The notes beneath the pieces are model-generated. The model did no database searches. It saw nothing but the letters and a program-made list of their open reading frames with translations, and had not been told where the DNA came from. Position numbers and translations under genes: made by a program. From the NCBI GenBank assembly GCA_947474225.1, contig CANJHS010000006.1, positions 1 to 64,000 on the forward strand: 64,000 nucleotides of DNA. The letters run 5' to 3'. The stretch comes from Roseiflexaceae bacterium (GTDB taxonomy: Bacteria; Chloroflexota; Chloroflexia; Chloroflexales; Roseiflexaceae). Shown here piece after piece: positions 1 to 64,000 of this stretch (its first letter is position 1; each line of letters begins with the position of its first letter).

Positions 1-603
1 CACATCTCGGCCGTGGGCTTCGACCTCTACTCGCGCTTGCTCGAGCAAGCCGTGCGCGCCATGAAGTTCCGCTTCGATACGACCCAACTCCAACCCAGCG
101 AAGACGCCCAGGCAGCCCCCGCGCCACACAAACGTATCAAAGTCGACGAGAAAGTGCTGGTCACCCCGCTCGTCACCGTCGACCTGCCCCTCAACGCCTT
201 CTTGCCCGTCGATTATATACCTGACGACCAGGTGCGCTTGTCGACCTATCAACACTTAGCCGAGGCACAGACCATCGTCGCCGTCAAGGGGCTGCGTGCC
301 ATGTTACGCGACCGCTTCGGCAAACCACCCGAGCCGGTCGAACACCTGCTCACCTGGCTGCACATCAAATCTCTGGCACTGCAAGCAGGCGTCCCCTCCG
401 TGGTCGCATCCGAGCAGGAGTACATCATCAAACTCCCCGACGGGCACGACGAGCTACGCACGCGCCTCGCGCGCCGCTTCATCCGCGAGCGCCACATCAA
501 AATCGGTCCCCAGTTCGTACGCATCGCCCGCTATCAAGCCGGGGATGCCTGGCTTGAGCACATCGTCGCCGTCCTCGAATGCCTCCAACCCATTCCTGTA
601 TAG
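1..603 (+). CDS. mfd: Transcription-repair coupling factor, C-terminal part (partial, 5' end outside window)
   Basis: The frame is open from base 1 and ends at a TAG at 601-603. About 200 residues remain, and they match the C-terminal TRCF domain of Mfd: the opening 'HISAVGFDLYSRLLEQAV', then 'PLNAFLPVDYIPD', then 'MLRDRFGKPPEPVEHLL'. In Mfd this module follows the helicase motor and controls contact with UvrA; the protein removes stalled RNA polymerase and recruits nucleotide excision repair. The helicase motifs and RNA polymerase-interaction domain lie upstream of the window. The next gene starts 26 bases after the stop. Family assignment is firm; nothing can be said about integrity of the missing part. 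Confidence 0.93.
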   Translation, partial: HISAVGFDLYSRLLEQAVRAMKFRFDTTQLQPSEDAQAAPAPHKRIKVDEKVLVTPLVTVDLPLNAFLPVDYIPDDQVRLSTYQHLAEAQTIVAVKGLRAMLRDRFGKPPEPVEHLLTWLHIKSLALQAGVPSVVASEQEYIIKLPDGHDELRTRLARRFIRERHIKIGPQFVRIARYQAGDAWLEHIVAVLECLQPIPV

Positions 604-629
604 GCCATCACCAGAGAAAGAACATCCAC

Positions 630-1604
630 ATGATTCGCACCGTCTACGTCACCGATGCCACCTATGCCCACCACGACCACGAACGCGCCGCACTTGCAGA
701 CTATGACTGCACGTTCACCGTACGCCAGTGCAAAACCGCTGCCGACGTCATCGCCCAATGCGCCGACGCCGAGGCGCTCCTCAACCAATATGCCCCGTTG
801 ACGCGCGAGGTCTTTGCCGCGCTCCCCAATCTCAAAATGGTCGTGCGCTATGGCGTCGGCTACGACAGTGTCGACGTCGCGGCTGCCACAGAACACGGCG
901 TGATGGTGGTCAATGTCCCCGACTACGGCGTCCAAGAGGTCGCCGATCATACCCTGGCGATGCTGTTGGGCATCGTGCGCAAAATCCCACAGACCGTTGC
1001 GTCGGTCAACAGCGGCGTCTGGAACGACAACCTCTTTCACCCCATCCTGGGATTGGCCGACAAAACCGTTGGTCTGCTCGGTTTCGGCAACATCGCCCGC
1101 GAAGTCAACAAGCGCGTCCAAGCTTTCAACATGCGTGTGCTTGCCTACGATCCATTCGTTGCAGCAGATGTCTTTGGCCACCATCAGGTCACCCAAGGGA
1201 GCTGGCAAGACGTGCTCAGCCAATCCGACATCGTCTGCATTCATTTACCGCTGAACGCCGACACAAAACACTTCATCAACGCCGAGCGACTAGCTCTCAT
1301 GAAGCCAACCAGCTATCTGGTCAACACCGCCCGCGGCGGCATCGTCGACGCCCAAGCCCTCGCCGATGCGCTCACCGCACATCGGATCGCCGGCGCCGCC
1401 CTCGACGTGCTCGAACACGAGCCCATGCCGGCCGTGCACCCTCTCCGCGGCGTCGACAACTGCATCATTACCTGCCATATCGCCTGGTATTCCGAGGCAT
1501 CATTGATCCGCCTGCAGCACTATGCAGGCATCGAGATAGCCCGCGTCTGCGCCGGAGGGCAACCAAAGCACGTTGTTAATGCCGGCCAGCTGCGTGCGAA
1601 ATAG
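630..1604 (+). CDS. D-isomer-specific 2-hydroxyacid dehydrogenase (NAD-dependent)
   Basis: 324 residues, the normal length for this family. The Rossmann motif GFGNIA sits near residue 152, the catalytic Arg is in 'VNTARGGIVD', the Glu is in 'LDVLEHEP' and the catalytic His in 'ITCHIAWYSEAS'. The C-terminal 'HxAWYSE' form resembles the phosphoglycerate dehydrogenase/CtBP-like branch. The usual Pro before the catalytic His (TPH) is replaced by Cys. A longer frame begins at 579, but the ATG at 630 follows a purine-rich site (AGAGAAAG) and starts a typical first beta strand, so I chose it. The substrate cannot be read from sequence. The stop is followed within 50 bases by a palindromic hairpin. 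Confidence 0.85.
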   Translation: MIRTVYVTDATYAHHDHERAALADYDCTFTVRQCKTAADVIAQCADAEALLNQYAPLTREVFAALPNLKMVVRYGVGYDSVDVAAATEHGVMVVNVPDYGVQEVADHTLAMLLGIVRKIPQTVASVNSGVWNDNLFHPILGLADKTVGLLGFGNIAREVNKRVQAFNMRVLAYDPFVAADVFGHHQVTQGSWQDVLSQSDIVCIHLPLNADTKHFINAERLALMKPTSYLVNTARGGIVDAQALADALTAHRIAGAALDVLEHEPMPAVHPLRGVDNCIITCHIAWYSEASLIRLQHYAGIEIARVCAGGQPKHVVNAGQLRAK

Positions 1605-1643
1605 TACGATGAATTATTGAGTGGGGCTTATTGCAAAAATCTT

Positions 1644-1679
1644 TTCGAGCGGGGCTTATTGCAATAAGCCCCGCTCGAA
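1644..1679. terminator. 36-bp perfect palindrome, probable bidirectional terminator
   Basis: Every base from 1644 to 1679 pairs with its mirror. The centre is TTGCAA and the arms carry GAGCGGGGCTTA. It lies between convergent genes (plus gene ends at 1604, minus gene ends at 1734). A half copy (GTGGGGCTTATTGCAAAAA) lies just before it at 1621-1639. Related palindromes occur at 19207 and 27771. Confidence 0.7.
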
Positions 1680-1733
1680 TTTCTTTATCGAATCATAAAA
1701 CCCGCTCGGATTCAATGCCCACGCCAATGAGCA

Positions 1734-2366
1734 TCACTGCCCGCCAAACACGTACGACGTATACGCAATCGCCTCGCGCACCATGTAGACCCATTCTTCG
1801 ATCGGCCGCGTCGATATCGGCGACGTCTGCGTCGGCGATGCAAACGCATCAAACCCCAAATCATGCGCCATCTTGAGCGACCGCAACATATGGAACGGAT
1901 CGCTCACCAACAGCACACGCTTGAGCCGCAACGGGGCCGCCAGCTGTGCCGCACCCTGCAAGCTTTGCAGCGTCGAGCGCCCTTCCCGTTCCAACAAAAT
2001 ATTCGCCGCTGGCACACCGTTTTCGATCAAGAAGCGCGCGCCTGCATCTGCTTCGGACAGATTGTCGCCGGTGCCGGTGCCACCGGTCACAATAATATAG
2101 TTCACCTGTTTTTTCAAAAAAAGATCGAGCGCATGCGCCAAGCGCGCCGTCAGCACCGGCGACGGCGACCCGGCCCACACCGCTGCCCCCAGCACAATCG
2201 CCGCATCCGCAGGTTGTGTCTCGTCGACGCCACTCTGCACCTTCACCAAATATACCAACCCTGCCAAACACATCCCCACCACCACCACCAGCCACACTAC
2301 CGCCTTGACGATGGTAACCAGCAGCGATTGTTTGGGTCGTGCAATCAAATAATTCGCGTCACTCAT
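1734..2366 (-). CDS. DUF218 (YdcF/SanA/ElyC-like) membrane-anchored protein
   Basis: 210 residues. One N-terminal membrane segment (about residues 16-43, VTIVKAVVWLVVVVGMCLAG) is followed by a DUF218 domain. Visible motifs are 'DAAIVLGAAVW', 'YIIVTGGTG', 'SEADAGARFLIENGVP' and 'VLLVSDPFHMLRS', with the acid in SEAD and the SDPFHM segment typical of the family. Members act at the cell envelope (vancomycin sensitivity, peptidoglycan or enterobacterial antigen homeostasis), but the reaction is not settled. The start ATG at 2366 has only a weak GAGAAA site. It is divergent from the small membrane protein at 2421. Confidence 0.85.
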   Translation of the reverse strand: MSDANYLIARPKQSLLVTIVKAVVWLVVVVGMCLAGLVYLVKVQSGVDETQPADAAIVLGAAVWAGSPSPVLTARLAHALDLFLKKQVNYIIVTGGTGTGDNLSEADAGARFLIENGVPAANILLEREGRSTLQSLQGAAQLAAPLRLKRVLLVSDPFHMLRSLKMAHDLGFDAFASPTQTSPISTRPIEEWVYMVREAIAYTSYVFGGQ

Positions 2367-2420
2367 GATTTTTCTCGTATGATGATATGCATATTATAGC
2401 GGTACCACAAAGGCCATCAC

Positions 2421-2750
2421 ATGCACCTCACCTTGCCACCGCGCCAATGGCGCATCCCCATCCTGTTTGCCCTTGCACTCATTGCAGCGGCGTATCTGCG
2501 CATCCCGACGTCCGTTCGTGTCGTCATCTTTGTCGCCATCGCCATTGCCCAAGCCGTCGAACTGTGGCGCAGCCTCTTTTCCAGCAATCGGCCCGGCAAC
2601 GTCACCTATTGGCGCGGCGTCCGCTACGAGACCAAGCGGCAATCTTCCCTCACTGCCGACGATCTACGCGCCCACGTCATTCCCATCCTGGTGCTTGTCA
2701 GTTCCCTGCTGATCGCAGGTGCACTCGGCTTTCGGAGCATCGGTCTGTAG
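2421..2750 (+). CDS. Small multi-pass membrane protein of unknown function
   Basis: 109 residues. Hydrophobic segments lie at roughly residues 12-26, 31-47 and 86-104, separated by a polar stretch with 'GNVTYWRGVRYETKRQ'. A plausible AAAGG ribosome site lies seven bases before the ATG. It is divergent from the DUF218 gene with 54 bases between starts and ends just before a strong hairpin. I do not recognise a family. Its codon use resembles its neighbours, so I think it is real. Confidence 0.6.
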   Translation: MHLTLPPRQWRIPILFALALIAAAYLRIPTSVRVVIFVAIAIAQAVELWRSLFSSNRPGNVTYWRGVRYETKRQSSLTADDLRAHVIPILVLVSSLLIAGALGFRSIGL

Positions 2751-2760
2751 CATGAGAAAG

Positions 2761-2791
2761 CGCCACCGTCGTGCGTTGCACGACGGTGGCG
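2761..2791. terminator. Shared hairpin terminator between convergent genes
   Basis: A 14-bp perfect stem (CGCCACCGTCGTGC) has a 3-base loop. It lies between the convergent stops at 2750 (plus) and 2818 (minus). Neither flank has a long T run; on the minus side it is followed by CTTTCTC. Confidence 0.7.
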
Positions 2792-2817
2792 TTGCGTTCG
2801 TCTGGATTGCCCCGTGC

Positions 2818-4005
2818 TTACAGGCGTTTATGGTCCTGCGCGTGCCGGGTCGCATATGCAAAAGCGGCGCGACAGGCCGGCACCCGTGCCTCCCAGCTTT
2901 CTCGGCTGGCGCCCGCAACGGCAGCCTGGCGCATCGACTGGAGCCGGTCCGCATCCTGCAACAACTCAATCACCGCGTCGGCATAGGATTCTGCATCATC
3001 TGGTGCCACCAACAACCCGTTTTGGCCATGTTGGACAAACTGGCGCATCTCGCCCACGTCATGCCCGACCACGACAATGCCTGCCCCCAACAATTCGAGC
3101 AATTTGGCCGAGCACCGGGCCCGATTAATCAAACTATCTCGGACCGGTACCAAGGCGACCGAGGCCGAGGCCAGCACGGGCGTTATCGCAGCCGGCTCCA
3201 ACCAGCCATGCATGGTCACCTGATCGGCGATGCCTGCTTCCGCGAGCAACGCCGCAAACGCACGCTCTTCGCCGTGTTCACCCGTGCCGATGACATCGAG
3301 TCGACACGCCGGCAACGCCGCACAAATCCGCGCCACCACCGGTACCAGCTGCGCCACGTCGAACTCCCAAAACCGGGTATACAACACCATGCGCTGGCCA
3401 TCGGCAGGTATCGGCTCGACTACCGCGCTCCCCACGTCTGCCGCATTGGGCAGATACCAGACTGCATCGGGATGACACCCATCGGCCCAACACAAACTCT
3501 GCAAGGTCCTGCTCGCCACCGTCACCGCTGCAGCAGCCCGTGGCAACGTGCGCTCCTGCCAGGCAAACAACCACTTGGCCAGCATCGGGTAGGGCAATTC
3601 GTCGTTCCACCCGCCGGTACCCTCACGATCATCGCAGTCGACCACCAGCGGGATCTGTGGCTGCAGCAATTGCAACCATTGTGCTGCCAACCCTGCATGA
3701 CCTTTTGGCTTAAACAGGTAGACGATTTCAGGCGTACTTGCCTGCACCGCTCGCAGCAACACCCACGCCTGCTGGATGACCCCAACCAAGCCCGGCAGTG
3801 TCGCACGCGCCGTGTGCGTGACGCTTACCCCGTCTACGACAACGGTCGTACCGGCGTCCTGCGGATTGTGAATAGGCGGAGCAATAATCTGCACCCGCAG
3901 CCCCTCGCGCGTCAATGCCTTGGCGAGGGGGAGCATCCGGGCTAAAAGCGTACCCTTCGGCCGAATGCCGAAGGGCGCTATCATGGTGATGCGTTGTGCG
4001 TCCAT
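2818..4005 (-). CDS. GT-B glycosyltransferase (GT4-like)
   Basis: 395 residues. The N-terminus has the glycogen-synthase-like opening 'MIAPFGIRPKGTLLARMLPLAKAL', and the C-terminal nucleotide-sugar site reads 'SAKLLELLGAGIVVVGHDVGEM' and 'NGLLVAPDD', as in family 4/group 1 transferases. No membrane segment is visible, so it is probably cytosolic or peripheral. The ATG at 4005 is preferred over the adjacent GTG because CTAAGGAG lies just upstream. It follows the importer permease by 8 bases, so it belongs to the same transcript as the oligomer importer. Acceptor and donor sugars are unknown; a link to glycan recycling is only an inference from position. Confidence 0.85.
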   Translation of the reverse strand: MDAQRITMIAPFGIRPKGTLLARMLPLAKALTREGLRVQIIAPPIHNPQDAGTTVVVDGVSVTHTARATLPGLVGVIQQAWVLLRAVQASTPEIVYLFKPKGHAGLAAQWLQLLQPQIPLVVDCDDREGTGGWNDELPYPMLAKWLFAWQERTLPRAAAAVTVASRTLQSLCWADGCHPDAVWYLPNAADVGSAVVEPIPADGQRMVLYTRFWEFDVAQLVPVVARICAALPACRLDVIGTGEHGEERAFAALLAEAGIADQVTMHGWLEPAAITPVLASASVALVPVRDSLINRARCSAKLLELLGAGIVVVGHDVGEMRQFVQHGQNGLLVAPDDAESYADAVIELLQDADRLQSMRQAAVAGASRESWEARVPACRAAFAYATRHAQDHKRL

Positions 4006-4013
4006 CACTCTCC

Positions 4014-4949
4014 TTAGAGGCGTGAACGTGGGTCGAGGGCGTCACGCAACCCGTCACCCATGAAGTTGATACTCAACACCGTGACGAAAATCAACGCAGC
4101 AGGAATCAACGACAAGTGCCACGCAGTCTGCAAAAACTGACTGCCGTCGGTGACCAGACGTCCCCATGTTGGGGTGTCCGGTGGGAATCCAATACCCAAG
4201 AACGACAGCGTCGATTCACTCAAAATGGCATTGCCGATCTCGAGTGTCGCGGCAACAATGACCGGGCTCATGGCGTTCGGCAAAATGTGTTTGAACATGA
4301 TGCCCGATTGCTTGACACCGACACAAATTGCTGCTTCGACAAATTCTTTTTGCTTCAGCGAGATGAACTGTGCGCGGACCACCCGGGCGGTCTGCATCCA
4401 CGCCAGAATACCCACCATGACCACAACGATGACAAAGATGCCTAGCTCGAGACCGAGCTTCGCAGTCACCGAATCTCTGAATAAGTAGACCGTCAGCAAC
4501 AACAACGGCAACGTCGGCAACGACAAAAACAAATTGGTGATGAATGTCAGTACTTCATCGGTATAGCCACCGAGGTAGCCCGACACCGCGCCAATCAACG
4601 TGCCCAACGAGACTGCAATCAACATCGCCGCAAAACCGACCGACATCGAAATACGGCCACCATAGATCGCACGTGCAAACTGGTCACGACCGAGATCATC
4701 CGTGCCAAATGGGTGTGCCCATATCGGTGGGCTCAGAATCGTCGCAAAGTCGAGCTCCTCGCGGTTCAACGTCCACAGCGATGGTCCGACCAACACGCCT
4801 ATCGTAATAAATGCAATCACAATCGTCCCGAAAATGGCCAATCGATGCCGTTTGTAGCGGCGCCATGCATCACCCCAGAGGGTGCGCGTTTTTTTGTTGG
4901 CTAATTCGACGATGTCGTTGGCTACTGTATCTGCAGGGTTTGCTACCAT
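4014..4949 (-). CDS. Opp/Dpp-type ABC transporter permease (DppC/OppC-like)
   Basis: 311 residues with the DppC layout: a cytosolic N-terminus, a first membrane helix at about residues 35-55 ('LAIFGTIVIAFITIGVLVG'), a periplasmic loop with 'HPFGTDDLGRD' and four to five further helices. The EAA loop 'EAAICVGVKQSGIMFKHILPNAM' contacts the ATPase. I chose the ATG at 4949, which has GGAAGG eight bases upstream, over a GTG three codons earlier. It is the second permease of a lipoprotein-permease-permease-glycosyltransferase operon. No ATPase genes are present in this cassette. Confidence 0.9.
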   Translation of the reverse strand: MVANPADTVANDIVELANKKTRTLWGDAWRRYKRHRLAIFGTIVIAFITIGVLVGPSLWTLNREELDFATILSPPIWAHPFGTDDLGRDQFARAIYGGRISMSVGFAAMLIAVSLGTLIGAVSGYLGGYTDEVLTFITNLFLSLPTLPLLLLTVYLFRDSVTAKLGLELGIFVIVVVMVGILAWMQTARVVRAQFISLKQKEFVEAAICVGVKQSGIMFKHILPNAMSPVIVAATLEIGNAILSESTLSFLGIGFPPDTPTWGRLVTDGSQFLQTAWHLSLIPAALIFVTVLSINFMGDGLRDALDPRSRL

Positions 4950-4976
4950 AGGAGTCACCTTCCGCGTATTCAGTGC

Positions 4977-5936
4977 TTAGTTGTATTTGACGCGCGGATC
5001 AAAGACACCATACATGATGTCGGCAATCACATTGAATATAACCACCAGGATCGAGAAGATGAACGACAGCGCCATCACCACCGGGGTGTCGGAGCTTTGA
5101 ATCGAGGTAACCAAGAGCTGCCCCAATCCATTCACCCGGAACAGATTTTCGGTGATAATTGCACCGGCGAAAATTCCTGGTATGCCCAACGCAACCAACG
5201 TAATCACCGGGATGATGCTGTTGACAACGACGTGACGGACAATCACCGCCGTGTCATTCAATCCCTTGGCACGCGCCGTCCGCACATAATCGAGGGGTAA
5301 ATTATCAAGCATCGATGATCGCATAAAACGGGTGAGAGATGCGGTTTGTTGAACAACCAGCACCAACACCGGTAGCACCATCTGATTAATTGCATGTTTA
5401 AACGTCGCAAAATCCTTTATCTCGAGCGTCGTACTATACACAATCGGGAACCATTTGAAATGGATCGCGAAAATCAGCATAAACGAAAGCCCCGTAAAGA
5501 ACGACGGTAATGCTCCACCAATAAACGACAGAAATGTCGCGAGTTGGTCGAAAAACGTATACTGCTTGACTGCCGATATTACCCCAATCGGGATTGCAAT
5601 CAAAATAGCAATCAAGTACGAAATGCCCACTACCTGGAGTGTCTGGGGAATACGCTGCATCACAATGTTGATGACTGGTGACTTCGAAGAAAACGAATAT
5701 CCCCACTCACCCTGGGTCATTGATGATGCCCATTTGTAATATCGGACATACCAAGGCTTGTCCAAACCAAACTGCTCGCGAATCCGGTTGCGCGTGGATG
5801 CAGGAATTGCCGGGTTCAGCGCAAATTGCGCTAACGGGTCACCAGGTGCCAATGCCAAAACGGCAAAAATCAACACGCTAATAAGCAACAGCGTGGGGAA
5901 GGCAACAAGTATCTTACGAATGATGTATTGGGTCAT
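4977..5936 (-). CDS. Opp/Dpp-type ABC transporter permease (DppB/OppB-like)
   Basis: 319 residues. It opens with the signature 'MTQYIIRKILVAFPTLLLISVLIF', then 'LAPGDPLAQF', six membrane segments and the EAA loop 'TARAKGLNDTAVIVRHVVVNSIIPV'. A GGAGG site lies seven bases before the ATG. It pairs with the DppC-like gene downstream and the lipoprotein upstream to import peptides or, as often in this phylum, oligosaccharides. A strong hairpin separates it from the lipoprotein gene. Confidence 0.92.
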   Translation of the reverse strand: MTQYIIRKILVAFPTLLLISVLIFAVLALAPGDPLAQFALNPAIPASTRNRIREQFGLDKPWYVRYYKWASSMTQGEWGYSFSSKSPVINIVMQRIPQTLQVVGISYLIAILIAIPIGVISAVKQYTFFDQLATFLSFIGGALPSFFTGLSFMLIFAIHFKWFPIVYSTTLEIKDFATFKHAINQMVLPVLVLVVQQTASLTRFMRSSMLDNLPLDYVRTARAKGLNDTAVIVRHVVVNSIIPVITLVALGIPGIFAGAIITENLFRVNGLGQLLVTSIQSSDTPVVMALSFIFSILVVIFNVIADIMYGVFDPRVKYN

Positions 5937-5991
5937 GGAGTGACCTCCACGGTGTTCAAAGAGGAAAGGGGGGAATTGCGGAGGTGTAAGA

Positions 5992-6022
5992 AATGGAGGT
6001 TGGGACTAGCCCAACCTCCATT
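5992..6022 (-). terminator. Intercistronic hairpin after the lipoprotein gene
   Basis: A 13-bp perfect stem (AATGGAGGTTGGG) with a 5-base loop lies between the lipoprotein stop (6034) and the permease start (5936). There is no T run, so it more likely gives partial termination or protects the upstream message, favouring excess binding protein. Confidence 0.6.
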
Positions 6023-6033
6023 CGTGGGGGAGC

Positions 6034-7857
6034 TTACTTGTGCCAGGAATCGATGTTCCACAAGCCCGAGTCAAACGTGTTGTACGTTGGGCCAGTCAAA
6101 CCATTGATGATGGCGTTTGGCGTGCGGCGGTTGACCAACGGAATAACTGCATTGTCGCTGACAAGCAAGTCATTCAACTGGATTGCCAATGCCGTGCGCT
6201 TTGCGGTGTCAAATTCGGCCTTGTACTGAGCAAACAAAGCATCATAGTCCTTGTTGCAGTAACGTCCGTCATTGCCACCGTTCCACTTGTTCTCGGCGGA
6301 GTTGACTTTACCACAGGTCCAACCTTCGAGGTATGCCTGTGAGTCGACGCCGTCTGGACCATTGGTGTACATCTGAATGTCGACATACATCTTGTTCAAG
6401 GTGTCGTCGATACCAACATCACCGGAGAAGAACACACCAGCATCGACAGCCTTCAGGCTGACGGCAATGCCGAGCTCTGCAAGGTTGCTCTTGATGATGG
6501 CCTGCTCGCCTTGGCGAAGGGTGTTGATTGAAGTCTGGAAGTACAGAGTCAATGGCTTGCCATCAGCACCGGCGCGTACGCCGTCTTTTTCTGGGAAGCC
6601 GGCTTCGTCCATCAACTTCTTGGCGCCTTCGATGTCGCGGTCACACTTGGTGTTCTTGCTGTTGACAGCTTCTGGAACAACCAAGATGTTGCAGTTTGCA
6701 ACGCCGGTAGGACCATACAGGTTCTCGACAATTGCAGCACGATCGATGGCCATGTTGATTGCCTGACGAACCTTCGGGTTGGTCAAGAATGGATGTGGCT
6801 GGTCTGGCTCTGAACGCTTCTTGCCCAATGCAGCATCTGGGTTCGAGAAGTTGACGACGATACGCTCGACGCCGAACGAACCACCTGCGATTGGCTGACA
6901 CTTACCACCGGCCAAAATTGGCTCGAGGGCAGCCTTCGGTACCTGAAGATTCCATGCGTAGTCTGCTTCGCCGGTCTGACAAACAGCGTTACCAGCGGTC
7001 GTGGCATCGCCACCACCCTTGATTTCGACGGTGTCGAAGGCGGTCTTGTCTGCGCCACGGTATGCTGGGTTCTTCACGTAGGTAACGGTGTCACCTGGCT
7101 TGAATTCCTTCAGCATGTATGCGTTGGTGCCGATTGGTGCCAAATTGGCAGCCTGACAAGCAGCATCGGTCAAAGCCTTTTCACCGATACAATTTTCAAA
7201 CTGCTTCTTCTGCAAAACCATACCCGAGAAGCCGACGAACGAACCGTATGGGTTCGGGGTTGGCGTAATCCAGGTAATGGTAACCGTGTTGGCATCAACA
7301 GCCGTGATGTCTTTGATGGTGTTGTAGTTCGACACGGTGGTGGCGGCGGTCTTCGGGTCGGAAGCGTACTTCCAGGTGAAGATGACGTCGTCAGCCGTGA
7401 AGTCAGAACCATCTGACCACTTGACACCCTTTTTGAGCTTCCAAGTAACGCTCGTGCCGTCCTTAGCGACGCCACCGTTTTCGATCGTTGGAATCTCTTC
7501 TGCCAGGTATGCAACCAATTCGTCATTCTGGTTGTAGTGAGCGAATGGCTCGAGAATGACGGTTGCTGCGTCGAAGTCCTTGGTGCCCGAAGACACGTGT
7601 GGGTTCAACACGGTTGGTGCCTGCCAGTAGAGAATCTTCAGACTCTTTGGGTCGCCTGCAGGAGCAGCTGGCTCTGCAGTTGGCTCTGGGACTGCGGTTG
7701 CCTCAGGAGCTGCCGTTGGCTCAGCTGCTGGGGCTTCTGCGGCCGCGGTTGGCTCTGCAGCTGGGGCAGCAGCGCCGCCACAAGCCACGAGCAACGGAAG
7801 CAACAATGCTGCTGCCAACAAGGCAGCTGCGCGCTTCCATGACGAAATCGTTCGCAT
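6034..7857 (-). CDS. Family 5 extracellular solute-binding lipoprotein of an Opp-type ABC importer
   Basis: 607 residues. The lipoprotein signal ends in LLVAC with the lipidated Cys at residue 26. A linker of about 40 residues made of Ala, Glu, Pro and Thr follows, and then the SBP_bac_5 fold from about residue 70 ('LKILYWQAPTVLNPHVSSG'). Inside are 'VTWKLKKGVKWSDGSDFTADDVIFTW' and 'NPKVRQAINMAIDR', classic for the family. It sits on the outer face of the cytoplasmic membrane and hands ligand to the two downstream permeases. The start has AAGGAT upstream and the promoter at 7946-7974. Ligand unknown: peptide or oligosaccharide. Confidence 0.93.
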   Translation of the reverse strand: MRTISSWKRAAALLAAALLLPLLVACGGAAAPAAEPTAAAEAPAAEPTAAPEATAVPEPTAEPAAPAGDPKSLKILYWQAPTVLNPHVSSGTKDFDAATVILEPFAHYNQNDELVAYLAEEIPTIENGGVAKDGTSVTWKLKKGVKWSDGSDFTADDVIFTWKYASDPKTAATTVSNYNTIKDITAVDANTVTITWITPTPNPYGSFVGFSGMVLQKKQFENCIGEKALTDAACQAANLAPIGTNAYMLKEFKPGDTVTYVKNPAYRGADKTAFDTVEIKGGGDATTAGNAVCQTGEADYAWNLQVPKAALEPILAGGKCQPIAGGSFGVERIVVNFSNPDAALGKKRSEPDQPHPFLTNPKVRQAINMAIDRAAIVENLYGPTGVANCNILVVPEAVNSKNTKCDRDIEGAKKLMDEAGFPEKDGVRAGADGKPLTLYFQTSINTLRQGEQAIIKSNLAELGIAVSLKAVDAGVFFSGDVGIDDTLNKMYVDIQMYTNGPDGVDSQAYLEGWTCGKVNSAENKWNGGNDGRYCNKDYDALFAQYKAEFDTAKRTALAIQLNDLLVSDNAVIPLVNRRTPNAIINGLTGPTYNTFDSGLWNIDSWHK

Positions 7858-7945
7858 GTGTTCTGATCCTTTCGAAGAGAACGGAAAATCTTCACAACCC
7901 TCCTACAGACAGGCTTCCACCTGTGTATGAAGATTGCATGAAATG

Positions 7946-7974
7946 ATTCTAGTGGATTTATCAAGGTTCGTCAA
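7946..7974 (-). promoter_or_regulatory. Sigma-70-like promoter for the Opp-type operon
   Basis: On the minus strand TTGACG (7974-7969) and TAGAAT (7951-7946) are separated by exactly 17 bases, about 90 bases before the lipoprotein start. The second Opp-type operon has the same architecture at 41133-41161 (TTGACA, 17, TAGAAT). Confidence 0.65.
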
Positions 7975-8178
7975 TCGTATATTCTGCTGTTTTCGTATCG
8001 TAATGCACAAATCTCAACATTTTCTATCATCTGCAGTGCGAATGACACTTTAATAGTCAACAAAGAAACTCATATAACTCGTGTTAATTGTATTATGACA
8101 ATTCACTATTACCTCTCCGTTCGTCGCATGGCATGCATTTTCCTGACAGAGAATGAGATTTTCCGCTGCAGAGAGAAA

Positions 8179-9050
8179 TCAATTGACATGCCAAAACAGA
8201 CGGGAGAAGTCACTCAGTGACTCCTCCCGCAACAACGCACCTGCGAGTAATAATCCACTATTCGTGTCTGCGCGCTCACAAACCCGATTATCATCGAGAT
8301 AAATTGTTCCGCCTTTGAACTTGCAAGCCTGAAATACGATAGTTTGTGAGATTCCCGCTTCTCCTGACATATCGAACGTCACAATGACTCTGACCGTGCT
8401 GTTACACCTCTCGAAACTTCTTCGTACATCGTTCGTACTTCAGCGCCAATGGACTATCCCCAGACTACACTCATTTCTTTCGCACTGCCAATCCAGACTG
8501 CACCTACGTACAACAACGTGGCTTCCTCAGTATCGAATTCTACGAAGCCGCCGTTCCCAGGTGGTATGGTGCATCCAAAAAAGGCGATTGTTGGCGCGAT
8601 GGTCAGTGTTGTATGCGAACGATAACTCCGCACCCGTCAACGTCAAAGGAGCGGTTGAGTTTCGCGGCTCCGTGCACATCAATGTACTTGAGCACGTCGT
8701 GCGTATCGTCAGAATGCTTTTTTGGCGTACGTATTGGTAGTGGTTGTAACGCGTGCAACTATTCTCGATTCGCCAGAACCATGCTGTAACGCAAAAATCT
8801 GCCCACCGAAAATCAAAAAACCTTCTACGCTATCGTGTGCTGGAAAACGACGAACGTGTCTCTTGTTGAGCTGAACCTACGAAACGGGACTCTCTTGATG
8901 TAGTCACTCCCCCGAACATTTTGCAAGATAGCGATTGTCCGGATCCATGCACGAATCGTTGCCGACATCTCGGTCAAGACTGCCGCACCACGCGATGCGT
9001 TGAGTCCGTCAAGTACCGCTATCCTTGCAATCAGAGCAACAAATTCATCT
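8179..9050 (-). pseudogene. Possible decayed gene(s), minus strand
   Basis: This 870-base stretch has no intact gene, but the minus strand holds several protein-like pieces in different frames. One, at about 8840-9050, contains 'LIARIAVLDGLNASRGAAVL'. Another, near 8470-8610, contains 'TIPPGNGGFVEFDTEEATLLYVG'-like text. The last, at 8179-8382, contains 'ISQTIVFQACKFKGG' and 'TIYLDDNRV'. Frame changes and stops separate them. I do not recognise a family. A plus-strand frame at 8391-8790, rich in Cys, also looks partly protein-like, so the call is weak. The base composition is more A+T rich than the core genes nearby. Confidence 0.3.
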
Positions 9051-9129
9051 CACATCATCACAGATTAATTTAACTTTTTGGCGTACACATTACGCTATAG
9101 TGCAATAAATTTACCCGCAAAACTGGTGC

Positions 9130-11325
9130 TCACGCCTGTTGAGGGTTGGTCAGTGGGTCTTGATGCATCACAAAAATATCATCTGGGAGATACCATAGAA
9201 TCAATGTAAATCCAATAATCCAGCGGTAATTTTCACCGGTTTCGGTAAATGTCGTAATCAAAATCATCCCCAAAATAGACACTGCGTACCAAAAAGAAAC
9301 ATACTTTGGCTGACGAAACCATTGTGTCCAAGAGTGCAGACGAATTTTGCGCAAACTGCTTACCACGATAGAGAGTTGGAGCACCATACCGCTAAAGTAG
9401 ATACTCGTAAAAATCCCCGAGATGATTGGGTGAATCGGGTCTTCTGCGGTACGTGTAATAAATAGGTTATTTTGGATTAATCTCCCCATCGTCGGTGCAA
9501 TTAGTTCAGGATTTGTTTGCAGTTGTACAAAAAATGCATTGAGTAATCGTTGACTATTGATTTGATGTATTGCCGTGTTGATATTGGGCCATAACCCGTG
9601 ACTGAGTGGGGGGGCTTCAGGTAATAACGGGACATCGGGACAGGGCCATGCATGACAAATATTAAATCCTGCATGATTTGTCCAATTTAATTGCCCTAAT
9701 ACGAATATATGATTCGCATGCCAAATAACTAACACGGTCAATGGTGCAAAAAAATACAACACCCGTTGCCAGCCGTGGTTTTTGTAGATGTGGTACGCAC
9801 CAAGTACTGCAAATAACGGTACAAATAGCATCGTAAATGGTCGCATCATATCGAAACACATCAATACCACCCCAAGCATAAATGCCCGTATGGGAGTGAA
9901 TTGTAGACGTACCAACAACTGAAAAAACATCACAAAAAAGAAACTAGTTAAAACGTCGTACATGAAAAAATTGAGGCGGCCTTTAATAAGTATCACCATA
10001 ATACACAAACATATGCTGCTGATAATTCGGATAGTGCGTTGGTGTGGCATAGCCACACTTGACCGCACCGCGAGCATCAGACATACACCAATTGCGATAC
10101 GTGGCAAACATAATTCGTAAAGCATTTTTAATACGGGTGAGTGATAAATCGCATATTCAGTAATGAACAAAATAGGCGGTATTGCAATCCGCATATGTGT
10201 CAAGATTGCCCAAACCTCTGACCATTGATGGATGGCAGCAATATTGAGGGTGTTAGACCACCCTGTAGCATTCCAAAATCCAGAAATGCTTTGTAGTCCT
10301 GTTACGATGAACAAAACCATGCCCCACCAAAGCCCGTCGCGGATGACCGGTGATGACTCGAGCCATATCAAGAGTTGAGCGGTCACCACAAGACAAAACC
10401 ACCATAGATATGGTTGATACACATGTGGCATCTCTTGTATGTAGTATGGTGGAATCGCTATATCCCAGTCATAACCATTCTGCCATTGCATGATGGCAAT
10501 CCGTACAAGAGGAATACCAATGAGCAATCCAAGGAATACCAACCGCCAAAACCGTGGCGCAATATGTGGGCGGAGCAGATACACGGTGAATACGATTCCA
10601 CCCAATATATAGATCATTTCGCCACTCACAACGCGAAATTGCGTCCAGATCCCGATAGTAATCAGTGTGAGTACCAACGTCCATTGGAGTTTTTGGGGTT
10701 GGTGTATCAGTGCAAGATTTGCCATTATCAACCCACCAACCAATCCAATTGCACACAGGATAACGAGAATCGATGCATCCCAGAACCCCACGCTACTGCG
10801 TAGTTCTCGCGATGCTTTAGAGAGCGCAAAGGTAATTGGGCGGGATTCGTCGGTTGTCGCTACAAAATTCGTCGTACTACTGATGTCTAGGGACGTTTGT
10901 TGGCATTGCACCCATTTGATGCGGTGTGGTCGATCATCAAAAGTAACATGCACACCATTAATTGACATCGTAGCCAGACTGTTTGCAGGGGCAAACACCA
11001 GCAATGTCGTAATTTGATGATTGCGACAATTCCCAGGGATCAGATCGCTCCACTGTGTCTGGAATCGAATATGGCTGTTTTTGGAACTCCAAAGATATTG
11101 GACGTCAGCGGTGCTATTGGGGGTTGTGCGTTGCTCTGGTCGCCAAAATCCCACAAATGCATACTCATCGGTAAAATCATATTCCGGGTAGTGTGTATGG
11201 AATAATTGCCATGCCACAACGATAATCACAAACATACCGAAGACAAAAGCGATATTTTGACGCTGGGTTGTAGCAAATACGATCATTCGCTGAACTACTG
11301 ATTTTTCACGCTCATGCTCAATCAT
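9130..11325 (-). CDS. Large polytopic membrane protein, glycosyltransferase-C-like topology, unknown function
   Basis: 731 residues. One N-terminal helix (about 24-42) is followed by an external domain of about 150 residues with beta-rich sequence ('HIRFQTQWSDLIPG', 'VHVTFDDRPH'), then ten or more membrane helices to the C-terminus. The topology resembles GT-C membrane glycosyltransferases, but I see no convincing DxD/ExD motif in the first loop, so this stays a topology-based guess. The gene is much richer in A+T and uses more A/T-ending codons than its neighbours, which suggests horizontal acquisition. It is flanked by decayed or non-coding sequence on both sides and stands alone. Confidence 0.6.
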   Translation of the reverse strand: MIEHEREKSVVQRMIVFATTQRQNIAFVFGMFVIIVVAWQLFHTHYPEYDFTDEYAFVGFWRPEQRTTPNSTADVQYLWSSKNSHIRFQTQWSDLIPGNCRNHQITTLLVFAPANSLATMSINGVHVTFDDRPHRIKWVQCQQTSLDISSTTNFVATTDESRPITFALSKASRELRSSVGFWDASILVILCAIGLVGGLIMANLALIHQPQKLQWTLVLTLITIGIWTQFRVVSGEMIYILGGIVFTVYLLRPHIAPRFWRLVFLGLLIGIPLVRIAIMQWQNGYDWDIAIPPYYIQEMPHVYQPYLWWFCLVVTAQLLIWLESSPVIRDGLWWGMVLFIVTGLQSISGFWNATGWSNTLNIAAIHQWSEVWAILTHMRIAIPPILFITEYAIYHSPVLKMLYELCLPRIAIGVCLMLAVRSSVAMPHQRTIRIISSICLCIMVILIKGRLNFFMYDVLTSFFFVMFFQLLVRLQFTPIRAFMLGVVLMCFDMMRPFTMLFVPLFAVLGAYHIYKNHGWQRVLYFFAPLTVLVIWHANHIFVLGQLNWTNHAGFNICHAWPCPDVPLLPEAPPLSHGLWPNINTAIHQINSQRLLNAFFVQLQTNPELIAPTMGRLIQNNLFITRTAEDPIHPIISGIFTSIYFSGMVLQLSIVVSSLRKIRLHSWTQWFRQPKYVSFWYAVSILGMILITTFTETGENYRWIIGFTLILWYLPDDIFVMHQDPLTNPQQA

Positions 11326-11678
11326 TTTATGACCAGTACATGTTACAAAGCGAACGCACTACCTACTCAATCTCAACACTACCTTGCGTTGGCACGCAAA
11401 AAACAGATATGAGTGGAAACAATTCATTACACCTAGTCAATGACATATTATATATTAATTTAAGTGAAGATATCAAACGCCGCATGTTACTGTCATTCCT
11501 TAGCAATCGAGTACTACAGTGAATCCTCGCATCTGATGAATGTGCCAGACAGTATGTGATTACACAATGCTTTTGGCACGAAGCACTGATAGGAGGATGA
11601 CGCCTCAAATCTGTTGCGTGCGTTGTACGAATCAAACGGAGTCAGAAGCACGAAGTGAACATACCAGCAGAGGGTATA
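11326..11678. other. Non-coding A+T-rich gap
   Basis: This 350-base stretch lies between two divergent genes. Short open frames on both strands have no ribosome site or protein character. I see no hairpin or repeat. A TATAAT at 11675-11680 overlaps the ATG of the next gene and lacks a convincing -35 partner. Confidence 0.5.
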
Positions 11679-13181
11679 ATGCAGCAATCAATAGAGCGAA
11701 AGAACATCCTGATGCAATATTCTGGTGAACTCATCCGTGCCCTCCAGAACGTCGTCGGGGAACGTGGCGTCGTCATGGGCGAAGCAGCCTTGCTGACCTA
11801 CGAAGCCGATGGCTGTGTGATGGACCTGCACGCTCCAAATATCGTCGTTTTACCCCAAACGAGTGAACAGACTGCTGCCGTCGTCAAAATCGCCCACCAC
11901 GCACGCATACCGGTCGTCGCCCGCGGCGCCGGTACGGGCTTGTCCGGCGGCGCGACCCCCATCCACGGCGGCATCGTCATCGCCATGACGCGCATGGATC
12001 AGGTACTCGAGGTCGACGCCCTCAACCGGCGCGTACGCGTGCAGCCCGGGGTCATCAACTGGGAGTTGTCGCAACAACTGGCACCGCACGGCTATGCCTT
12101 TATGCCAGACCCGTCGTCGCAAAAAGCCTGCACTCTGGGCGGCAACATCGCCAACAACAGCGGTGGACCACACTGCCTCAAATACGGCATGACCACCAAC
12201 CACATCTTGGCGCTCCGCACCGTACTGCCCAACGGCGACCTCATCTGGACCGGCAATGGTCGCATCGACACGGTCGGGTATGACTTGGCCGGGGTGATGA
12301 CGGGCTCGGAGGGGATGTTCGGAATCGTCACCGAGGCCTGGGTGCGCATGACCCGTCTGCCCGAGGCGTTGCGCGTCGTGCTGGCCTTGTTCCCCGACAT
12401 CCCCTCTGCATCACAAACGGTCTCGACCATCATTGCCCGCGGGATTTTGCCGGCTGCCCTCGAGATGATGGACAAGCTGGCCATCAAAGCCGTCAACGGC
12501 ATGTACAAACTGGGACTGCCCGACAGTGCCGGCTCGGCCCTACTCATCGAAGTGGACGGTGTCAACGATGGCCTCGACGAACTGCTGGCACAAGTAGTCA
12601 GTATCTGCCGTGAACACGGCGCAATTGAGGTTCGCCCCGCTACAACGGCTGCCGAGCAGGCGCAGGTCTGGGCCGCTCGCAAAAACGCCTTTGGCGCAAT
12701 GGGCCGCTTGTCACCGAGTTATTACTTGGTTGACACGGTGGTGCCACGGACCAAACTGCCGGCGATTCTGGCGCACGTGGGTGATGTCGCCAAGGATTTC
12801 ACGCTGCCTATCGCCAACGTCTTCCACGCCGGTGACGGCAATCTGCACCCGTTGATTTTGTTTGACCGGCGCGACAAACAGCAACTCGAGCGCGCCTTGG
12901 GCGCCGCCACCGAAATCCTGAAGGAATCGGTCCGTCTCGGTGGCGTGGTCAGTGGCGAGCACGGGATTGGCGTCGAAAAACGCGACTATATGGACATCTT
13001 GTTCACCACGGCAGACCTCGCTGCGATGGCGGGGTTGCGCAAGTCGTTCGATCCGTTGGATTTGTTCAACCCCGGCAAAGTCTTCCCGGCGCGCACCGGC
13101 TGCGGCGAGCTCGCCGAATTACGCCAGAACGCCATAGCTGCCAACGAGATAACAGCCCTGCCCAGCGGCACATGGATCTAG
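11679..13181 (+). CDS. glcD: FAD-linked oxidase, glycolate oxidase GlcD-like subunit
   Basis: 500 residues. The N-terminal FAD-binding (PCMH) domain shows 'PVVARGAGTGLSGGATP' and 'DPSSQKACTLGGNIANNSGG'. The C-terminal oxidase domain has 'FHAGDGNLHPLILFD' and 'SGEHGIGVEKRDYM', the glycolate/D-lactate oxidase signature. It oxidises glycolate or a related 2-hydroxyacid, passing electrons through GlcE/GlcF-type partners to the respiratory chain. The ATG at 11679 has GAGGG upstream; an alternative start is the ATG at 11712. glcE follows by 10 bases. No GlcF iron-sulfur gene follows it, so the complex may be completed elsewhere. Confidence 0.88.
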   Translation: MQQSIERKNILMQYSGELIRALQNVVGERGVVMGEAALLTYEADGCVMDLHAPNIVVLPQTSEQTAAVVKIAHHARIPVVARGAGTGLSGGATPIHGGIVIAMTRMDQVLEVDALNRRVRVQPGVINWELSQQLAPHGYAFMPDPSSQKACTLGGNIANNSGGPHCLKYGMTTNHILALRTVLPNGDLIWTGNGRIDTVGYDLAGVMTGSEGMFGIVTEAWVRMTRLPEALRVVLALFPDIPSASQTVSTIIARGILPAALEMMDKLAIKAVNGMYKLGLPDSAGSALLIEVDGVNDGLDELLAQVVSICREHGAIEVRPATTAAEQAQVWAARKNAFGAMGRLSPSYYLVDTVVPRTKLPAILAHVGDVAKDFTLPIANVFHAGDGNLHPLILFDRRDKQQLERALGAATEILKESVRLGGVVSGEHGIGVEKRDYMDILFTTADLAAMAGLRKSFDPLDLFNPGKVFPARTGCGELAELRQNAIAANEITALPSGTWI

Positions 13182-13191
13182 GAGGCGTGCG

Positions 13192-14445
13192 ATGTCTGAT
13201 GCAACACCGTCCTTCTTCACCGATACTGCCAGCCGTACGTCCCACACCATCCATGGGGTGGTGCCGGAACGAGTCGCAATTCCCACCAGCCAGGCCGCTG
13301 TAGCAACGGTGATGCACCACGCAGCCCAGCAGGGCTGGACGGTGGTGCCGTGGGGTGGCGGGACCCACCAACTCATCGGTGCACCGCCGACACGGGTCGA
13401 TCTTGTGGTGTCGACCGCTGCGTTGACGACGGTGCTCCAGCACGAACCCAATGATTTGACCATATCGGTCGAAGCGGGGATGACCGCCGGCGCGCTCCGT
13501 GCATATCTGGCGACGCACGGCCAGATGATCCCCATCGATCCTGCATTGCCCGATCAGACCACCATTGGTGGCATGATTGCAACTGCCGCTGATGGTCCGC
13601 GGCGGGCGCAGTACGGGTTGCTACGCGACATGATCATCGGCATCCATGTGGTCGAGGTCAATGGTCAGCCATCGCGGGCGGGTGGTATGGTCGTCAAAAA
13701 CGTCAGCGGCTTCGACATGATGAAGCTCTATCACGGCAGCTACGGCACGTTGGCGCTCATCACCGCAGCGAACTTCAAACTCATCCCTATTCCTCCGGCG
13801 CGTGGCAGCGTGCTCATCGGTTGTCCAAACCTCACCGACGCATTGACGATTGTTGACACGCTGATGCAGTCACAGTTGACCCCGGTTGCCTGTGAATTGC
13901 TCGACGCGACCATCGGTCGCCAGGTGGGTATCGACGCTGCATGGACCGTGGCAGTGGGCAGTGAAGGACCAGAACCATCCGTCGAACGCCACATCCGCGA
14001 TGCGACGGCCCTCGCCAGCACGATCGCTGCGACCGTCGATGTGCGCCGGATGACAGTACACGATCAGCTGTGGCGCACAATTGCAGACGCGAGTGCGGCG
14101 AGCCCCATGGCCGATGGTGATGTGCTGTTGCGCTGGGCGACCATACCGGCGTTGGTTGGCGACGTCCTCGCGCGGATTGCAGCTGCGGGCACGCGTATCG
14201 GCGGCGCACCAGTCATCCACGTGCGGGCAAGCACAGGCTGCGGCTATGTGTGCCTGAAGGGGCTTGATACTGCAGAAAAAGATGCATGGATTGATGCCTT
14301 GCCCGAAGTGATTGCCGTTGCCACCACAGACAACACCCTGGCACGCTATTGGCATGCGCCGGCGGGCGGGGCTGATGTGATGCAGCGCATCAAGGCGGAG
14401 TTTGACCCGCAGGGACGGTTGAATCCGGGGCGGTTTGTGGTCTAA
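13192..14445 (+). CDS. glcE: FAD-binding oxidase, glycolate oxidase GlcE-like subunit
   Basis: 417 residues, with a perfect AGGAGG six bases before the ATG. The FAD-binding half contains 'VVPWGGGTHQLIGAPP', 'ADGPRRAQYGLLRDMIIG' and 'GFDMMKLYHGSYGTLALIT', all typical of GlcE. The C-terminal end 'FDPQGRLNPGRFVV' is the usual tail of the family. It is expected to bind FAD and work with GlcD in membrane-linked oxidation of glycolate. It is the last gene of the two-gene operon and is followed by a strong intrinsic terminator. Confidence 0.88.
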   Translation: MSDATPSFFTDTASRTSHTIHGVVPERVAIPTSQAAVATVMHHAAQQGWTVVPWGGGTHQLIGAPPTRVDLVVSTAALTTVLQHEPNDLTISVEAGMTAGALRAYLATHGQMIPIDPALPDQTTIGGMIATAADGPRRAQYGLLRDMIIGIHVVEVNGQPSRAGGMVVKNVSGFDMMKLYHGSYGTLALITAANFKLIPIPPARGSVLIGCPNLTDALTIVDTLMQSQLTPVACELLDATIGRQVGIDAAWTVAVGSEGPEPSVERHIRDATALASTIAATVDVRRMTVHDQLWRTIADASAASPMADGDVLLRWATIPALVGDVLARIAAAGTRIGGAPVIHVRASTGCGYVCLKGLDTAEKDAWIDALPEVIAVATTDNTLARYWHAPAGGADVMQRIKAEFDPQGRLNPGRFVV

Positions 14446-14456
14446 GGACACCGCTG

Positions 14457-14490
14457 AAAGCCCTGCTCATCGTTTGAGCAGGGCTTTTTT
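14457..14490 (+). terminator. Intrinsic terminator of glcDE
   Basis: A 13-bp perfect stem (AAAGCCCTGCTCA) with the 5-base loop TCGTT ends in a T run, 12 bases after the glcE stop. Confidence 0.9.
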
Positions 14491-14534
14491 GCATGGTGAT
14501 GTATCGGGGTAGTGCCATACAATGTAGCGGCGAG

Positions 14535-14601
14535 ATTTTCCGTCACCCACCGGCAATCCAGTGGCACCGCAGAGCTGTGCGCGAGACACAAAAAAACCGC
14601 G
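14535..14601. repeat. 67-bp direct repeat, copy 1
   Basis: This copy matches 15920-15986 except for three or four bases near the 3' end. It contains two small inverted repeats (GCAC...GTGC and CCACCGG...CCAGTGG) and an A7 tract followed by CCGCG. The two copies bracket the secreted repeat protein gene at 14721-15779. In the second copy a strong hairpin directly follows; here it is missing. Confidence 0.85.
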
Positions 14602-14683
14602 CATAGGATTGGAATAATTCACCGGGAAACGGAATATCATCTCAAAGAGAGGGTTTTCTCGAGTCAAAGCAATTCACAAGAAA

Positions 14684-14710
14684 ACCCCCGACTGCAATAC
14701 AGTCGGGGGT
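14684..14710 (-). terminator. Intrinsic terminator of the secreted repeat protein gene
   Basis: An 11-bp stem (ACCCCCGACTG) with loop CAATA lies 10 bases beyond the minus-strand stop. On that strand it is followed by TTTTCTTG. Confidence 0.85.
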
Positions 14711-14720
14711 GAGAACGACA

Positions 14721-15779
14721 CTAACGATAATTATCCTGGATTGAAACTATGTATGGTCCTACGAAGTCAGGTGTATTTTTGTAGCCCAATACAACAAGAC
14801 TGTTCTCACGCACCTCGACATTGCGCCATACCACCGCGTTGTTAAGACGAATATCGACTATTTTTTTGTTATCAAATATAGGAATCGTAAAGGCCCACAC
14901 AGACCCACTATTCGCCTGAACAGAGTTGTTTGTTTTGGTATCAACAAAGCTCAACCAACGTTCCGATCCTGCCGAAGCTATTTCGATGCTAGTAATGTTA
15001 GTCCCGAGATCGAATCGTATGAAGTTATGCATTTCGCCAGTTTGCACAGGATCATTTGTCACTGGTGCACCTGCAGCAGCTGGAGCATTGCCGCCGAGGT
15101 ACTGATTCCCCAACAAACCGAGCAACACGCGATATGGCTCGGGTTTGTCTTCGTGCAACTCAAACCGAGCTCGTTCGAAAATTTGCACGATGCGTGGTGT
15201 GCCTTCCAGCGTCGTGGTGAATCGATACGACAATGGCAATCCAAATAACGCAAGACTCTCAGCCTCGGCGAAGCCCGGCTTGCCATCAAGCTGTAAGCCA
15301 TGCGACTTCCAGTATGTAAGAAATTCATTGCAGACAAATTGTTGTGTCTGTTCGAACCATTTACAACTACTTGAATCCTTTAATAACCCACCCTCGCTGA
15401 ATGACTCAGTGTTGAAATCAATCTTCCCAATAACATCAGAAGTCTCTGCATTGAAAACCGACATCATATTGAGTGCACCAAGCCGACCCAACAATACATC
15501 GTACGGTGCGGCATTCTCTGGATGCAGTTCGAGGCGATTCCGTTCGAAATTCTGTGCTTGGAATGTTTTACCTTCGATGACCATTGGACCTTGGGCTGAC
15601 TTGGGGAAGCCAAAGACTGGAAGACCACCATTGTTTTCCCAATACTGACGAATACGTCCACTGATACAGAATCCTGTTTCGCCAAAACAGCGCTCCCCAT
15701 TAGCCGCATGTGCGTGCCGACTCGGAGCAATGCCGGTCAACAACAATGCCACGAGCAAAATTGCGAGAAATTTCTTCAT
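14721..15779 (-). CDS. Secreted protein with two 'NGGLPVFGFP' cell-surface repeats
   Basis: 352 residues. A Sec signal peptide (MKKFLAILLVALLLTG...HAHA, cleavage near residue 25) is followed by two modules of about 100 residues. Each pairs a 'YW..NGG/HG LPVFG(F/L)P' block with an 'FERxRxELH ... VLLGxLG' block. A separate beta-rich domain starts near residue 245 ('FIRFDLGTNITSIEIASAG'). This repeat type is common in exported Chloroflexota proteins; its ligand is unknown. The start at 15779 is preferred over an ATG five codons upstream because AGGGGAC precedes it. The gene stands alone between two copies of a 67-bp direct repeat. Confidence 0.8.
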   Translation of the reverse strand: MKKFLAILLVALLLTGIAPSRHAHAANGERCFGETGFCISGRIRQYWENNGGLPVFGFPKSAQGPMVIEGKTFQAQNFERNRLELHPENAAPYDVLLGRLGALNMMSVFNAETSDVIGKIDFNTESFSEGGLLKDSSSCKWFEQTQQFVCNEFLTYWKSHGLQLDGKPGFAEAESLALFGLPLSYRFTTTLEGTPRIVQIFERARFELHEDKPEPYRVLLGLLGNQYLGGNAPAAAGAPVTNDPVQTGEMHNFIRFDLGTNITSIEIASAGSERWLSFVDTKTNNSVQANSGSVWAFTIPIFDNKKIVDIRLNNAVVWRNVEVRENSLVVLGYKNTPDFVGPYIVSIQDNYR

Positions 15780-15919
15780 TTTGTCCCCTTTCATGGTACC
15801 TCTATTAAAACATAAATACGCATTACGTTAATAATGAAAAGTCACAGTTTGATTTCATTTTTGCAACCGAGTGCTCCAACATCTCCCGTCAACAGCTGAT
15901 AATCCTCTTTTGCCCCTCA

Positions 15920-15986
15920 ATTTTCCGTCACCCACCGGCAATCCAGTGGCACCGCAGAGCTGTGCGCGAGGAACAAAAAAACCGCG
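15920..15986. repeat. 67-bp direct repeat, copy 2
   Basis: Partner of 14535-14601. On the minus strand it lies immediately beyond the terminator of the DUF1761 gene, whose T7 run is part of the repeat. Confidence 0.85.
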
Positions 15987-16006
15987 GGGCGACAGTGTCG
16001 CCCCGC
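15984..16006 (-). terminator. Intrinsic terminator of the DUF1761 gene
   Basis: A 10-bp stem (GCGGGGCGAC) with a 3-base loop. Read on the minus strand it is followed by GGTTTTTTTG. It starts 20 bases past the stop at 16026. Confidence 0.88.
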
Positions 16007-16025
16007 AGCAGACTGTTGGGGTTTT

Positions 16026-16451
16026 CTATGCAAAAAACGACAGAATGACTCCGAACAAGATGAAGTTGAGCAGGTGATTGCCGATCTCGATGCCCCAGAC
16101 ATACAACGGGTGCCCAGCAAACAGCTTATTGACCAGGTATGTCGGCATCACAAAGGCGAGCCAAAAGACAATCCCAGCTTGCGCGCCGATGGCCCAGGTG
16201 TACCCCTCTGGATGCAAGGCATGCAGCACCACCGACATCATCAGCGCCTGCACAAAGCAGCCGACAAAGGTCAGCCCAAAGACCATACCCATGTTTTGTC
16301 CGCCGCCGGGGACTTGCGCACCGGTTTTGCCGATGCCGGTCCACCAGATGGGGAAGAAGGTTTTGGGGCCGAACCAGAGTGACCCGCTGACGATTGCAGC
16401 GACCATACAGATGAGGACGCCCAACCAGGGAATGGCAGTAAAATCGAACAT
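16026..16451 (-). CDS. DUF1761 small membrane protein
   Basis: 141 residues with four membrane segments: about 6-28 (WLGVLICMVAAIVSGSLWFG), 55-77, 84-104 and 115-138. The opening 'SGSLWFGPKTFFPIWW' matches DUF1761 proteins, which have no assigned reaction. GAGGAG seven bases before the ATG at 16451 decides the start; an upstream ATG would add eleven polar residues. It is monocistronic, with its own terminator. Confidence 0.8.
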   Translation of the reverse strand: MFDFTAIPWLGVLICMVAAIVSGSLWFGPKTFFPIWWTGIGKTGAQVPGGGQNMGMVFGLTFVGCFVQALMMSVVLHALHPEGYTWAIGAQAGIVFWLAFVMPTYLVNKLFAGHPLYVWGIEIGNHLLNFILFGVILSFFA

Positions 16452-16570
16452 TTTGACTCCTCTTGCGTACAAATTTCGTGCCATTTTAACGCTACAAGTG
16501 ATGGAGCGTCAATCGCCGTGTCGGTAGGTATGCTACTATTTACCTCGCAATATATCATTTGGAGATGCAA

Positions 16571-16978
16571 ATGGCCATCAAAATGTTTGTGAATGTGCCG
16601 ATCCGCACGCTATCTGAGTCGGTACGCTTTTGGGGTGCATTGGGGTTCGCGTTCAATCCGCAGTTCACCAGCGAGACGACGACCTGCATGATTGTCAGCG
16701 AAGACAATTATGTCATGTTGCTCGAAGACGCGGACTTTCGCGGTTTCACCGACCGTGCGATTGCTGATCCCAAGACCAGCATCGAGGCAATCGTCGCACT
16801 GGCACTCGAATCCCGCGAGGCTGTCGACACCATGATGACCCAGGTGTTGGCCAATGGCGGTAGCGAATATGCCGAAGCGCGTGATATGGGCTTTATGTAC
16901 CAGCGAGCGTTCGTCGATATCGACGGCCACCACTGGGAACCGTTCTGGATGAACCCAGATTATGTGCATGCGGAATGA
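16571..16978 (+). CDS. VOC-family (glyoxalase/bleomycin-resistance fold) protein
   Basis: 135 residues, one VOC domain formed by two beta-alpha-beta-beta-beta units. The opening 'KMFVNVPIRTLSESVRFWGALGF' and the C-terminal 'QRAFVDIDGHHWEPFWMN' are typical of the 'extradiol dioxygenase-like' branch annotated as lactoylglutathione lyase relatives. The terminal acid and His residues could bind metal. GGAGA lies five bases before the chosen ATG; earlier in-frame starts at 16559 and 16564 region lack one. Substrate unknown. It is a single gene with its own terminator. Confidence 0.85.
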   Translation: MAIKMFVNVPIRTLSESVRFWGALGFAFNPQFTSETTTCMIVSEDNYVMLLEDADFRGFTDRAIADPKTSIEAIVALALESREAVDTMMTQVLANGGSEYAEARDMGFMYQRAFVDIDGHHWEPFWMNPDYVHAE

Positions 16979-16996
16979 TGAATTGAGGCATACACC

Positions 16997-17040
16997 AGCA
17001 CGCGCCGGGAGCATCGCTCACCGGCGTGTGCTTTCTTTTT
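16997..17040 (+). terminator. Intrinsic terminator of the VOC gene
   Basis: A 12-bp stem (AGCACGCGCCGG, one G-T pair) with a 12-base loop is followed by TTCTTTTTCTCT. Confidence 0.88.
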
Positions 17041-17107
17041 CTCTCGCGCATCCCGTGCTCTGAAATATCTGAGTACTCAACCAAAGAAACTGATACCTGA
17101 TACCGCT

Positions 17108-17773
17108 TCAGCGTGTAGGAGTGACGAATCCACTCTCGGTTGGTCGAGGCGTATTCGTGGCTACTGTTGGTCGAGGCGTGTTTGGCACTTCGGTGGCAGT
17201 AGAAGGAACTACCGTCGATGTTGGCGGATCTACTGGCTTGTTATACGGTTTGCTGGTGGCATTCGGTTCTTCGGTTGCGGTCGGTACGTCTGTTGGAACC
17301 AACGTGTCTGCTGGGAGAACCGTGCTGGTATCGGTCGGCAGCGCAGTGGCGGAATCGGCAGGAACTGCCACGGCACTTTCGGACGGTGGATTTGTGCGTG
17401 TCGGTGGGATTTTGGTTAGCACGAGAGTCATAGATGGCACGGGAGTAATTATTGGTGCGGTGGTGAGCGTGGCAGGGATGGTGTTCGTCGAGGCACGTGT
17501 CGGAATATTCGTCTTTGTCGGGGTTGCTGTGCTTGGATTTGCCGTTTCTGTAAGGGCTGCTGATGTTGCAAATTCTGCAGCTTGCGTTACAGTCAAATAA
17601 TAATCATATTCAGTTTTAACGATACATTTTCCATCCATAAGATACACGTTTGTAAATCCTGCGCATTTCAGTTCGCCGTCCTTTCCTATTAGCGGGGTAT
17701 CGCTTGTACCATTGAATGAACACGAGATGAACAGCATAGTTATCCATAGAAGGAGCAGAAATCTCGTTCGCAT
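17108..17773 (-). CDS. Exported Thr/Pro-rich protein, probable lipoprotein, unknown function
   Basis: 221 residues. The signal 'MRTRFLLLLWITMLFISC' gives a possible lipid-anchor Cys at residue 18; the lipobox is imperfect. A short domain with two Cys ('DGELKCAGFTNVYLMDGKC') follows. The rest is low-complexity Thr, Pro, Ser and Ala, a likely extended stalk or glycosylated region ('PTATPTKTNIPTRAS', 'TPRPTVATNTPRPTES'). GAGG precedes the ATG at 17773; the longer upstream frame is not needed. Such Thr/Pro tails usually span the cell wall, but here the tail is C-terminal. Function not recognised. Confidence 0.6.
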   Translation of the reverse strand: MRTRFLLLLWITMLFISCSFNGTSDTPLIGKDGELKCAGFTNVYLMDGKCIVKTEYDYYLTVTQAAEFATSAALTETANPSTATPTKTNIPTRASTNTIPATLTTAPIITPVPSMTLVLTKIPPTRTNPPSESAVAVPADSATALPTDTSTVLPADTLVPTDVPTATEEPNATSKPYNKPVDPPTSTVVPSTATEVPNTPRPTVATNTPRPTESGFVTPTR

Positions 17774-18004
17774 ACGAACCTCAAATAGCTTGCAACGATC
17801 ATCACGCAATCTCATTACGCCCTACTTGCAAAATTTTCATCAAAGTGATTTGAGTAATATACAAAATATATCACATTTTTACATTTTGCGAACTGGATTC
17901 TCTCTTAAAGAAACAATCTTTGCCAGCAAAGTACACTGCTTGAGGAACAAATACCCCACGATGGGAGCAGAGCTCTCCAGCGTGGGGTGCGCACAAAATA
18001 CATT

Positions 18005-18071
18005 TACTATCTACTCGCTGTTCACTACTCGCTACTATCTACTAGCTACTAACTACTCATTACTCATTATC
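18005..18071. repeat. Degenerate 7-bp tandem repeat array at the prfB 3' end
   Basis: Units of seven bases vary around CTACTCG, CTACTAT, CTACTAG and ACTCATT. The prfB stop codon (18062-18060) lies inside the array. Similar arrays with other unit sequences occur at 27661, 27824 and 57653. Confidence 0.8.
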
Positions 18072-19164
18072 CCGTCCCACATTCCAGCGCAAATACGCAT
18101 CGATGAACGGATCGAGATCGCCGTCCAGCACGCCTTGGACATTCGAGGTCTCGTGATCAGTACGGTGGTCTTTGACCAGGGTGTACGGGTGCAGGTAGAA
18201 GCTGCGCATTTGGCTGCCGAAATCGGCCTTCTGGAAAGCGCCCTTCAGGCGATCACGCTCTTCGCGCTGGCGCACCAGTTCGCGCTCGAGCAAGCGCCCA
18301 CGCAGCACCTTCATGGCGGTTTCTTTGTTTTGGATCTGCGAGCGTTCGTTCTGGCAGGTGACAACGATCTGCTCGGGCGTGCCCGGTTTGTAGGTCAGGC
18401 GCACCGCCGAGTCGGTTGTGTTGACGCCTTGGCCGCCATGGCCACCGGCGCGATAGACGTCGACGCGGATGTCTTCGGGCTTGAGGCTGACCTCCGGCGC
18501 ATCGTCGACTTCGGGCAGCACTTCGATCAGCGCAAACGACGTCTGGCGCGTATTGGCCGAGTTGAAGGGTGAGAGACGGATCAGCCGATGGACGCCGGCT
18601 TCGGCTTTGCAGAGGCCATAGGCGTAGTCACCGCGGATTTCGAGGGTGGCGCTTTTGATACCGGCTTCTTCGCCCATGGTCTGATCGACGAGGTGGCAGG
18701 TGAAGTTCCTTTTTTCGGCCCAGCGGGTGTAGGTGCGCAACAGCATCTCGGCCCAGTCGGCGGCGTCGGTACCGCCCATGCCGGCTTTGATGGATAGGAA
18801 TGCGTCGCGGTCGTCGTAGGGCCCGCTGAGCAAGACTTCGATTTCGAGTGCGTCGATGAGGGAGAGCAATGCGGCGTATTCGCTGTCGACTTCTGCAGCG
18901 AGCGAATCGTCGCCCAGTTCGGCGAATTCTGCGGTGGATTGCAGTCGTGCATCGACAGACGACCAGCGATTCAATTCGTTTTTGATGCGCGTCATGCGCT
19001 GCATCACCTGTTGGGCGTTGGTGGGGTTGTTCCAAATGTCGGGATCGGCAGCCTGCTGTTCGAGGGCGTCGAGCTGAATTTGTTTTGTTGCGAGGTCAAA
19101 GCCGCCCACGGACGCCGTCAAAGCGTTGCCGTAGGGTCTCCACTTCTGCGAGGGTAATAGCCAT
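18060..19164 (-). CDS. prfB: Peptide chain release factor 2, made by programmed +1 frameshift
   Basis: RF2 recognises UGA/UAA and frees the finished protein. The ATG at 19164 has AAGGA seven bases upstream and opens a 22-codon frame that ends in CTT TGA C (TGA at 19098-19096), with GGGCGG just before it. Shifting one base at CTT continues into the long frame at GAC (19097) and gives about 367 residues, the normal RF2 length. The GGQ peptide-release motif reads 'GGHGGQGVNTTDSAVRL' and the stop-recognition region is present. An unshifted reading from 19268 would give a wrong N-terminus. The stop codon lies in a 7-bp repeat array. Confidence 0.95.
19096..19110 (-). promoter_or_regulatory. prfB programmed frameshift site
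   Basis: On the minus strand GGGCGG CTT TGA C. The UGA is poorly read when RF2 is scarce, and the G-rich Shine-Dalgarno-like element promotes the +1 slip. This autoregulation is well established in other bacteria. Confidence 0.93.
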
Positions 19165-19206
19165 GAGCTGTTCCTTTCGATATCGTGTTCATTATAGAGA
19201 AATTGA

Positions 19207-19232
19207 GCGGGGCTTATTGCAATAAGCCCCGC
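19207..19232. repeat. 26-bp perfect palindrome centred on TTGCAA
   Basis: The arms are GCGGGGCTTATTG and its complement. It lies between aroF and prfB and is the same sequence family as the palindrome at 1644-1679. Confidence 0.7.
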
Positions 19233-19341
19233 CCCATAGCCCCAGCCTGCCCCCGGAACGGGGGGCATGCCGTGGGGCTATGGGTATGCCCCCGGTACGG
19301 GGGGCAGGCCGTGGGGCTATGGGCATGCCGTGGGGCTATGG
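19229..19341. repeat. G-rich direct and inverted repeats between aroF and prfB
   Basis: Three copies of GCCGTGGGGCTATGG (near 19268, 19309 and 19327) alternate with CCCCCGG(A/T)ACGGGGGGCA. An inverted copy (CCATAGCCCC) lies at about 19234. The block could fold into several alternative hairpins. It lies in the minus-strand gap after aroF, upstream of prfB. Confidence 0.75.
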
Positions 19342-19348
19342 TTCGACC

Positions 19349-20362
19349 TTAGACCGAGTGCAATACCCCAGCCAGGGCATTGATGCGGGGCATCAGGGAT
19401 GCGAAGTTTTCGAGGGTCAGTGATTGTGGTCCATCCGAGGTGGCTTTATCAGGATCGGGGTGAACTTCGATCATCAGACCATCGGCACCAGCGGCGAGGC
19501 CAGCCAGCGCCAACGGTGCGACCAAGTACCATTTGCCGGTGCCGTGCGATGGGTCGACGATGATGGGCAGATGGGTGCGCTTTTTGCCCAGTGCAACGGC
19601 ATTGAGGTCCATCGTGTTGCGGGTAGCCGTCTCAAACGTACGAATGCCGCGCTCGCACAAAATCACGTTGTGATTGCCCTGGTTCATGATGTACTCAGCC
19701 GACAACATCCATTCTTCGAAGGTGGCAGACAGACCGCGCTTGAGCAAAACCGGTCGATGCGAACGACCCACTTCCTCCAGCAATTGATAGTTTTGCATGT
19801 TGCGCGCACCGATTTGCAGGAGGTCGGCGTATTCGCCGACCAGGGCCACATCGGTCGGGGTCATCACCTCGGTGACGATGGGCAAGCCGGTCTCGGCGCG
19901 GGCTTTGGCCATCAGTTTGAGGGCTTCTTCGCCCATACCGCGGAAGCTATAGGGCGACGATCGGGGTTTGAACGCCCCACCGCGCAACATATGTGCACCG
20001 GCTTTTTTGATGGCATGGGCCACCGTCATAATCTGTGTCTCGGATTCGACGGCACAGGGACCGGCCATGACGACCGCAGAGCCACCGCCCACCATGACAC
20101 CACCGACGTCGACAATCGTGTCGCGTGGGTGGAATTCACGGGTGGCCAGTTTGTACGGGCGCGAGATACGCACCACTTCGCGCACGCCCGACATACTCTC
20201 GAGCATCTCTTGCAGTTGCGGTGGAATGGGGGTACCGACGATGCCGATGATGTTTTGCGATTCACCGACGGTGACACTGCCGCGTAGCTTGAATCCTTCG
20301 ACACGCGCCAACACGGCGTCGAGATCAGCTTTGGTAGCACCGTTTTGCATAATGACGACCAT
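19349..20362 (-). CDS. aroF: 3-deoxy-7-phosphoheptulonate (DAHP) synthase, type I-beta
   Basis: 337 residues. It catalyses PEP plus erythrose 4-phosphate to DAHP, the first step of aromatic amino acid synthesis. A ferredoxin-like regulatory domain (1-70) is followed by the TIM barrel. Motifs: '[10 protein letters not shown]', '[17 protein letters not shown]', '[12 protein letters not shown]', '[15 protein letters not shown]', '[10 protein letters not shown]', '[12 protein letters not shown]' and '[17 protein letters not shown]', which contain the PEP/metal ligands of this class. AAGGAG precedes the ATG. It lies 45 bases downstream of aroH, so both genes are probably controlled by the Tyr/Phe attenuator at 20793-20931. 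Confidence 0.95.
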
Positions 20363-20407
20363 AAAAAGCTCCTTTACCGGTCCGTCCCTGCGGACCGAAT
20401 TAACAGA

Positions 20408-20776
20408 TTATTTGGCGAGGTCAGGACGCAACACCGTTGCGCCGCCGAGGTAGATATGCTTGACGTCCGCCTGTGCTTTGCTCGTATTCCAATGCAGAAT
20501 CAAGCGGATGCACATCGGCAACGCACCAGGAACGGTCATCTCGTGCGCGTTCATCAACGCGGTATCGGTGAAGCCGATTTTGCGCGCTGCCACTGCCGGG
20601 AACTCGGCATACAGGTCGGTCGTCGTCGTAAACCAGATGCTGGCGACGTCCGCAGGGACAATCCCGTTGGCAGTGATAACCGCCTGGAGCAGCGTTGTGG
20701 TCGCCTCGATGATGGCTTCACGGGTATTGCTCGCACAAGTAATTGCACCACGGACTCCGCGACAGGCTATCGTCAT
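20408..20776 (-). CDS. aroH: Chorismate mutase, AroH (trimeric) class
   Basis: 122 residues, the full length of the AroH family. It converts chorismate to prephenate, the branch to Tyr and Phe. Active-site residues are visible: Arg in 'RGVRGAIT', Glu in 'NAHEMTVPGAL', Arg in 'CIRLILHW' and Tyr in 'HIYLGGATVLRPDL'. GAGGAG lies six bases before the ATG. It is the first gene of the aroH-aroF operon. Its leader carries a Tyr/Phe-rich peptide and an intrinsic terminator just before the ribosome site. A broken second copy of the 5' two thirds lies at 23005-23259. Confidence 0.93.
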   Translation of the reverse strand: MTIACRGVRGAITCASNTREAIIEATTTLLQAVITANGIVPADVASIWFTTTTDLYAEFPAVAARKIGFTDTALMNAHEMTVPGALPMCIRLILHWNTSKAQADVKHIYLGGATVLRPDLAK

Positions 20777-20792
20777 TGATTGCTCCTCTATA

Positions 20793-20828
20793 CAACAAAA
20801 CCGGCGGGAGGTTGTGCCTCTCGCCGGT
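20793..20828 (-). terminator. Attenuator terminator upstream of aroH
   Basis: On the minus strand the stem ACCGGCG + GAGG pairs with CCTC + CGCCGGT (one internal mismatch, loop CACAA), followed by TTTTGTTG. It sits between the leader peptide stop and the aroH ribosome site. The stem is conserved in the second copy at 23276-23311. Confidence 0.85.
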
Positions 20829-20853
20829 CATATACACGTTTGTTCGTGTCAGT

Positions 20854-20931
20854 TCATGGCGAAACAGCCGGACTCAGTTGTGAGCCGGTAAAATAATAGC
20901 CATAATAGGTTGTCGTCTGCATTGGGTGCAT
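20854..20931 (-). CDS. Tyr/Phe-rich leader peptide of the aroH-aroF operon
   Basis: A 25-codon frame, too short for normal ORF calling. GAGG lies six bases before the ATG at 20931. The peptide contains YYGYYF, coded TAT TAT GGC TAT TAT TTT: four Tyr codons and one Phe codon in six positions. The second copy at 23337-23414 has three base differences in the frame; two are silent (one Tyr codon TAT to TAC, one Leu codon) and one changes residue 3. The stop lies 26 bases before the terminator stem. In the classic scheme, a ribosome waiting for Tyr-tRNA at these codons would free TCGCC (just before the stop) to pair with GGCGA of the terminator's 5' arm, letting transcription reach aroH. That pairing is my inference. 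Confidence 0.8.
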   Translation of the reverse strand: MHPMQTTTYYGYYFTGSQLSPAVSP

Positions 20932-20957
20932 CAACTGCCTCGATTACTGATGCGTGC

Positions 20958-20986
20958 ATGATACGACGAAATCAGGCACCCGTCAA
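20958..20986 (-). promoter_or_regulatory. Promoter of the leader-aroH-aroF transcript
   Basis: TTGACG (20986-20981) and TATCAT (20963-20958) are 17 bases apart on the minus strand, 27 bases before the leader start. The second copy has an identical -35 and TACACT at the same spacing. Confidence 0.75.
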
Positions 20987-20991
20987 ATGGT

Positions 20992-21020
20992 TTGCAATTC
21001 ACTACCCGCTATGCTACGAT
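20992..21020 (+). promoter_or_regulatory. Promoter of tRNA-Val copy 1
   Basis: TTGCAA, 17 bases, TACGAT, with the tRNA starting 11 bases later. It is divergent from the aroH leader promoter. The second copy reads TTGTAA, 17, TACTAT. Confidence 0.7.
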
Positions 21021-21030
21021 AAAGTCGTTC

Positions 21031-21107
21031 GGGCGTTTAGCTCAGTTGGTTAGAGCGCATCCTTCACACGGATGAGGTCGGTGGTTCGAGCCCACTATCG
21101 CCCACCA
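21031..21107 (+). tRNA. tRNA-Val (anticodon CAC), copy 1
   Basis: 77 bases with an encoded CCA end. Acceptor GGGCGTT pairs with ATCGCCC (one mismatch), the D arm is GCTC-GAGC, the anticodon stem CATCC-GGATG encloses loop TTCACAC, the variable loop is AGGTC, and the T arm contains GTTCGAGCC. The anticodon CAC reads GTG (Val). An apparently identical copy lies at 23516-23592. Confidence 0.95.
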
Positions 21108-21478
21108 TTTCCCCCTGGCTGTCAGTGACAGTCAGGGTGTTTTTGTGTCAACTGCGCTACAATTCATGCACTGCCTTATTCGGGCATATGCACAACTGCA
21201 TGTTTCAATGATTGCACAGACGCGAGAGCGGGAACTCCCATGGGCCGAGATTCGTCTCTTAGACGTTCGTACCAGCTTTTCCTTACGTGTATGTCTCACA
21301 AGATTCACCACGCACAGGCGGAACGGCTACTGTTCATGGAAACGAATACCACGCCATGCGTGCGGACCCATTCCCCTCAATGATTCCTTCGATGAGCTCA
21401 GGATCATTTTCTTGCATGCAGTCAACGTACCTACCCACCCGGCAGCGTCGCACATGCAAATCACAAAAGAAGTACCAG
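21108..21478. other. Gap after tRNA-Val; terminator, no gene
   Basis: At 21113-21144 a hairpin (CCCTG.CTGTCA paired with TGACAG.CAGGG) followed by TGTTTTTG ends the tRNA transcript. The remaining 330 bases have only short open frames without ribosome sites. I see no repeat here and no match to the matching place in the second duplicated copy. Confidence 0.6.
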
Positions 21479-22870
21479 ATGCGCAATAAACACGTGACCC
21501 GCCGTTCTTTTTTGCAGCTCAGCACCATGAGCATCGTCCTTGCAAGTTGCGCAGCAGCAGCAACCAGCGCACCACAGGTGCATCTCAAAGGTGCAGCCGC
21601 AAGCGTGGATGTCATCGTCATTGGCGCGGGGATAGCTGGATTAGCAGCAGCCCGCGACCTTGTGGCAGGCGGCAAATCGGTACGCATCCTCGAAGCACGT
21701 GACACGGTCGGTGGCAGGATTCGCACCAATCGAAGCTGGGGCAAGCCCGTTGAGCTCGGTGCACAATGGATCGAAACAGCCACCGGCAATCCGCTTGTCT
21801 CCCTCGCCAAAAGCGCCGGCGTGACAACGACTGCTGATCCCGAAAACGGCAACGAACGCTACATCGACACTCAAACCCCCGAGCAACTCAGTGGGACCGC
21901 GATTGATGACCTCTACACGCTCGCCGATGATATCATCAGCGCGGCCATCGATAGTGCCGGCGGCACCGACAAATCCCTCCGCGCCGCAATCAATCAGGTC
22001 CCTGCATACAAAAGCCTCAATGCAGCACAGAAACGTCGTATCGAAAGTATGTTTGCGCAGGTGATTGACGACGACGACGCCGTCGAAGCAGAGCTCCTCT
22101 CGCTGAACAACTATGACGAAGGTATCGACGCCTACCGGGGCGGCAATCTCTTTGTCAATAACGGCTACGAGGGTATCCCGCAATATATGGCGAAAAATCT
22201 GACCATTGAATACAACATCAGCGTAAATCGTATCGCCACCGACGCAACCGGGGTGACGGTCAGCGCCGGATCGAAAACATGGCGTGCCGGTGCAGTCGTC
22301 GTAACCGTACCATTAGGCATCCTCAAAGCAAACACCATCACCTTCAGTCCTGCGTTGCCTGCAGCGTACACGGCAGCCATCGGCAAACTTGCGATGGGGG
22401 TGCTCGACAAATGTATCCTCAAATACGACACGGCATTCTGGGGGACGAGTGCCGACACCTTCACTATCGTGGGCACAGACCCGCACGAGTTTTATCAATT
22501 TATCCCGCTCAACAAAGCGGTAGGACTACCCGCACTGGTCGCCTTCAATGCAGGCAGCCGAGCCCGCGCACTCGAGGCTAAATCGGACGCACAACTCCAG
22601 ACGCAGATGGCCACCATTATAAACAAAGCCTTTGGCGTCAACAAAACCCCGACAGGGATTATTGCGACACGCTGGGGACGTGATCCCTACGCCCTCGGTT
22701 CGTATTCGTACATCCCCGTCGGCGGATCAATCCAAGCCCGCCGCACGCTGGCAACACCGGTCAATACTCGCCTGGTCTTTGCCGGAGAAGCCTACACGGA
22801 ATCCGACGCATCGACCGTCCACGGTGCCTATAACAGTGGCAAAGCCGCAGCCAAAGCACTGTTACGGTAA
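21479..22870 (+). CDS. Flavin monoamine oxidase-like protein, Tat-exported
   Basis: 463 residues. The N-terminus 'TRRSFLQLSTMSIVLASC' is a twin-arginine signal and offers a lipid-anchor Cys, so the folded flavoprotein is probably exported and membrane-anchored. FAD binding: 'VIVIGAGIAGLAAARDLVAGG' and 'VRILEARDTVGGRIRT'. The substrate/FAD end reads 'VFAGEAYTESDASTVHGAYNSGKAAA'. The central 'AVVVTVPLGILK' is typical of MAO/polyamine oxidase-like enzymes. It probably oxidises a primary or secondary amine to an aldehyde or imine, making peroxide. I chose the ATG at 21479, the start of the Tat signal. A 5'-truncated, frameshifted paralogue lies at 25017-25845. Confidence 0.85.
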   Translation: MRNKHVTRRSFLQLSTMSIVLASCAAAATSAPQVHLKGAAASVDVIVIGAGIAGLAAARDLVAGGKSVRILEARDTVGGRIRTNRSWGKPVELGAQWIETATGNPLVSLAKSAGVTTTADPENGNERYIDTQTPEQLSGTAIDDLYTLADDIISAAIDSAGGTDKSLRAAINQVPAYKSLNAAQKRRIESMFAQVIDDDDAVEAELLSLNNYDEGIDAYRGGNLFVNNGYEGIPQYMAKNLTIEYNISVNRIATDATGVTVSAGSKTWRAGAVVVTVPLGILKANTITFSPALPAAYTAAIGKLAMGVLDKCILKYDTAFWGTSADTFTIVGTDPHEFYQFIPLNKAVGLPALVAFNAGSRARALEAKSDAQLQTQMATIINKAFGVNKTPTGIIATRWGRDPYALGSYSYIPVGGSIQARRTLATPVNTRLVFAGEAYTESDASTVHGAYNSGKAAAKALLR

Positions 22871-22938
22871 TGCGTGTCACGGTATTGCGTCGAACCCCAG
22901 GGTGGACTACTCTCGTGCTCTAGGCGAAAGGTTGAACT

Positions 22939-23007
22939 ATGTATTTATCCCCAAAATTTGATGCTGCGCTCACCTACGCCACGCATATCCATGCCCATCA
23001 ACAACGC
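22939..23007 (+). pseudogene. 5' fragment of the HD phosphohydrolase gene
   Basis: The first 23 codons match the intact gene at 25916 ('MYLSPKFDAALTYATHIHAHQQ' style opening, including its upstream GAAAGG site). At 23001-23008 the sequence switches into an inverted aroH fragment at a short shared CAAC.CGCA. It marks the join of a tandem duplication. Confidence 0.85.
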
Positions 23008-23259
23008 ACCAGGAACGGTCATCTCGTGGGCGTTCATCAACGCGGTGTCGGTAAAACCGATTTTGCGCGCTGCCACTGCCGGAAACTCGGCATACAGGTC
23101 GGTCGTCGTCGTAAACCAAATGCTGGCTACGTCCGCAGGGACAATCCCGTTGGCAGTGATAACCGCCTGGAGCAACGTTGTGGTCGCCTCGATGATGGCT
23201 TCACGGGTGTTGCTCGTACAGGTAATTGCACCACGGACTCCGCGACAGGCTATCGTCAT
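23005..23259 (-). pseudogene. Truncated aroH copy
   Basis: The first 85 or so codons of chorismate mutase are present, nearly identical to the intact copy (for example CTSNT for CASNT). The gene breaks after 'NAHEMTVPGAL', losing the Arg of 'CIRLIL' and the C-terminal 'HIYL...RPDL'. An open frame runs on for 18 unrelated codons to 22945. It should be inactive as an enzyme, but its leader peptide, terminator and promoter are intact. Confidence 0.88.
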
Positions 23260-23275
23260 TGATTGCTCCTCTGTA

Positions 23276-23311
23276 CAACAAAACCGGCGGGAGGTTGTGC
23301 CTCTCGCCGGT
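23276..23311 (-). terminator. Attenuator terminator upstream of the aroH fragment
   Basis: Same stem, loop and T-rich tail as 20793-20828. Confidence 0.8.
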
Positions 23312-23336
23312 CAGATACACGTTCGTTCGTGTCAGT

Positions 23337-23414
23337 TCATGGCGAAACAGCCGGACTCAATTGTGAGCCGGTAAAGTAATAGCCATAATAGGTTGTCGTC
23401 TGCATATGGTGCAT
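23337..23414 (-). CDS. Tyr/Phe-rich leader peptide, second copy
   Basis: 25 codons, preceded by GAGGGG at the same six-base spacing. YYGYYF is kept, with TAC replacing one TAT. A promoter (TTGACG, 17 bases, TACACT) lies upstream at about 23445-23473 on the minus strand. It now leads only into a broken aroH, so any remaining role would be as a short attenuated RNA. Confidence 0.72.
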   Translation of the reverse strand: MHHMQTTTYYGYYFTGSQLSPAVSP

Positions 23415-23476
23415 CAAACGCCCCTCGTCCACTGATGCGTGAAGTGTACGACGAAAATCCCCACCCGTCAAATGGT

Positions 23477-23505
23477 TTGTAATTCACCAAGCGCAATGCT
23501 ACTAT
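23477..23505 (+). promoter_or_regulatory. Promoter of tRNA-Val copy 2
   Basis: TTGTAA, 17 bases, TACTAT, 10 bases before the tRNA. Confidence 0.7.
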
Positions 23506-23515
23506 CTACGTGTTA

Positions 23516-23592
23516 GGGCGTTTAGCTCAGTTGGTTAGAGCGCATCCTTCACACGGATGAGGTCGGTGGTTCGAGCCCACTATCGCCCACCA
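23516..23592 (+). tRNA. tRNA-Val (anticodon CAC), copy 2
   Basis: I see no difference from the 77-base copy at 21031-21107, including the encoded CCA. The sequence beyond the CCA is unrelated to that of copy 1. Confidence 0.95.
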
Positions 23593-23724
23593 TTCCCACC
23601 ATGTACACGCCGAGAATGCTCCCGAGATGTACGAGGGCTTGCGTATCAAACGCGATGAGTTCTTGGCTGTCACCATGCACTGGTAGGCCACCACGCAGCG
23701 CACTGTCAACAGAGAGGCGAACCC

Positions 23725-24471
23725 ATGCAGGGATTTGATCCAGCAACGAGTTTTGGGGCCACGGTGGCGGCACAATATGACGATCACCCGCGCGGTGACG
23801 AAGCCGCCGCCGTGCAGTTTTTGTATGACATTGCCTCGACCAAAACCGCCCTCGAGTTCGCCATTGGCACTGGGCGCATCGCTTTGCCGCTGGCCGCGCG
23901 TGGTATGCAGGTCGATGGCATCGAGCTGTCACCACAGATGATTGAGCGCTTGCGCGCCAAAGAGGGCGATGCGCACCTGCACGTCGTGTGTGGCGACATG
24001 AACACCGTCAACACTGGGCGACAGTACGGGCTGGTCTACCTCGTCTACAACACCATCTTTAATTTGCTCACAGTTGATGATCAAATCAACTGCTTTGTCA
24101 ATGCTGCGCGGCATCTCGACGACGACGGCGTATTTGTCGTTGAGACCGCCTTGCCGCACACATGGATGCCCAGCGGCACATCCGATTATGTGCACGCCGA
24201 GCAGGTCAATCTTGATTCAGTGATGTTCGATGTGGCCAAGTATGACCCTGTGACGCAGCTCCTGGCCGAAAATCACGTGCGCATCGCCGCGACGGGCATC
24301 AGCATGACACCCATTGTGAGCCGATTGATTACGCCCGGCGAAATGGACCTTATGGCGCGCATCGCTGGACTGCAATTAGTGCAGCGTTTTGCCAATTGGC
24401 AACGCACGCCGTTCGATGCCCAGAGCACGGCGCATGTGTCAGTTTATGCGCGACAGTCACCGGCGACGTAG
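23725..24471 (+). CDS. Class I SAM-dependent methyltransferase
   Basis: 248 residues. Motif I reads 'ALEFAIGTGRIALPLAARG', the acid after beta-2 is in 'VDGIELSPQMIERL', and motif II/III includes 'VCGDMNTV' and 'GLVYLVYNTIFNLL'. This is the Methyltransf_25/11 type acting on a small molecule. The acceptor cannot be predicted. GAGGCGAAC precedes the ATG. It lies in the second duplicated copy, where the first copy has no counterpart, and just upstream of a broken SDR gene. Confidence 0.88.
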   Translation: MQGFDPATSFGATVAAQYDDHPRGDEAAAVQFLYDIASTKTALEFAIGTGRIALPLAARGMQVDGIELSPQMIERLRAKEGDAHLHVVCGDMNTVNTGRQYGLVYLVYNTIFNLLTVDDQINCFVNAARHLDDDGVFVVETALPHTWMPSGTSDYVHAEQVNLDSVMFDVAKYDPVTQLLAENHVRIAATGISMTPIVSRLITPGEMDLMARIAGLQLVQRFANWQRTPFDAQSTAHVSVYARQSPAT

Positions 24472-24549
24472 GATGTGGTCGGGGAGCGGCAGAAAATCTC
24501 GCCGCGTCATCTCTTTCAATACAAAAACAAACAACAAAAGGGATCTATC

Positions 24550-25020
24550 ATGCAACGAATTGTGGTGATTAGCGGAGCTGGCAGTGGGATTGGCGCAGCG
24601 ACCGCAGTGCGCTTTGCCGCCCAAGGCGATACCGTCATCTTGCTGGGGCGGCGCCCAGATGCACTCAACGACGTGACACAGCAGTGTGACGGGCAAGCCG
24701 TAACTATCCCGTGCGATGTCAGCAACACCGAGGATGTCGCCCGGGCAGTTGCCCAGGTACAGGCCCATTCCGCCACATCGATGTACTGGTCAGTGCGGCC
24801 GGTACCAATCTGCCCGATCGTGCCGTGTCACAACTTACGCCGGCATCGTGGCAGATGATGATTGATATCAACATGACCGGGGCATTCTATCTGATTAGCC
24901 AAGCCATCCCGCTCTTGCGCACCGCCAAAGGCGTGATCATTGCGATTGGCTCGACATCGGTACCACGCCCGAGTAGTCTCGGCGGTGCCTCCTATAATGC
25001 AGCCAAAAGCGGCGTGTCGA
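24550..25020 (+). pseudogene. Broken short-chain dehydrogenase/reductase
   Basis: The start 'MQRIVVISGAGSGIGAATAVRF' carries the TGxxxGIG-type NAD(P) site. Near 24765 the frame changes (end of 'VARAVAQVQAH', continuing in another frame as 'HIDVLVSAAGTN'). The second part keeps 'NMTGAFYLISQ' and the catalytic YNAAK, then stops being SDR at about 25018, where amine oxidase sequence begins. Roughly the last 90 residues are missing. So it has one frameshift plus a 3' truncation. Confidence 0.85.
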
Positions 25021-25845
25021 AAGTATGCTGGCCCAACTTATCGACGACGACGATGCCGTCGAAGCAGAGCTCCTGTCGCTCAACAACTACGACGAGGGTA
25101 TCGATGCCTACCGCGGCGGTAACCTGTTTGTCAATAATGGCTATGTAGGTATTCCGCAGTTTTTGGCGAAAACGCTGACCATTGAGTACAACATCAATGT
25201 CACGCGGATCGCCACCGACAGCACTGGCGTGACGGTTACTGCTGGCACCAAAACATGGCGTGCAGGTGCAGTCGTCGTGACGGTCCCCCTCGGCATCCTC
25301 AAAGCCAACCGCATCACCTTTAGCCCTGCGTTGCCCGCTGCCTACACCAACGCTATCAAACAGCTCGCGATGGGCGTGCTCAACAAGTGCGTGCTGCGCT
25401 ACGACACGGCGTTTTGGGGCACTGCGACCGATACATTCACCATCGCGGGTAGTGACCCGCACGAGTTTTATCAATTCATCCCCCTCAACAAACCCGTCGG
25501 CATCCCTGCACTCGTAGCGTTCAACGCTGGGAGTCGTGCCCGGGCCCTCGAGACCAAAAGCGATGCGCAGCTCCAGCCCAGATGGCAGCACTGGTCAATA
25601 AGGCATTCGGTGTCACCAAAACGCCGAGCGCTATCATCGCGACGCGCTGGGGACTCGACCCCCACAGCCTCGGGGCGTACTCGTACATCCCTGTCGGCGG
25701 TTCGATCCAGGCACGCCGTACGTTGGGGACTCCCGTCAACGCGCGCTTGGTTTTTGCGGGTGAAGCATACACCGAGCGCGATGCTTCAACCGTGCACGGC
25801 GCTTACAACAGCGGCAAAGCAGCCGCCAAAGCACTGCTCCGCTGA
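25017..25845 (+). pseudogene. 5'-truncated, frameshifted amine oxidase paralogue
   Basis: It matches the intact gene from 22041 onward, beginning at the shared TCGAAAGTATG. The FAD-binding N-terminal half is absent. Near 25575 one base is missing (CAGCTCCAGCCCAGATGG against CAACTCCAGACGCAGATGG), moving the reading into the frame of 25582-25845. Protein identity to the intact copy is roughly 85 percent by eye, clearly lower than that of the duplicated aroH leader. Confidence 0.88.
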
Positions 25846-25915
25846 GTTCCGCAGATCGTATTGCGTCACACACCACAGTGGACTACACTCGGTGTATACG
25901 ACGAAAGGATGTTCC

Positions 25916-26488
25916 ATGTACTTGTCACCACTGTTCGATACTGCGCTCACCTATGCGACCCACATCCATGCCCATCAACAGCGCAAATCGACCGAAATCC
26001 CGTACATCACACATTTGCTCGGGGTGCTGAGCATTGCGCTCGAGTACGGTGCGACCGAAGAGGAAGCCATCGGTGCGCTCCTCCATGACGCAGGCGAAGA
26101 CGCAGGTGGCGAAGGTCGCATCGCCGATATCCGTTTGCGCTTCGGTCCTGCGGTGGCAGACATCGTCGCTGGCTGTAGCGACACGCTCGCAGAACACAAA
26201 CCCGATTGGCGCACCCGCAAAGAAGCCTACATCGCACATCTGAGCCATACCACACCGTCGATTCGCTTCGTGTCGTCTGCAGACAAACTCCACAATGCAC
26301 GTGCAATTCTGCGTGATCACTACCGAATTGGCGATGCCGTTTTTCTGCGATTTTCTGCTCCAAAACACGACACCATGTGGTATTACCGGTCATTGACCAA
26401 TGCCTTCAAACAGGCACAACCCCAGGGTGGCGCAGCGGAGCTGGTCGAAGAACTCGAGCGTACCGTAACCCTTCTCGAACAACGATAA
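25916..26488 (+). CDS. HD-domain phosphohydrolase (RelA/SpoT- or MESH1-like)
   Basis: 190 residues. The HD-fold metal residues are visible: His in 'TEIPYITHLLGV', His-Asp in 'GALLHDAGEDAGG' and Asp in 'SSADKLHNARAI'. The 'HDAGEDAGG' and 'ADKLHNA' blocks match the hydrolase domain of RelA/SpoT proteins and small alarmone hydrolases such as MESH1, so (p)ppGpp or a related nucleotide is a likely substrate. No synthetase or regulatory domain is present. The ATG at 25916 has AAAGGAT upstream. A longer frame running in from the amine oxidase pseudogene is spurious. The C-terminal helix is polar. Confidence 0.85.
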   Translation: MYLSPLFDTALTYATHIHAHQQRKSTEIPYITHLLGVLSIALEYGATEEEAIGALLHDAGEDAGGEGRIADIRLRFGPAVADIVAGCSDTLAEHKPDWRTRKEAYIAHLSHTTPSIRFVSSADKLHNARAILRDHYRIGDAVFLRFSAPKHDTMWYYRSLTNAFKQAQPQGGAAELVEELERTVTLLEQR

Positions 26489-26612
26489 TGCCCATGGACG
26501 CAGGTCCATGGGCATTCCGGGTCGACTTTGCGCATGGTAAGATTCTGTATGGTCGATGCGTTCGACGCCCGGCGTCAGTGGTGACGCAGGATCCTCACAG
26601 TGGAGGTGACAC

Positions 26613-27653
26613 ATGAGTGTGAGTAAGATTCCCATGCGTGTCGTGCCCGGCTATTATTCGAGCACCTCGGGCATTCAAATTGCCATTCAGACCGGTGCAG
26701 ATGCGAGCGACGAAGATCTGCAGTTCTTCCAGCAGCTCGGTGTCGAATGGGCGATGGTGCAGATTAATCAGCCCGAGAAGCACACCCTCACCTTCTACAA
26801 AGAGCTCGTCGCCCGCTTTGCGACATTCGGGATGAAGATCTACCGCATCACCAACTTGGGTGTGCACAATTCGCCCGAAATGACGCTCAACCTCCCTGGC
26901 CGTGACGCCAAAATCGAAGAATTCAAGCGCTTCATCAGCAACCTCGGTGCCGCCGGCATCAAATACAACACCTACGCCCACATGGGCAATGGTATTTGGA
27001 CCACAGGCCATGTGCCCGGACGTGGCGGCATGAGCTCGCGTATGCTCGACATCACCAATGCCAAGGGCTATTGGGATGGCAAGGTATACGAAGGCGACCT
27101 CACCCATGGCCGGCTCTATAGCGAAGACGAATTGTGGGAAAACTACTCCTACATGATTCGCAAAATCTCTCCGGTGGCCGAGGACGCCGGCGTCTACATC
27201 GGTATTCATCCCGATGACCCACCAGTCTATGCACTCGGTGGCATCCCACGCTGTATGTTCGGCAACTTCGAAGGCTACAAAAAAGCCATGGAAATCGCCA
27301 ACAGCCCCAACATCGGCGTCTGTTTGTGTATCGGCTGTTGGTTGGAGGGCGGCGAAATCGGGATGGGGAATACCGTCACGGATGCGATTCGCCATTTTGC
27401 CGGCAAAAACCAACTCTTCAAAGTCCACTTCCGCAATGTCACCAATGCCATGCCTGAGCCATGGGTCGAGACCCTCATCGACAACGGCTACCAAAACATG
27501 TACGACGTGATGAAAACACTGCGTGACGTGAACTTCGACGGGTGTATCATCCCAGATCACATCCCTGCCTTCGTCGGTGGCCCCAAGGTCGGTACCGCCT
27601 ACTCAATCGCCTACATGCGCGCATTGATTCAAGCTGCCAACCAGGAACACTAA
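26613..27653 (+). CDS. Mannonate dehydratase-like TIM barrel (UxuA family)
   Basis: 346 residues. The UxuA signature blocks are present: 'GIHPDDPPVYALGGIPR', 'GVCLCIGCWLEGG', 'VHFRNVTNAMPE' and 'IIPDHIPAFVGG'. UxuA removes water from D-mannonate to give 2-keto-3-deoxygluconate in glucuronate breakdown, with a divalent metal bound by His, Cys and Asp. GGAGG lies before the ATG. A diverged paralogue is at 32217. The two face opposite strands of the same uronate locus, so they may act on different aldonates. A hairpin terminator follows after a 7-bp repeat array. Confidence 0.83.
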   Translation: MSVSKIPMRVVPGYYSSTSGIQIAIQTGADASDEDLQFFQQLGVEWAMVQINQPEKHTLTFYKELVARFATFGMKIYRITNLGVHNSPEMTLNLPGRDAKIEEFKRFISNLGAAGIKYNTYAHMGNGIWTTGHVPGRGGMSSRMLDITNAKGYWDGKVYEGDLTHGRLYSEDELWENYSYMIRKISPVAEDAGVYIGIHPDDPPVYALGGIPRCMFGNFEGYKKAMEIANSPNIGVCLCIGCWLEGGEIGMGNTVTDAIRHFAGKNQLFKVHFRNVTNAMPEPWVETLIDNGYQNMYDVMKTLRDVNFDGCIIPDHIPAFVGGPKVGTAYSIAYMRALIQAANQEH

Positions 27654-27660
27654 GGAAGAA

Positions 27661-27695
27661 ATCAGAAGTCAGAAATCAGAAGTCAGAAGTCAGAA
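27661..27695. repeat. 7-bp tandem repeat (RTCAGAA) array
   Basis: Five units alternate ATCAGAA and GTCAGAA. The array begins eight bases after the uxuA-like stop. Confidence 0.85.
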
Positions 27696-27715
27696 AACTG
27701 ATATCACAACGATAC

Positions 27716-27753
27716 ATCCCTGCAGAAGCGTTGCTTCTGCAGGGATTCTTTTC
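27716..27753 (+). terminator. Intrinsic terminator of the plus-strand uxuA-like gene
   Basis: A 14-bp perfect stem (ATCCCTGCAGAAGC) with loop GTT is followed by TCTTTTC. Confidence 0.88.
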
Positions 27754-27770
27754 GAGTGACTTGCTCATGT

Positions 27771-27806
27771 ATCGAGTGGGGCTTTTTGCAAAAAGCCCCA
27801 CTCGAT
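27771..27806. terminator. 36-bp perfect palindrome centred on TTGCAA
   Basis: The arms are ATCGAGTGGGGCTTTTTG and its complement. It lies between convergent genes and has the same length and layout as 1644-1679. Confidence 0.75.
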
Positions 27807-27823
27807 CTTGACACCGAAACCTA

Positions 27824-27865
27824 CCTGTAACCTGTAACCTGTAACCTGTAACCTGTAACCTCTTA
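27824..27865. repeat. 7-bp tandem repeat (CCTGTAA) array over a stop codon
   Basis: Five exact CCTGTAA units are followed by a variant CCTCTTA. The minus-strand stop (27865-27863) is in that last unit. Confidence 0.9.
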
Positions 27866-29119
27866 CGGGGTCCAGATGGTGCCGTCTGGCCAGCGTGACT
27901 GGGTCCATTCGACGACTTTGTTTTCGGCGGGGTACTTGGCTGCTTTGACTTCGTCAAAGTCGACACCCCAACCTGGCTTGTCGTTGACATACACATAGCC
28001 GCCATGGACTTCTGGGCAGCCAGGGAAGACTTCGTACAAGTTCGGTCCGAAGTGGATGACTTCTTGGATACCGAAGTTGCGGCTCGACAAATCGAGATGC
28101 ACATTGGCTGCATGGCCGATTGGCGAGACGTCGCCAGGACCATGCCACGCAGTACGCACGCCGAAGGCCTCGGCGAAGGCAGCCAGCTTGCGGGCTGGGG
28201 TCACGCCACCGATGGCCGATACATGCGAGCGGATGTAGTCGATGAGCTGTTCGCTAATCAACGTCTTCCACTCGGCCGCGTTCACGTGCAATTCGCCCAT
28301 GGCGATGGGGGTTGCACACTGCTCACGGATGCGACGGAACCACTCGAGTTGGTCCGGTGCCAGTGGGTCTTCCAAGAAGAACAAGCGATACGGCTCGACG
28401 GCTTTGGCCATACGCACAGCATCAATTGGTGCAATACGCTCGTGGATGTCATGGAGCAGGAACAAATCAAAGCCAATTTTTGAGCGGATATAGTCGAACA
28501 TGCCCGGAATCGAACGGGCATAGACATCGGGCTGGTAATACGCGCCTGGGAAGGTTTTGTCCAGGTTGTCCATGCTGCGCATCCGATGGGTTGCTTGTGG
28601 TGCATCCTTGGATGGGACCGCGTTGCCGTTGTTGATATCTTGGACGCGGCCGCCGTAGCCGCCCATCTGACAGCGCACTGCCAACGCGCCGCCTTCTTTG
28701 TACTTGAGGACGTTGTCGAGCACTTCTTGGGGGTCACGGCCGTCGGCATGCCGATAGACCATTGCGCCTTCGCGGCACTTACCACCCCAGAGTTGATAGA
28801 CTGGCATGTTGGCGATTTTGCCCTTGATGTCCCACAATGCCATATCGACGCCGCTGACGGCGTTGTTCAGCACGGGGCCGTTGCGCCAGTAGGAATTGAC
28901 CATCATCATCTGCCACATGTCTTCGCTGTTGCGGGGATCACGGCCGATGAGTAATGGCTCGAGGTAATCCTCGACTGCCTTGACCACCAAGGTGGCCCGT
29001 TGGGTGAAGGTGGCACAGCCGTAGCCGACCAATCCATCCTGGTCTGTTTCGACCTTGACGACGACGATTCCGATGCCATCGGGTGCCGTCAAAAATGCTT
29101 TCACGCGTGTGATTTTCAT
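27863..29119 (-). CDS. Enolase-superfamily sugar acid dehydratase (ManD/RspA type)
   Basis: 418 residues. The N-terminal capping domain has 'WRNGPVLNNAVSGVDMALWDIKGK', followed by a barrel. Metal ligands are Asp and His in 'LLHDIHERIAP', Glu in 'FFLEDPLAP' and Glu in 'IAMGELHVN'. 'AWHGPGDVSPIGHAANVHLD' is diagnostic of the D-mannonate dehydratase/RspA subgroup. Known members dehydrate D-mannonate or D-gluconate, some very slowly. It is the last gene of the long minus-strand uronate operon. Activity level cannot be judged from sequence. Confidence 0.9.
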   Translation of the reverse strand: MKITRVKAFLTAPDGIGIVVVKVETDQDGLVGYGCATFTQRATLVVKAVEDYLEPLLIGRDPRNSEDMWQMMMVNSYWRNGPVLNNAVSGVDMALWDIKGKIANMPVYQLWGGKCREGAMVYRHADGRDPQEVLDNVLKYKEGGALAVRCQMGGYGGRVQDINNGNAVPSKDAPQATHRMRSMDNLDKTFPGAYYQPDVYARSIPGMFDYIRSKIGFDLFLLHDIHERIAPIDAVRMAKAVEPYRLFFLEDPLAPDQLEWFRRIREQCATPIAMGELHVNAAEWKTLISEQLIDYIRSHVSAIGGVTPARKLAAFAEAFGVRTAWHGPGDVSPIGHAANVHLDLSSRNFGIQEVIHFGPNLYEVFPGCPEVHGGYVYVNDKPGWGVDFDEVKAAKYPAENKVVEWTQSRWPDGTIWTP

Positions 29120-29159
29120 CTGTACATGTTCCTGTTGTGTGAGGAATCCTCCTCACAAA

Positions 29160-30464
29160 TTAACTCCAGAGTCGATCCCAGCTGCCTGCACTGTCCCATT
29201 CGGGGGTTGGATCAAAGAAGCCGCTGCCCTTGACCATGTGCTCTTTGACGACATCGAGGTTGACCTCAAAGCCCAACCCCGGGGTCTTGGGGACATCGAT
29301 GTAGCCGTTTTGGATGACCGGCCCGGGTCGCCCGGGGATGGTAATGAAGTCGCTCCAGAATGGCTCTTCGGAGAAGTGATGCTCGAGGGCGATGAAGTTT
29401 TCGGTGGCTGCTGCGCAATGCACACTGGCCATCGTGCTGATGGGGGTGCCTGCCATGTGCATTGCCATCGAGATGCCACGTTCGGCCGCATAATCGCCGA
29501 TGCGCTTGGTCTCCATGATGCCGCCGCTGGTAGCCATGTCAGGGTGGATGATGTTGACACCACGGGCATCGATGAGCGGTTTGAATCCATCCAATGCGTA
29601 GATGTCTTCGCCGGTGCAGACGGGAGTGTGTAATTCGCGTTCGAGTTGGACCCACTGGTCGGTGAACTGCCAGGGCACCAAATCCTCCAGCCATGCCAAA
29701 TTGTATGGCTCGAGGGCTTTGCCGAGGCGAATGCAGTCATCCACGCCGATGTGTCCGAAGTGGTCAGCGGCGATGGGGACTTCGTAGCCGACCGTGGCGC
29801 GCACCTGGGCAACGTATTCGACAATCATGTCGAGGCCCTTGGGCGTGATGCGCACATGCGTGAACGGATGCTGCAACGTATGCAGATTGAGCATTTTGTC
29901 GAAGTGGGTCTGATCACCAGTTGGCAACATCCCAGCCGGGTAGGTCAGTGCACCGGGGACGCCGATCAACGGTTGGATGCCGACGTCCATTTTGAGCATC
30001 GTGTAGCCCCACGAGATGCGTTCCTGGAGCTGCTTGCCCATCGATACACCATCGGGTTCGTTGGGGGTGTCGCAGTACATCCGCACGCGATCGCGGTACT
30101 GGCCACCGGCCAAGGCGTACGCAGGTACGCCATAGGCTTTGCCAGCGAGGTCCATCAAGGCCATTTCGACGCCTGATACTCCGCCGCCTTGGCGACCGTG
30201 ATGCCCGAATTGCTTGATTTTGCGGAACAAGCGGTCGACATTGCAGGGATTTTCACCCAATAAGCGACTCTTGAGCATCAGCGCATATTTGGCAGAAGCC
30301 AAGTCACGGACTTCGCCCCAGCCACTGATACCCTGATTGGTATCGATGCGGATGATGCTGAATGTCCAGTGGTCCCAGCCGACGGTGGCAATGCGCATGT
30401 CGGTGATTTTGAGGTCGCTCGGGTTCGATGAGCGCCGGATGTTATCTTCGGGACGATTGCTCAT
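29160..30464 (-). CDS. Enolase-superfamily (mandelate racemase-like) sugar acid dehydratase
   Basis: 434 residues. Acid/base Lys in 'YTMLKMDVGI', metal ligands in 'PIAADHFGH', 'LAWLEDLVPW' and 'VCTGEDIYAL', and a catalytic His in 'MAMHMAGTPIS'. The early 'GVSGVEMALMDLAGKAYGVP' is the usual barrel entry. This is a mandelate racemase/muconate lactonizing-type protein, likely a second sugar acid dehydratase. Its start ATG at 30464 overlaps the RraA-like stop by four bases, showing translational coupling; an earlier in-frame ATG at 30485 lies inside that gene. Substrate unknown. Confidence 0.85.
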   Translation of the reverse strand: MSNRPEDNIRRSSNPSDLKITDMRIATVGWDHWTFSIIRIDTNQGISGWGEVRDLASAKYALMLKSRLLGENPCNVDRLFRKIKQFGHHGRQGGGVSGVEMALMDLAGKAYGVPAYALAGGQYRDRVRMYCDTPNEPDGVSMGKQLQERISWGYTMLKMDVGIQPLIGVPGALTYPAGMLPTGDQTHFDKMLNLHTLQHPFTHVRITPKGLDMIVEYVAQVRATVGYEVPIAADHFGHIGVDDCIRLGKALEPYNLAWLEDLVPWQFTDQWVQLERELHTPVCTGEDIYALDGFKPLIDARGVNIIHPDMATSGGIMETKRIGDYAAERGISMAMHMAGTPISTMASVHCAAATENFIALEHHFSEEPFWSDFITIPGRPGPVIQNGYIDVPKTPGLGFEVNLDVVKEHMVKGSGFFDPTPEWDSAGSWDRLWS

Positions 30465-31288
30465 TTTTTGTTGGCTTTCTTCCATGCAGTGTAGTCAGCT
30501 TCGATGTCTTCGCGCCAGGTTTGCACGTCGATTTCACCGCTGGTGTATTTGCCTTCGCCGATGCGCATTTTGCCGAATTCGTCACGCACGCGGGTATTTT
30601 CGGACTCTTCGACCACTTCTTTGACCAGGTGTGGTGGGATGACGATGATACCGGTTGCGGTGCCCAAAATGACATCGCCTGGCAACACGGTCATGCCGTC
30701 GATACGGACCGGGATGTTGATGCCCGAGAGGGTCACATCGGCGATGGCCGTCGGATCAAAACCACGCACATAGAAGTTGACATCGTTCAACTCGACCAAA
30801 CCTGCCAGGTCACGGACGCCACCGTCGATGACGGCGCCGGCATGGGTACGCTTGGCTACGGCGGTGCCCAGATTGTCGCCGACCAGAGTGCCGTCTTTGA
30901 CTTTACCAAAGAGGTCACAGACCATCACGTCGTTGCGCTCGAGTTGTTCGATAATCCACGAGTTCTGGCCACCGATTTTGCCACGGCCTGCGGCGATACC
31001 GGAGTCCTGGATGGCTTTGTGGAAGTCTGGGCGGTGTGGCACAAAGGCTGCAGTGACGGCGCGACCGACGGTCACTTTGCCGGGGTGCGTCTCTTTCCAA
31101 TTGCCAGCAAACTGCAAGTTGAAGCCATGGCGGCGCAGGGTGCCCCAGGCTTCTTCGGTGGTGACCAGCTTCATGCGCTCGATCAAATCGTCCGGCACTT
31201 TGGGACGGCCATCGGCAAAACGCTCGAATGGGTTGTCTGCGGTCAGGGCGATCATCGCTTCGCGGGTCGGTTGTACATGCCACGTCAT
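30461..31288 (-). CDS. RraA-like family protein, likely HMG/keto-acid aldolase
   Basis: 275 residues. The core 'LVGDNLGTAVAKRTHAGAVIDGGVRDLAGL' is the active-site loop of the RraA/HMG aldolase fold (GDN...A..G..IDG..RD), with Arg and Asp for substrate and metal. 'VLPGDVILGTATGIIVIPP' is also typical. In sugar acid operons such proteins are thought to cleave 4-hydroxy-2-keto acids to pyruvate plus a second product. That role here is inferred from the neighbours. AAAGGG precedes the ATG at 31288; the longer frame from 31327 overlaps the previous gene. Confidence 0.85.
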   Translation of the reverse strand: MTWHVQPTREAMIALTADNPFERFADGRPKVPDDLIERMKLVTTEEAWGTLRRHGFNLQFAGNWKETHPGKVTVGRAVTAAFVPHRPDFHKAIQDSGIAAGRGKIGGQNSWIIEQLERNDVMVCDLFGKVKDGTLVGDNLGTAVAKRTHAGAVIDGGVRDLAGLVELNDVNFYVRGFDPTAIADVTLSGINIPVRIDGMTVLPGDVILGTATGIIVIPPHLVKEVVEESENTRVRDEFGKMRIGEGKYTSGEIDVQTWREDIEADYTAWKKANKK

Positions 31289-31323
31289 TGGGGGTACCCT
31301 TTCAATAAAAAAACACGCAGAAA

Positions 31324-32145
31324 TCAATGCGTCCAGCCCAAAAGCCGAAACGCCTTGCTGCAGTCATACACACCTTGCTGCCCGCTGATTGGTTGCGTCA
31401 CGGGGACCTTGGGCCACCATTGCGCTATCAAATCGGGCGTGGATTCGGCCATCACCGTCGTCGGCGACACGATATAAAACGCTTCGTGACCGACATATGG
31501 TGCATCCAAAATCGCCAAGCACGCGCGGGCAGCAGATTCTGCCAGCGTATATGCCCAGAGCTGTTTGGCATTTGAATCAGAATTTTTGTTGGCATGGGTC
31601 TGCGCCATTTCGAGATTGGCAACGACCCAGTGGAATCGCAAAGAAGCTATCGTCATGTCTTCATAACGACGCGCCAGCGCATCCCCTTGGATTTCGCAGA
31701 TCCACTTCGACAAGCTATATGGGTCTTCGCTGTATGTCGGATGTAATTCCGTCAACGGCAAAAACTCATACGTCGGCCAACGACTATATACCGCGCCGAT
31801 TGCATTGATACTCGAGGCTTGCACAACCCGCTTGATGCCCACTTTGGCAGCAGCCAACAATGCGTTGTAACTGCTGGTGACATTGTTGTTGTGCACCACA
31901 TGCTCGGGGTACCCACCGGGGGCTGGGATAGCCGCCAAGTGAATCAAGACATCGAAACCGTCGATTGCATCGTGGAAGGACTGATAGTCCGACAACTCTG
32001 CGTTGACATACTCTACCCCTGCCGGGATTGACCCTTCTGGAGCTTGTACACGGTCGATATTGCGTACGCTGTGCCCCATGGCGATAGCCTTTGCAATCAC
32101 GTGCTTCCCTACACTCCCACTCCCACCAGTGACTGCGATACGCAT
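31324..32145 (-). CDS. NAD-dependent epimerase/dehydratase-type SDR (uronate dehydrogenase-like)
   Basis: 273 residues. The extended SDR fold shows 'MRIAVTGGSGSVGKHV' (NAD site), 'VLIHLAAIPAPGG' and the catalytic pair in 'YSLSKWICE'. The short length and the sequence between these motifs resemble uronate dehydrogenases and small epimerases. Given its neighbours, oxidation of a uronic acid to its lactone is a reasonable guess. GGAGC lies six bases before the ATG. It is in the middle of the uronate operon. Confidence 0.83.
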   Translation of the reverse strand: MRIAVTGGSGSVGKHVIAKAIAMGHSVRNIDRVQAPEGSIPAGVEYVNAELSDYQSFHDAIDGFDVLIHLAAIPAPGGYPEHVVHNNNVTSSYNALLAAAKVGIKRVVQASSINAIGAVYSRWPTYEFLPLTELHPTYSEDPYSLSKWICEIQGDALARRYEDMTIASLRFHWVVANLEMAQTHANKNSDSNAKQLWAYTLAESAARACLAILDAPYVGHEAFYIVSPTTVMAESTPDLIAQWWPKVPVTQPISGQQGVYDCSKAFRLLGWTH

Positions 32146-32216
32146 GTCTGCTCCGTCTGTGCTCCAGCGATGAGCCTACATTCTACCGAGATGCATGCGC
32201 GTACCGAAGCGATTGG

Positions 32217-33200
32217 TTAGTTGCCTTTTTGACCCCAGACGACTTCACGCAGACCACGAATGTAGCCGATGGCGTACAAACGGCCGAATGCGGAATAGCC
32301 GGCGTTTTCGTTGCTGTCACCTGCAACCGTTGGTACGTGGTCCGGCCGCAAAACTCCATTGAAATTGATTTCTTTGTATGCCTGCATGCATGCAGCCATG
32401 TCTGTTTTGCCGGCGTCGTGCCACGATTCTTCGAACTTGTCTTTGTTGCCGATGACATCACGGAAGTGGACAAAGAAAATCTTGTTCTGCTTGCCGAACT
32501 TCCGAATCGCCGCAGGCAAATCGTCCGTCATCAACGTGAAGTTGCCTTGGCACATGGTGATGCCGTTGACGGGGCTCGGAATCATGTCGATGAGGCGCTG
32601 GTAGTTATCGACGGTGCGCATGATACGTCCCACGCCGCGGATGGGTGAACGGGGTGGATCATCGGGATGCATGGCCAATTTGACACCGGCTTTTTCGGCG
32701 ACAGGGACAATCCGCTTCATGAAGTACTCAAGGTTTGTCCAGAGCTCTTCTTCGCTGATTGGTCCCAATTCGGTGTTGGGGGCATCGGCCATCAGGCTAT
32801 GATCGTAGCTGGTCACCACGCTGCCACCGCGTGAAGGCGTGGTGGTAGCGGTACGCATCCAGTTAAAGTCGGTCATCCATTCGTAGCACCAGACGGGAAT
32901 CTTAAGACGGCCCATGTTTTCGATGAGCGCACAGGCAACGTCAATTTCGGCATCACGACCGGGCAAGCCACGCTTCGCGAGGTTGAGCGGTGGGCGTGCT
33001 TCGATGACTTCGAGCTTGAATCCGCCGTCTTCGTATTTCTGCTTCATGCGGAGCAATGGCAGATAGTCACATGCGTTGTCGGTACCATTCATCGGATCGC
33101 CATACGGCAACCCACCTACTGCAAAATCGACACCACACTGCTTCGAGAGAGTCCACAACATCGACGGTGTGGGCGGCAAAAACTCCGCAATCTTGATCAC
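32217..33200 (-). CDS. Second mannonate dehydratase-like protein (UxuA family)
   Basis: 327 residues from a GTG at 33200 with AAAGGAG upstream; the longer frame to 33317 overlaps the mutarotase gene. UxuA blocks: 'LAMHPDDPPRSPIRGVGRI', 'GITMCQGNFTLM', 'FFVHFRDVIGNKDKFEESWHDAGKTD' and 'LRPDHVPTVAGD'. These are closer to classical UxuA than the paralogue at 26613, which lacks the 'W.DAG.TD' segment. Expected reaction: D-mannonate to 2-keto-3-deoxygluconate. The stop of the upstream gene and this GTG are one base apart, so the two are translationally coupled. Confidence 0.87.
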   Translation of the reverse strand: MIKIAEFLPPTPSMLWTLSKQCGVDFAVGGLPYGDPMNGTDNACDYLPLLRMKQKYEDGGFKLEVIEARPPLNLAKRGLPGRDAEIDVACALIENMGRLKIPVWCYEWMTDFNWMRTATTTPSRGGSVVTSYDHSLMADAPNTELGPISEEELWTNLEYFMKRIVPVAEKAGVKLAMHPDDPPRSPIRGVGRIMRTVDNYQRLIDMIPSPVNGITMCQGNFTLMTDDLPAAIRKFGKQNKIFFVHFRDVIGNKDKFEESWHDAGKTDMAACMQAYKEINFNGVLRPDHVPTVAGDSNENAGYSAFGRLYAIGYIRGLREVVWGQKGN

Positions 33201-33201
33201 G

Positions 33202-34176
33202 TTAGGCTCCTTTTGTCTGTGCATCGATACGCACCCGAACCTGCCAGCGCCGTTGCTGACCCGGGGCAAGTGTGGCATATGTGTCTGTTTTTGTATATGC
33301 ATCCGACAACGGGTCATAGACCCCTATTGCCGGCTCGATCCCCATGTTGTAATACGGCGTCCCGCCGTCTGCCGACCAGGCCCCCGCGTTGAACCAGATG
33401 GCCAACTGCGGGATCTCGCGGACATTCCATTCCATTGCCATGGCGCCATCATGTGCACGCAATTCAACCCATCCACGCGGCAGTACGTCGCTATACAGTT
33501 TTACACCGTAACCGCTTGTGCGTTCTGGCAAAACCCGTAAATCGAGTGTTATATCGCTGGTAGGGTGAATCGCGTCTGCAGGTTCACTCATGAGGGTACC
33601 GCTCGCATCCTGACGAAAGAACACCGTTCCTTCTGGCGTATTGACCGCCATACCAGGTTCAATTGCCATCAACGGATGCGCACACCAAATCCAATGCAAC
33701 GGGGCATTCCCGCGGTTGGTGACACAGTAATCGAGCGTCAGCTGTGCGCTATCGTCGATCCGTAATCGACGTTCAAAGGTGTATGGCAGGTTGATACCTT
33801 GCCAGGACGTCGCAATGACAATCGCCGTACCTTCTTGTATGAGTTGGGTCTGCGGTGTCTGGCACCACAGCTCACCATGGTCTGCCAAAAATGCGCCCAG
33901 CCAAGGGTCTGCGGGATATTGACATGCGCCCACCGTGGGGAAGCATTCGTCCCAGCCACCGGTATCTGCGGTCGAAACATAGTTGGCGGTCGAAGGCACA
34001 ACGGCATACGCCATGCGCGGGTGTCGCCACAGCCATTCTCGCTTGGTACGGACATCAGAAATACTCGATATTTTGCCGCCCAAACCAGGCATGTATTCAC
34101 AGCGCAGAAAACTATTTTGGATGCTGATTCGTTCAAAGCCATCTGTGCCGACTGTTTTCAGAGCGGTAGGGTTCAT
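33202..34176 (-). CDS. Galactose mutarotase-like (aldose 1-epimerase fold) protein
   Basis: 324 residues. The opening 'FLRCEYMPGLGGKISSISDVRTKREWLWRHP' and 'WDECFPTVGACQYPAD' match the beta-sandwich fold of aldose 1-epimerases and related proteins. 'HGELWCQTPQ' and 'WCAHPLMAIEPG' supply the conserved His residues. It may equilibrate anomers of an imported sugar or only bind it. Its ATG overlaps the stop of the CBM9-like gene by four bases. Confidence 0.78.
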   Translation of the reverse strand: MNPTALKTVGTDGFERISIQNSFLRCEYMPGLGGKISSISDVRTKREWLWRHPRMAYAVVPSTANYVSTADTGGWDECFPTVGACQYPADPWLGAFLADHGELWCQTPQTQLIQEGTAIVIATSWQGINLPYTFERRLRIDDSAQLTLDYCVTNRGNAPLHWIWCAHPLMAIEPGMAVNTPEGTVFFRQDASGTLMSEPADAIHPTSDITLDLRVLPERTSGYGVKLYSDVLPRGWVELRAHDGAMAMEWNVREIPQLAIWFNAGAWSADGGTPYYNMGIEPAIGVYDPLSDAYTKTDTYATLAPGQQRRWQVRVRIDAQTKGA

Positions 34177-35018
34177 GATGTCCCCATAACATCGATGTCG
34201 TCAAAGATAATCTTGGTGAAGCGTTCGGGGATATGATTGTCGTTTGAGCCTACTTTGCCCCAACTCCAAGCTGCCGGTTGTGATACCACCTGACCCGAGA
34301 GTTCGAGTTTTTGGAAGCGACCAAAGAAAATCCGCCACTCGTCGCCTGCCTTTGGGGGCAGGGAGCGGCCGTTGGCGAGATGCTTCATCCCCGCCCAGGG
34401 GAACGCAAGTTCGACGCGCCAACCGCGGTCGATAACTGCGGGGTTATTGATTTCGCCATCGACGTAGACCGCAGTTTGGAGACCGGGCAAATCGTAATGC
34501 CGGTAGGCCCAGCGTAATCCACGGGGATGAGTCCCCTTCCAAAAATGCTGGGCGGTGCGATCGTGATTACCACCAAACAGGATGGCACTGTGGTCGTGGA
34601 CGTCGAATTCTGGGGTATCCCAGACGCCGCCCTTCTTCCACGCGTCTTGCCACACAAAAAAGACTTCATAGATGGTACCGAGCGCGTTTATTTCGAACTC
34701 ATAGTACGCATCCCCGCCGTCGATAAAGACTTCGACGTCGTTCTCCAAAAAAACGAGGCCATCGCGTGTCGCTTGTGTGGCAGCCACTTGTGGCTCTTCC
34801 ACCCAAAATCCGACATACAATGCCTCATCATCCCAGACCGCAGCGGACCGTGTATCGTAGATACCGGGGGCACCACTAATCATGTCGACAAAACGTGGGG
34901 ACTGTTCGGCGCGCTCCCAAACGGGGCACGCCAGCGTGCCATTCAACGCAGGTTTGCGCGAAGTACGGCGACAGCGGTACGACAACTGATCACTCGGCGA
35001 CCACTCACTGACGACCAT
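34173..35018 (-). CDS. CBM9-like carbohydrate-binding/sugar-binding beta-sandwich protein
   Basis: 281 residues with no signal peptide. The 'KPALNGTLACPVWERAEQSPRFVDM' opening, 'AAVWDDEALYVGFWVEEP', 'FLENDVEVFIDGGDAYYEFEINALG' and 'WRVELAFPWAGM' blocks are those of the family 9 carbohydrate-binding-like domain. Standing alone and apparently cytosolic, it is unusual; such domains usually lie on secreted enzymes. It could bind imported oligosaccharide or act as an uncharacterised enzyme together with the coupled mutarotase-like protein. The start has only a weak ribosome site. Confidence 0.78.
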   Translation of the reverse strand: MVVSEWSPSDQLSYRCRRTSRKPALNGTLACPVWERAEQSPRFVDMISGAPGIYDTRSAAVWDDEALYVGFWVEEPQVAATQATRDGLVFLENDVEVFIDGGDAYYEFEINALGTIYEVFFVWQDAWKKGGVWDTPEFDVHDHSAILFGGNHDRTAQHFWKGTHPRGLRWAYRHYDLPGLQTAVYVDGEINNPAVIDRGWRVELAFPWAGMKHLANGRSLPPKAGDEWRIFFGRFQKLELSGQVVSQPAAWSWGKVGSNDNHIPERFTKIIFDDIDVMGTS

Positions 35019-35038
35019 GTCAATGTCCGTTCATTACA

Positions 35039-35089
35039 TCAGGGCGCACTCCAGCGGTACAAATTTACCACTGCATGGGTGCGCCCTGA
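35039..35089 (-). terminator. Intercistronic stem-loop between ATPase and CBM9-like genes
   Basis: An 11-bp perfect outer stem (TCAGGGCGCAC) encloses a 29-base loop that has its own partial pairing. There is no T run, so it may separate message segments rather than end transcription. Confidence 0.55.
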
Positions 35090-35101
35090 GCGAGTACCGT
35101 A

Positions 35102-36118
35102 TTAGACCGGCAAAACGTCGGTCAATTGGACTGCCGGCAGAACCGGTTTTGTCGAATGGAGTACACACGACGCCACTTGAGTCGGACCAACACGATACAG
35201 CGGCGGGACGCCAACTGCACACGCGTCAATAGCATGCGGGCAACGACCCATGAAGCGACAACCCTTGGCGCCTTTGTCACTGCCATCGGCTTCTTTGACC
35301 ATCATGCCATCGCTCCCCCAGCGTCGATCCAGGTCTGGCCACGGAATCGAATCGATGAGGAGTTTGGTATATGGATGTTCAGGCTTCTGGATGACGGTCT
35401 CGACATCGCCGGCTTCCATCACGCCACCCTTGTAGAGCACCACAATCGAGTTTGCGACGTGGTAGGCCGTGGTCAAGTCATGGGTGATGTAGACAATCGA
35501 CACACCGTGATCGCGGTGCAATCCACGCAACGACTCGAGGATGTTGGCGCGCAACGAAGCGTCCACCATCGATACCGGTTCGTCGGCGACGAGCACCTTT
35601 GGTTTGAGCAACAAGGCACGGGCAACGTTGATACGTTGGCGTTGACCACCAGACAGCTGATGGGGGAATCGGCCGAGGATGTCTTCGGGGCGGAGCCCGA
35701 CCGAGGACAAGGCTTCTTCCATCTTGTTGCGTGCATCGGCCTTTGATTTGGCCAATTTGAAGCGTTCAATCGGCACGGTCAACAAATGGTCAACGGTATA
35801 AAACGGATTAAACACCGCAAACGGATCTTGGAACACTGCCTGCACTTCACGACGGAAGGTCATGCGTTCTTCACCGCGCAGGTTTTTGATGTTGGTACCG
35901 CGGTACAAAATTTGGCCCTTGGAGGGTTCGATAAAGCCAAGCAACAACATTGCCAGGGTGGTTTTGCCACTCCCGGACTCGCCGGCAACGGTCATGATGG
36001 TCGGCGAATCTTCGTCGAGCACCATCGAAAAATCCTGCAACGCAGTCGTCCCTGCTTCAGCGAAGTAGCCGCGTGTGTAGGTTTTGGTGACGTTACGAAA
36101 CTCGAGCAAATGCGCCAC
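35102..36118 (-). CDS. Opp/Dpp-type ABC transporter ATP-binding protein (OppF/DppF-like)
   Basis: 338 residues from a GTG at 36118 with AAGGGG upstream. Walker A 'GESGSGKTTLAML', signature 'LSGGQRQRINVARAL' and Walker B 'VLVADEPVSMVD' are intact. The C-terminal Opp extension carries 'GCRFMGRCPHAIDAC', a Cys-rich segment that can bind an iron-sulfur cluster in the family. It pairs with the OppD-like ATPase to power the two permeases of this operon. The only complete ATPase pair in the window is here, so it might also serve the ATPase-less cassette at 4-8 kb. Confidence 0.93.
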   Translation of the reverse strand: MAHLLEFRNVTKTYTRGYFAEAGTTALQDFSMVLDEDSPTIMTVAGESGSGKTTLAMLLLGFIEPSKGQILYRGTNIKNLRGEERMTFRREVQAVFQDPFAVFNPFYTVDHLLTVPIERFKLAKSKADARNKMEEALSSVGLRPEDILGRFPHQLSGGQRQRINVARALLLKPKVLVADEPVSMVDASLRANILESLRGLHRDHGVSIVYITHDLTTAYHVANSIVVLYKGGVMEAGDVETVIQKPEHPYTKLLIDSIPWPDLDRRWGSDGMMVKEADGSDKGAKGCRFMGRCPHAIDACAVGVPPLYRVGPTQVASCVLHSTKPVLPAVQLTDVLPV

Positions 36119-36120
36119 GT

Positions 36121-37083
36121 TTATGCCCCTTCCGTATAGAGATGGCAGGCAACCAAACGCCCGCTGTGATCTTTCACCTCAGGAACAATGGTTTTGCAGC
36201 TCTCCATCGCCTGCGTGCAGCGTGGATGGAATGCACACCCCGACGGGATGCGCAACAGCGACGGTGCCAAACCAGGGATGCCCGAGAAGACGCCTTTATT
36301 CTTGAGATTTGGCAGACTCTTGATGAGTGCCTGGGCATACGGGTGCATGGGTGACGTAAACATATCACGTACCGCGCTGACTTCGGTCAAACGACCGGCA
36401 TACATAACGGCGACTTTGTCCACAAACTGAGCCATCAAACCCATGTCGTGCCCGATAAGGATGACGGCAGTGCCGATTTCCTTTTGGACGCGATCAATGG
36501 TCTCCATGACTTGGCGCTGTGTCACCACGTCGAGTGCGCTGGTCGGCTCGTCGGCGATGATGACTTTGGGCTTGAGGAGGATGCCGATTGCGATACAGAC
36601 ACGTTGCTTCATCCCGCCCGAAAGCTCATGAGGGTACATGTCAAAAACATTGCGTTTGAGGTCAACGGATTCGAGCGAGTCTTTGGCGCGCTGAATCATT
36701 GCCTCCTTCGGCATGTCGGGAACGTGTGCATGGATTGCATCCATCATCTGTGCGCCGATACGCAAGACGGGATTGAGCGAGTTCATGGCACCTTGTGGGA
36801 TGTAGGCGATACGACTGAGGCGCGCCAAGCGCATCTCTTCGTCGGTGAGCTTCATCAAATCGACACCATCGATGTCGACGCTTCCGCTTTCGATCCGACC
36901 CGGAGCCTTGATCATGCGCATCATGGCCAGTGCCATGGTGCTCTTGCCTGAGCCAGATTCACCGACCAAGCCCAGCTTTTCGCCGGCCTGTAGGTCGAGA
37001 TTGACTCGATTCAACGCGGTCGCGCGACCGAGATCGGTGTAATACGAAACCTGGAGGTCGCGTACCTGCAAAATTGCTGACAT
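36121..37083 (-). CDS. Opp/Dpp-type ABC transporter ATP-binding protein (OppD/DppD-like)
   Basis: 320 residues. Walker A 'GESGSGKSTMALAM', signature 'LSGGMKQRVCIAIGIL', Walker B 'VIIADEPTSALD' and the C-terminal 'GCAFHPRCTQAMESC' are all present. GGAG precedes the ATG. Only two bases separate its stop from the GTG of the OppF-like gene. It forms the ATPase heterodimer under the two permeases encoded just upstream. Confidence 0.93.
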   Translation of the reverse strand: MSAILQVRDLQVSYYTDLGRATALNRVNLDLQAGEKLGLVGESGSGKSTMALAMMRMIKAPGRIESGSVDIDGVDLMKLTDEEMRLARLSRIAYIPQGAMNSLNPVLRIGAQMMDAIHAHVPDMPKEAMIQRAKDSLESVDLKRNVFDMYPHELSGGMKQRVCIAIGILLKPKVIIADEPTSALDVVTQRQVMETIDRVQKEIGTAVILIGHDMGLMAQFVDKVAVMYAGRLTEVSAVRDMFTSPMHPYAQALIKSLPNLKNKGVFSGIPGLAPSLLRIPSGCAFHPRCTQAMESCKTIVPEVKDHSGRLVACHLYTEGA

Positions 37084-37086
37084 TGC

Positions 37087-38016
37087 TTACTCCGTTTTCC
37101 GAATACGTGGATTGGCCAACTCGTCCATACCCATGTTTATAAGCGCCAGCGAGCTGAGGATCAACACCATTGCCAATGCTGGCCAGATCGGCCACCACCA
37201 CCAACCGTTAAAGAATGCACCTTGTGATTGCGCACCCCAAATGAGGTTGCCCAAGAGCGGCTCACGCAATGGTCCAAGACCTACGATTGCCAAGTAGAAC
37301 GACGAGAAGACGCCGTTAAAAACTTGACTAACAAATGCTGCCGCGATGAAAGGCAACAGATTAGGCATGATTTCGCCGAAGATAATTCCGGCATTCCCAA
37401 CACCCGACAATTTTGCTACCGATACGAACTGACGTTCCTTCATCGAGAGGACTTGCGAGCGGATGACCAACGTCGGTCCCATCCATGCCAACATGACGAC
37501 GATGCCTGCCATCGTATAAATGGTCACATCGCGCTTATCGAGAGACGACGCGATGATGATTTGAATCATGAAGACAGGAATTGGAGTCAAAATCTGACAG
37601 ATACCTTTGACGATGGTGTCGAATAACCCGCCGAAATAGGCTGACGTGAAGCCCAAGATGACGCCGATGAGGGTACCAGCGGCACCAGCCAAAACGCCGA
37701 TGAGCGCGGTCTGCCACAGTCCACGGACCATTGCAGCGTACATATCACGACCAAAGAAGTCGCTGCCGAGCGGCAACTTGCCCGGCCAGTTTTCCATCCC
37801 AAAATCCAAGATTCCTGGTGGCTGTTTGGAACGCACGGACAATGGGAAGGCATGCTTGGGATCAACGATATACAACCCGGTCAACGTGAACAAAATCAAA
37901 AACAAGAGAATCAAAAGCCCGACCAACAAGCTCTTGTTGCGGCGCAAATAGCCGCGTATGAGCTTCCAACGACTGGGTTGGATGGGTGGAGCATAGGGCG
38001 AAGTCAACGTTGTCAT
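37087..38016 (-). CDS. Opp/Dpp-type ABC transporter permease (DppC-like)
   Basis: 309 residues with the DppC layout: the first helix at about 33-53 (LLVGLLILLFLILFTLTGLYI), a loop with 'LPLGSDFFGRDMYAAMVRG', then five helices. The EAA region 'SVAKLSGVGNAGIIFGEIMPN' is diverged but recognisable. GGAG lies seven bases before the ATG. Its neighbours make it part of an oligomer importer within a uronate-breakdown operon. Confidence 0.9.
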   Translation of the reverse strand: MTTLTSPYAPPIQPSRWKLIRGYLRRNKSLLVGLLILLFLILFTLTGLYIVDPKHAFPLSVRSKQPPGILDFGMENWPGKLPLGSDFFGRDMYAAMVRGLWQTALIGVLAGAAGTLIGVILGFTSAYFGGLFDTIVKGICQILTPIPVFMIQIIIASSLDKRDVTIYTMAGIVVMLAWMGPTLVIRSQVLSMKERQFVSVAKLSGVGNAGIIFGEIMPNLLPFIAAAFVSQVFNGVFSSFYLAIVGLGPLREPLLGNLIWGAQSQGAFFNGWWWWPIWPALAMVLILSSLALINMGMDELANPRIRKTE

Positions 38017-38024
38017 CTGTGCTC

Positions 38025-39023
38025 CTAATCTTGCTTAATGCGTGGATCAAGCAGTGGGTACAAGAACTCGACGAGCACCATCAAGGTAGCCACTGACATG
38101 GTAATGAACAACACAATGCCATAAATCACCAAAAAGTCATTGGACTGAATTGCTTGACTCAGCTTGCTCCCGAGTCCAGGCAATGCATACAAGCCTTCTA
38201 CGACGGCACCGGAGGTAATGATGCTACCCAGTGCCAACGCAAACCCAGTCACCTGTGGCAACAGCGCATTGCGTAGGTAGTAATCGCGGAAGATTGTACC
38301 GCCCTGCAAACCTTTGTGTTCTGCAAAGTTGACGTAGTCTTCGCCTTGAATGGTGACGCCCATGCCACGCATAGATAACACCCAGCCACCGACCGAACCG
38401 AGAATCAGCGACACCGCCGGCAGAATTTGGTGCCAGCATACGTCAAGGAAGAAGCTGAATGACCAGTCTGGAGCGATACCGGTGGAATATGCTTGCCCGA
38501 GAGGGAATAATTTCAACTTAAATGCCAAGAGGAAGAGCAAGAAGATTGCCAACAACACCGGTGGAATGCCCATAAAGAGGACAAACGGTGTCGCAATCGA
38601 GCGCAACCAACTCGGGGACTTGGGCCATGCTGCAACTGCTCCGAGGAGATTCCCGAGGATGAATGACAAAATGGACGACACAAACAACAACGCGATGGTC
38701 CAGGGGAGCGAATCAGTGATGATTTCCATCACAGTTTTGGGGAAGCGATTGAGCGAAACGCCCAAATCGAGGGTAGCTACACTGCCGATGTAGTCGGTGT
38801 ATTGTTCGAGCAATGGTTTGTCGAGGCCGAACTTCTTATTGTACGACGCAACGACTTTCTCGAGATCGCCAGCCGAGAACCCACCAGTGCGGGCCAATTC
38901 GGCGAAGCGCTCGCGGATTGGATTGCGGTCTGACATACGTGGGATGAAGAACGTGATCGTAGACGCAGCCCAAATGACCATAATCAAGAAGCTTAAACGC
39001 CGCAGGATTAGACGAATTCTCAC
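38025..39023 (-). CDS. Opp/Dpp-type ABC transporter permease (DppB-like)
   Basis: 332 residues from a GTG at 39023 with AAGGAG upstream; the longer frame to 39140 crosses the intercistronic hairpin and is rejected. The N-terminus 'RIRLILRRLSFLIMVIWAASTITFF' and 'FGLDKPLLEQYTDYIG' are typical. The EAA loop reads 'NFAEHKGLQGGTIFRDYYLRNALLP'. Six membrane helices are predicted by eye. Confidence 0.9.
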   Translation of the reverse strand: MRIRLILRRLSFLIMVIWAASTITFFIPRMSDRNPIRERFAELARTGGFSAGDLEKVVASYNKKFGLDKPLLEQYTDYIGSVATLDLGVSLNRFPKTVMEIITDSLPWTIALLFVSSILSFILGNLLGAVAAWPKSPSWLRSIATPFVLFMGIPPVLLAIFLLFLLAFKLKLFPLGQAYSTGIAPDWSFSFFLDVCWHQILPAVSLILGSVGGWVLSMRGMGVTIQGEDYVNFAEHKGLQGGTIFRDYYLRNALLPQVTGFALALGSIITSGAVVEGLYALPGLGSKLSQAIQSNDFLVIYGIVLFITMSVATLMVLVEFLYPLLDPRIKQD

Positions 39024-39130
39024 AGTACTCTCCTTGGCTATAGCCAGTGGATAGACAACGCCCTCGTTGTGGCGAGTACTCTCCGTTTGCGTTTTCGAGG
39101 GAAGGTGTTTGAAAGGAGGGGGATGGAAAC

Positions 39131-39156
39131 CGTCCGGCATCTTTCGATGCCGGACG
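39131..39156 (-). terminator. Intercistronic hairpin after the second binding-protein gene
   Basis: An 11-bp perfect stem (CGTCCGGCATC) with loop TTTC lies 15 bases past the lipoprotein stop and before the permease start. It matches the arrangement in the first Opp-type cassette (5992-6022). Confidence 0.65.
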
Positions 39157-39170
39157 GACGACGGGACTGA

Positions 39171-41018
39171 TTACTTGCCGGCCTTTTTCAGGTTGGCAAC
39201 GACCAGTGGTGACGTCTGTGCCCAGAAGGCACCGTTCACACCACCAGCGACGTTGTCAGCTGTTGGCCAGTTGACCCAGTACGTCTGGTTGTACGGAATG
39301 CGGTGGAGCCACTGGATGACTGGGATGTCGATCTGGTCCTTCCAGTAGATTTCCATTGCTTGCGTTGCCAACTCGGTGAACTTAGGATCTGCGGAACCCA
39401 AAGGTGCCATCTCGTCCAAAATCTTGTCGTAGTCAGCATTGATGTAGCGGGAGAAGCGGTTGCCGCCCGAGGTGGTACCGATAGCTGCGCTGTAGCGGCT
39501 GTGGAACAGCTGCAAAGCGGCTTCTGGGTCACCCAAGGAAGCGCCGTGTCCGAACATGTACAAGCCTTCTTTGCCGTCTGCCATGTTCTGATATGCGTCT
39601 GCACCGAAGTTGACGTCAGCATCAAAACCAGCAGTCTTGAGCATTTCAACCAACACCGGAACGATGTCGCTGTGAATGCCTTCGAAGCCGTTGATGACTG
39701 CATTGACGGTCTTGCCGTCTTTTTCCCAGAGCATGTCGGCGTTCTTGGCGAAGCCGGCTTCGGTCATCAACTTCTCGGACTCGGCGAGGTCGAACTTGCG
39801 TGGCTGATACTTCTCAACCAGAGCCTTGACACCTGCGGTGTCAACGAACTTCTGCAAGCCTGGGTACAGTGGGAATGGGTAGATGGTGGTGACTTTGGCG
39901 CCTTCGTAGATGATCTCATCGATCTTGTCGCGGTCAACTGCAAGGCTCATTGCACGGCGAACGCGAACGTCGCTGTACGGTGCGATTTGGGTGTTCATCC
40001 ACAAGCTGTTTGGCCACCAGTCGAGGTATCCGTATGGTGGCTTGTTGCCGGTGTGGGTGGTTACCTTGTCGTTCTGCTTCAAGATGTTGCCGATGACCGA
40101 TGAGCGCATGTCCAGGGTTGCGTCGTACTCGTTGTTAACAACTTTCTGAGCGACCACGTCCATGTTCTGACCGACCGTACCACCGATGTTGGTGATAACA
40201 ACACGCTTGACTTCTGGAGCGCCGATGCGGCCAGCCGCAACAGCCCACCAGTCGGAGCGCAGGTCCATGATCTTCTGGTTTTCGTCCCAGAGAACGACGC
40301 TGTACCCGCCGGAGTGTGGCATGTCGAGGCCGCCAGCGAATTCGTTGACGTCCTTCTGGCCAGCCAACACGTGCTCAGGCACAATCGGAATACCGGTGTC
40401 GAACTTCAACATCAGTACTTCGAAGGCGAAGCGAGGGGCTGGGATCTTGAAGGTCACTACGGCCGTCAGATCGTCCACTGCCTTGACTTCTTTGACGTAC
40501 TGGTCGAACTGTGCATGGTATGCAAGCTTTTCGTTCTTCATCTGGCCTTCGAAGGTGAACACAACGTCCTTGGAAGTAACAGCTACGCCGTCGCTCCACT
40601 TGGCATCCTTGTTCATCTTGATGGTCAACTCGGTGAAGTCTGGCTTGGTGTACTCCATGCTGTCTGCCAACCAAGGAACTTCCTTGTCAGCAAAGATGGC
40701 ATAGTAGGACAATGGTTCCCACATCAGAGCGTTACCGTTCTGGTGGGTGTAGCCTACGGATGCCCATGGATTCGTCACGCCTGGGTTGGCAATCGACCAT
40801 GCCAAGTTCAGGGTGTCTTCGCGAGCAACTTCGGCCAAACCATTTGCAGGAGCGGCTGGCTCTGCAGTTGGCTCAGCTGGTGCTGCGGTGGCCTCTGCAG
40901 GAGCTTCTTCAGCTGGTGCTGCGGTTGGCTCTGCTGCTGGGGCTGCGGCGCCACCACATGCAACGACCAAGAAGGCCATTACGAGCAGTGAAGCCAGGGC
41001 TTTGAAGCGGAACTTCAT
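39171..41018 (-). CDS. Family 5 solute-binding lipoprotein of the uronate-locus importer
   Basis: 615 residues. The signal ends in FLVVAC with the lipid-anchor Cys at residue 21. An Ala/Glu/Pro/Thr linker runs to about 70, then the SBP_bac_5 domain follows ('IKMNKDAKWSDGVAVTSKDVVFTFEGQ', 'VRVRRAMSLAVDRDKIDEI'). It is the first gene of the long minus-strand operon and probably delivers oligosaccharides (peptide-type importers carry sugars in several thermophilic and soil bacteria). AAGGAG precedes the ATG at 41018. It has a near-consensus promoter. Confidence 0.93.
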   Translation of the reverse strand: MKFRFKALASLLVMAFLVVACGGAAAPAAEPTAAPAEEAPAEATAAPAEPTAEPAAPANGLAEVAREDTLNLAWSIANPGVTNPWASVGYTHQNGNALMWEPLSYYAIFADKEVPWLADSMEYTKPDFTELTIKMNKDAKWSDGVAVTSKDVVFTFEGQMKNEKLAYHAQFDQYVKEVKAVDDLTAVVTFKIPAPRFAFEVLMLKFDTGIPIVPEHVLAGQKDVNEFAGGLDMPHSGGYSVVLWDENQKIMDLRSDWWAVAAGRIGAPEVKRVVITNIGGTVGQNMDVVAQKVVNNEYDATLDMRSSVIGNILKQNDKVTTHTGNKPPYGYLDWWPNSLWMNTQIAPYSDVRVRRAMSLAVDRDKIDEIIYEGAKVTTIYPFPLYPGLQKFVDTAGVKALVEKYQPRKFDLAESEKLMTEAGFAKNADMLWEKDGKTVNAVINGFEGIHSDIVPVLVEMLKTAGFDADVNFGADAYQNMADGKEGLYMFGHGASLGDPEAALQLFHSRYSAAIGTTSGGNRFSRYINADYDKILDEMAPLGSADPKFTELATQAMEIYWKDQIDIPVIQWLHRIPYNQTYWVNWPTADNVAGGVNGAFWAQTSPLVVANLKKAGK

Positions 41019-41132
41019 TTTCTGTCTCCTTCGACAATCATCTACGTCGCTCTCCCCCCGTTCACTGCACACCCGGTTTCACCTCGCGGTGGACCTGATA
41101 GCGCATTGACAGAAGGATGATTTGACTTTTTT

Positions 41133-41161
41133 ATTCTACCCGTCATCATATCTGTTGTCAA
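41133..41161 (-). promoter_or_regulatory. Promoter of the uronate/oligosaccharide operon
   Basis: TTGACA (41161-41156), 17 bases, TAGAAT (41138-41133) on the minus strand, about 115 bases before the lipoprotein start. It is close to the sigma-70 consensus. Confidence 0.75.
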
Positions 41162-41270
41162 TTGTGAGTTTGTTGCGTTCATACGCATCAGCGTTCATCA
41201 ATTTCATAAACCACAAAGCACAAATGCTGCAACTCATCTAATGAGTTGCAGCGCCTCACCAATCATCCTA

Positions 41271-41681
41271 TTAGAGCGCATCATGATGGCGTAAAAGACC
41301 GCGTGCTGCATAGACTTCAGCCGCTTCACGCACCATCGCCGCACAGATTGGCGCTTGGAAGTGCTGTTCGAGCCGACGAGACAGCGCATCGAGTTCTTCG
41401 CGGCTCGCACGACCGGGTCGGAGGATGTTGTACATCTCAATAATTTCGGTCCGGGGCACGACGGTTAACTCCGCAGCGCGCGCAAAGTTTTGCGCCAACT
41501 GCGCATACCCCGCAGCTTTGGCGATATCGGCTTGGGCAAGCAATGCACTGCGGTGGACTTGCAGATCGTCGATTGTCAGTGATCCATCCAGCGCAGCGTC
41601 GAGGGTGACATCGCGCAACGCACGCCCGCTCGCAGCCTGGAGAGAATCTGCTTCGTTGTCATATAAAGGATATGTTGGCAT
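41271..41681 (-). CDS. pduE: Glycerol/propanediol dehydratase small subunit
   Basis: 136 residues. The sequence 'YPLYDNEADSLQAASGRALRDVTLDAALDGSLTIDDLQVH' and 'LRPGRASREELDALSRRLEQHFQAP' match the PduE/DhaB3 small subunit of adenosylcobalamin-dependent diol dehydratase. It caps the active complex that turns 1,2-diols or glycerol into aldehydes. GAGG lies before the ATG at 41681, two bases after the stop of the fused large/medium gene, so the subunits are made together. Confidence 0.92.
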   Translation of the reverse strand: MPTYPLYDNEADSLQAASGRALRDVTLDAALDGSLTIDDLQVHRSALLAQADIAKAAGYAQLAQNFARAAELTVVPRTEIIEMYNILRPGRASREELDALSRRLEQHFQAPICAAMVREAAEVYAARGLLRHHDAL

Positions 41682-41683
41682 GT

Positions 41684-43918
41684 CTACACCTCTGGTTCCC
41701 AATCGAAGCGCAACGCTTCGGGAGGCAAATCGCGGATTTCTTCACTCTCACGACGGTGCAACAAGGCAGTTTTGACAATCAAGCGCAGCCGAGCCCAGTT
41801 ATCGACCGTTACCGGCACCGGCGTGGTCATTTTGCCGGCTGCATAGCGCGCCGCATTGCGACCCATGGCACGATAGGTGTCGAGTGTCATGCTGGGTGAT
41901 TGCGAAAAGAGCTCGAGATTATTGAGTCGCGCCAAATCGACTCGGTGAATAATCGACGTACCACGTGATTGGATGCCGATAGAGACACCCGAACCACTCA
42001 ATTTTGCTCCCACGTGGCCAATCTCGGCGCAGTCCGATGAGCGCCAGATCCGGACGATGCGGCCGATGAGACCTTCTTCGGCAATTCCGGTCAGTACCGC
42101 TTTGAGGACTTCCTCATGATTGAGTCCACCGATTGTTTTGGTCATAATGCGCCCAAAGGCAGGACCGATGGCAACCACCACCTCGGTGCTCCCACCGCGC
42201 TTGGCATTGCCGTACCCGGCCAGACTTTCGAGTGGTGAACCAAGTCTGTCCGCGATGAAATCACGCGGGGATTTGGCTTGATGGATGTGGGATATTTCGT
42301 GCCACCGGGCACCTTCGACGCGATATCCGGTGCCGGGACCGGTGTAATCATTGGGCTGATTGATGGCACTCTGGACCACAAAATCGCGGCCGAATATCGC
42401 CGCCGGCTGCAGATAATCGCCAGCAATGCGTTGACGACCCATGGTAAGCAGATGCTCTGCCACGTCAGTAAATCCGCGCCGCGCCAGAGCTGCTACCACG
42501 TCGACCATGCTACGATCGCCTGCCAAAAACGCATCTGCGGCGACGAGATCGGGGACAATATCGCGCGTAGGCATGTCGTCGCTCGAATATGCTTGGACTG
42601 CGGCTTCGACCTCGTGATCGCCAATATCGGGGAAGCCAAGTTCGGCGTAGACTGCCTGTATGGCTTGGGCACCGCGCCGACGAATTGCTTCCGCTTCGGC
42701 TTCGGTTATCGATCGCGTACCGCCGTCAATTTGCATGTCGCGCTGCAAAACGGCATAGTCATCGAGGTCATCGGCATCGAAGTTGCCGCCACCAAACATG
42801 TTGTCTTTGCGCGGTACGGCGCTATACCCCGAGAAGATAAAGTCCGTACCAGGGATAAATTGCAACATCAATTTGGCTGACTTGCGGATCGCCGAATGCG
42901 ATGCAAGGGCGTCATTCCCAGATGCCACTTCGAGTCCCAGCATCGATGCCATCAGATTTTCGGCGAGCACAGCCCGCACCCCACCCGGCAATGATTCGGG
43001 CAACGCGATGCACGAAATAGAGCCGTTTTGGACCCCTTGACTGCCCGCTCCACGGGTAACACACAAACAGCGCGCTTCGAGATAGAGCATCGATCGTTGT
43101 TCGGCACTACCCATTAATGCCTCAGAACCCGTCCCCGAGGTGAAGCGGACCTTGACCCCGCGCGATGCATAGGCCGATGCCAAAAACGCTTTGGACCACG
43201 GCGAGTCATCTCCATCGACGAAGGCTTGCTCGGTCCCGTACACCGAAAGTGTCTCGGCGTAGGTAGTCAACCCCTTCATGGCGATCCGCAAACCGAGCGA
43301 TTCTTCGACGGCGCATTGCGTCATAACCCCGCCGCGGCCAGTTTGCGCCCCGACCAGAATCGCCAGTGCGTTAAACGGGGCAGACCGGGCCACGCCGACG
43401 GTTGTCTCGAGCTCGGCGAAGCCGCGCAGGGCTGCTTCGGCTGCATCTGCTGCTAATAGCGCCGGATTTTCGCGGCGATTCGTGACGTGGGCCTGATTTG
43501 CTGGGATGCGGCGCACCCGCATTTTGGCAAGCCCATTCATCATCTCGAGGACATTCATGTGGCGCATGATGTCGACGAGTTTGGCTGGGGTACACCCAGC
43601 AGCCAGGCGTAACAGCACAGCACGCGGGATGTTGATGTCGGCCAACATGTGCGCAATGGTCAACGAATCCAGCGCCATCACTTCGGGCGCGACGAGAAGG
43701 TCGATGCCATGTCGCGCGATGTAGCAATCAAGGGTATCAAAGTCGGCTTCTGCTCGGCCATCGAGTTCGACAACGCGACCGTTTTCGATACGCAGGGATG
43801 GGTGTGGATCGTATGGGCTATCAGCCACCATCAGACCGGCTTCGGGCCATGATTCGACAAATGTTTCGCGGTTGATGTCGCGTTCTTCGAGGGCTCGGAA
43901 TCGTTTCAGGTTACTCAC
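41684..43918 (-). CDS. B12-dependent glycerol/diol dehydratase, fused large and medium subunits
   Basis: 744 residues. Residues 1 to about 550 are PduC-like ('KRFRALEERDINRETFVESWPEAG', 'RYGTEQAFVDGDD'-type core, 'RFTSGTGSEALMGSAEQRSMLYLEARC', 'DFIFSGYSAVPRKDNMFGG'). From about 590 on they are PduD-like ('VVVAIGPAFGRIMTKTIGGLNHEEVLKAVLTGI', 'GSGVSIGIQSRGTSIIHR'). The protein should bind adenosylcobalamin with K+ and dehydrate 1,2-propanediol, glycerol or a related diol. GGAG seven bases before the GTG at 43918 fixes the start. No reactivase (PduGH), microcompartment or aldehyde dehydrogenase gene lies next to it. Confidence 0.9.
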   Translation of the reverse strand: MSNLKRFRALEERDINRETFVESWPEAGLMVADSPYDPHPSLRIENGRVVELDGRAEADFDTLDCYIARHGIDLLVAPEVMALDSLTIAHMLADINIPRAVLLRLAAGCTPAKLVDIMRHMNVLEMMNGLAKMRVRRIPANQAHVTNRRENPALLAADAAEAALRGFAELETTVGVARSAPFNALAILVGAQTGRGGVMTQCAVEESLGLRIAMKGLTTYAETLSVYGTEQAFVDGDDSPWSKAFLASAYASRGVKVRFTSGTGSEALMGSAEQRSMLYLEARCLCVTRGAGSQGVQNGSISCIALPESLPGGVRAVLAENLMASMLGLEVASGNDALASHSAIRKSAKLMLQFIPGTDFIFSGYSAVPRKDNMFGGGNFDADDLDDYAVLQRDMQIDGGTRSITEAEAEAIRRRGAQAIQAVYAELGFPDIGDHEVEAAVQAYSSDDMPTRDIVPDLVAADAFLAGDRSMVDVVAALARRGFTDVAEHLLTMGRQRIAGDYLQPAAIFGRDFVVQSAINQPNDYTGPGTGYRVEGARWHEISHIHQAKSPRDFIADRLGSPLESLAGYGNAKRGGSTEVVVAIGPAFGRIMTKTIGGLNHEEVLKAVLTGIAEEGLIGRIVRIWRSSDCAEIGHVGAKLSGSGVSIGIQSRGTSIIHRVDLARLNNLELFSQSPSMTLDTYRAMGRNAARYAAGKMTTPVPVTVDNWARLRLIVKTALLHRRESEEIRDLPPEALRFDWEPEV

Positions 43919-43951
43919 TGTGATTCTCCGTTCTACCTGCAAAACGAATCG

Positions 43952-44176
43952 CTACACAACGCTGTGTGGCGGTTCACCACTCGTAGCGCGGATACAAAGC
44001 GGGGCATGAATAACTGCGGTGATAGGCATCATAGCCGGTACTCTGAGGCGATTGACCATCACATTGATACCAGGCTTACCGCTCAACACCATCGACACCA
44101 TCGCACCAGAGACAAGCGAACAGGCAACGTCATCGATTGTGACACGGGGCTTGGTATTGGAGGTTTCTACCTTCAT
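43952..44176 (-). CDS. Possible small protein upstream of the diol dehydratase
   Basis: 74 codons ending 33 bases before the dehydratase start, on the same strand. The sequence ('VACSLVSGAMVSMVLSGKPG', 'MMPITAVIHAPLCIRATSG') is mildly hydrophobic. There is no clear ribosome site at its ATG, and the opposite strand is also open, so coding is uncertain. A TATAAT (44216-44211, minus) upstream could start a transcript covering it and the dehydratase. I recognise no family. Confidence 0.3.
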   Translation of the reverse strand: MKVETSNTKPRVTIDDVACSLVSGAMVSMVLSGKPGINVMVNRLRVPAMMPITAVIHAPLCIRATSGEPPHSVV

Positions 44177-44240
44177 AAAAAACGATGACGGAACAAATCC
44201 AGTGGATACCTATTATATACCTGTATTACACGCTATCACT

Positions 44241-47200
44241 CTAGGCTGGAATGAGGAACTGGTCGCTTTCATCAGCAGAATTCGTACGACTTCGATACTC
44301 ACGGGGTGTCATCCCCATCTCGCTGCGGAAGACTTTACTGAAGTACCCAGGGTCATCAAATCCAACCGAGATAGCAATGTCCGTAATACTATCGTCACTC
44401 GCCAACAAGGCATGACAGGCTTTAGCAACACGATACCGTGCCAAATACGTCCACGGCGTTACCCCGAGTTCGTTTTGGAATACTTGCGTCAAATAACTTT
44501 CGCTGACGCCGGCTTCAGCTGCAATCCGCTCACGGCTGAGCCGTTCGGCGTATTTTTTTTGCATATATGCGAGTGCGTGACGTGCAGCAGTGCTCAAATG
44601 GGGCGTATTGGCAAGCCCACTGCCGATTATTTGTCGGAGCAGTTCTGTCATCCCTTGGGATGTGTTGCCCACTTTGGGTCGTAGCACGGTTTGCGGGTAT
44701 TGGAGTTTTTGCACTTCAGCCCGTGTCAACACCTTCCCGCTCAACACCACGACGGGCACACGCTCGTAGTCTGGTTGACTGCGAATCCAATCCAACGTCA
44801 TAAAGCCATCTTGGATGGGCATCACCAAATCGAGGATGAACATGGTCGGTGCAGGTACGCCGTTGAGCGTATCACCCAGCTGACTGCCATCGAGACATGA
44901 GGTCAGCAGTGCATTGGGTAACGCACGCACGATAATTTCGCGGTACAAGTCGTGTAATCGCTTGTCGTCATCGATGATCACAATGTGCGGTCGCGTTCCA
45001 GGTGGCTGCGTTGCAACAATCGCCAATGCGTCAGTGAATTGAGCCGTACGGAACGGTTTTTGCACAATCGACAGTGTGTCACGCCGGTGGGCTTTGTCAT
45101 AAACAAAAAACGACACCCGAGACAGTACAGGATCACTATGTATGTGACGAAGTACAACCTCTTCTTCGCGAAATGGTGTGCTCGTATCCCATACCACAGC
45201 GATCGGAGAAAAACTATCGACCATATCTGCAGCAGCAGCAACGCTGGGAATATGCGCTACCGTTGCTGCGGTCCGCTGCGCCATGCATTGGACAGCAGGA
45301 GGAATCACTCCTTCGTCCCCGAGTATGGCAATGGCCGGTCGGAGATTGGGGTTGTGTGGCGGAGCAATATCCCCTTCTAGGCTGCGTACGGGCAAATAGA
45401 GATGAAAGGTACTGCCTTTTTCAATTGCACTTTCGACCGTCAAGATACCGCGATGCAATGCAACCAAACGGCGCGCAATCGCCAAACCCAATCCAACCCC
45501 GGAGTGCGGTGTATCGATGCCTTCGATGGTGACAAACGGCTCAAAGATTGTTTCTTGCTGGGCAGGCGCGATGCCGACGCCAGTATCTTTGACCCAGATA
45601 TGCACATAGGGTGGTTCAGGCAGAGCGCCGAGTGTAATAGAGCCACGTGCGGTAAATTTGGCGGCATTCCCCAACAGATTAAACAGAATTTGACGCATAC
45701 GCGTGGGGTCTACGTGGACTAACGGCAACGGTTCAGGGATGACTGACTGCCAGGATACACCGGGTTTGTCCAAGGTGTTCATCAGCTCGGTGAACGAAGA
45801 CTCAAGAATCGTCTCAAGGTCGGTCTGCTCTGGGAACAACACGAGTTCATCAATCTCGGCACGGGATAAGTCGAGTAAATCATTGATGAGTAGCACGAGG
45901 TGCTCCGCACTCCTCTGAATGGTGATGATGTCGCCACGGACCTCGTCACCGATGGCGATACCATGTGGTTGCGGGTCGGTAATCAAGAGTTGGCTATACC
46001 CCAGGATGATGTGCAGCGGTGTGCGTAATTCATGACTGACATTCGCTAGTAGACGCGTTTTGAGACTATCCGCTTGCTCGGCGACGTATTGTGCATGGCG
46101 TGCTGCCTGGAACAAATCGATGTTTTGGAGTGCGATACCGATTTGGTTGGCAACCAGCTGTAACCCATCAATTTCGCCACGAACGTGTGCGAGTAAGGTT
46201 GTGTTCTGCAAATCCAGCAGCCCAGTAACGGTGTCATTGAAGCGCACTGGCAGAACGATCCGTGTGCGTGTATTGGGATTATGGGCACTCTGTGCGAAGC
46301 GCATGCTGCTGTGCGTATCAGGAATATAAATCGCTCGCTCTTCGGCCAACGCAGCGGCCAGCGGTGTCCCGCGCAGTTGGACGTTTGATGTAGTATTGCT
46401 CATCAAATTCCCATCGCCATCAAAGCGCCAGATGGTAACCGAATCATATCCATAGTACTCACGCACGAGAGCGGAGACAGCGGTGATCAGAGCGTCGTGT
46501 TCGAAGATAGAACCAACCTGCTGGGTAATGGCCAAGCTCGTCTCGAGCTGACGAACGCGCTCGTACTCTCGTTGACGATTGACACCCATCAGGCGTGTTG
46601 GCAATTCTGCGAGCGAAATGAGCTTTTCTAGGGCAACTTCACCGACATTACGTGCATCGATGAGGCGCCGCTGCGGATCATAACTGTCTGGCAACATTCG
46701 CGTTTTAATACCCTGCAGGGCGAGTCGGAGCATGTCGTCTGCGAAGGAATCGAGCATCGTCTCGATCGTAACATCCATCCGTCCACGACTAATATCTGCC
46801 AATGCGAGCGGATCACCGTTGATTCCACAAACGAGTGGACGCGTGCGATCTGGGAACGCGTGGCTGAGGGAATCACGGCCACCGAGTGCCAACGAATCTG
46901 ACAACCCGACCACCGCATCGACGTGGTCATCGGAATGTTTCGTCAACCACTCGGCTACCGCCTGATATCCATCTTCATACTGCCATTCACACGAGATATG
47001 GATGACGTTAACCTGCGGCATGCCGGCAAAGGCAGCGCTAATCCCAGCGAGCCGAGACAACCCCATCTCGTCAAATCCACCGACTACCAGCACGGTAGCT
47101 GCGTCAGGCAATTTGCCATGTAGCCAGATGCCAATATCGTAGGCAGCATCATAGAGGCCACGGCGCGAGGTATACAGCGAACTCTTTACCGCACTTTCGG

Positions 47201-47477
47201 AGGCATCAATGACAGGAATGGCGCTCGAACGTAGTAACGACAGCAACGACGCATCAATAGAATTGCAGATAAGTGCATGGACCTGTTGCACACGAAGCTC
47301 TTCGTAGATTTGGGCGACATTACTGACCTCCCGCAATCCTTCGGATGCAGTGGTAAGGGTCAAAATTTCACAATGCATCGATTGTGCTTGGCGCAACAGT
47401 GCCTCGCGTACTTGTACCCAATACGGGTCAGGTACGCCAATCTGAAGTGCTATGCGATATCGTAGTTCGCTCGTCAA
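44241..47477 (-). CDS. Soluble hybrid regulator: sugar-binding, GAF, histidine kinase, two receivers, AraC DNA-binding
   Basis: 1078 residues with no membrane segment or signal. Residues 5-285 form a periplasmic-binding-protein/LacI-like ligand domain ('YRIALQIGVPDPYWVQVREAL', 'HALICNSIDASLLSLL', 'RPLVCGINGDPLALADIS'). A GAF domain covers about 310-455. HisKA has 'ANVSHELRTPLHIILGYSQLL' (His482), and HATPase has 'NLLGNAAKFTARG', 'DTGVGIAP' and 'GVGLGLAIA'. A degenerate receiver-like segment spans about 712-822. A full receiver has DDD at 836-838, Asp883 and Lys935. An AraC helix-turn-helix domain spans about 966-1063. It starts at TTG, with GAGGG upstream. It is divergent from the receiver and MalFGE-type importer genes, so it probably senses a sugar in the cytosol and controls them. 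The target is inferred. Confidence 0.9.
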   Translation of the reverse strand: MTSELRYRIALQIGVPDPYWVQVREALLRQAQSMHCEILTLTTASEGLREVSNVAQIYEELRVQQVHALICNSIDASLLSLLRSSAIPVIDASESAVKSSLYTSRRGLYDAAYDIGIWLHGKLPDAATVLVVGGFDEMGLSRLAGISAAFAGMPQVNVIHISCEWQYEDGYQAVAEWLTKHSDDHVDAVVGLSDSLALGGRDSLSHAFPDRTRPLVCGINGDPLALADISRGRMDVTIETMLDSFADDMLRLALQGIKTRMLPDSYDPQRRLIDARNVGEVALEKLISLAELPTRLMGVNRQREYERVRQLETSLAITQQVGSIFEHDALITAVSALVREYYGYDSVTIWRFDGDGNLMSNTTSNVQLRGTPLAAALAEERAIYIPDTHSSMRFAQSAHNPNTRTRIVLPVRFNDTVTGLLDLQNTTLLAHVRGEIDGLQLVANQIGIALQNIDLFQAARHAQYVAEQADSLKTRLLANVSHELRTPLHIILGYSQLLITDPQPHGIAIGDEVRGDIITIQRSAEHLVLLINDLLDLSRAEIDELVLFPEQTDLETILESSFTELMNTLDKPGVSWQSVIPEPLPLVHVDPTRMRQILFNLLGNAAKFTARGSITLGALPEPPYVHIWVKDTGVGIAPAQQETIFEPFVTIEGIDTPHSGVGLGLAIARRLVALHRGILTVESAIEKGSTFHLYLPVRSLEGDIAPPHNPNLRPAIAILGDEGVIPPAVQCMAQRTAATVAHIPSVAAAADMVDSFSPIAVVWDTSTPFREEEVVLRHIHSDPVLSRVSFFVYDKAHRRDTLSIVQKPFRTAQFTDALAIVATQPPGTRPHIVIIDDDKRLHDLYREIIVRALPNALLTSCLDGSQLGDTLNGVPAPTMFILDLVMPIQDGFMTLDWIRSQPDYERVPVVVLSGKVLTRAEVQKLQYPQTVLRPKVGNTSQGMTELLRQIIGSGLANTPHLSTAARHALAYMQKKYAERLSRERIAAEAGVSESYLTQVFQNELGVTPWTYLARYRVAKACHALLASDDSITDIAISVGFDDPGYFSKVFRSEMGMTPREYRSRTNSADESDQFLIPA

Positions 47478-47649
47478 ACAATCCGTCCCTCTGGTGCAGA
47501 TGGGTGCTCTATTGCAATCTTCATTCTGCGAACAAATGCAAATATAAATACCGAATTTTGTTGGTTATTCCTAGTTTTGTATCGAATCTTCCAAGTCGAA
47601 CGAGCAGCTATCGCTTAGCATATCAAAGAATGATGATAAAGGTGTGCAC

Positions 47650-48009
47650 ATGTCACCGCGAAGCAGCGTTTTGTTGATAATCGAGCACGATCTCAGTGTT
47701 CGGCAACTCTACAGCCGCACACTCCGCGAGCCATACATACTCATCGAGGCACAAAATGCGGCGGAATGCGTACACGCATTTGCAAACCACGACATTGGTA
47801 CGGTCATTATCGAACCGCATCGACCAGATGGATTCGGCGATGCATTGATGCAACTCGTCCGTACACACTGCACGCCCAGCAACATTCCAATTATTGTTTG
47901 CAGTGTGCTTGACGCGAGCCTCGATCCGCAACACAATGGTTTGTACAAACATCTCGTCAAACCCGTCGCCCCCGAGCGACTCCGTGCCGAGATGCAACGA
48001 ATTATTTAG
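47650..48009 (+). CDS. Stand-alone receiver-like protein with Glu at the phosphorylation site
   Basis: 119 residues with the receiver fold. The acidic pocket is 'LLIIEHDLSVRQLYSRTL', the phosphosite strand is 'IGTVIIEPHRPDGFGDALM' and the conserved Lys is in 'HLVKPVAPERL' (Lys104). The Asp normally phosphorylated is Glu55, which can mimic the active state or abolish control. AAAGG precedes the ATG at 47650. The gene lies 55 bases before the importer permease and opposite the hybrid kinase, so it may be part of that regulatory unit. No output domain. Confidence 0.8.
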   Translation: MSPRSSVLLIIEHDLSVRQLYSRTLREPYILIEAQNAAECVHAFANHDIGTVIIEPHRPDGFGDALMQLVRTHCTPSNIPIIVCSVLDASLDPQHNGLYKHLVKPVAPERLRAEMQRII

Positions 48010-48064
48010 GAATTCACGCAATAGACGGTCCGCACGACTTTCATTGACAGCAAGGGAGCGTCAA

Positions 48065-48961
48065 ATGACTATCCGAACCGGGGCGCAAACCGCACGACGA
48101 AACGAAATAACCTGGGCATTGTTGTTCATCTTACCGAGCATCATTGGGTTTTTGGCGTTTTTTGCCATACCTTCGGTGCGCGGTCTCTTGATGAGCTTCA
48201 CCAATTGGGATTTGCTCCGGCCAGCAAAATTCACTGGCATAGCAAATTACATCAAGCTGCTCAGCGACAAAGAATTCTTGCATGCATTGCGCGTCACTGC
48301 GTACTATGTGGTCCTGAATATCCCGCTCCAAACCGTTATCGCCCTCGGCATGGCAGTCATGCTCGATCGCTTTACCAAATCAACGGCAATCCGCGGGATT
48401 CTCATTCTGCCGTGGCTTTTACCCAATATCATTGTGGCGTTACTATGGCTGTGGATGCTCGACCCGACGCTCGGATTTATCAACCAAGTGATTATGTCAT
48501 TGGGATTTGAGCGACAACCATTCCTCGGCTCGGTCACACAAGCAATGCCAACAATCGCCGCAATCAATATCTGGCGCCATGCCGGCTACACGGCGATTCT
48601 CTTATTTGCTGGTCTGCAAAACATCCCCAAGGACGTCTACGAGGCTGCTGCCATTGACGGCGCAGACGAACGTCAGATGTTCATGGGGATTACGTTGCCG
48701 TTGTTACGCCCAGTGCTGATCTTTGTCCTGGTGACATCACTGATTGGGTCATTCCAGATTTTCGACACTATCGTGATTACTACCAAGGGTGGCCCAGTAG
48801 ATGCGACCCGCGTTGTCTATTGGTACATCTACGAATATGCGTTTGTGCGCTTCAAGATGGGCTATGCTGCGACGATTTCGGTAGCGTTGTTCTTAATTTT
48901 GATTACGATAACCATCATCCAGATGCGCTATTTCAACGCTGACTCATCAGACCTTGATTAA
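48065..48961 (+). CDS. Sugar ABC transporter permease (MalF/UgpA-like)
   Basis: 298 residues with six membrane helices, starting with 'LLFILPSIIGFLAFFAIPSVRGLLMSFTNW'. The EAA loop 'YEAAAIDGADERQMFMGITLPLLRP' matches carbohydrate uptake (CUT1) permeases. AAGGGAG precedes the ATG at 48065; the longer frame to 47894 overlaps the receiver gene. It pairs with the MalG-like permease and the binding protein downstream. The ATPase is probably a shared MsmK/UgpC-type protein encoded elsewhere. Confidence 0.93.
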   Translation: MTIRTGAQTARRNEITWALLFILPSIIGFLAFFAIPSVRGLLMSFTNWDLLRPAKFTGIANYIKLLSDKEFLHALRVTAYYVVLNIPLQTVIALGMAVMLDRFTKSTAIRGILILPWLLPNIIVALLWLWMLDPTLGFINQVIMSLGFERQPFLGSVTQAMPTIAAINIWRHAGYTAILLFAGLQNIPKDVYEAAAIDGADERQMFMGITLPLLRPVLIFVLVTSLIGSFQIFDTIVITTKGGPVDATRVVYWYIYEYAFVRFKMGYAATISVALFLILITITIIQMRYFNADSSDLD

Positions 48962-48983
48962 TCAACGACGGAGGAGGAGCACA

Positions 48984-49886
48984 ATGACGACACTCAAAAA
49001 GACCAAAGCGGGAATTTCAACCCGTCAGATATTTGCCTGGATTGTATTGGGAATGATTGTCTTGGTCACACTGTTCCCCGTATGGTGGGTGGTGCGGACA
49101 GGATTTTCGAGCAAACAAGAAATATACGTCGATACCTTCAACCTGCTGCCAGTCGGCCCAACACTGAACAACTTCAAGCGCGTCTTGGGGATGTTCAGCT
49201 CCGAAGAGGCTGTGGCACAGGGTGGCACCGCAGGTGCGATGAACTTCTGGATGGACCTCAAAAATTCGTTGGTGGTATCGACGACGACGATTTTGGGCCA
49301 AACGTTCTTTAGCGCGATGGCAGCATATGCGTTTGCCCGGCTCAAATTTCGCTTTCGCGACCAAGTATTTTTTCTCTACCTGACGGCCATGATGATTCCT
49401 GGTGTGGTGACATTGGTCCCCAACTACATCTTGATGGCGCGAGAATTACAGTGGATGAATACCTACCGCGGGATTATTGCGCCCTCATTCCTGATGACCC
49501 CATTCGCCGTATTCTTCTTGCGGCAGTTCTTTTTGAGCATCAATCATGAGCTCGAAGAGGCCGCCAAATTAGACGGTGCGAGTATACCGCTCATCTTTGT
49601 GCGGGTAATTCTGCCGATGAGTGTGCCGGCTTTGAGTACGTTGGCAATTTTGCAGTTCTTGGGCAATTGGAACGACTACTTGTGGCCGTTCTTGATTGGC
49701 AAAGGCGCAGACATGCGGACGCTGACGGTGGGGTTGGCAGTCTTTCAATCACAGACCCCTCAAGGGGCACCTGACTGGGGTGGGTTGATGGCGGGGACGA
49801 CCTTGAGTCTCATCCCGACGATTCTCATCTTCTTGTTTTTTGGGAGACGGGCCGTCAACGCAATCCAGTTCACTGGGTTCCGCTAA
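48984..49886 (+). CDS. Sugar ABC transporter permease (MalG/UgpE-like)
   Basis: 300 residues with six helices. The EAA loop is 'ELEEAAKLDGASIPLIFVRVILPMSVP', and the C-terminus ends 'FFGRRAVNAIQFTGFR', near the MalG 'VAGLTAGAVKG' position. GGAGGAGGAG lies just before the ATG. A periplasmic loop between helices 1 and 2 contains 'GMFSSEEAVAQGGTAGAMNFW'. CUT1 transporter assignment is firm. Confidence 0.93.
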   Translation: MTTLKKTKAGISTRQIFAWIVLGMIVLVTLFPVWWVVRTGFSSKQEIYVDTFNLLPVGPTLNNFKRVLGMFSSEEAVAQGGTAGAMNFWMDLKNSLVVSTTTILGQTFFSAMAAYAFARLKFRFRDQVFFLYLTAMMIPGVVTLVPNYILMARELQWMNTYRGIIAPSFLMTPFAVFFLRQFFLSINHELEEAAKLDGASIPLIFVRVILPMSVPALSTLAILQFLGNWNDYLWPFLIGKGADMRTLTVGLAVFQSQTPQGAPDWGGLMAGTTLSLIPTILIFLFFGRRAVNAIQFTGFR

Positions 49887-49953
49887 GTATTGGCACCAAC
49901 GATGCACAAGCATCGGGATGCATAGATTTCCATTTTTTGAAGAGGAGAGTTCA

Positions 49954-51378
49954 ATGCGTTTACGTTTCAACGCACTGGCAATCGCTCTGGTGATGGTCAG
50001 CAGTATGCTCATTGCAGCATGTGGCGCCAAAGCACCAGCAGCAGAGCCAACGGCAGCAGCAGACGTTGCCGCCGAAGCAACCGCAGCACCAGCCGAAGAG
50101 CCAACCGCAGCAGTCGCAGCATCCGCTGACGCAGTCACCATCCGCTACGGATTGTGGGACGGCAACCAGCAGCCAGCATACGAAGCCTGTGCAGCTGCCT
50201 TCACCAAGACCAACCCAAACATCACTGTGAAGGTTGAGCAGGCAGGTTGGGGCGACTACTGGACCTCCGTTCAGACCGGTATGGTCGGCGGCACGGCTCC
50301 TGACGTCTTCACCAACCACTTGGCCAAGTACCCAGAATTCGCAGCCAAGGAACAGCTTGTCGACATCCAGCCGTTCGTCGAGCGTGATGGCGTTGACATG
50401 AAGCAGTACCTGCCAGGCCTGGCCGACCTTTGGGGTCGTGACGGCAAGCGGTATGGTCTGCCAAAAGACTGGGACACCGTCTCGGTTGTCTACAACAAAG
50501 ACATGATGGACAAAGCCGGCGTGACCGTTGAAGAACTCAACAACGCTGACTGGAATGCCAAAGACGGCGGTTCGTTCGGCCAGATCATCAAGAAGTTGAC
50601 GATCGACTCAGCCGGCAAGAATGCCCTCGACGCAGGCTTCGACAAGAGCAAAGTCGTCCAGTACGGCTTCGTTGGCGGCGGTAGCGGCGGCGCATACGGT
50701 CAAACCCAGTGGAGCCATTGGGCCGTTTCGAACGGCTTCAAGTTCAACGACGGTTTGTATGCAACCAAGTACTTCTACGACGATCCAAAGTTGGCCGAAA
50801 CCATGCAGTGGTATGCCGATTTGAATCTTGTCGAAGGCGTAGCCCCAACCTTGGCCGACGTCAAGAGCCTCGGCGCAACTGCTCTCTTCACCGCAGGTAA
50901 GGCAGCATTGACCACCGACGGTTCATGGATGATTGGTTCATATGTGAAGGACGCCAAGTTCGTCACCGGCTTTGCACGTTTGCCAAAGGGCCCAGAAGGC
51001 CGCAAGTCCATGTTCAATGGTCTTGCTGACTCCATCTGGGTTGGTTCCAAGCACCAGGAAGAATCCTGGCAGTGGATGAAGTTCGCTGCATCCCCAGCCT
51101 GTGCAAACATCGTCGGCAGCTACGGCGTGGTCTTCCCGGCCATCCAGAGCGGCGTCGATGCAGCCCTCAAGGCATACGGCGATCGTAAGGTCGACGTTTC
51201 CGCCTTCACGGCTCAGGCAACCGAGGCCAATGGTACGTTCTTGTTCCCAGTAACCGACCACGCGTCGGAAATTGGACCGATCATGGACGCCACCATGGAC
51301 AGCATCATGCTCGGCGAAAAGCCAGCAGCCGATGCCCTCAAGGCAGCCAACGACGAAGTCAACGCACTGTTCCAGTAA
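49954..51378 (+). CDS. Family 1 sugar-binding lipoprotein
   Basis: 474 residues. The signal ends in MLIAAC with the lipid-anchor Cys at residue 23, followed by a short Ala/Glu/Pro linker. The SBP_bac_1 fold begins 'VTIRYGLWDGNQQPAYEACAAAFTK', with 'FTNHLAKYPEFAAKEQLVDIQPF' and 'YGLPKDWDTVSVVYNKDMMDKAG' typical of CUT1 binding proteins. AGGAGAG lies before the ATG. It is the last gene of the importer operon and ends in a strong terminator. It is co-located with the sugar-sensing regulator, which suggests induction by the transported sugar. Confidence 0.93.
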   Translation: MRLRFNALAIALVMVSSMLIAACGAKAPAAEPTAAADVAAEATAAPAEEPTAAVAASADAVTIRYGLWDGNQQPAYEACAAAFTKTNPNITVKVEQAGWGDYWTSVQTGMVGGTAPDVFTNHLAKYPEFAAKEQLVDIQPFVERDGVDMKQYLPGLADLWGRDGKRYGLPKDWDTVSVVYNKDMMDKAGVTVEELNNADWNAKDGGSFGQIIKKLTIDSAGKNALDAGFDKSKVVQYGFVGGGSGGAYGQTQWSHWAVSNGFKFNDGLYATKYFYDDPKLAETMQWYADLNLVEGVAPTLADVKSLGATALFTAGKAALTTDGSWMIGSYVKDAKFVTGFARLPKGPEGRKSMFNGLADSIWVGSKHQEESWQWMKFAASPACANIVGSYGVVFPAIQSGVDAALKAYGDRKVDVSAFTAQATEANGTFLFPVTDHASEIGPIMDATMDSIMLGEKPAADALKAANDEVNALFQ

Positions 51379-51389
51379 GCGTTCTCTTC

Positions 51390-51425
51390 ACAGGCGGTCG
51401 GGGGAAATCCCCGACCGCCTGTTCT
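51390..51425 (+). terminator. Intrinsic terminator of the CUT1 importer operon
   Basis: A 14-bp perfect stem (ACAGGCGGTCGGGG) with loop GAAAT, 11 bases after the stop; the short tail is TCTAT. Confidence 0.85.
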
Positions 51426-51452
51426 ATACCCACACCACAAAAGACCACAACC

Positions 51453-53105
51453 ATGAATCGTACGCAGCTCTACATCCCACTGATTGCCCTCTTCACCAGC
51501 GCTTGCAGCGCCGCTACACCGGCGATCGTTTGGTCGGGCAATACCATTCCCATAACGAGCCACGTCACCCCGTATGCACAATCAATACCGTGCAGCGATA
51601 CCTTCTCTCCACATCCCCTCACACACACCACTCGCGTTCCCGTGCCTGTACACCTCTTTGCCAGTAATGGATCAGGTGTTGCTGCTGGTGATGTCAATGC
51701 CGATGGTCTACCGGACCTGGTATTGGCCAATATCGCCGGTGAGACAACCCTGGCAATCAACACTGGTGCTTTTACCTTCAAAGAATTACCGCTTGACCTG
51801 CCCAATACCCGGGCTGTCCAAATTGTCGATGTCGATGGCGACGGTCATCCCGACATCAGTGCGACACACCAGGGTGCAGGAATCAGCCTCCTCCTCAACA
51901 ACAATACGCCCGAGCAACCATCATTCAGCCGCGCCCAAGTCACCTTTGGGAATGTACGCGCCTACAGTATGCTCTGGCATGATTTCAATGGCGACCAGCG
52001 CCTCGATGTGGTCACCGGCTCGTACGACGCAGAAGCACCGCGCGGCGGCAGCCAATCGCTTTTTGATGGACAAGCAAATGGCGTCTTTCTCTTTACCCAA
52101 AACGCCGACGGCAAATTCACCCCCACACGCCTGTCAGATCACGCCAATGCATTGTCGATTACTGCAATCGACATCGACGGGGATGGCAGCGACGACATTG
52201 TCGTGGGCAATGACTTTGATACGCACGACATGGTCTGGCTCAAACACGGCAAGGACTGGGTCGAGACGCAGCCGTTCGAATCAACCCCCCACAGCACCAT
52301 GAGCTATGATGTGGCCGATATGAATCGCGACGGTGCACCCGACGTGCTCGCTGCCGACATGAATCCATACGATACGGGTGTCGAAACGCTCGCCAAATGG
52401 CTCCCCGTTACCAGTCGCATGACGCAGTACCACCCCGCCGATGACCCGCAATTAATGGAGAATGCAATTCTCCAACGGGGCACAGACAACCGCTGGTACA
52501 ACATCAGTCGTACGGTTGCAGCTACATCAACCGGTTGGAGTTGGTCGACCCGCTTCGGTGATCTCGATAATGATGGCTTCCTCGACATTTATGCGGTCAA
52601 CGGCATGATTGCAACTGAGCTCTTTCCATTCCTCCCCGATGCTGCCCTCGTCGAGCATAATCAAGCATTGCGCTTCGATGGGACGCGCTACCAGCCCGCA
52701 CCACAATGGCACCTCGATGCCACTGAATCGGGCCGGGGGATGGTAATGACCGACCTCAATGGCGATGGCAAACTCGATATTGTCGTCAATAATCTGCAGG
52801 CGCCGAGTATGCTGTATGAAAATGAATTGTGCGCCGGTAATTCGTTAACGGTGACACTGCATCAGTTGGGGCCGAATCCCGAAGCCATCGGCGCACAGCT
52901 CCGCTTGGTGACCAGCACAGCGACACGCTGGGGAGCAATCACCACTACCCGCGGCTATCTCTCGGGGGATGTCGCAGCAGTACACTTCGGTTTGGGTGCA
53001 GGGATTCCCTCTGCACTCGACATCCGCTGGCCCGATGGTACGCTTTCTCACCTAGTAACCCCACCGACATCCGGACATCTACTCATCGAACGAGGTGCAC
53101 CATGA
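51453..53105 (+). CDS. FG-GAP/VCBS-repeat lipoprotein with ASPIC/UnbV C-terminal domain (CRTAC1-like)
   Basis: 550 residues. The signal ends 'LIALFTSAC', giving a possible lipid-anchor Cys at 18. Seven calcium-type loops follow: 'DVNADGLPD', 'DVDGDGHPD', 'DFNGDQRLD', 'DIDGDGSDD', 'DMNRDGAPD', 'DLDNDGFLD' and 'DLNGDGKLD', which should form a beta-propeller. The UnbV domain at about 460-545 shows 'GNSLTVTLHQLGPNPEAIGAQLRL' and 'LDIRWPDGTLSHL'. Exported; function in this family is poorly known (surface binding is likely). It overlaps the next membrane protein by four bases, so the two are coupled. Confidence 0.87.
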   Translation: MNRTQLYIPLIALFTSACSAATPAIVWSGNTIPITSHVTPYAQSIPCSDTFSPHPLTHTTRVPVPVHLFASNGSGVAAGDVNADGLPDLVLANIAGETTLAINTGAFTFKELPLDLPNTRAVQIVDVDGDGHPDISATHQGAGISLLLNNNTPEQPSFSRAQVTFGNVRAYSMLWHDFNGDQRLDVVTGSYDAEAPRGGSQSLFDGQANGVFLFTQNADGKFTPTRLSDHANALSITAIDIDGDGSDDIVVGNDFDTHDMVWLKHGKDWVETQPFESTPHSTMSYDVADMNRDGAPDVLAADMNPYDTGVETLAKWLPVTSRMTQYHPADDPQLMENAILQRGTDNRWYNISRTVAATSTGWSWSTRFGDLDNDGFLDIYAVNGMIATELFPFLPDAALVEHNQALRFDGTRYQPAPQWHLDATESGRGMVMTDLNGDGKLDIVVNNLQAPSMLYENELCAGNSLTVTLHQLGPNPEAIGAQLRLVTSTATRWGAITTTRGYLSGDVAAVHFGLGAGIPSALDIRWPDGTLSHLVTPPTSGHLLIERGAP

Positions 53106-53872
53106 CAACGCACAGCATGCCTCTGAGCGCATCTCCTCAGCCAGCATCGGTGCTTGGATATATGATTCCACTGCAACGACGCGTAGCAATCGCCATTGGC
53201 GGAGTGGCCCTTGCGATGGGAATTCTGGGGCTTTCTATTGGTCAACCGATGTGGCGGGCGGCCCTCCCGGGGACATTTTTGTTCAGCGGTGCGGTCATCA
53301 TCCGTTGGTACTACGACCGCAGTCAATATGGCCAACTCATCGCCCTAATGGTCGCATTGTTGACCTTCCAGGGTGGGCACGGAGTCGAACATCTGACGCA
53401 GTGGGTACAATATCATCTGTTGGGATATACGGCACGTGCATCGAGCGGACTGATTTCGGCAGCGAATTCCGAGTGGGTACATTTTCTCTGGAACTGGGGC
53501 GTGCTCTTGGTTATGCTGCGCATCTACTGGTTAGGTCTACGCAATCCGTGGGCCTATCTGATGCTGTTTTGGACCATCGCACACACCAGTGAGCACACCT
53601 ACCTGTTTGTCCGTCATCTCGAAGTCCTGCAAATGCTGCGTGCATACGGCGAACCAACCATCACCGCCCAAGGCTTGCCAGGTATCTTTGGGAACGACGG
53701 CTGGCTGGCCCGCAGTCCTGCGACCGCAGGTACGTGGGTCTGCACCTTCCCCGGGTTGACCACGGCAACCCGTCTTGATGTCCACTTTTGGTGGAATGTC
53801 GGCGAGACCATCCTCCTGATGATCGCCGCATACACACACATACATCGCTCCCCGCAGCGCACCGCGCGCTGA
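53102..53872 (+). CDS. His-rich polytopic membrane protein coupled to the CRTAC1-like gene
   Basis: 256 residues with about six membrane segments. His residues lie in or beside helices: 'FQGGHGVEHLTQWVQYH', 'SEWVHFLWNW', 'TIAHTSEHTYLFVRHLE' and 'RLDVHFWWNVGE'. Regularly spaced His in helices suggests metal or haem binding, but no known motif fits. Between the last two helices is an external loop with one Cys ('GTWVCTFPGL'). Its ATG overlaps the stop of the preceding exported propeller protein, so they probably work together. I do not recognise the family. Confidence 0.7.
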   Translation: MTTHSMPLSASPQPASVLGYMIPLQRRVAIAIGGVALAMGILGLSIGQPMWRAALPGTFLFSGAVIIRWYYDRSQYGQLIALMVALLTFQGGHGVEHLTQWVQYHLLGYTARASSGLISAANSEWVHFLWNWGVLLVMLRIYWLGLRNPWAYLMLFWTIAHTSEHTYLFVRHLEVLQMLRAYGEPTITAQGLPGIFGNDGWLARSPATAGTWVCTFPGLTTATRLDVHFWWNVGETILLMIAAYTHIHRSPQRTAR

Positions 53873-53904
53873 GGTCACGTTCTCACAGAAAGGAACACCG
53901 CCCC

Positions 53905-55203
53905 ATGGCAATCATCACACTTCTCGGTGCAGGCAGCACTGTCTTCGCAAAAAACTTGCTGGGAGACATCCTCTCGTTCCCCGAACTCGCCAACAGCGAG
54001 ATTCGCCTCTTCGACATTGATCCCGAACGCCTCAAGACCTCCGAAGTCGTGGCAAACAAGGTCGCCCAAGCCCTTGGTGCCAAGCCCAAAATCGTCACCA
54101 CCACAGACCGCAAAAAAGCCTTGGAAAACGCCGATTACTCTATCGCCATGTTCCAAGTGGGTGGCTACAAACCATCGACCCTCATCGACTTCGACATACC
54201 AAAGAAGTACGGTTTGCGCCAGACCATCGCCGACACCCTCGGCATTGGCGGCATTATGCGCGGCCTGCGCACCATCCCGGTCATGCTCGACATGTGCCGT
54301 GATATGGAAGAAGTCGCCGGCGACATCACCTTCCTCAATTACGTCAATCCGATGGCAATGAACTGCTGGGCCATGTCCCGTGCCACCACCATCAAAACCG
54401 TCGGCCTGTGTCACTCCGTCCAAGGCACCGCAGAACAACTCGCCGATGACATCGGTGTCAACATCAACGACATCAATTACATCGCAGCCGGCATCAACCA
54501 CATGGCCTTTTACCTCAAGTTCGAAAAAGACGGCAAAGACCTCTACCCCGCCATCCAGAAGGTCCTCAACGAGAAGCGTGCCCCCGATTGGAATCTCGTA
54601 CGCTACGAAATTTTCAAGCGCTTTGGCTTCTTTGTCACCGAATCGTCCGAACACTTCGCGGAATACACACCGTGGTTCATCAAACGCGACCGACCAGAAC
54701 TCATCGAGGAGTTCAACATTCCCATCGACGAGTACATTCGCCGCTGCGAAAACCAAATCGCCGGCTGGCATCAGCTCCGTGAAGACCTCATCACCAATGA
54801 CCTGCCCCTCGAAGTCAACCGCAGTCACGAATACGGTTCACTCATCATCCATAGCATGGAAACAGGCCAGCCACGGGTTGTCTATGGCAATGTTCCCAAC
54901 CGAGGTTTGATCAATAACCTGCCCGAAGGATGCTGCGTCGAAGTACCTGTTTTGGTCGACAAAAGCGGATTGCAGCCTACCAAAATCGGCAACTTACCAC
55001 CACACCTGGCTGCCATGATGCAGACCAACATCAACGTGCAGGCAATGACCGTCGAGGCTGCCCTCACCGGCAAACGTGAACACGTCTACCACGCAGCCGC
55101 CTTCGACCCACACACCGCTGCTGAATTGTCACTCGACCAGATCTGGAATCTGTGCGATGACCTGCTCGCAGCCCACGGCACTATGATTCCTACACTCAAG
55201 TAG
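53905..55203 (+). CDS. Glycoside hydrolase family 4 (alpha-galactosidase/alpha-glucosidase/alpha-galacturonidase type)
   Basis: 432 residues. The NAD site is 'ITLLGAGSTVFAKNLLGDIL'. GH4 motifs: 'YSIAMFQVGGYKP', 'FLNYVNPMAMNCWAM', the catalytic Cys in 'VGLCHSVQGT' and His in 'IAAGINHMAFYL'. GH4 enzymes use NAD+ and Mn2+ to cleave by oxidation, elimination and reduction. The 'LCHSVQG' form is that of alpha-galactosidase MelA and alpha-galacturonidases; the latter would fit the uronate genes in this window. AAAGGAAC precedes the ATG at 53905. Its last 70 codons are duplicated at 56346-56555. Confidence 0.92.
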   Translation: MAIITLLGAGSTVFAKNLLGDILSFPELANSEIRLFDIDPERLKTSEVVANKVAQALGAKPKIVTTTDRKKALENADYSIAMFQVGGYKPSTLIDFDIPKKYGLRQTIADTLGIGGIMRGLRTIPVMLDMCRDMEEVAGDITFLNYVNPMAMNCWAMSRATTIKTVGLCHSVQGTAEQLADDIGVNINDINYIAAGINHMAFYLKFEKDGKDLYPAIQKVLNEKRAPDWNLVRYEIFKRFGFFVTESSEHFAEYTPWFIKRDRPELIEEFNIPIDEYIRRCENQIAGWHQLREDLITNDLPLEVNRSHEYGSLIIHSMETGQPRVVYGNVPNRGLINNLPEGCCVEVPVLVDKSGLQPTKIGNLPPHLAAMMQTNINVQAMTVEAALTGKREHVYHAAAFDPHTAAELSLDQIWNLCDDLLAAHGTMIPTLK

Positions 55204-55214
55204 GCAATCAGAGC

Positions 55215-55252
55215 AAAACGGGAGGGACGTATCGAATACGCCCTCCCGTTTT
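55215..55252 (+). terminator. Intrinsic terminator of the GH4 gene
   Basis: The stem AAAACGGGAGGG.CGTAT pairs with ATACGCCCTCCCGTTTT (one bulged A), 11 bases after the stop. The tail T run is part of the 3' arm. Confidence 0.85.
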
Positions 55253-55320
55253 CGTATGTAGATCGTATGATTTGTCTCGTCCACAACGACACCGCAATTG
55301 ACCAATGTCTGACAAAAACG

Positions 55321-56026
55321 CTATCGCGTCCCCAATCCACCCGAAATAATCGACACAATCACACGGCTACCATCAGCCGGGTCGAGCTTCCAAAAAACAT
55401 AATACCCAAGGCCAGTGCTGGTTTCATAGGCAAAGATGGGATCATCTATAGCCAGCCCCAACGATTTCGTCCCAATAGTTCTGAGGCTATCGCTGACCGT
55501 GCCAGTGTATACACTAATCTGCGAATACACGTTATCAGCAGCACAGATGGGGCCCAAAACATCAACACCCGTGCCGACTGCGGCTAGACTTGCTTGATCG
55601 CCGTTGTAGAGATCACCATGAAACTGCAAAAATTTACACATTGTCGGCAAATCACTCAGCCCACTGGTAATGGTGGAATCATAATAGCCTTCACGCGTTG
55701 CTTCGGCGGAGTACTCCATCATGACCGTATTTGGTAGCACGTCCATGCCAGGGTATTTGGACTGAATATCAGTAATGCTTTCGCATCCACGGATCAACGG
55801 AGTCCCGCTTGCATCCACTGCAGATTCATCCGGACAGGTAAACGGCGTCTGTACAGGGACTTCAAGCACTGCAGCGGCAGTCTGAGGAGCATTCTCGGCA
55901 ACGTCGGTCGCCACAGGCTCTTGTGGAGGTACCGCAGGTTCAGACACCGTGCTCACACTCGCTACACGCAACAACAAAAAAAACGGCGAACAATACCCCG
56001 ACGATATTCGTCATGACTCGACGCAT
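55321..56026 (-). pseudogene. Exported lipoprotein with a frameshift at a T8 tract
   Basis: The N-terminus from 56026 reads 'MRRVMTNIVGVLFAVFFVVAC', a good lipoprotein signal, but stops seven codons later. A second frame, open from 55977, carries the body: a Pro/Ala/Val-rich linker ('EPAVPPQEPVATDVAE'), a domain with four Cys ('FTCPDESAVDASG', 'RGCESITDIQ', 'MCKFLQFHGD', 'GPICAADN') and the C-terminal 'IVSIISGGLGTR'. The two frames overlap at a run of eight T (55977-55984 on the plus strand as A). A one-base slip there or just after the Cys codon would restore a full lipoprotein of about 230 residues. It is a pseudogene, a phase-variable gene or a sequencing error. I recognise no family. Confidence 0.6.
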
Positions 56027-56345
56027 GTGACACACTCTTTCGTAGTGAACTAAAGAACTGTTGATTGCACGTTGGCACGCAGTACGAACGTATCCCTTCG
56101 CAAGACTCCTGTGGTTGTTGGAAAGAACATGCATCATCCAATACTGCCCGATCAAACGAGCGTGTGTCAGTGTATGCTTGATGATTTCTCCGTTACCTCA
56201 TGCCAAAGCGATTATTATTTACATTCCGTTTGCAATATTCACAATTATACCAGGAGAAATTATGAATGGTATACGCTCGACAACACGAAGAATCAATCAG
56301 CAGTGTCCAACATGCAATTATTGCCTACTATACTGCATCCTTCAT
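56027..56345. other. Gap, no gene seen
   Basis: A+T-rich sequence of about 320 bases between the frameshifted lipoprotein and the GH4 fragment. Open frames here are short and uncoded in style. I see no hairpin or repeat. Confidence 0.5.
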
Positions 56346-56555
56346 CTGCCCCCACACCTGGCCGCTGTAATGCGGACCACCATCACCGTCAAATCGATGA
56401 ACGTCGAAGCAGCCCTGACCGGCAAACGCGAACACGTCTACCAGGCTGCCGCATTCGACCCCCACACCGCTGTTGAATCGTCACTCGACCAGATCTGGAA
56501 TCTGTGTGATGACCTGCTCGCAGCCCATGGAAATATGATTCCTACACTCAAGTAG
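56346..56555 (+). pseudogene. Duplicated 3' end of the GH4 gene
   Basis: The last 69 codons and stop of GH4 are repeated here, with 58 of 69 residues the same by hand count ('EAALTGKREHVYQAAAFDPHTA', 'SLDQIWNLCDDLLAAHG'). Sequence before 56346 does not match GH4. The two copies flank the frameshifted lipoprotein. Confidence 0.88.
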
Positions 56556-56586
56556 GCATTTTGATTCCTACCACCACTCCATGTAG

Positions 56587-56632
56587 AACGACCCAGGCAC
56601 AACGTGATGCGCCTGGTTCGTTTTTTGTTCGT
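56587..56632 (+). terminator. Terminator after the GH4 fragment
   Basis: A stem of ACGACCCAGGC against GCGCCTGGTTCGT (imperfect) with a 10-base loop is followed by TTTTTTG. Confidence 0.7.
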
Positions 56633-56714
56633 GATTCCACGATTCTTTGTACAATGGATATCCAATCGACCAAAACGGGTACGCACACAACGTATGCCAT
56701 GACAGAGGAGTCAC

Positions 56715-57542
56715 ATGAACGCATGGTTTTTTGTGTGTGCAATCGGTGCATCATTCGGCTTTGGCGTCGGTGATTTCTTTGGTGGGCGGGCCAGTTCCAA
56801 AATTCCCGTTGTCCACGTCCTCGTCATCAGCGAACTCTTCGGCGCGCTGATGTTTTGGTTACTCGCACAGTACACACAAGAAGCAGATTTACCAACCAAT
56901 TTGGTAGGATTGGCGGTGCTTACCGGTGTCACTGGTGCCGTCGGACTGGCAGCACTCTACAACGGCATCGCCCGCGGCCATACTGCAGTGACTGCACCCG
57001 TTGCTGCTGCATTGTCTGCCATCATTCCGGTCTGTTACGGCATTACCACCACCGGGTTCCCATCCACGATGGCAATCATCGGCATGACGGTTGGCATTGT
57101 TGCCATTGTGCTCAACTCACTGTCTGGCAAAACAACCGGCTATCAAGGGCTCTGGCAAGGGTTGGCAGCAGGTGTGACCTTCGGGATATTTTTGATTCTG
57201 CTGAAGTTCCTGGGCGGCAACGGCGTGTTTGCACCCTTGGCGGTGATGCGCGCAGGTGCGCTGGTGGTCACCATTCCATGGTTGCTGATACGGCGCGGTG
57301 GCATTCCCAGTGCGGCAGGTGTCGGTCTCGCGATGGCCGCAGGTGCATTTGATTTGAGTGCGAATGCGGCATATATGATTTCTACCCAACTGGGTCGGCT
57401 CGATATCGCTAGTGTGCTTGCGTCGCTCTATCCAGCGGTAACGGTATTGTTGGCGTTTTTCGTCAACCGCGAACCGATTAATACCCTGCAACGTGTCGGC
57501 CTCGTGACTACCCTCATTGCAACCGCACTGATAGCACTCTAA
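56715..57542 (+). CDS. EamA/DMT-family transporter
   Basis: 275 residues with about ten membrane helices in two EamA halves. The first half ends near 'VGIVAIVLNSL', the second near 'RVGLVTTLIATALIAL'. 'LAALYNGIARGHTAVTAPVAAALSAIIPV' and 'SLYPAVTVLLAFFVNREPINTLQRVGL' are the conserved ends of each half. Such proteins export amino acids, nucleosides or other metabolites; the substrate is unknown. GAGGAG lies before the ATG. It is a single gene followed by a hairpin. Confidence 0.88.
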   Translation: MNAWFFVCAIGASFGFGVGDFFGGRASSKIPVVHVLVISELFGALMFWLLAQYTQEADLPTNLVGLAVLTGVTGAVGLAALYNGIARGHTAVTAPVAAALSAIIPVCYGITTTGFPSTMAIIGMTVGIVAIVLNSLSGKTTGYQGLWQGLAAGVTFGIFLILLKFLGGNGVFAPLAVMRAGALVVTIPWLLIRRGGIPSAAGVGLAMAAGAFDLSANAAYMISTQLGRLDIASVLASLYPAVTVLLAFFVNREPINTLQRVGLVTTLIATALIAL

Positions 57543-57583
57543 AGATCTTTCAGAAGTTACAAACCACTCACCAAAAAAAGCAA

Positions 57584-57604
57584 GCGGGGCTACGCCCCGC
57601 TCTA
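57584..57604 (+). terminator. Hairpin after the EamA gene
   Basis: The stem AGCGGGGC with its complement encloses TAC, followed by CTATTAGGTCTTT. The arm sequence is the GCGGGGC core of the palindromes at 1644 and 19207. Confidence 0.6.
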
Positions 57605-57652
57605 TTAGGTCTTTGATGTTCAGAAGGCGGACGACATTTCCTCTCGCCTCCG

Positions 57653-57700
57653 ATAACTAATAACTAATAACTGATCACTAATACCTACCTACTCATTATC
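57653..57700. repeat. Degenerate 7-bp tandem repeat (ATAACTA) over a stop codon
   Basis: Units ATAACTA, ATAACTA, ATAACTG, ATCACTA, ATACCTA and CCTACTC. The minus-strand stop of the VWA gene (57687-57685) is inside, and its final codons lie in the last units. The end CTACTCATTATC is the same as in the array at 18005-18071. Confidence 0.82.
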
Positions 57701-59835
57701 TTCATTCCGCCGAGTAATGCAGCGGGAATCGCAGCTACCGCGTTGCCTGGTAATCCGGGCCACTTGGCACCGAGGACGCAGATGACCAATGCCAGCACAA
57801 TCTGCTGCTCAGGATAGCCGGTGATTGCCCGACACGCGTCGATGATGTCAACCTCCAAGCCCACTGCATGCAACTGCGCAAACGACCACAATGCCACGTC
57901 AGGGTGCTGCTTCAGGAGCTCTTGGAGCTGGGCAGCCAATCGATGCGGAGGTACCTGCGACGGTGCTGAGCGACGCGACGCCGCTGCACCCGTGGATTCC
58001 AACATGGGCGCATAGTCTGGAGACGACATGATCATCGATAGATCCTCTACTTCCATCTCTGCTGCACGAGAATACACCCGCTGCCGTGCGTTGCGCGGCA
58101 TTGCCCGTGGCATGGACTGCGGCATCGACGCGTACAGGATGTACTCTTCTCTGCCGCCATGCCAGTCCTCGGCCATCTGCTGCTGGACTTTGACTGTGAT
58201 TGGATTGCCAATGACTTTTGCATCTGCTTCGTGCACTGCAATTGCCACCAGTGCGGTCTCTTCGGTCACCAATTGATGCGTCACCGCCCAGTCGATACGA
58301 AACTGACCCGCCAAATTGGTGAGATGCGTCGCTGCCACCGTCCGGCTGAAGTCGGCAATTAGTGATTCAGGCACCACTACCGTCGCCAATGGATAGGGGG
58401 CGCCATCTACCACCAACGTCTGCTCGGTCGCTCTGTCCATCGCGCCAGTCAACAGCTGATGCATGCCACGATATTGCGGCACGGTCCCACTCTGCCATGC
58501 ACGGACTGCTCCGCCGCAGTGCAATTCGGACTGTGCGACCGGAATTGCACGAATACGCAGTGCCACGCGCATTATGGCCGCATCAATTTGCTCATTGGGA
58601 GTAACTGACTCGCAGAAACCACCCGTCGCGGTTGCCAGTTTGCGTAAGTCACTGTCTGCCGGCGTATGCCCAATGACCAGCGGATAGACCGCGTGGCCGA
58701 GCTTACTCAGTTTGGTCGCAACCGCTGCAATGCCATAGGCCTCTCCGTCGGTCAACAAAATAACCACACATGGTTTGTCATTCGTCGGCATCTCGAGGAC
58801 ATATGTCAGGGCTGATACCGTCTCGGTCCCGCCCAAATCTGCATCGATGCTCTTGACCCAGTCGTGCATCTGCCGGCGCACTGTCGGTCCCACCGTCATC
58901 AATCCGGGTGTTACATCGACCACCTCTGATCCAAAGCGGGTCACGGCGATCGAGTCGCCATCACGCAACAGTGACAGCAACCGCGTCACTGCACTGCGGG
59001 CTTGCACGATCGAGGTACCACCCATCGAACCCGAGCAATCGACGAGCAATTTGACATGCATTGGCTCATCGACGTTGCCCGTCAACGCGGGGATCTGCAC
59101 AAAGCTTGCATACCACTGCTGTCCCGCATGCAATCCCTGCACACTGGCACGATAGTCTGTATATCCGTTCACCAACATGACCACGTCACGGTCCATCGTC
59201 GCACCTTCGATGCGCACGAAGGTACTCCCCTCGCGCTCTTCTAGCTGTGCGATATGGCTCGGCACCGACACGTGTCCTACAGCCACCCCATGGAGCTGGG
59301 CACTGTAGCTGAACGGATAGACCGCAGCCAAGCCCGTCTCGGGCGCATCTTCACGGCTCAATCCCGATGCAGCAGCATTGCCATATCGTGGCGCAATCGT
59401 CGTCGGAACTGCAATCCGCAATGTGCCATCATTCGGCACCAACAATTCACTGCTCTGGACCGTCACCACGACGGATTCGCCGCCACCGAGATTACCGATG
59501 TTTGCGGTGTACATCCCACCGCTGTGGGTCACCAACAGTGCCGTGTCACCGTCCTCGACAGCCTTTTGCTTCTTGGCACGGGCATCAGGCAATGGGTGTA
59601 CCTGCCCTGCGAACCGCTTCCCACGAACTACAAACGATATCCCCAACAATGTCGACGCTGCCGGCATGGGGAACGTATAACGTACCTCCAACACATCATC
59701 CGTTGGATTCTGATACGTCTGCGTCGTCTCCATCGAGACATACATTCCCACAACATCAACGGTTACGGCAACGGACTGCAACACTACCAACGCACCGTTC
59801 TTCACTTCCATCCGGGCATGTTCGAGTTCTCGCAT
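57685..59835 (-). CDS. VIT and VWA domain protein
   Basis: 716 residues with no signal peptide. A vault inter-alpha-trypsin (VIT) domain spans about 10-135 ('VDVVGMYVSMETTQTYQNPTDDVLEVRYTFPMP'). A VWA domain starts near 260 with an intact metal-adhesion site 'LLVDCSGSMGG' (Asp266) and 'ILLTDGEAYG'. A C-terminal region of about 300 residues ends in a segment with 'VALWSFAQLHAVGLEVD'. Bacterial VIT-VWA proteins are common but their role is unclear; the domain pair suggests protein-protein scaffolding. AGAGGAAC before the ATG at 59835 sets the start. The stop lies in a 7-bp repeat array. Confidence 0.87.
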   Translation of the reverse strand: MRELEHARMEVKNGALVVLQSVAVTVDVVGMYVSMETTQTYQNPTDDVLEVRYTFPMPAASTLLGISFVVRGKRFAGQVHPLPDARAKKQKAVEDGDTALLVTHSGGMYTANIGNLGGGESVVVTVQSSELLVPNDGTLRIAVPTTIAPRYGNAAASGLSREDAPETGLAAVYPFSYSAQLHGVAVGHVSVPSHIAQLEEREGSTFVRIEGATMDRDVVMLVNGYTDYRASVQGLHAGQQWYASFVQIPALTGNVDEPMHVKLLVDCSGSMGGTSIVQARSAVTRLLSLLRDGDSIAVTRFGSEVVDVTPGLMTVGPTVRRQMHDWVKSIDADLGGTETVSALTYVLEMPTNDKPCVVILLTDGEAYGIAAVATKLSKLGHAVYPLVIGHTPADSDLRKLATATGGFCESVTPNEQIDAAIMRVALRIRAIPVAQSELHCGGAVRAWQSGTVPQYRGMHQLLTGAMDRATEQTLVVDGAPYPLATVVVPESLIADFSRTVAATHLTNLAGQFRIDWAVTHQLVTEETALVAIAVHEADAKVIGNPITVKVQQQMAEDWHGGREEYILYASMPQSMPRAMPRNARQRVYSRAAEMEVEDLSMIMSSPDYAPMLESTGAAASRRSAPSQVPPHRLAAQLQELLKQHPDVALWSFAQLHAVGLEVDIIDACRAITGYPEQQIVLALVICVLGAKWPGLPGNAVAAIPAALLGGMKIMSR

Positions 59836-60434
59836 CGTGTTCCTCTTTTCCTCTGATGGTGTATTCATACCACTATTACGTGTTTGTGTCAATACACGTA
59901 TTTGTCTGGCCGCGTCGGAACTTGTGCACAAGTCAATGACAAACCGTGGAACACGCACTGATATGCGATATCACTCTCGTAGGGAAGCCAAATCCAAGAC
60001 GTTGTTCGGGATATTTTTAGTAAGACGTTGAAAAAACACGTTTCTGTTTCTTTTAAATGACACCACTCTTCAACGGCAACGCTTTGTATTGCATGATGCT
60101 CGCACCGCTGCTGAGCCGCACCAGATCATAGCCCATGGACCGAGGTGCATGGGAATGGAGGATTTCACGCAAGTGTGCAATAGTGCAATATTCCACAGTG
60201 ATTTTCAATTGTTGTCACATCTTGAGAAAGCCGGCCCCTCCAGGCCCGGACCGATCCGACACCTCCTGCACGCATACGCAACAGCTGCAGTGACCACGCG
60301 TCGTCAGGAAGCCACGAGCACGCCGGCGCATGCCACCTACCGCATATGCCCCAACTCCCCCCTCTGCGCCCCCTCTGCTTAGCGAGTCCCGCACGGAGTA
60401 CCGTGCGGGACTCGCTCTCATACCCGTTGCATAT
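59836..60434. other. Intergenic region with a strong hairpin
   Basis: 600 bases without a convincing gene. At 60381-60416 a 16-bp perfect stem (AGCGAGTCCCGCACGG) with loop AGTA lies 19 bases beyond the terC stop. It has no T run on either side. The rest shows short frames only. Confidence 0.6.
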
Positions 60435-61421
60435 TTAGGCCTGGGCGCTCCGGGCTGCATCACGCCGATTGACCAACCACGACGCCAGCACAGCAACGAC
60501 CAACGTCAGCACAATCACCCCCAACGACCACTCCACGGGGATGTGCAGTTTGTCACCCAAAAGATAATAGGTTGCATCGGGGAACAACATTTTGATGCCC
60601 ACAAACGTCAGAATGAACGCCAACGCCGGCTTGAGATAGCGCACCGACCCCATCGCACCTGCCATGACAAAGTACAACGAACGCAACCCCAGTATGGCAA
60701 AGACATTCGATGTGTAGACGATGAACGGGTCTTTTGTCACCGCAAAAATAGCCGGGATCGAATCTACCGCAAAGATTACATCACTCACTTCGACGACCAA
60801 CAATACCGCCAACAACGGTGTCGCCATGAGGACTCCACGCTGCGTCACAAAAAACTTCTGCCCCTCATACCCTTCAGTCACCGGGAAGATGCGCCGCAAC
60901 AGCTTCACCACGCTATGCTGCGTCGGGTCTGCTTCGTGTACGCCAGCGGTCACCATCCGGATGCCCGTGTAAATAAGGAATCCACCAAAGATCCAGATAA
61001 TCCAGTGGAACTGCGCCAACAACGCCGCACCTGCGGCAATCATCACGCCACGCAGGACCAATGCCCCCAACACCCCCCAAAAGAGCACGCGATGCTGGTA
61101 CGCTGCCGGTACTGCAAATGAACCGAATATCAGCACAAACACAAAGACATTGTCAATACTCAGCGATTTTTCTATCAGATAGCCGGTCAAAAACGCCAAC
61201 GCGGCTTCGCTGTTGGTATAGGTACTCGCCGGCCAGAGCTGCTCCCAATACAGATAGATGCCGGCATTAAACACCAACGCCAACCCAATCCAGGCGACGC
61301 TCCACCACGTCGCTTCTTTCACACTCACGGCGTGGGCGTGCCGGTGGAATACCCCCAAGTCCAAGGCTAACATACCCAAGACAAAGACATTGAAGGCAAC
61401 CCATATCCACGTCGTATCCAT
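60435..61421 (-). CDS. TerC-family integral membrane protein
   Basis: 328 residues with nine or so membrane helices. Conserved acidic residues in helices are visible: 'VLGMLALDLGVFHRHAHAVS', 'GYLIEKSLSIDNVFVF', 'VVEVSDVIFAVDSIPAIFAVTKDPFIVYTSN' and 'LRSLYFVMAG'. TerC/Alx/MeeY proteins are linked to tellurite resistance and to manganese export, including metal loading of secreted proteins. GGAGGG precedes the ATG. I looked for a manganese riboswitch upstream and saw none. Confidence 0.93.
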   Translation of the reverse strand: MDTTWIWVAFNVFVLGMLALDLGVFHRHAHAVSVKEATWWSVAWIGLALVFNAGIYLYWEQLWPASTYTNSEAALAFLTGYLIEKSLSIDNVFVFVLIFGSFAVPAAYQHRVLFWGVLGALVLRGVMIAAGAALLAQFHWIIWIFGGFLIYTGIRMVTAGVHEADPTQHSVVKLLRRIFPVTEGYEGQKFFVTQRGVLMATPLLAVLLVVEVSDVIFAVDSIPAIFAVTKDPFIVYTSNVFAILGLRSLYFVMAGAMGSVRYLKPALAFILTFVGIKMLFPDATYYLLGDKLHIPVEWSLGVIVLTLVVAVLASWLVNRRDAARSAQA

Positions 61422-61747
61422 CCCACCCTCCGCTTTTTATTTCTCGTATTCCGAGTATTTTTATTAAACGCAGTTAAAACGGATTTAGTTGCATCAATGT
61501 ATCAGGTATGTGATTTTTGAACATTTCCACCCAGTTGGATGTGCGGGCGCGGCGGTCTTTGATTTGCGGGCGAGGCCGTCATGCCCCGCGAAGCGGGGTA
61601 CCTCGCCCCCAGGGGTCTTTGCAGGACAGGAGTCGGCCATGTGCGACGTATACGTCGCCCGTCGAATCAATTTCATACACTTTGCGGGGCGTGGTGGGTG
61701 AATTGTTGGCGGGGCTTTGTGCAAAAGCCCCGCCATGAGAATTACTC
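61422..61747. other. terC-pepT gap with two GC-rich hairpins
   Basis: At 61568-61608 GGGCGAGG pairs with CCTCGCCC around an inner CCCCGC-GAA-GCGGGG hairpin. At 61707-61735 TGGCGGGGCTTT pairs with AAAGCCCCGCCA around GTGCA, resembling the palindrome family at 1644. The second lies 12 bases beyond the pepT stop and may be its terminator, though no T run follows. No gene seen. Confidence 0.6.
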
Positions 61748-62989
61748 CTATTCCGCCCATCGTTTGGCAAGGGCAATCATCACGTCGCTGCCGCGTTCCA
61801 TGTCTTGGACGGTGACCCATTCCAGCGGTCCGTGGGCGTTGTGCCCACCGGTAAAGACATTGGGTGTAAGTAAGCCGCGTTCGGTCAGGCGCGAGCCATC
61901 TGTCCCACCCCGTACCGGTTCGTCATATGACTGCACGCCCACGTCGGCGCAGGCCGCACGGAGTTTCTCCATAATTTCGGGACGGTCGCGCAACCAGTAG
62001 CCCATGTTGCGGTACGAGGAGCTTATCGTACAATGCACCTCGGCCGTAGGGTAGCCGGCTTGTAGGGCGGCACAAATGAGGCGTAGCATTTCACCTTTGG
62101 CTGCGAGTTTTTCGTTATCGTGATCGCGAATGATAAAGCGCACCGTGGCACTCGCGGTCGAGCCCTCAATGCCGGTGGGATGGATAAATCCGACCCTGCC
62201 CGTCGTGCTCTCGGGGGCCGAGAATTCACGTGGCAGCATGCTCAGCAACTTACCGGCAAGATGGACGGCATTGACCATGCCATAGCCATGAGCGGTACCA
62301 GGGTGGGTCGACACGCCGGTTATTTCGACGACTGCGCCATCTGCCGAGAACGTCTCCCAGCTGACTTCACCGACCGCACCACCGTCGAAGGTATAGGCAG
62401 CCACTGCCCCCAATTGGGCGATATCCAGATGGTCGACGCCATGGCCGATTTCTTCGTCGGGATTGAAGCAAATCCGAATCGGGCCGTGTGCAATGCTCTT
62501 GTCAGCGAGCAATCGTGCAGCAGCGGTCATGATAATCGCGATACCGGCTTTGTCGTCGGCGCCGAGCAGGGTCAAGCCAGAGGCAGTAATCAGATCCTTG
62601 CCCACCGCCGTCAAAATGTCGGCGTACATAGGATTTTTGGGATCGATGACCTGTCGTGGATCGTCCGGCAGCACAATGGTTCGTCCGTCATAGTTGGCAT
62701 GCACGATGGGCTTGACGTTTTCGCCGCTATAGTCCGGTGCAGTGTCGACGTGGGCGAGGAATGCGACAACAGGCTTTTGCTCGAACCCTGGTGTGGCCGG
62801 TATGGTTGCCATTACATAGCCATGGTCGGTTATCACGACGTCGTGTGCACCGAGTTCGGTCAATTCGGTCTTGAGGAGGCGCAACAAATCCCACTGCCGC
62901 ACGGTCGATGGGTAGGTCTTGGATGAGGGGTCACTGGTGGTGTAGATTTTGACATAGCGCAAGAAGCGATCACGCAGTTTGCTCGGCAT
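61748..62989 (-). CDS. pepT: Peptidase T (tripeptide aminopeptidase)
   Basis: 413 residues, the normal PepT length. The M20 metal-binding motifs are intact: 'PVVAFLAHVDTAPDYSG', 'LLGADDKAGIAIIM', 'CFNPDEEIGHGVDHLD' (catalytic Glu and ligand), 'EVSWETFSADGA' and 'TGGHNAHGPLEWV'. It removes the N-terminal residue of tripeptides in the cytosol, using two zinc ions. AAGGA lies before the ATG. It is divergent from the glycosyltransferase-like gene at 63090; a minus-strand TATAAT lies at 63027-63022. Confidence 0.95.
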   Translation of the reverse strand: MPSKLRDRFLRYVKIYTTSDPSSKTYPSTVRQWDLLRLLKTELTELGAHDVVITDHGYVMATIPATPGFEQKPVVAFLAHVDTAPDYSGENVKPIVHANYDGRTIVLPDDPRQVIDPKNPMYADILTAVGKDLITASGLTLLGADDKAGIAIIMTAAARLLADKSIAHGPIRICFNPDEEIGHGVDHLDIAQLGAVAAYTFDGGAVGEVSWETFSADGAVVEITGVSTHPGTAHGYGMVNAVHLAGKLLSMLPREFSAPESTTGRVGFIHPTGIEGSTASATVRFIIRDHDNEKLAAKGEMLRLICAALQAGYPTAEVHCTISSSYRNMGYWLRDRPEIMEKLRAACADVGVQSYDEPVRGGTDGSRLTERGLLTPNVFTGGHNAHGPLEWVTVQDMERGSDVMIALAKRWAE

Positions 62990-63089
62990 TGGGGTGTTCC
63001 TTTCGGCAATACAGTGGCGTCATTATACCTGTGATGCTTGGGTGAGTCGGATTGTATAATGGTGCTACACCACAGACAAGGGGCAGCGT

Positions 63090-64000
63090 GTGTATCGCTT
63101 TCGATTGCTTTCGACATATCCCGCTCGCAGTTTATTTTGGCTTTCTACTGCGCTCCTCATCGCAACTGGCAGTGGCCACTTTTATGCCAGCGACGAAGAA
63201 AAAATGTTTGCCACGACACTCCGTCTGTGGCAAGCAATCCACGCCCTTTTTGAACCCAGCATCGTCGTCGATCGGCCGATTCTGAGCGTCTATGGTCCCA
63301 TGCAATCCCTCATCGCCCTGCTTACCTTGCCCATGGGTACCCTGTTGAGCGCGGTCGGCCCAGCCGAAATGCATGCATGGCTCGTGCGCATACCTGCAAC
63401 GTGGGGGAACGCCCTGATCGTCGCCGCGGTGGGGACCCTGGTAGGCTGGCTTGTCAGCCAACACAGCCGCCGCCCGTTGATTGGCGTGGCAGTGGCACTT
63501 ACCTATATATATGCGACACCCGCATTGAAATACGCGGGGAGCTTTTATTCCGAGCCCGATGCCTCGCTCTGGTTGCTCTGCGCTGCATTGCCGGTATTGT
63601 TGGCAGCGACCGACACCAAACTATCAGGCCGGCGCATCGTACTGAGTGGATTTGCCTGCTTGCCGGCGATTCTCTCCAAAATCGCAGTTGCGCCTGCATT
63701 GGCCGTCATCGCGTTGTGTGTGGGATTGAGCTGTCTCGAGCGCCGTGACTGGCAGACATTGGTGCGTTGGGCTGCTGGTGCGACACTGGCGCTGGTGGTT
63801 TTCCTTACCTACAATCTGCTGGCTCGTGGTGGGTTAATGAGCTCTGGATACAGCGCGAATCAAAGCGGCTATGCCATCAAGTGGGCCTATATCTGGACAG
63901 GATTGTTGGGGCAGTTTTTCAGTAGCGGCAAAAGTATCTTCCTCTATGCGCCGCTGCTGGTGCTGTGGCCGGTGGGCGTCTGGATGCTCCGCCGTGACCT
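63090..64000 (+). CDS. Glycosyltransferase-like polytopic membrane protein (3' end outside window)
   Basis: The frame is open from a GTG at 63090 to the window end (303 codons). AGGGG lies seven bases upstream and a TATAAT at 63055-63060. The opening has one helix (LFWLSTALLIATGSG), then an external loop 'FYASDEEKMFATTLRLW' whose Asp-Glu-Glu sits where GT-C/PMT-type enzymes carry their catalytic acid, then 'RPILSVYGPMQSLIALL' and at least five further helices. This is typical of the GT39/GT83-like membrane transferases that use a lipid-linked sugar. The start would be missed by any method requiring an ATG or a stop inside the window. Confidence 0.72.
   Translation, partial: MYRFRLLSTYPARSLFWLSTALLIATGSGHFYASDEEKMFATTLRLWQAIHALFEPSIVVDRPILSVYGPMQSLIALLTLPMGTLLSAVGPAEMHAWLVRIPATWGNALIVAAVGTLVGWLVSQHSRRPLIGVAVALTYIYATPALKYAGSFYSEPDASLWLLCAALPVLLAATDTKLSGRRIVLSGFACLPAILSKIAVAPALAVIALCVGLSCLERRDWQTLVRWAAGATLALVVFLTYNLLARGGLMSSGYSANQSGYAIKWAYIWTGLLGQFFSSGKSIFLYAPLLVLWPVGVWMLRRD

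Follow-up and report, generated by a model that had tools for sequence, protein, structure and literature searches.

The window, that is, the whole 64,000-nucleotide stretch of Roseiflexaceae DNA analysed here, carries on its minus strand the genes aroH (20408-20776, start codon at 20774-20776) and aroF (19349-20362). The aroH product is a type I (AroH-class) chorismate mutase of 122 aa (PF07736, E 1e-43) with the solved homologues 1xho and 1com, and its nearest named relatives are metagenome assemblies labelled Chloroflexi and Roseiflexaceae. The aroF product is a DAHP synthase of 337 aa that matches PF00793 (E 2e-83) and PF18152 and has an N-terminal ferredoxin-like domain. These Pfam matches agree with the identities assigned to both genes in a preliminary description made from the DNA alone. 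The order aroH then aroF was found in every locus long enough to show it, truncated copies excepted. A family search detected one to four DAHP synthase family members per genome; the aroH-aroF operon is therefore not the sole source of a DAHP-type gene in most genomes.

Directly after aroF lies a release factor gene with PCRF and RF-1 domains, probably prfB (18060-19268, minus strand), and this gene order is kept in other species of the window's genus. A link between this gene and the TGA stop of the leader described below was considered and rejected, since many relatives have TAG or TAA as the leader stop. In the Chloroflexales genomes checked, pheA is located inside the leu cluster; the prephenate dehydratase gene adjoins leuA genes, apart from aroH-aroF, in all ten (L225, L231, L245; G000 contig C25). 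The same ten genomes were examined for leaders specific to other amino acids: trpE was not preceded by a Trp-rich one, and leuA was not preceded by a convincing Leu/Ile/Val one.

Upstream of aroH, also on the minus strand, inspection of the sequence revealed a sigma-70-like promoter with the -35 element TTGACG (20981-20986), a 17-base spacer and the -10 element TATCAT (20958-20963). It is followed by a ribosome site, GAGG (20938-20941), 6 nt before the ATG of a leader open reading frame of 25 codons plus TGA (20854-20931) encoding MHPMQTTTYYGYYFTGSQLSPAVSP. This frame includes the codons TAT TAT GGC TAT TAT TTT (YYGYYF; 20890-20907). Between the leader stop and aroH are a small hairpin, ACACGAACAAACGTGT (20834-20849), and an intrinsic terminator (20794-20828) made of a stem-loop (20800-20828) and the U-rich tract TTTGTT; the aroH ribosome site AGGAG is at 20783-20787. 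Every part listed in the preliminary description (promoter, 25-codon frame, GAGG, YYGYYF, stop, hairpin, terminator and aroH) was recovered where it had been placed. The promoter, which had been called near-consensus, has counterparts among the relatives: in 64 of 70 loci the 140 nt that precede the aromatic run contain the pattern TTGACD-17/18-TAY..T, where 0.1 would be expected. A clear SD-like 4-mer was present in only 37/70 leaders.

Conservation of the aromatic codon run

The upstream DNA of nearly all AroH-positive Chloroflexales was searched for the short frame with the most Tyr, Phe and Trp residues per ten codons. Such a frame with at least five aromatic residues in ten was found upstream of aroH in 69/73 Chloroflexales loci (second copies counted in), compared with 2% of dinucleotide-shuffled upstreams, so that a short leader with a run of end-product codons, as known from attenuators, precedes the aromatic-amino-acid structural genes aroH and aroF. 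Examples of the leaders are MQSRSTYYFWFWYFASSPRDWLLRVG, MAPSRHSFYFYFYFSQPHTAWSLRTV and MQSFNSYNSYAFFSSYFYYFSCHIELSLPTKD, with an internal ATG taken as the start of the first and the third. Lack of conservation of the Tyr/Phe codons in orthologous leaders had been named in advance as evidence against attenuation; the runs are in fact kept before aroH across the order. Both Tyr and Phe are present in the leader at 70/70 loci, and the runs of 43 representatives contain 141 Phe, 118 Tyr and 12 Trp codons. Third codon bases vary at the residues that are kept, while the choice among Tyr, Phe and Trp and the spacing within the run vary freely between leaders. In one related genus of the same family, the leader is degenerate at two loci (L193 and L194, in genomes G058 and G059), with at most three aromatic codons; both loci have kept the terminator, and their aroH frame is extended upstream by a long N-terminal part.

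Pairings and distribution of the leader RNA

Four segments of the leader RNA can form mutually exclusive structures. Segment 1 (CCGGCTCA, 20881-20888) comes directly after the last control codon and pairs with 20868-20876, the first portion of segment 2 (20858-20876), which overlaps the last leader codons. The remainder of segment 2 (20858-20868, GCTGTTTCGCC) pairs with segment 3 (GGCGAGAGGC, 20816-20825), which is at the same time the 5' arm of the terminator, so that the 2:3 antiterminator and the 3:4 terminator, placed between the leader and the first structural gene, exclude each other. The 1:2 hairpin adjoins the control codons; it had been missed in the preliminary description, and it makes the layout a classic four-segment one. 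In folds of the window sequence the terminator has an energy of -22.0 kcal/mol (z -4.8), the 2:3 duplex -18.8 kcal/mol (10 bp, segment 4 absent) and the 1:2 hairpin -11.1 kcal/mol. Folding of the two exclusive structures had been proposed as a check, and the core pairing put forward for the antiterminator, TCGCC (20858-20862) with GGCGA (20821-20825), can indeed form. The small hairpin between them (ACACG...CGTGT) is present as described, but its sequence is not conserved and it sits inside the antiterminator loop.

Covariation was analysed in an alignment of the 43 representatives. The following shuffle counts, like the results of swapping, are inflated by shared ancestry, close relatives having both sides of a helix in common: the 3:4 terminator has 90% of its cells paired and 61 compensatory cells, with 0/500 shuffles as high; the 2:3 antiterminator has 86% of cells paired and five pairs with changes on both sides, and 0/500 shuffles equal it in pairing and in covariation score; and the 1:2 hairpin has 72% paired, 18 compensatory cells and 4 pairs changed on both sides, with 1/500 shuffles as high. 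The own-genome 2:3 duplex is stronger than the duplex of swapped partners, with the same reservation about ancestry (-20.6 versus -17.8 kcal/mol, permutation p 5e-5); it is weaker in the window's genus than in most relatives. Shifting the partner along the alignment by one, two or three columns lowered the pairing of 1:2, 2:3 and 3:4 alike. Compensatory changes in the sequences thus argue for 2:3 and 3:4 and, more weakly, for 1:2. A single position illustrates what is kept: at alignment column 62, the middle base of a TCG/TTG (Ser/Leu) codon near the leader end, there are 23 U-A pairs, 9 C-G pairs and 11 unpaired cases. The TCG/TTG difference in the leader tends to accompany a G/A change in the terminator arm, as would be expected if the RNA pairing, not the peptide, is maintained. 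The anatomy, its conservation and three alternative pairings with covariation are what we observe of the element.

A covariance model built from the representative alignment, which is usable for genome annotation, gave hits to the element in 74 of the 82 genomes from the Chloroflexales, always before aroH, and in none of the 76 from elsewhere in the class; for two of the 74 the leader is degenerate and the match weak. AroH was found in 75/82 Chloroflexales genomes, and of the eight genomes without the element, seven gave no aroH and one has the gene cut at its 5' end by a contig end. In the window's genome only two copies, both linked to aroH, scored well; a third, weak match was discarded as a bare hairpin without an aromatic frame.

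Outside the sampled Chloroflexales, the aromatic run was present in 15 of 60 other Chloroflexota upstreams. These 15 come from eight families outside the class, and every sampled member of those families has the run. A terminator follows the run at each of the 15 loci, aroF follows aroH in all, and their own 2:3 pairing beats swapped partners (p 0.002). With the covariance model, 12 of these 60 upstreams gave a match with E < 0.01, in each case on the coding strand; one of the 12 (L168) is not among the 15. In the remaining 25 families sampled from the phylum, no run reached five aromatic codons; L168, from one of them, has Tyr-Tyr-Tyr and a weak model match. The eight sampled genomes that carry aroH in two further families of the class to which Chloroflexales belongs lack the element, which leaves loss there or more than one origin as possibilities.

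Proposed control by ribosome position

The distance from the last aromatic codon to the stop is 9-15 codons across the representatives, and in the window the last aromatic codon stands immediately before segment 1. When a ribosome masking segment 1 was modelled with segment 4 unmade, 2:3 formed in 42/42 representatives; with the ribosome at the stop codon, 2:3 was blocked and the terminator formed, again in 42/42. Without a ribosome and with segment 4 unmade, 2:3 also forms in most representatives. For the full transcript at equilibrium, the terminator is preferred in 40/42 even with a stalled ribosome; switching must therefore be kinetic, as assumed for classic attenuators.

We are highly confident that the element is a ribosome-mediated transcription attenuator of aroH-aroF, for which we infer translation of the leader, charged Tyr- and Phe-tRNA as the signal, and the direction of control. 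Attenuation by the ribosome had been suggested for this locus beforehand, and the conserved aromatic runs, the occurrence in 74/82 genomes and the covarying 2:3 pairing all favour it. Transcription would start about 20 bases before the leader ATG. With charged Tyr- and Phe-tRNA plentiful, the ribosome would pass YYGYYF, reach the stop and cover segment 2; 3:4 would then pair, and the terminator would end transcription before aroH. A shortage of charged Tyr- or Phe-tRNA would stall the ribosome in the aromatic run, with segment 1 covered and segment 2 free to pair with segment 3 before segment 4 is made, which would allow read-through into aroH and aroF. For this, 2:3 would have to form first and persist after segment 4 has been made.

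Three other explanations were weighed against attenuation. Arrest by the nascent peptide, in which an aromatic peptide together with free Tyr, Phe or another ligand stalls its own ribosome and the hairpins follow the ribosome position, has a precedent in TnaC, whose peptide stalls its own ribosome with tryptophan. Aromatic residues are used by some arrest peptides, and what follows the run is often F-T-S/G. Arrest peptides have fixed residues, however, whereas here Tyr, Phe and Trp replace one another freely within the run and its spacing changes too; the F-T-S bases are the very bases required for segment 1, and the peptide tail changes along with the pairing, so that we regard arrest as quite improbable. 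It is highly improbable that the frame encodes a conserved small protein with a function of its own, the terminator merely setting a fixed expression ratio: the frame is conserved and probably translated, and in Sinorhizobium meliloti the leader peptide peTrpL has an action in trans (PMC7298713), but what is conserved here is codon class and RNA pairing, not residues, and a covarying 2:3 pairing would be needless for a fixed terminator. That a riboswitch, a T-box or a protein-binding antiterminator senses Tyr/Phe beside an incidental short frame is barely credible, as the aromatic run is the most consistent feature, no further conserved structure is seen and, although riboswitches and T-boxes both occur in Chloroflexi (PMC3766115), covariance models of the Rfam leader families and the T-box gave no relevant match in the window or at eight related loci.

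The Chloroflexota attenuator is itself widespread and, judged by its sequence, belongs by mechanism to the trp/phe type. It shares with E. coli pheL-pheA and trpL-trpEDCBA the control codons followed by 1:2, 2:3 and 3:4 pairings, with the terminator before the structural genes (PMC11802643); the E. coli systems differ in their genes and phylum, and no Rfam model matches the Chloroflexota locus. The aroR-aroF attenuator of Corynebacterium glutamicum (Neshat et al. 2014, as cited in PMC11802643; see also PMC4046766) is likewise a short Phe-Tyr-Phe leader before a DAHP synthase operon, at which stalling raises transcription. It differs in belonging to Actinobacteria, in its shorter run and in being reported as responsive to Phe, not Tyr. 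The Chloroflexota run is longer and mixed and, in the window's genus, rich in Tyr; it stands ahead of an aroH-aroF pair. The Acholeplasma uORFC-13-1 is also an upstream frame linked to Phe incorporation, beside a terminator before aroF; in contrast, it is limited to Acholeplasma and environmental sequences (24 representatives), concerns Phe and has no shown sequence relation to the present leader (PMC8632094).

The preliminary description regarded a Tyr-rich aroH-aroF leader as not commonly described in this phylum, and we likewise found no description of such an attenuator in Chloroflexota in full-text searches of openly available papers. A Chloroflexota case could be mentioned in earlier comparative studies of attenuation, such as those by Lyubetsky, Seliverstov and colleagues. 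Ribosome-mediated attenuation has been described best in Proteobacteria and Actinobacteria; the element would add Chloroflexota to these phyla, with an unusually clean comparative record of alternative pairings in over 80 leaders. A tentative proposal, on which we would not insist, is that an ancient Chloroflexota attenuator reads Phe and Tyr, and in some lineages also Trp, in one mixed run that was retuned towards Tyr in the window's genus. If so, shortage of any one of these amino acids would open the entry to the shikimate pathway; the element offers a testable case for the possible joint sensing of two or three amino acids by a single leader.

A second copy of the leader

The region 22991-23600 (minus strand) repeats 20508-21115 with 91.6% identity over 610 bp. 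Repeated are a tRNA-Val (plus strand), the promoter, the leader (23337-23414), the terminator and about 86 aroH codons, within a truncated aroH frame of 104 aa. The leader of the second copy is intact: from the run onwards, all its changes are synonymous. The truncated AroH is probably inactive, because it lacks the region that we take to hold Arg90 and Tyr108 of the Bacillus enzyme; the second copy would thus be a case of an intact attenuator driving a probable pseudogene. Two copies are also present in another species of the genus (G079, L038/L039), where one of them lies beside the same methyltransferase gene; this argues against an assembly error. A flavin amine-oxidase gene (21287-22870) is likewise accompanied by a second stretch (24996-25985), the two being 76% identical over 22019-23008 and 24996-25985, and the locus seems prone to duplication.
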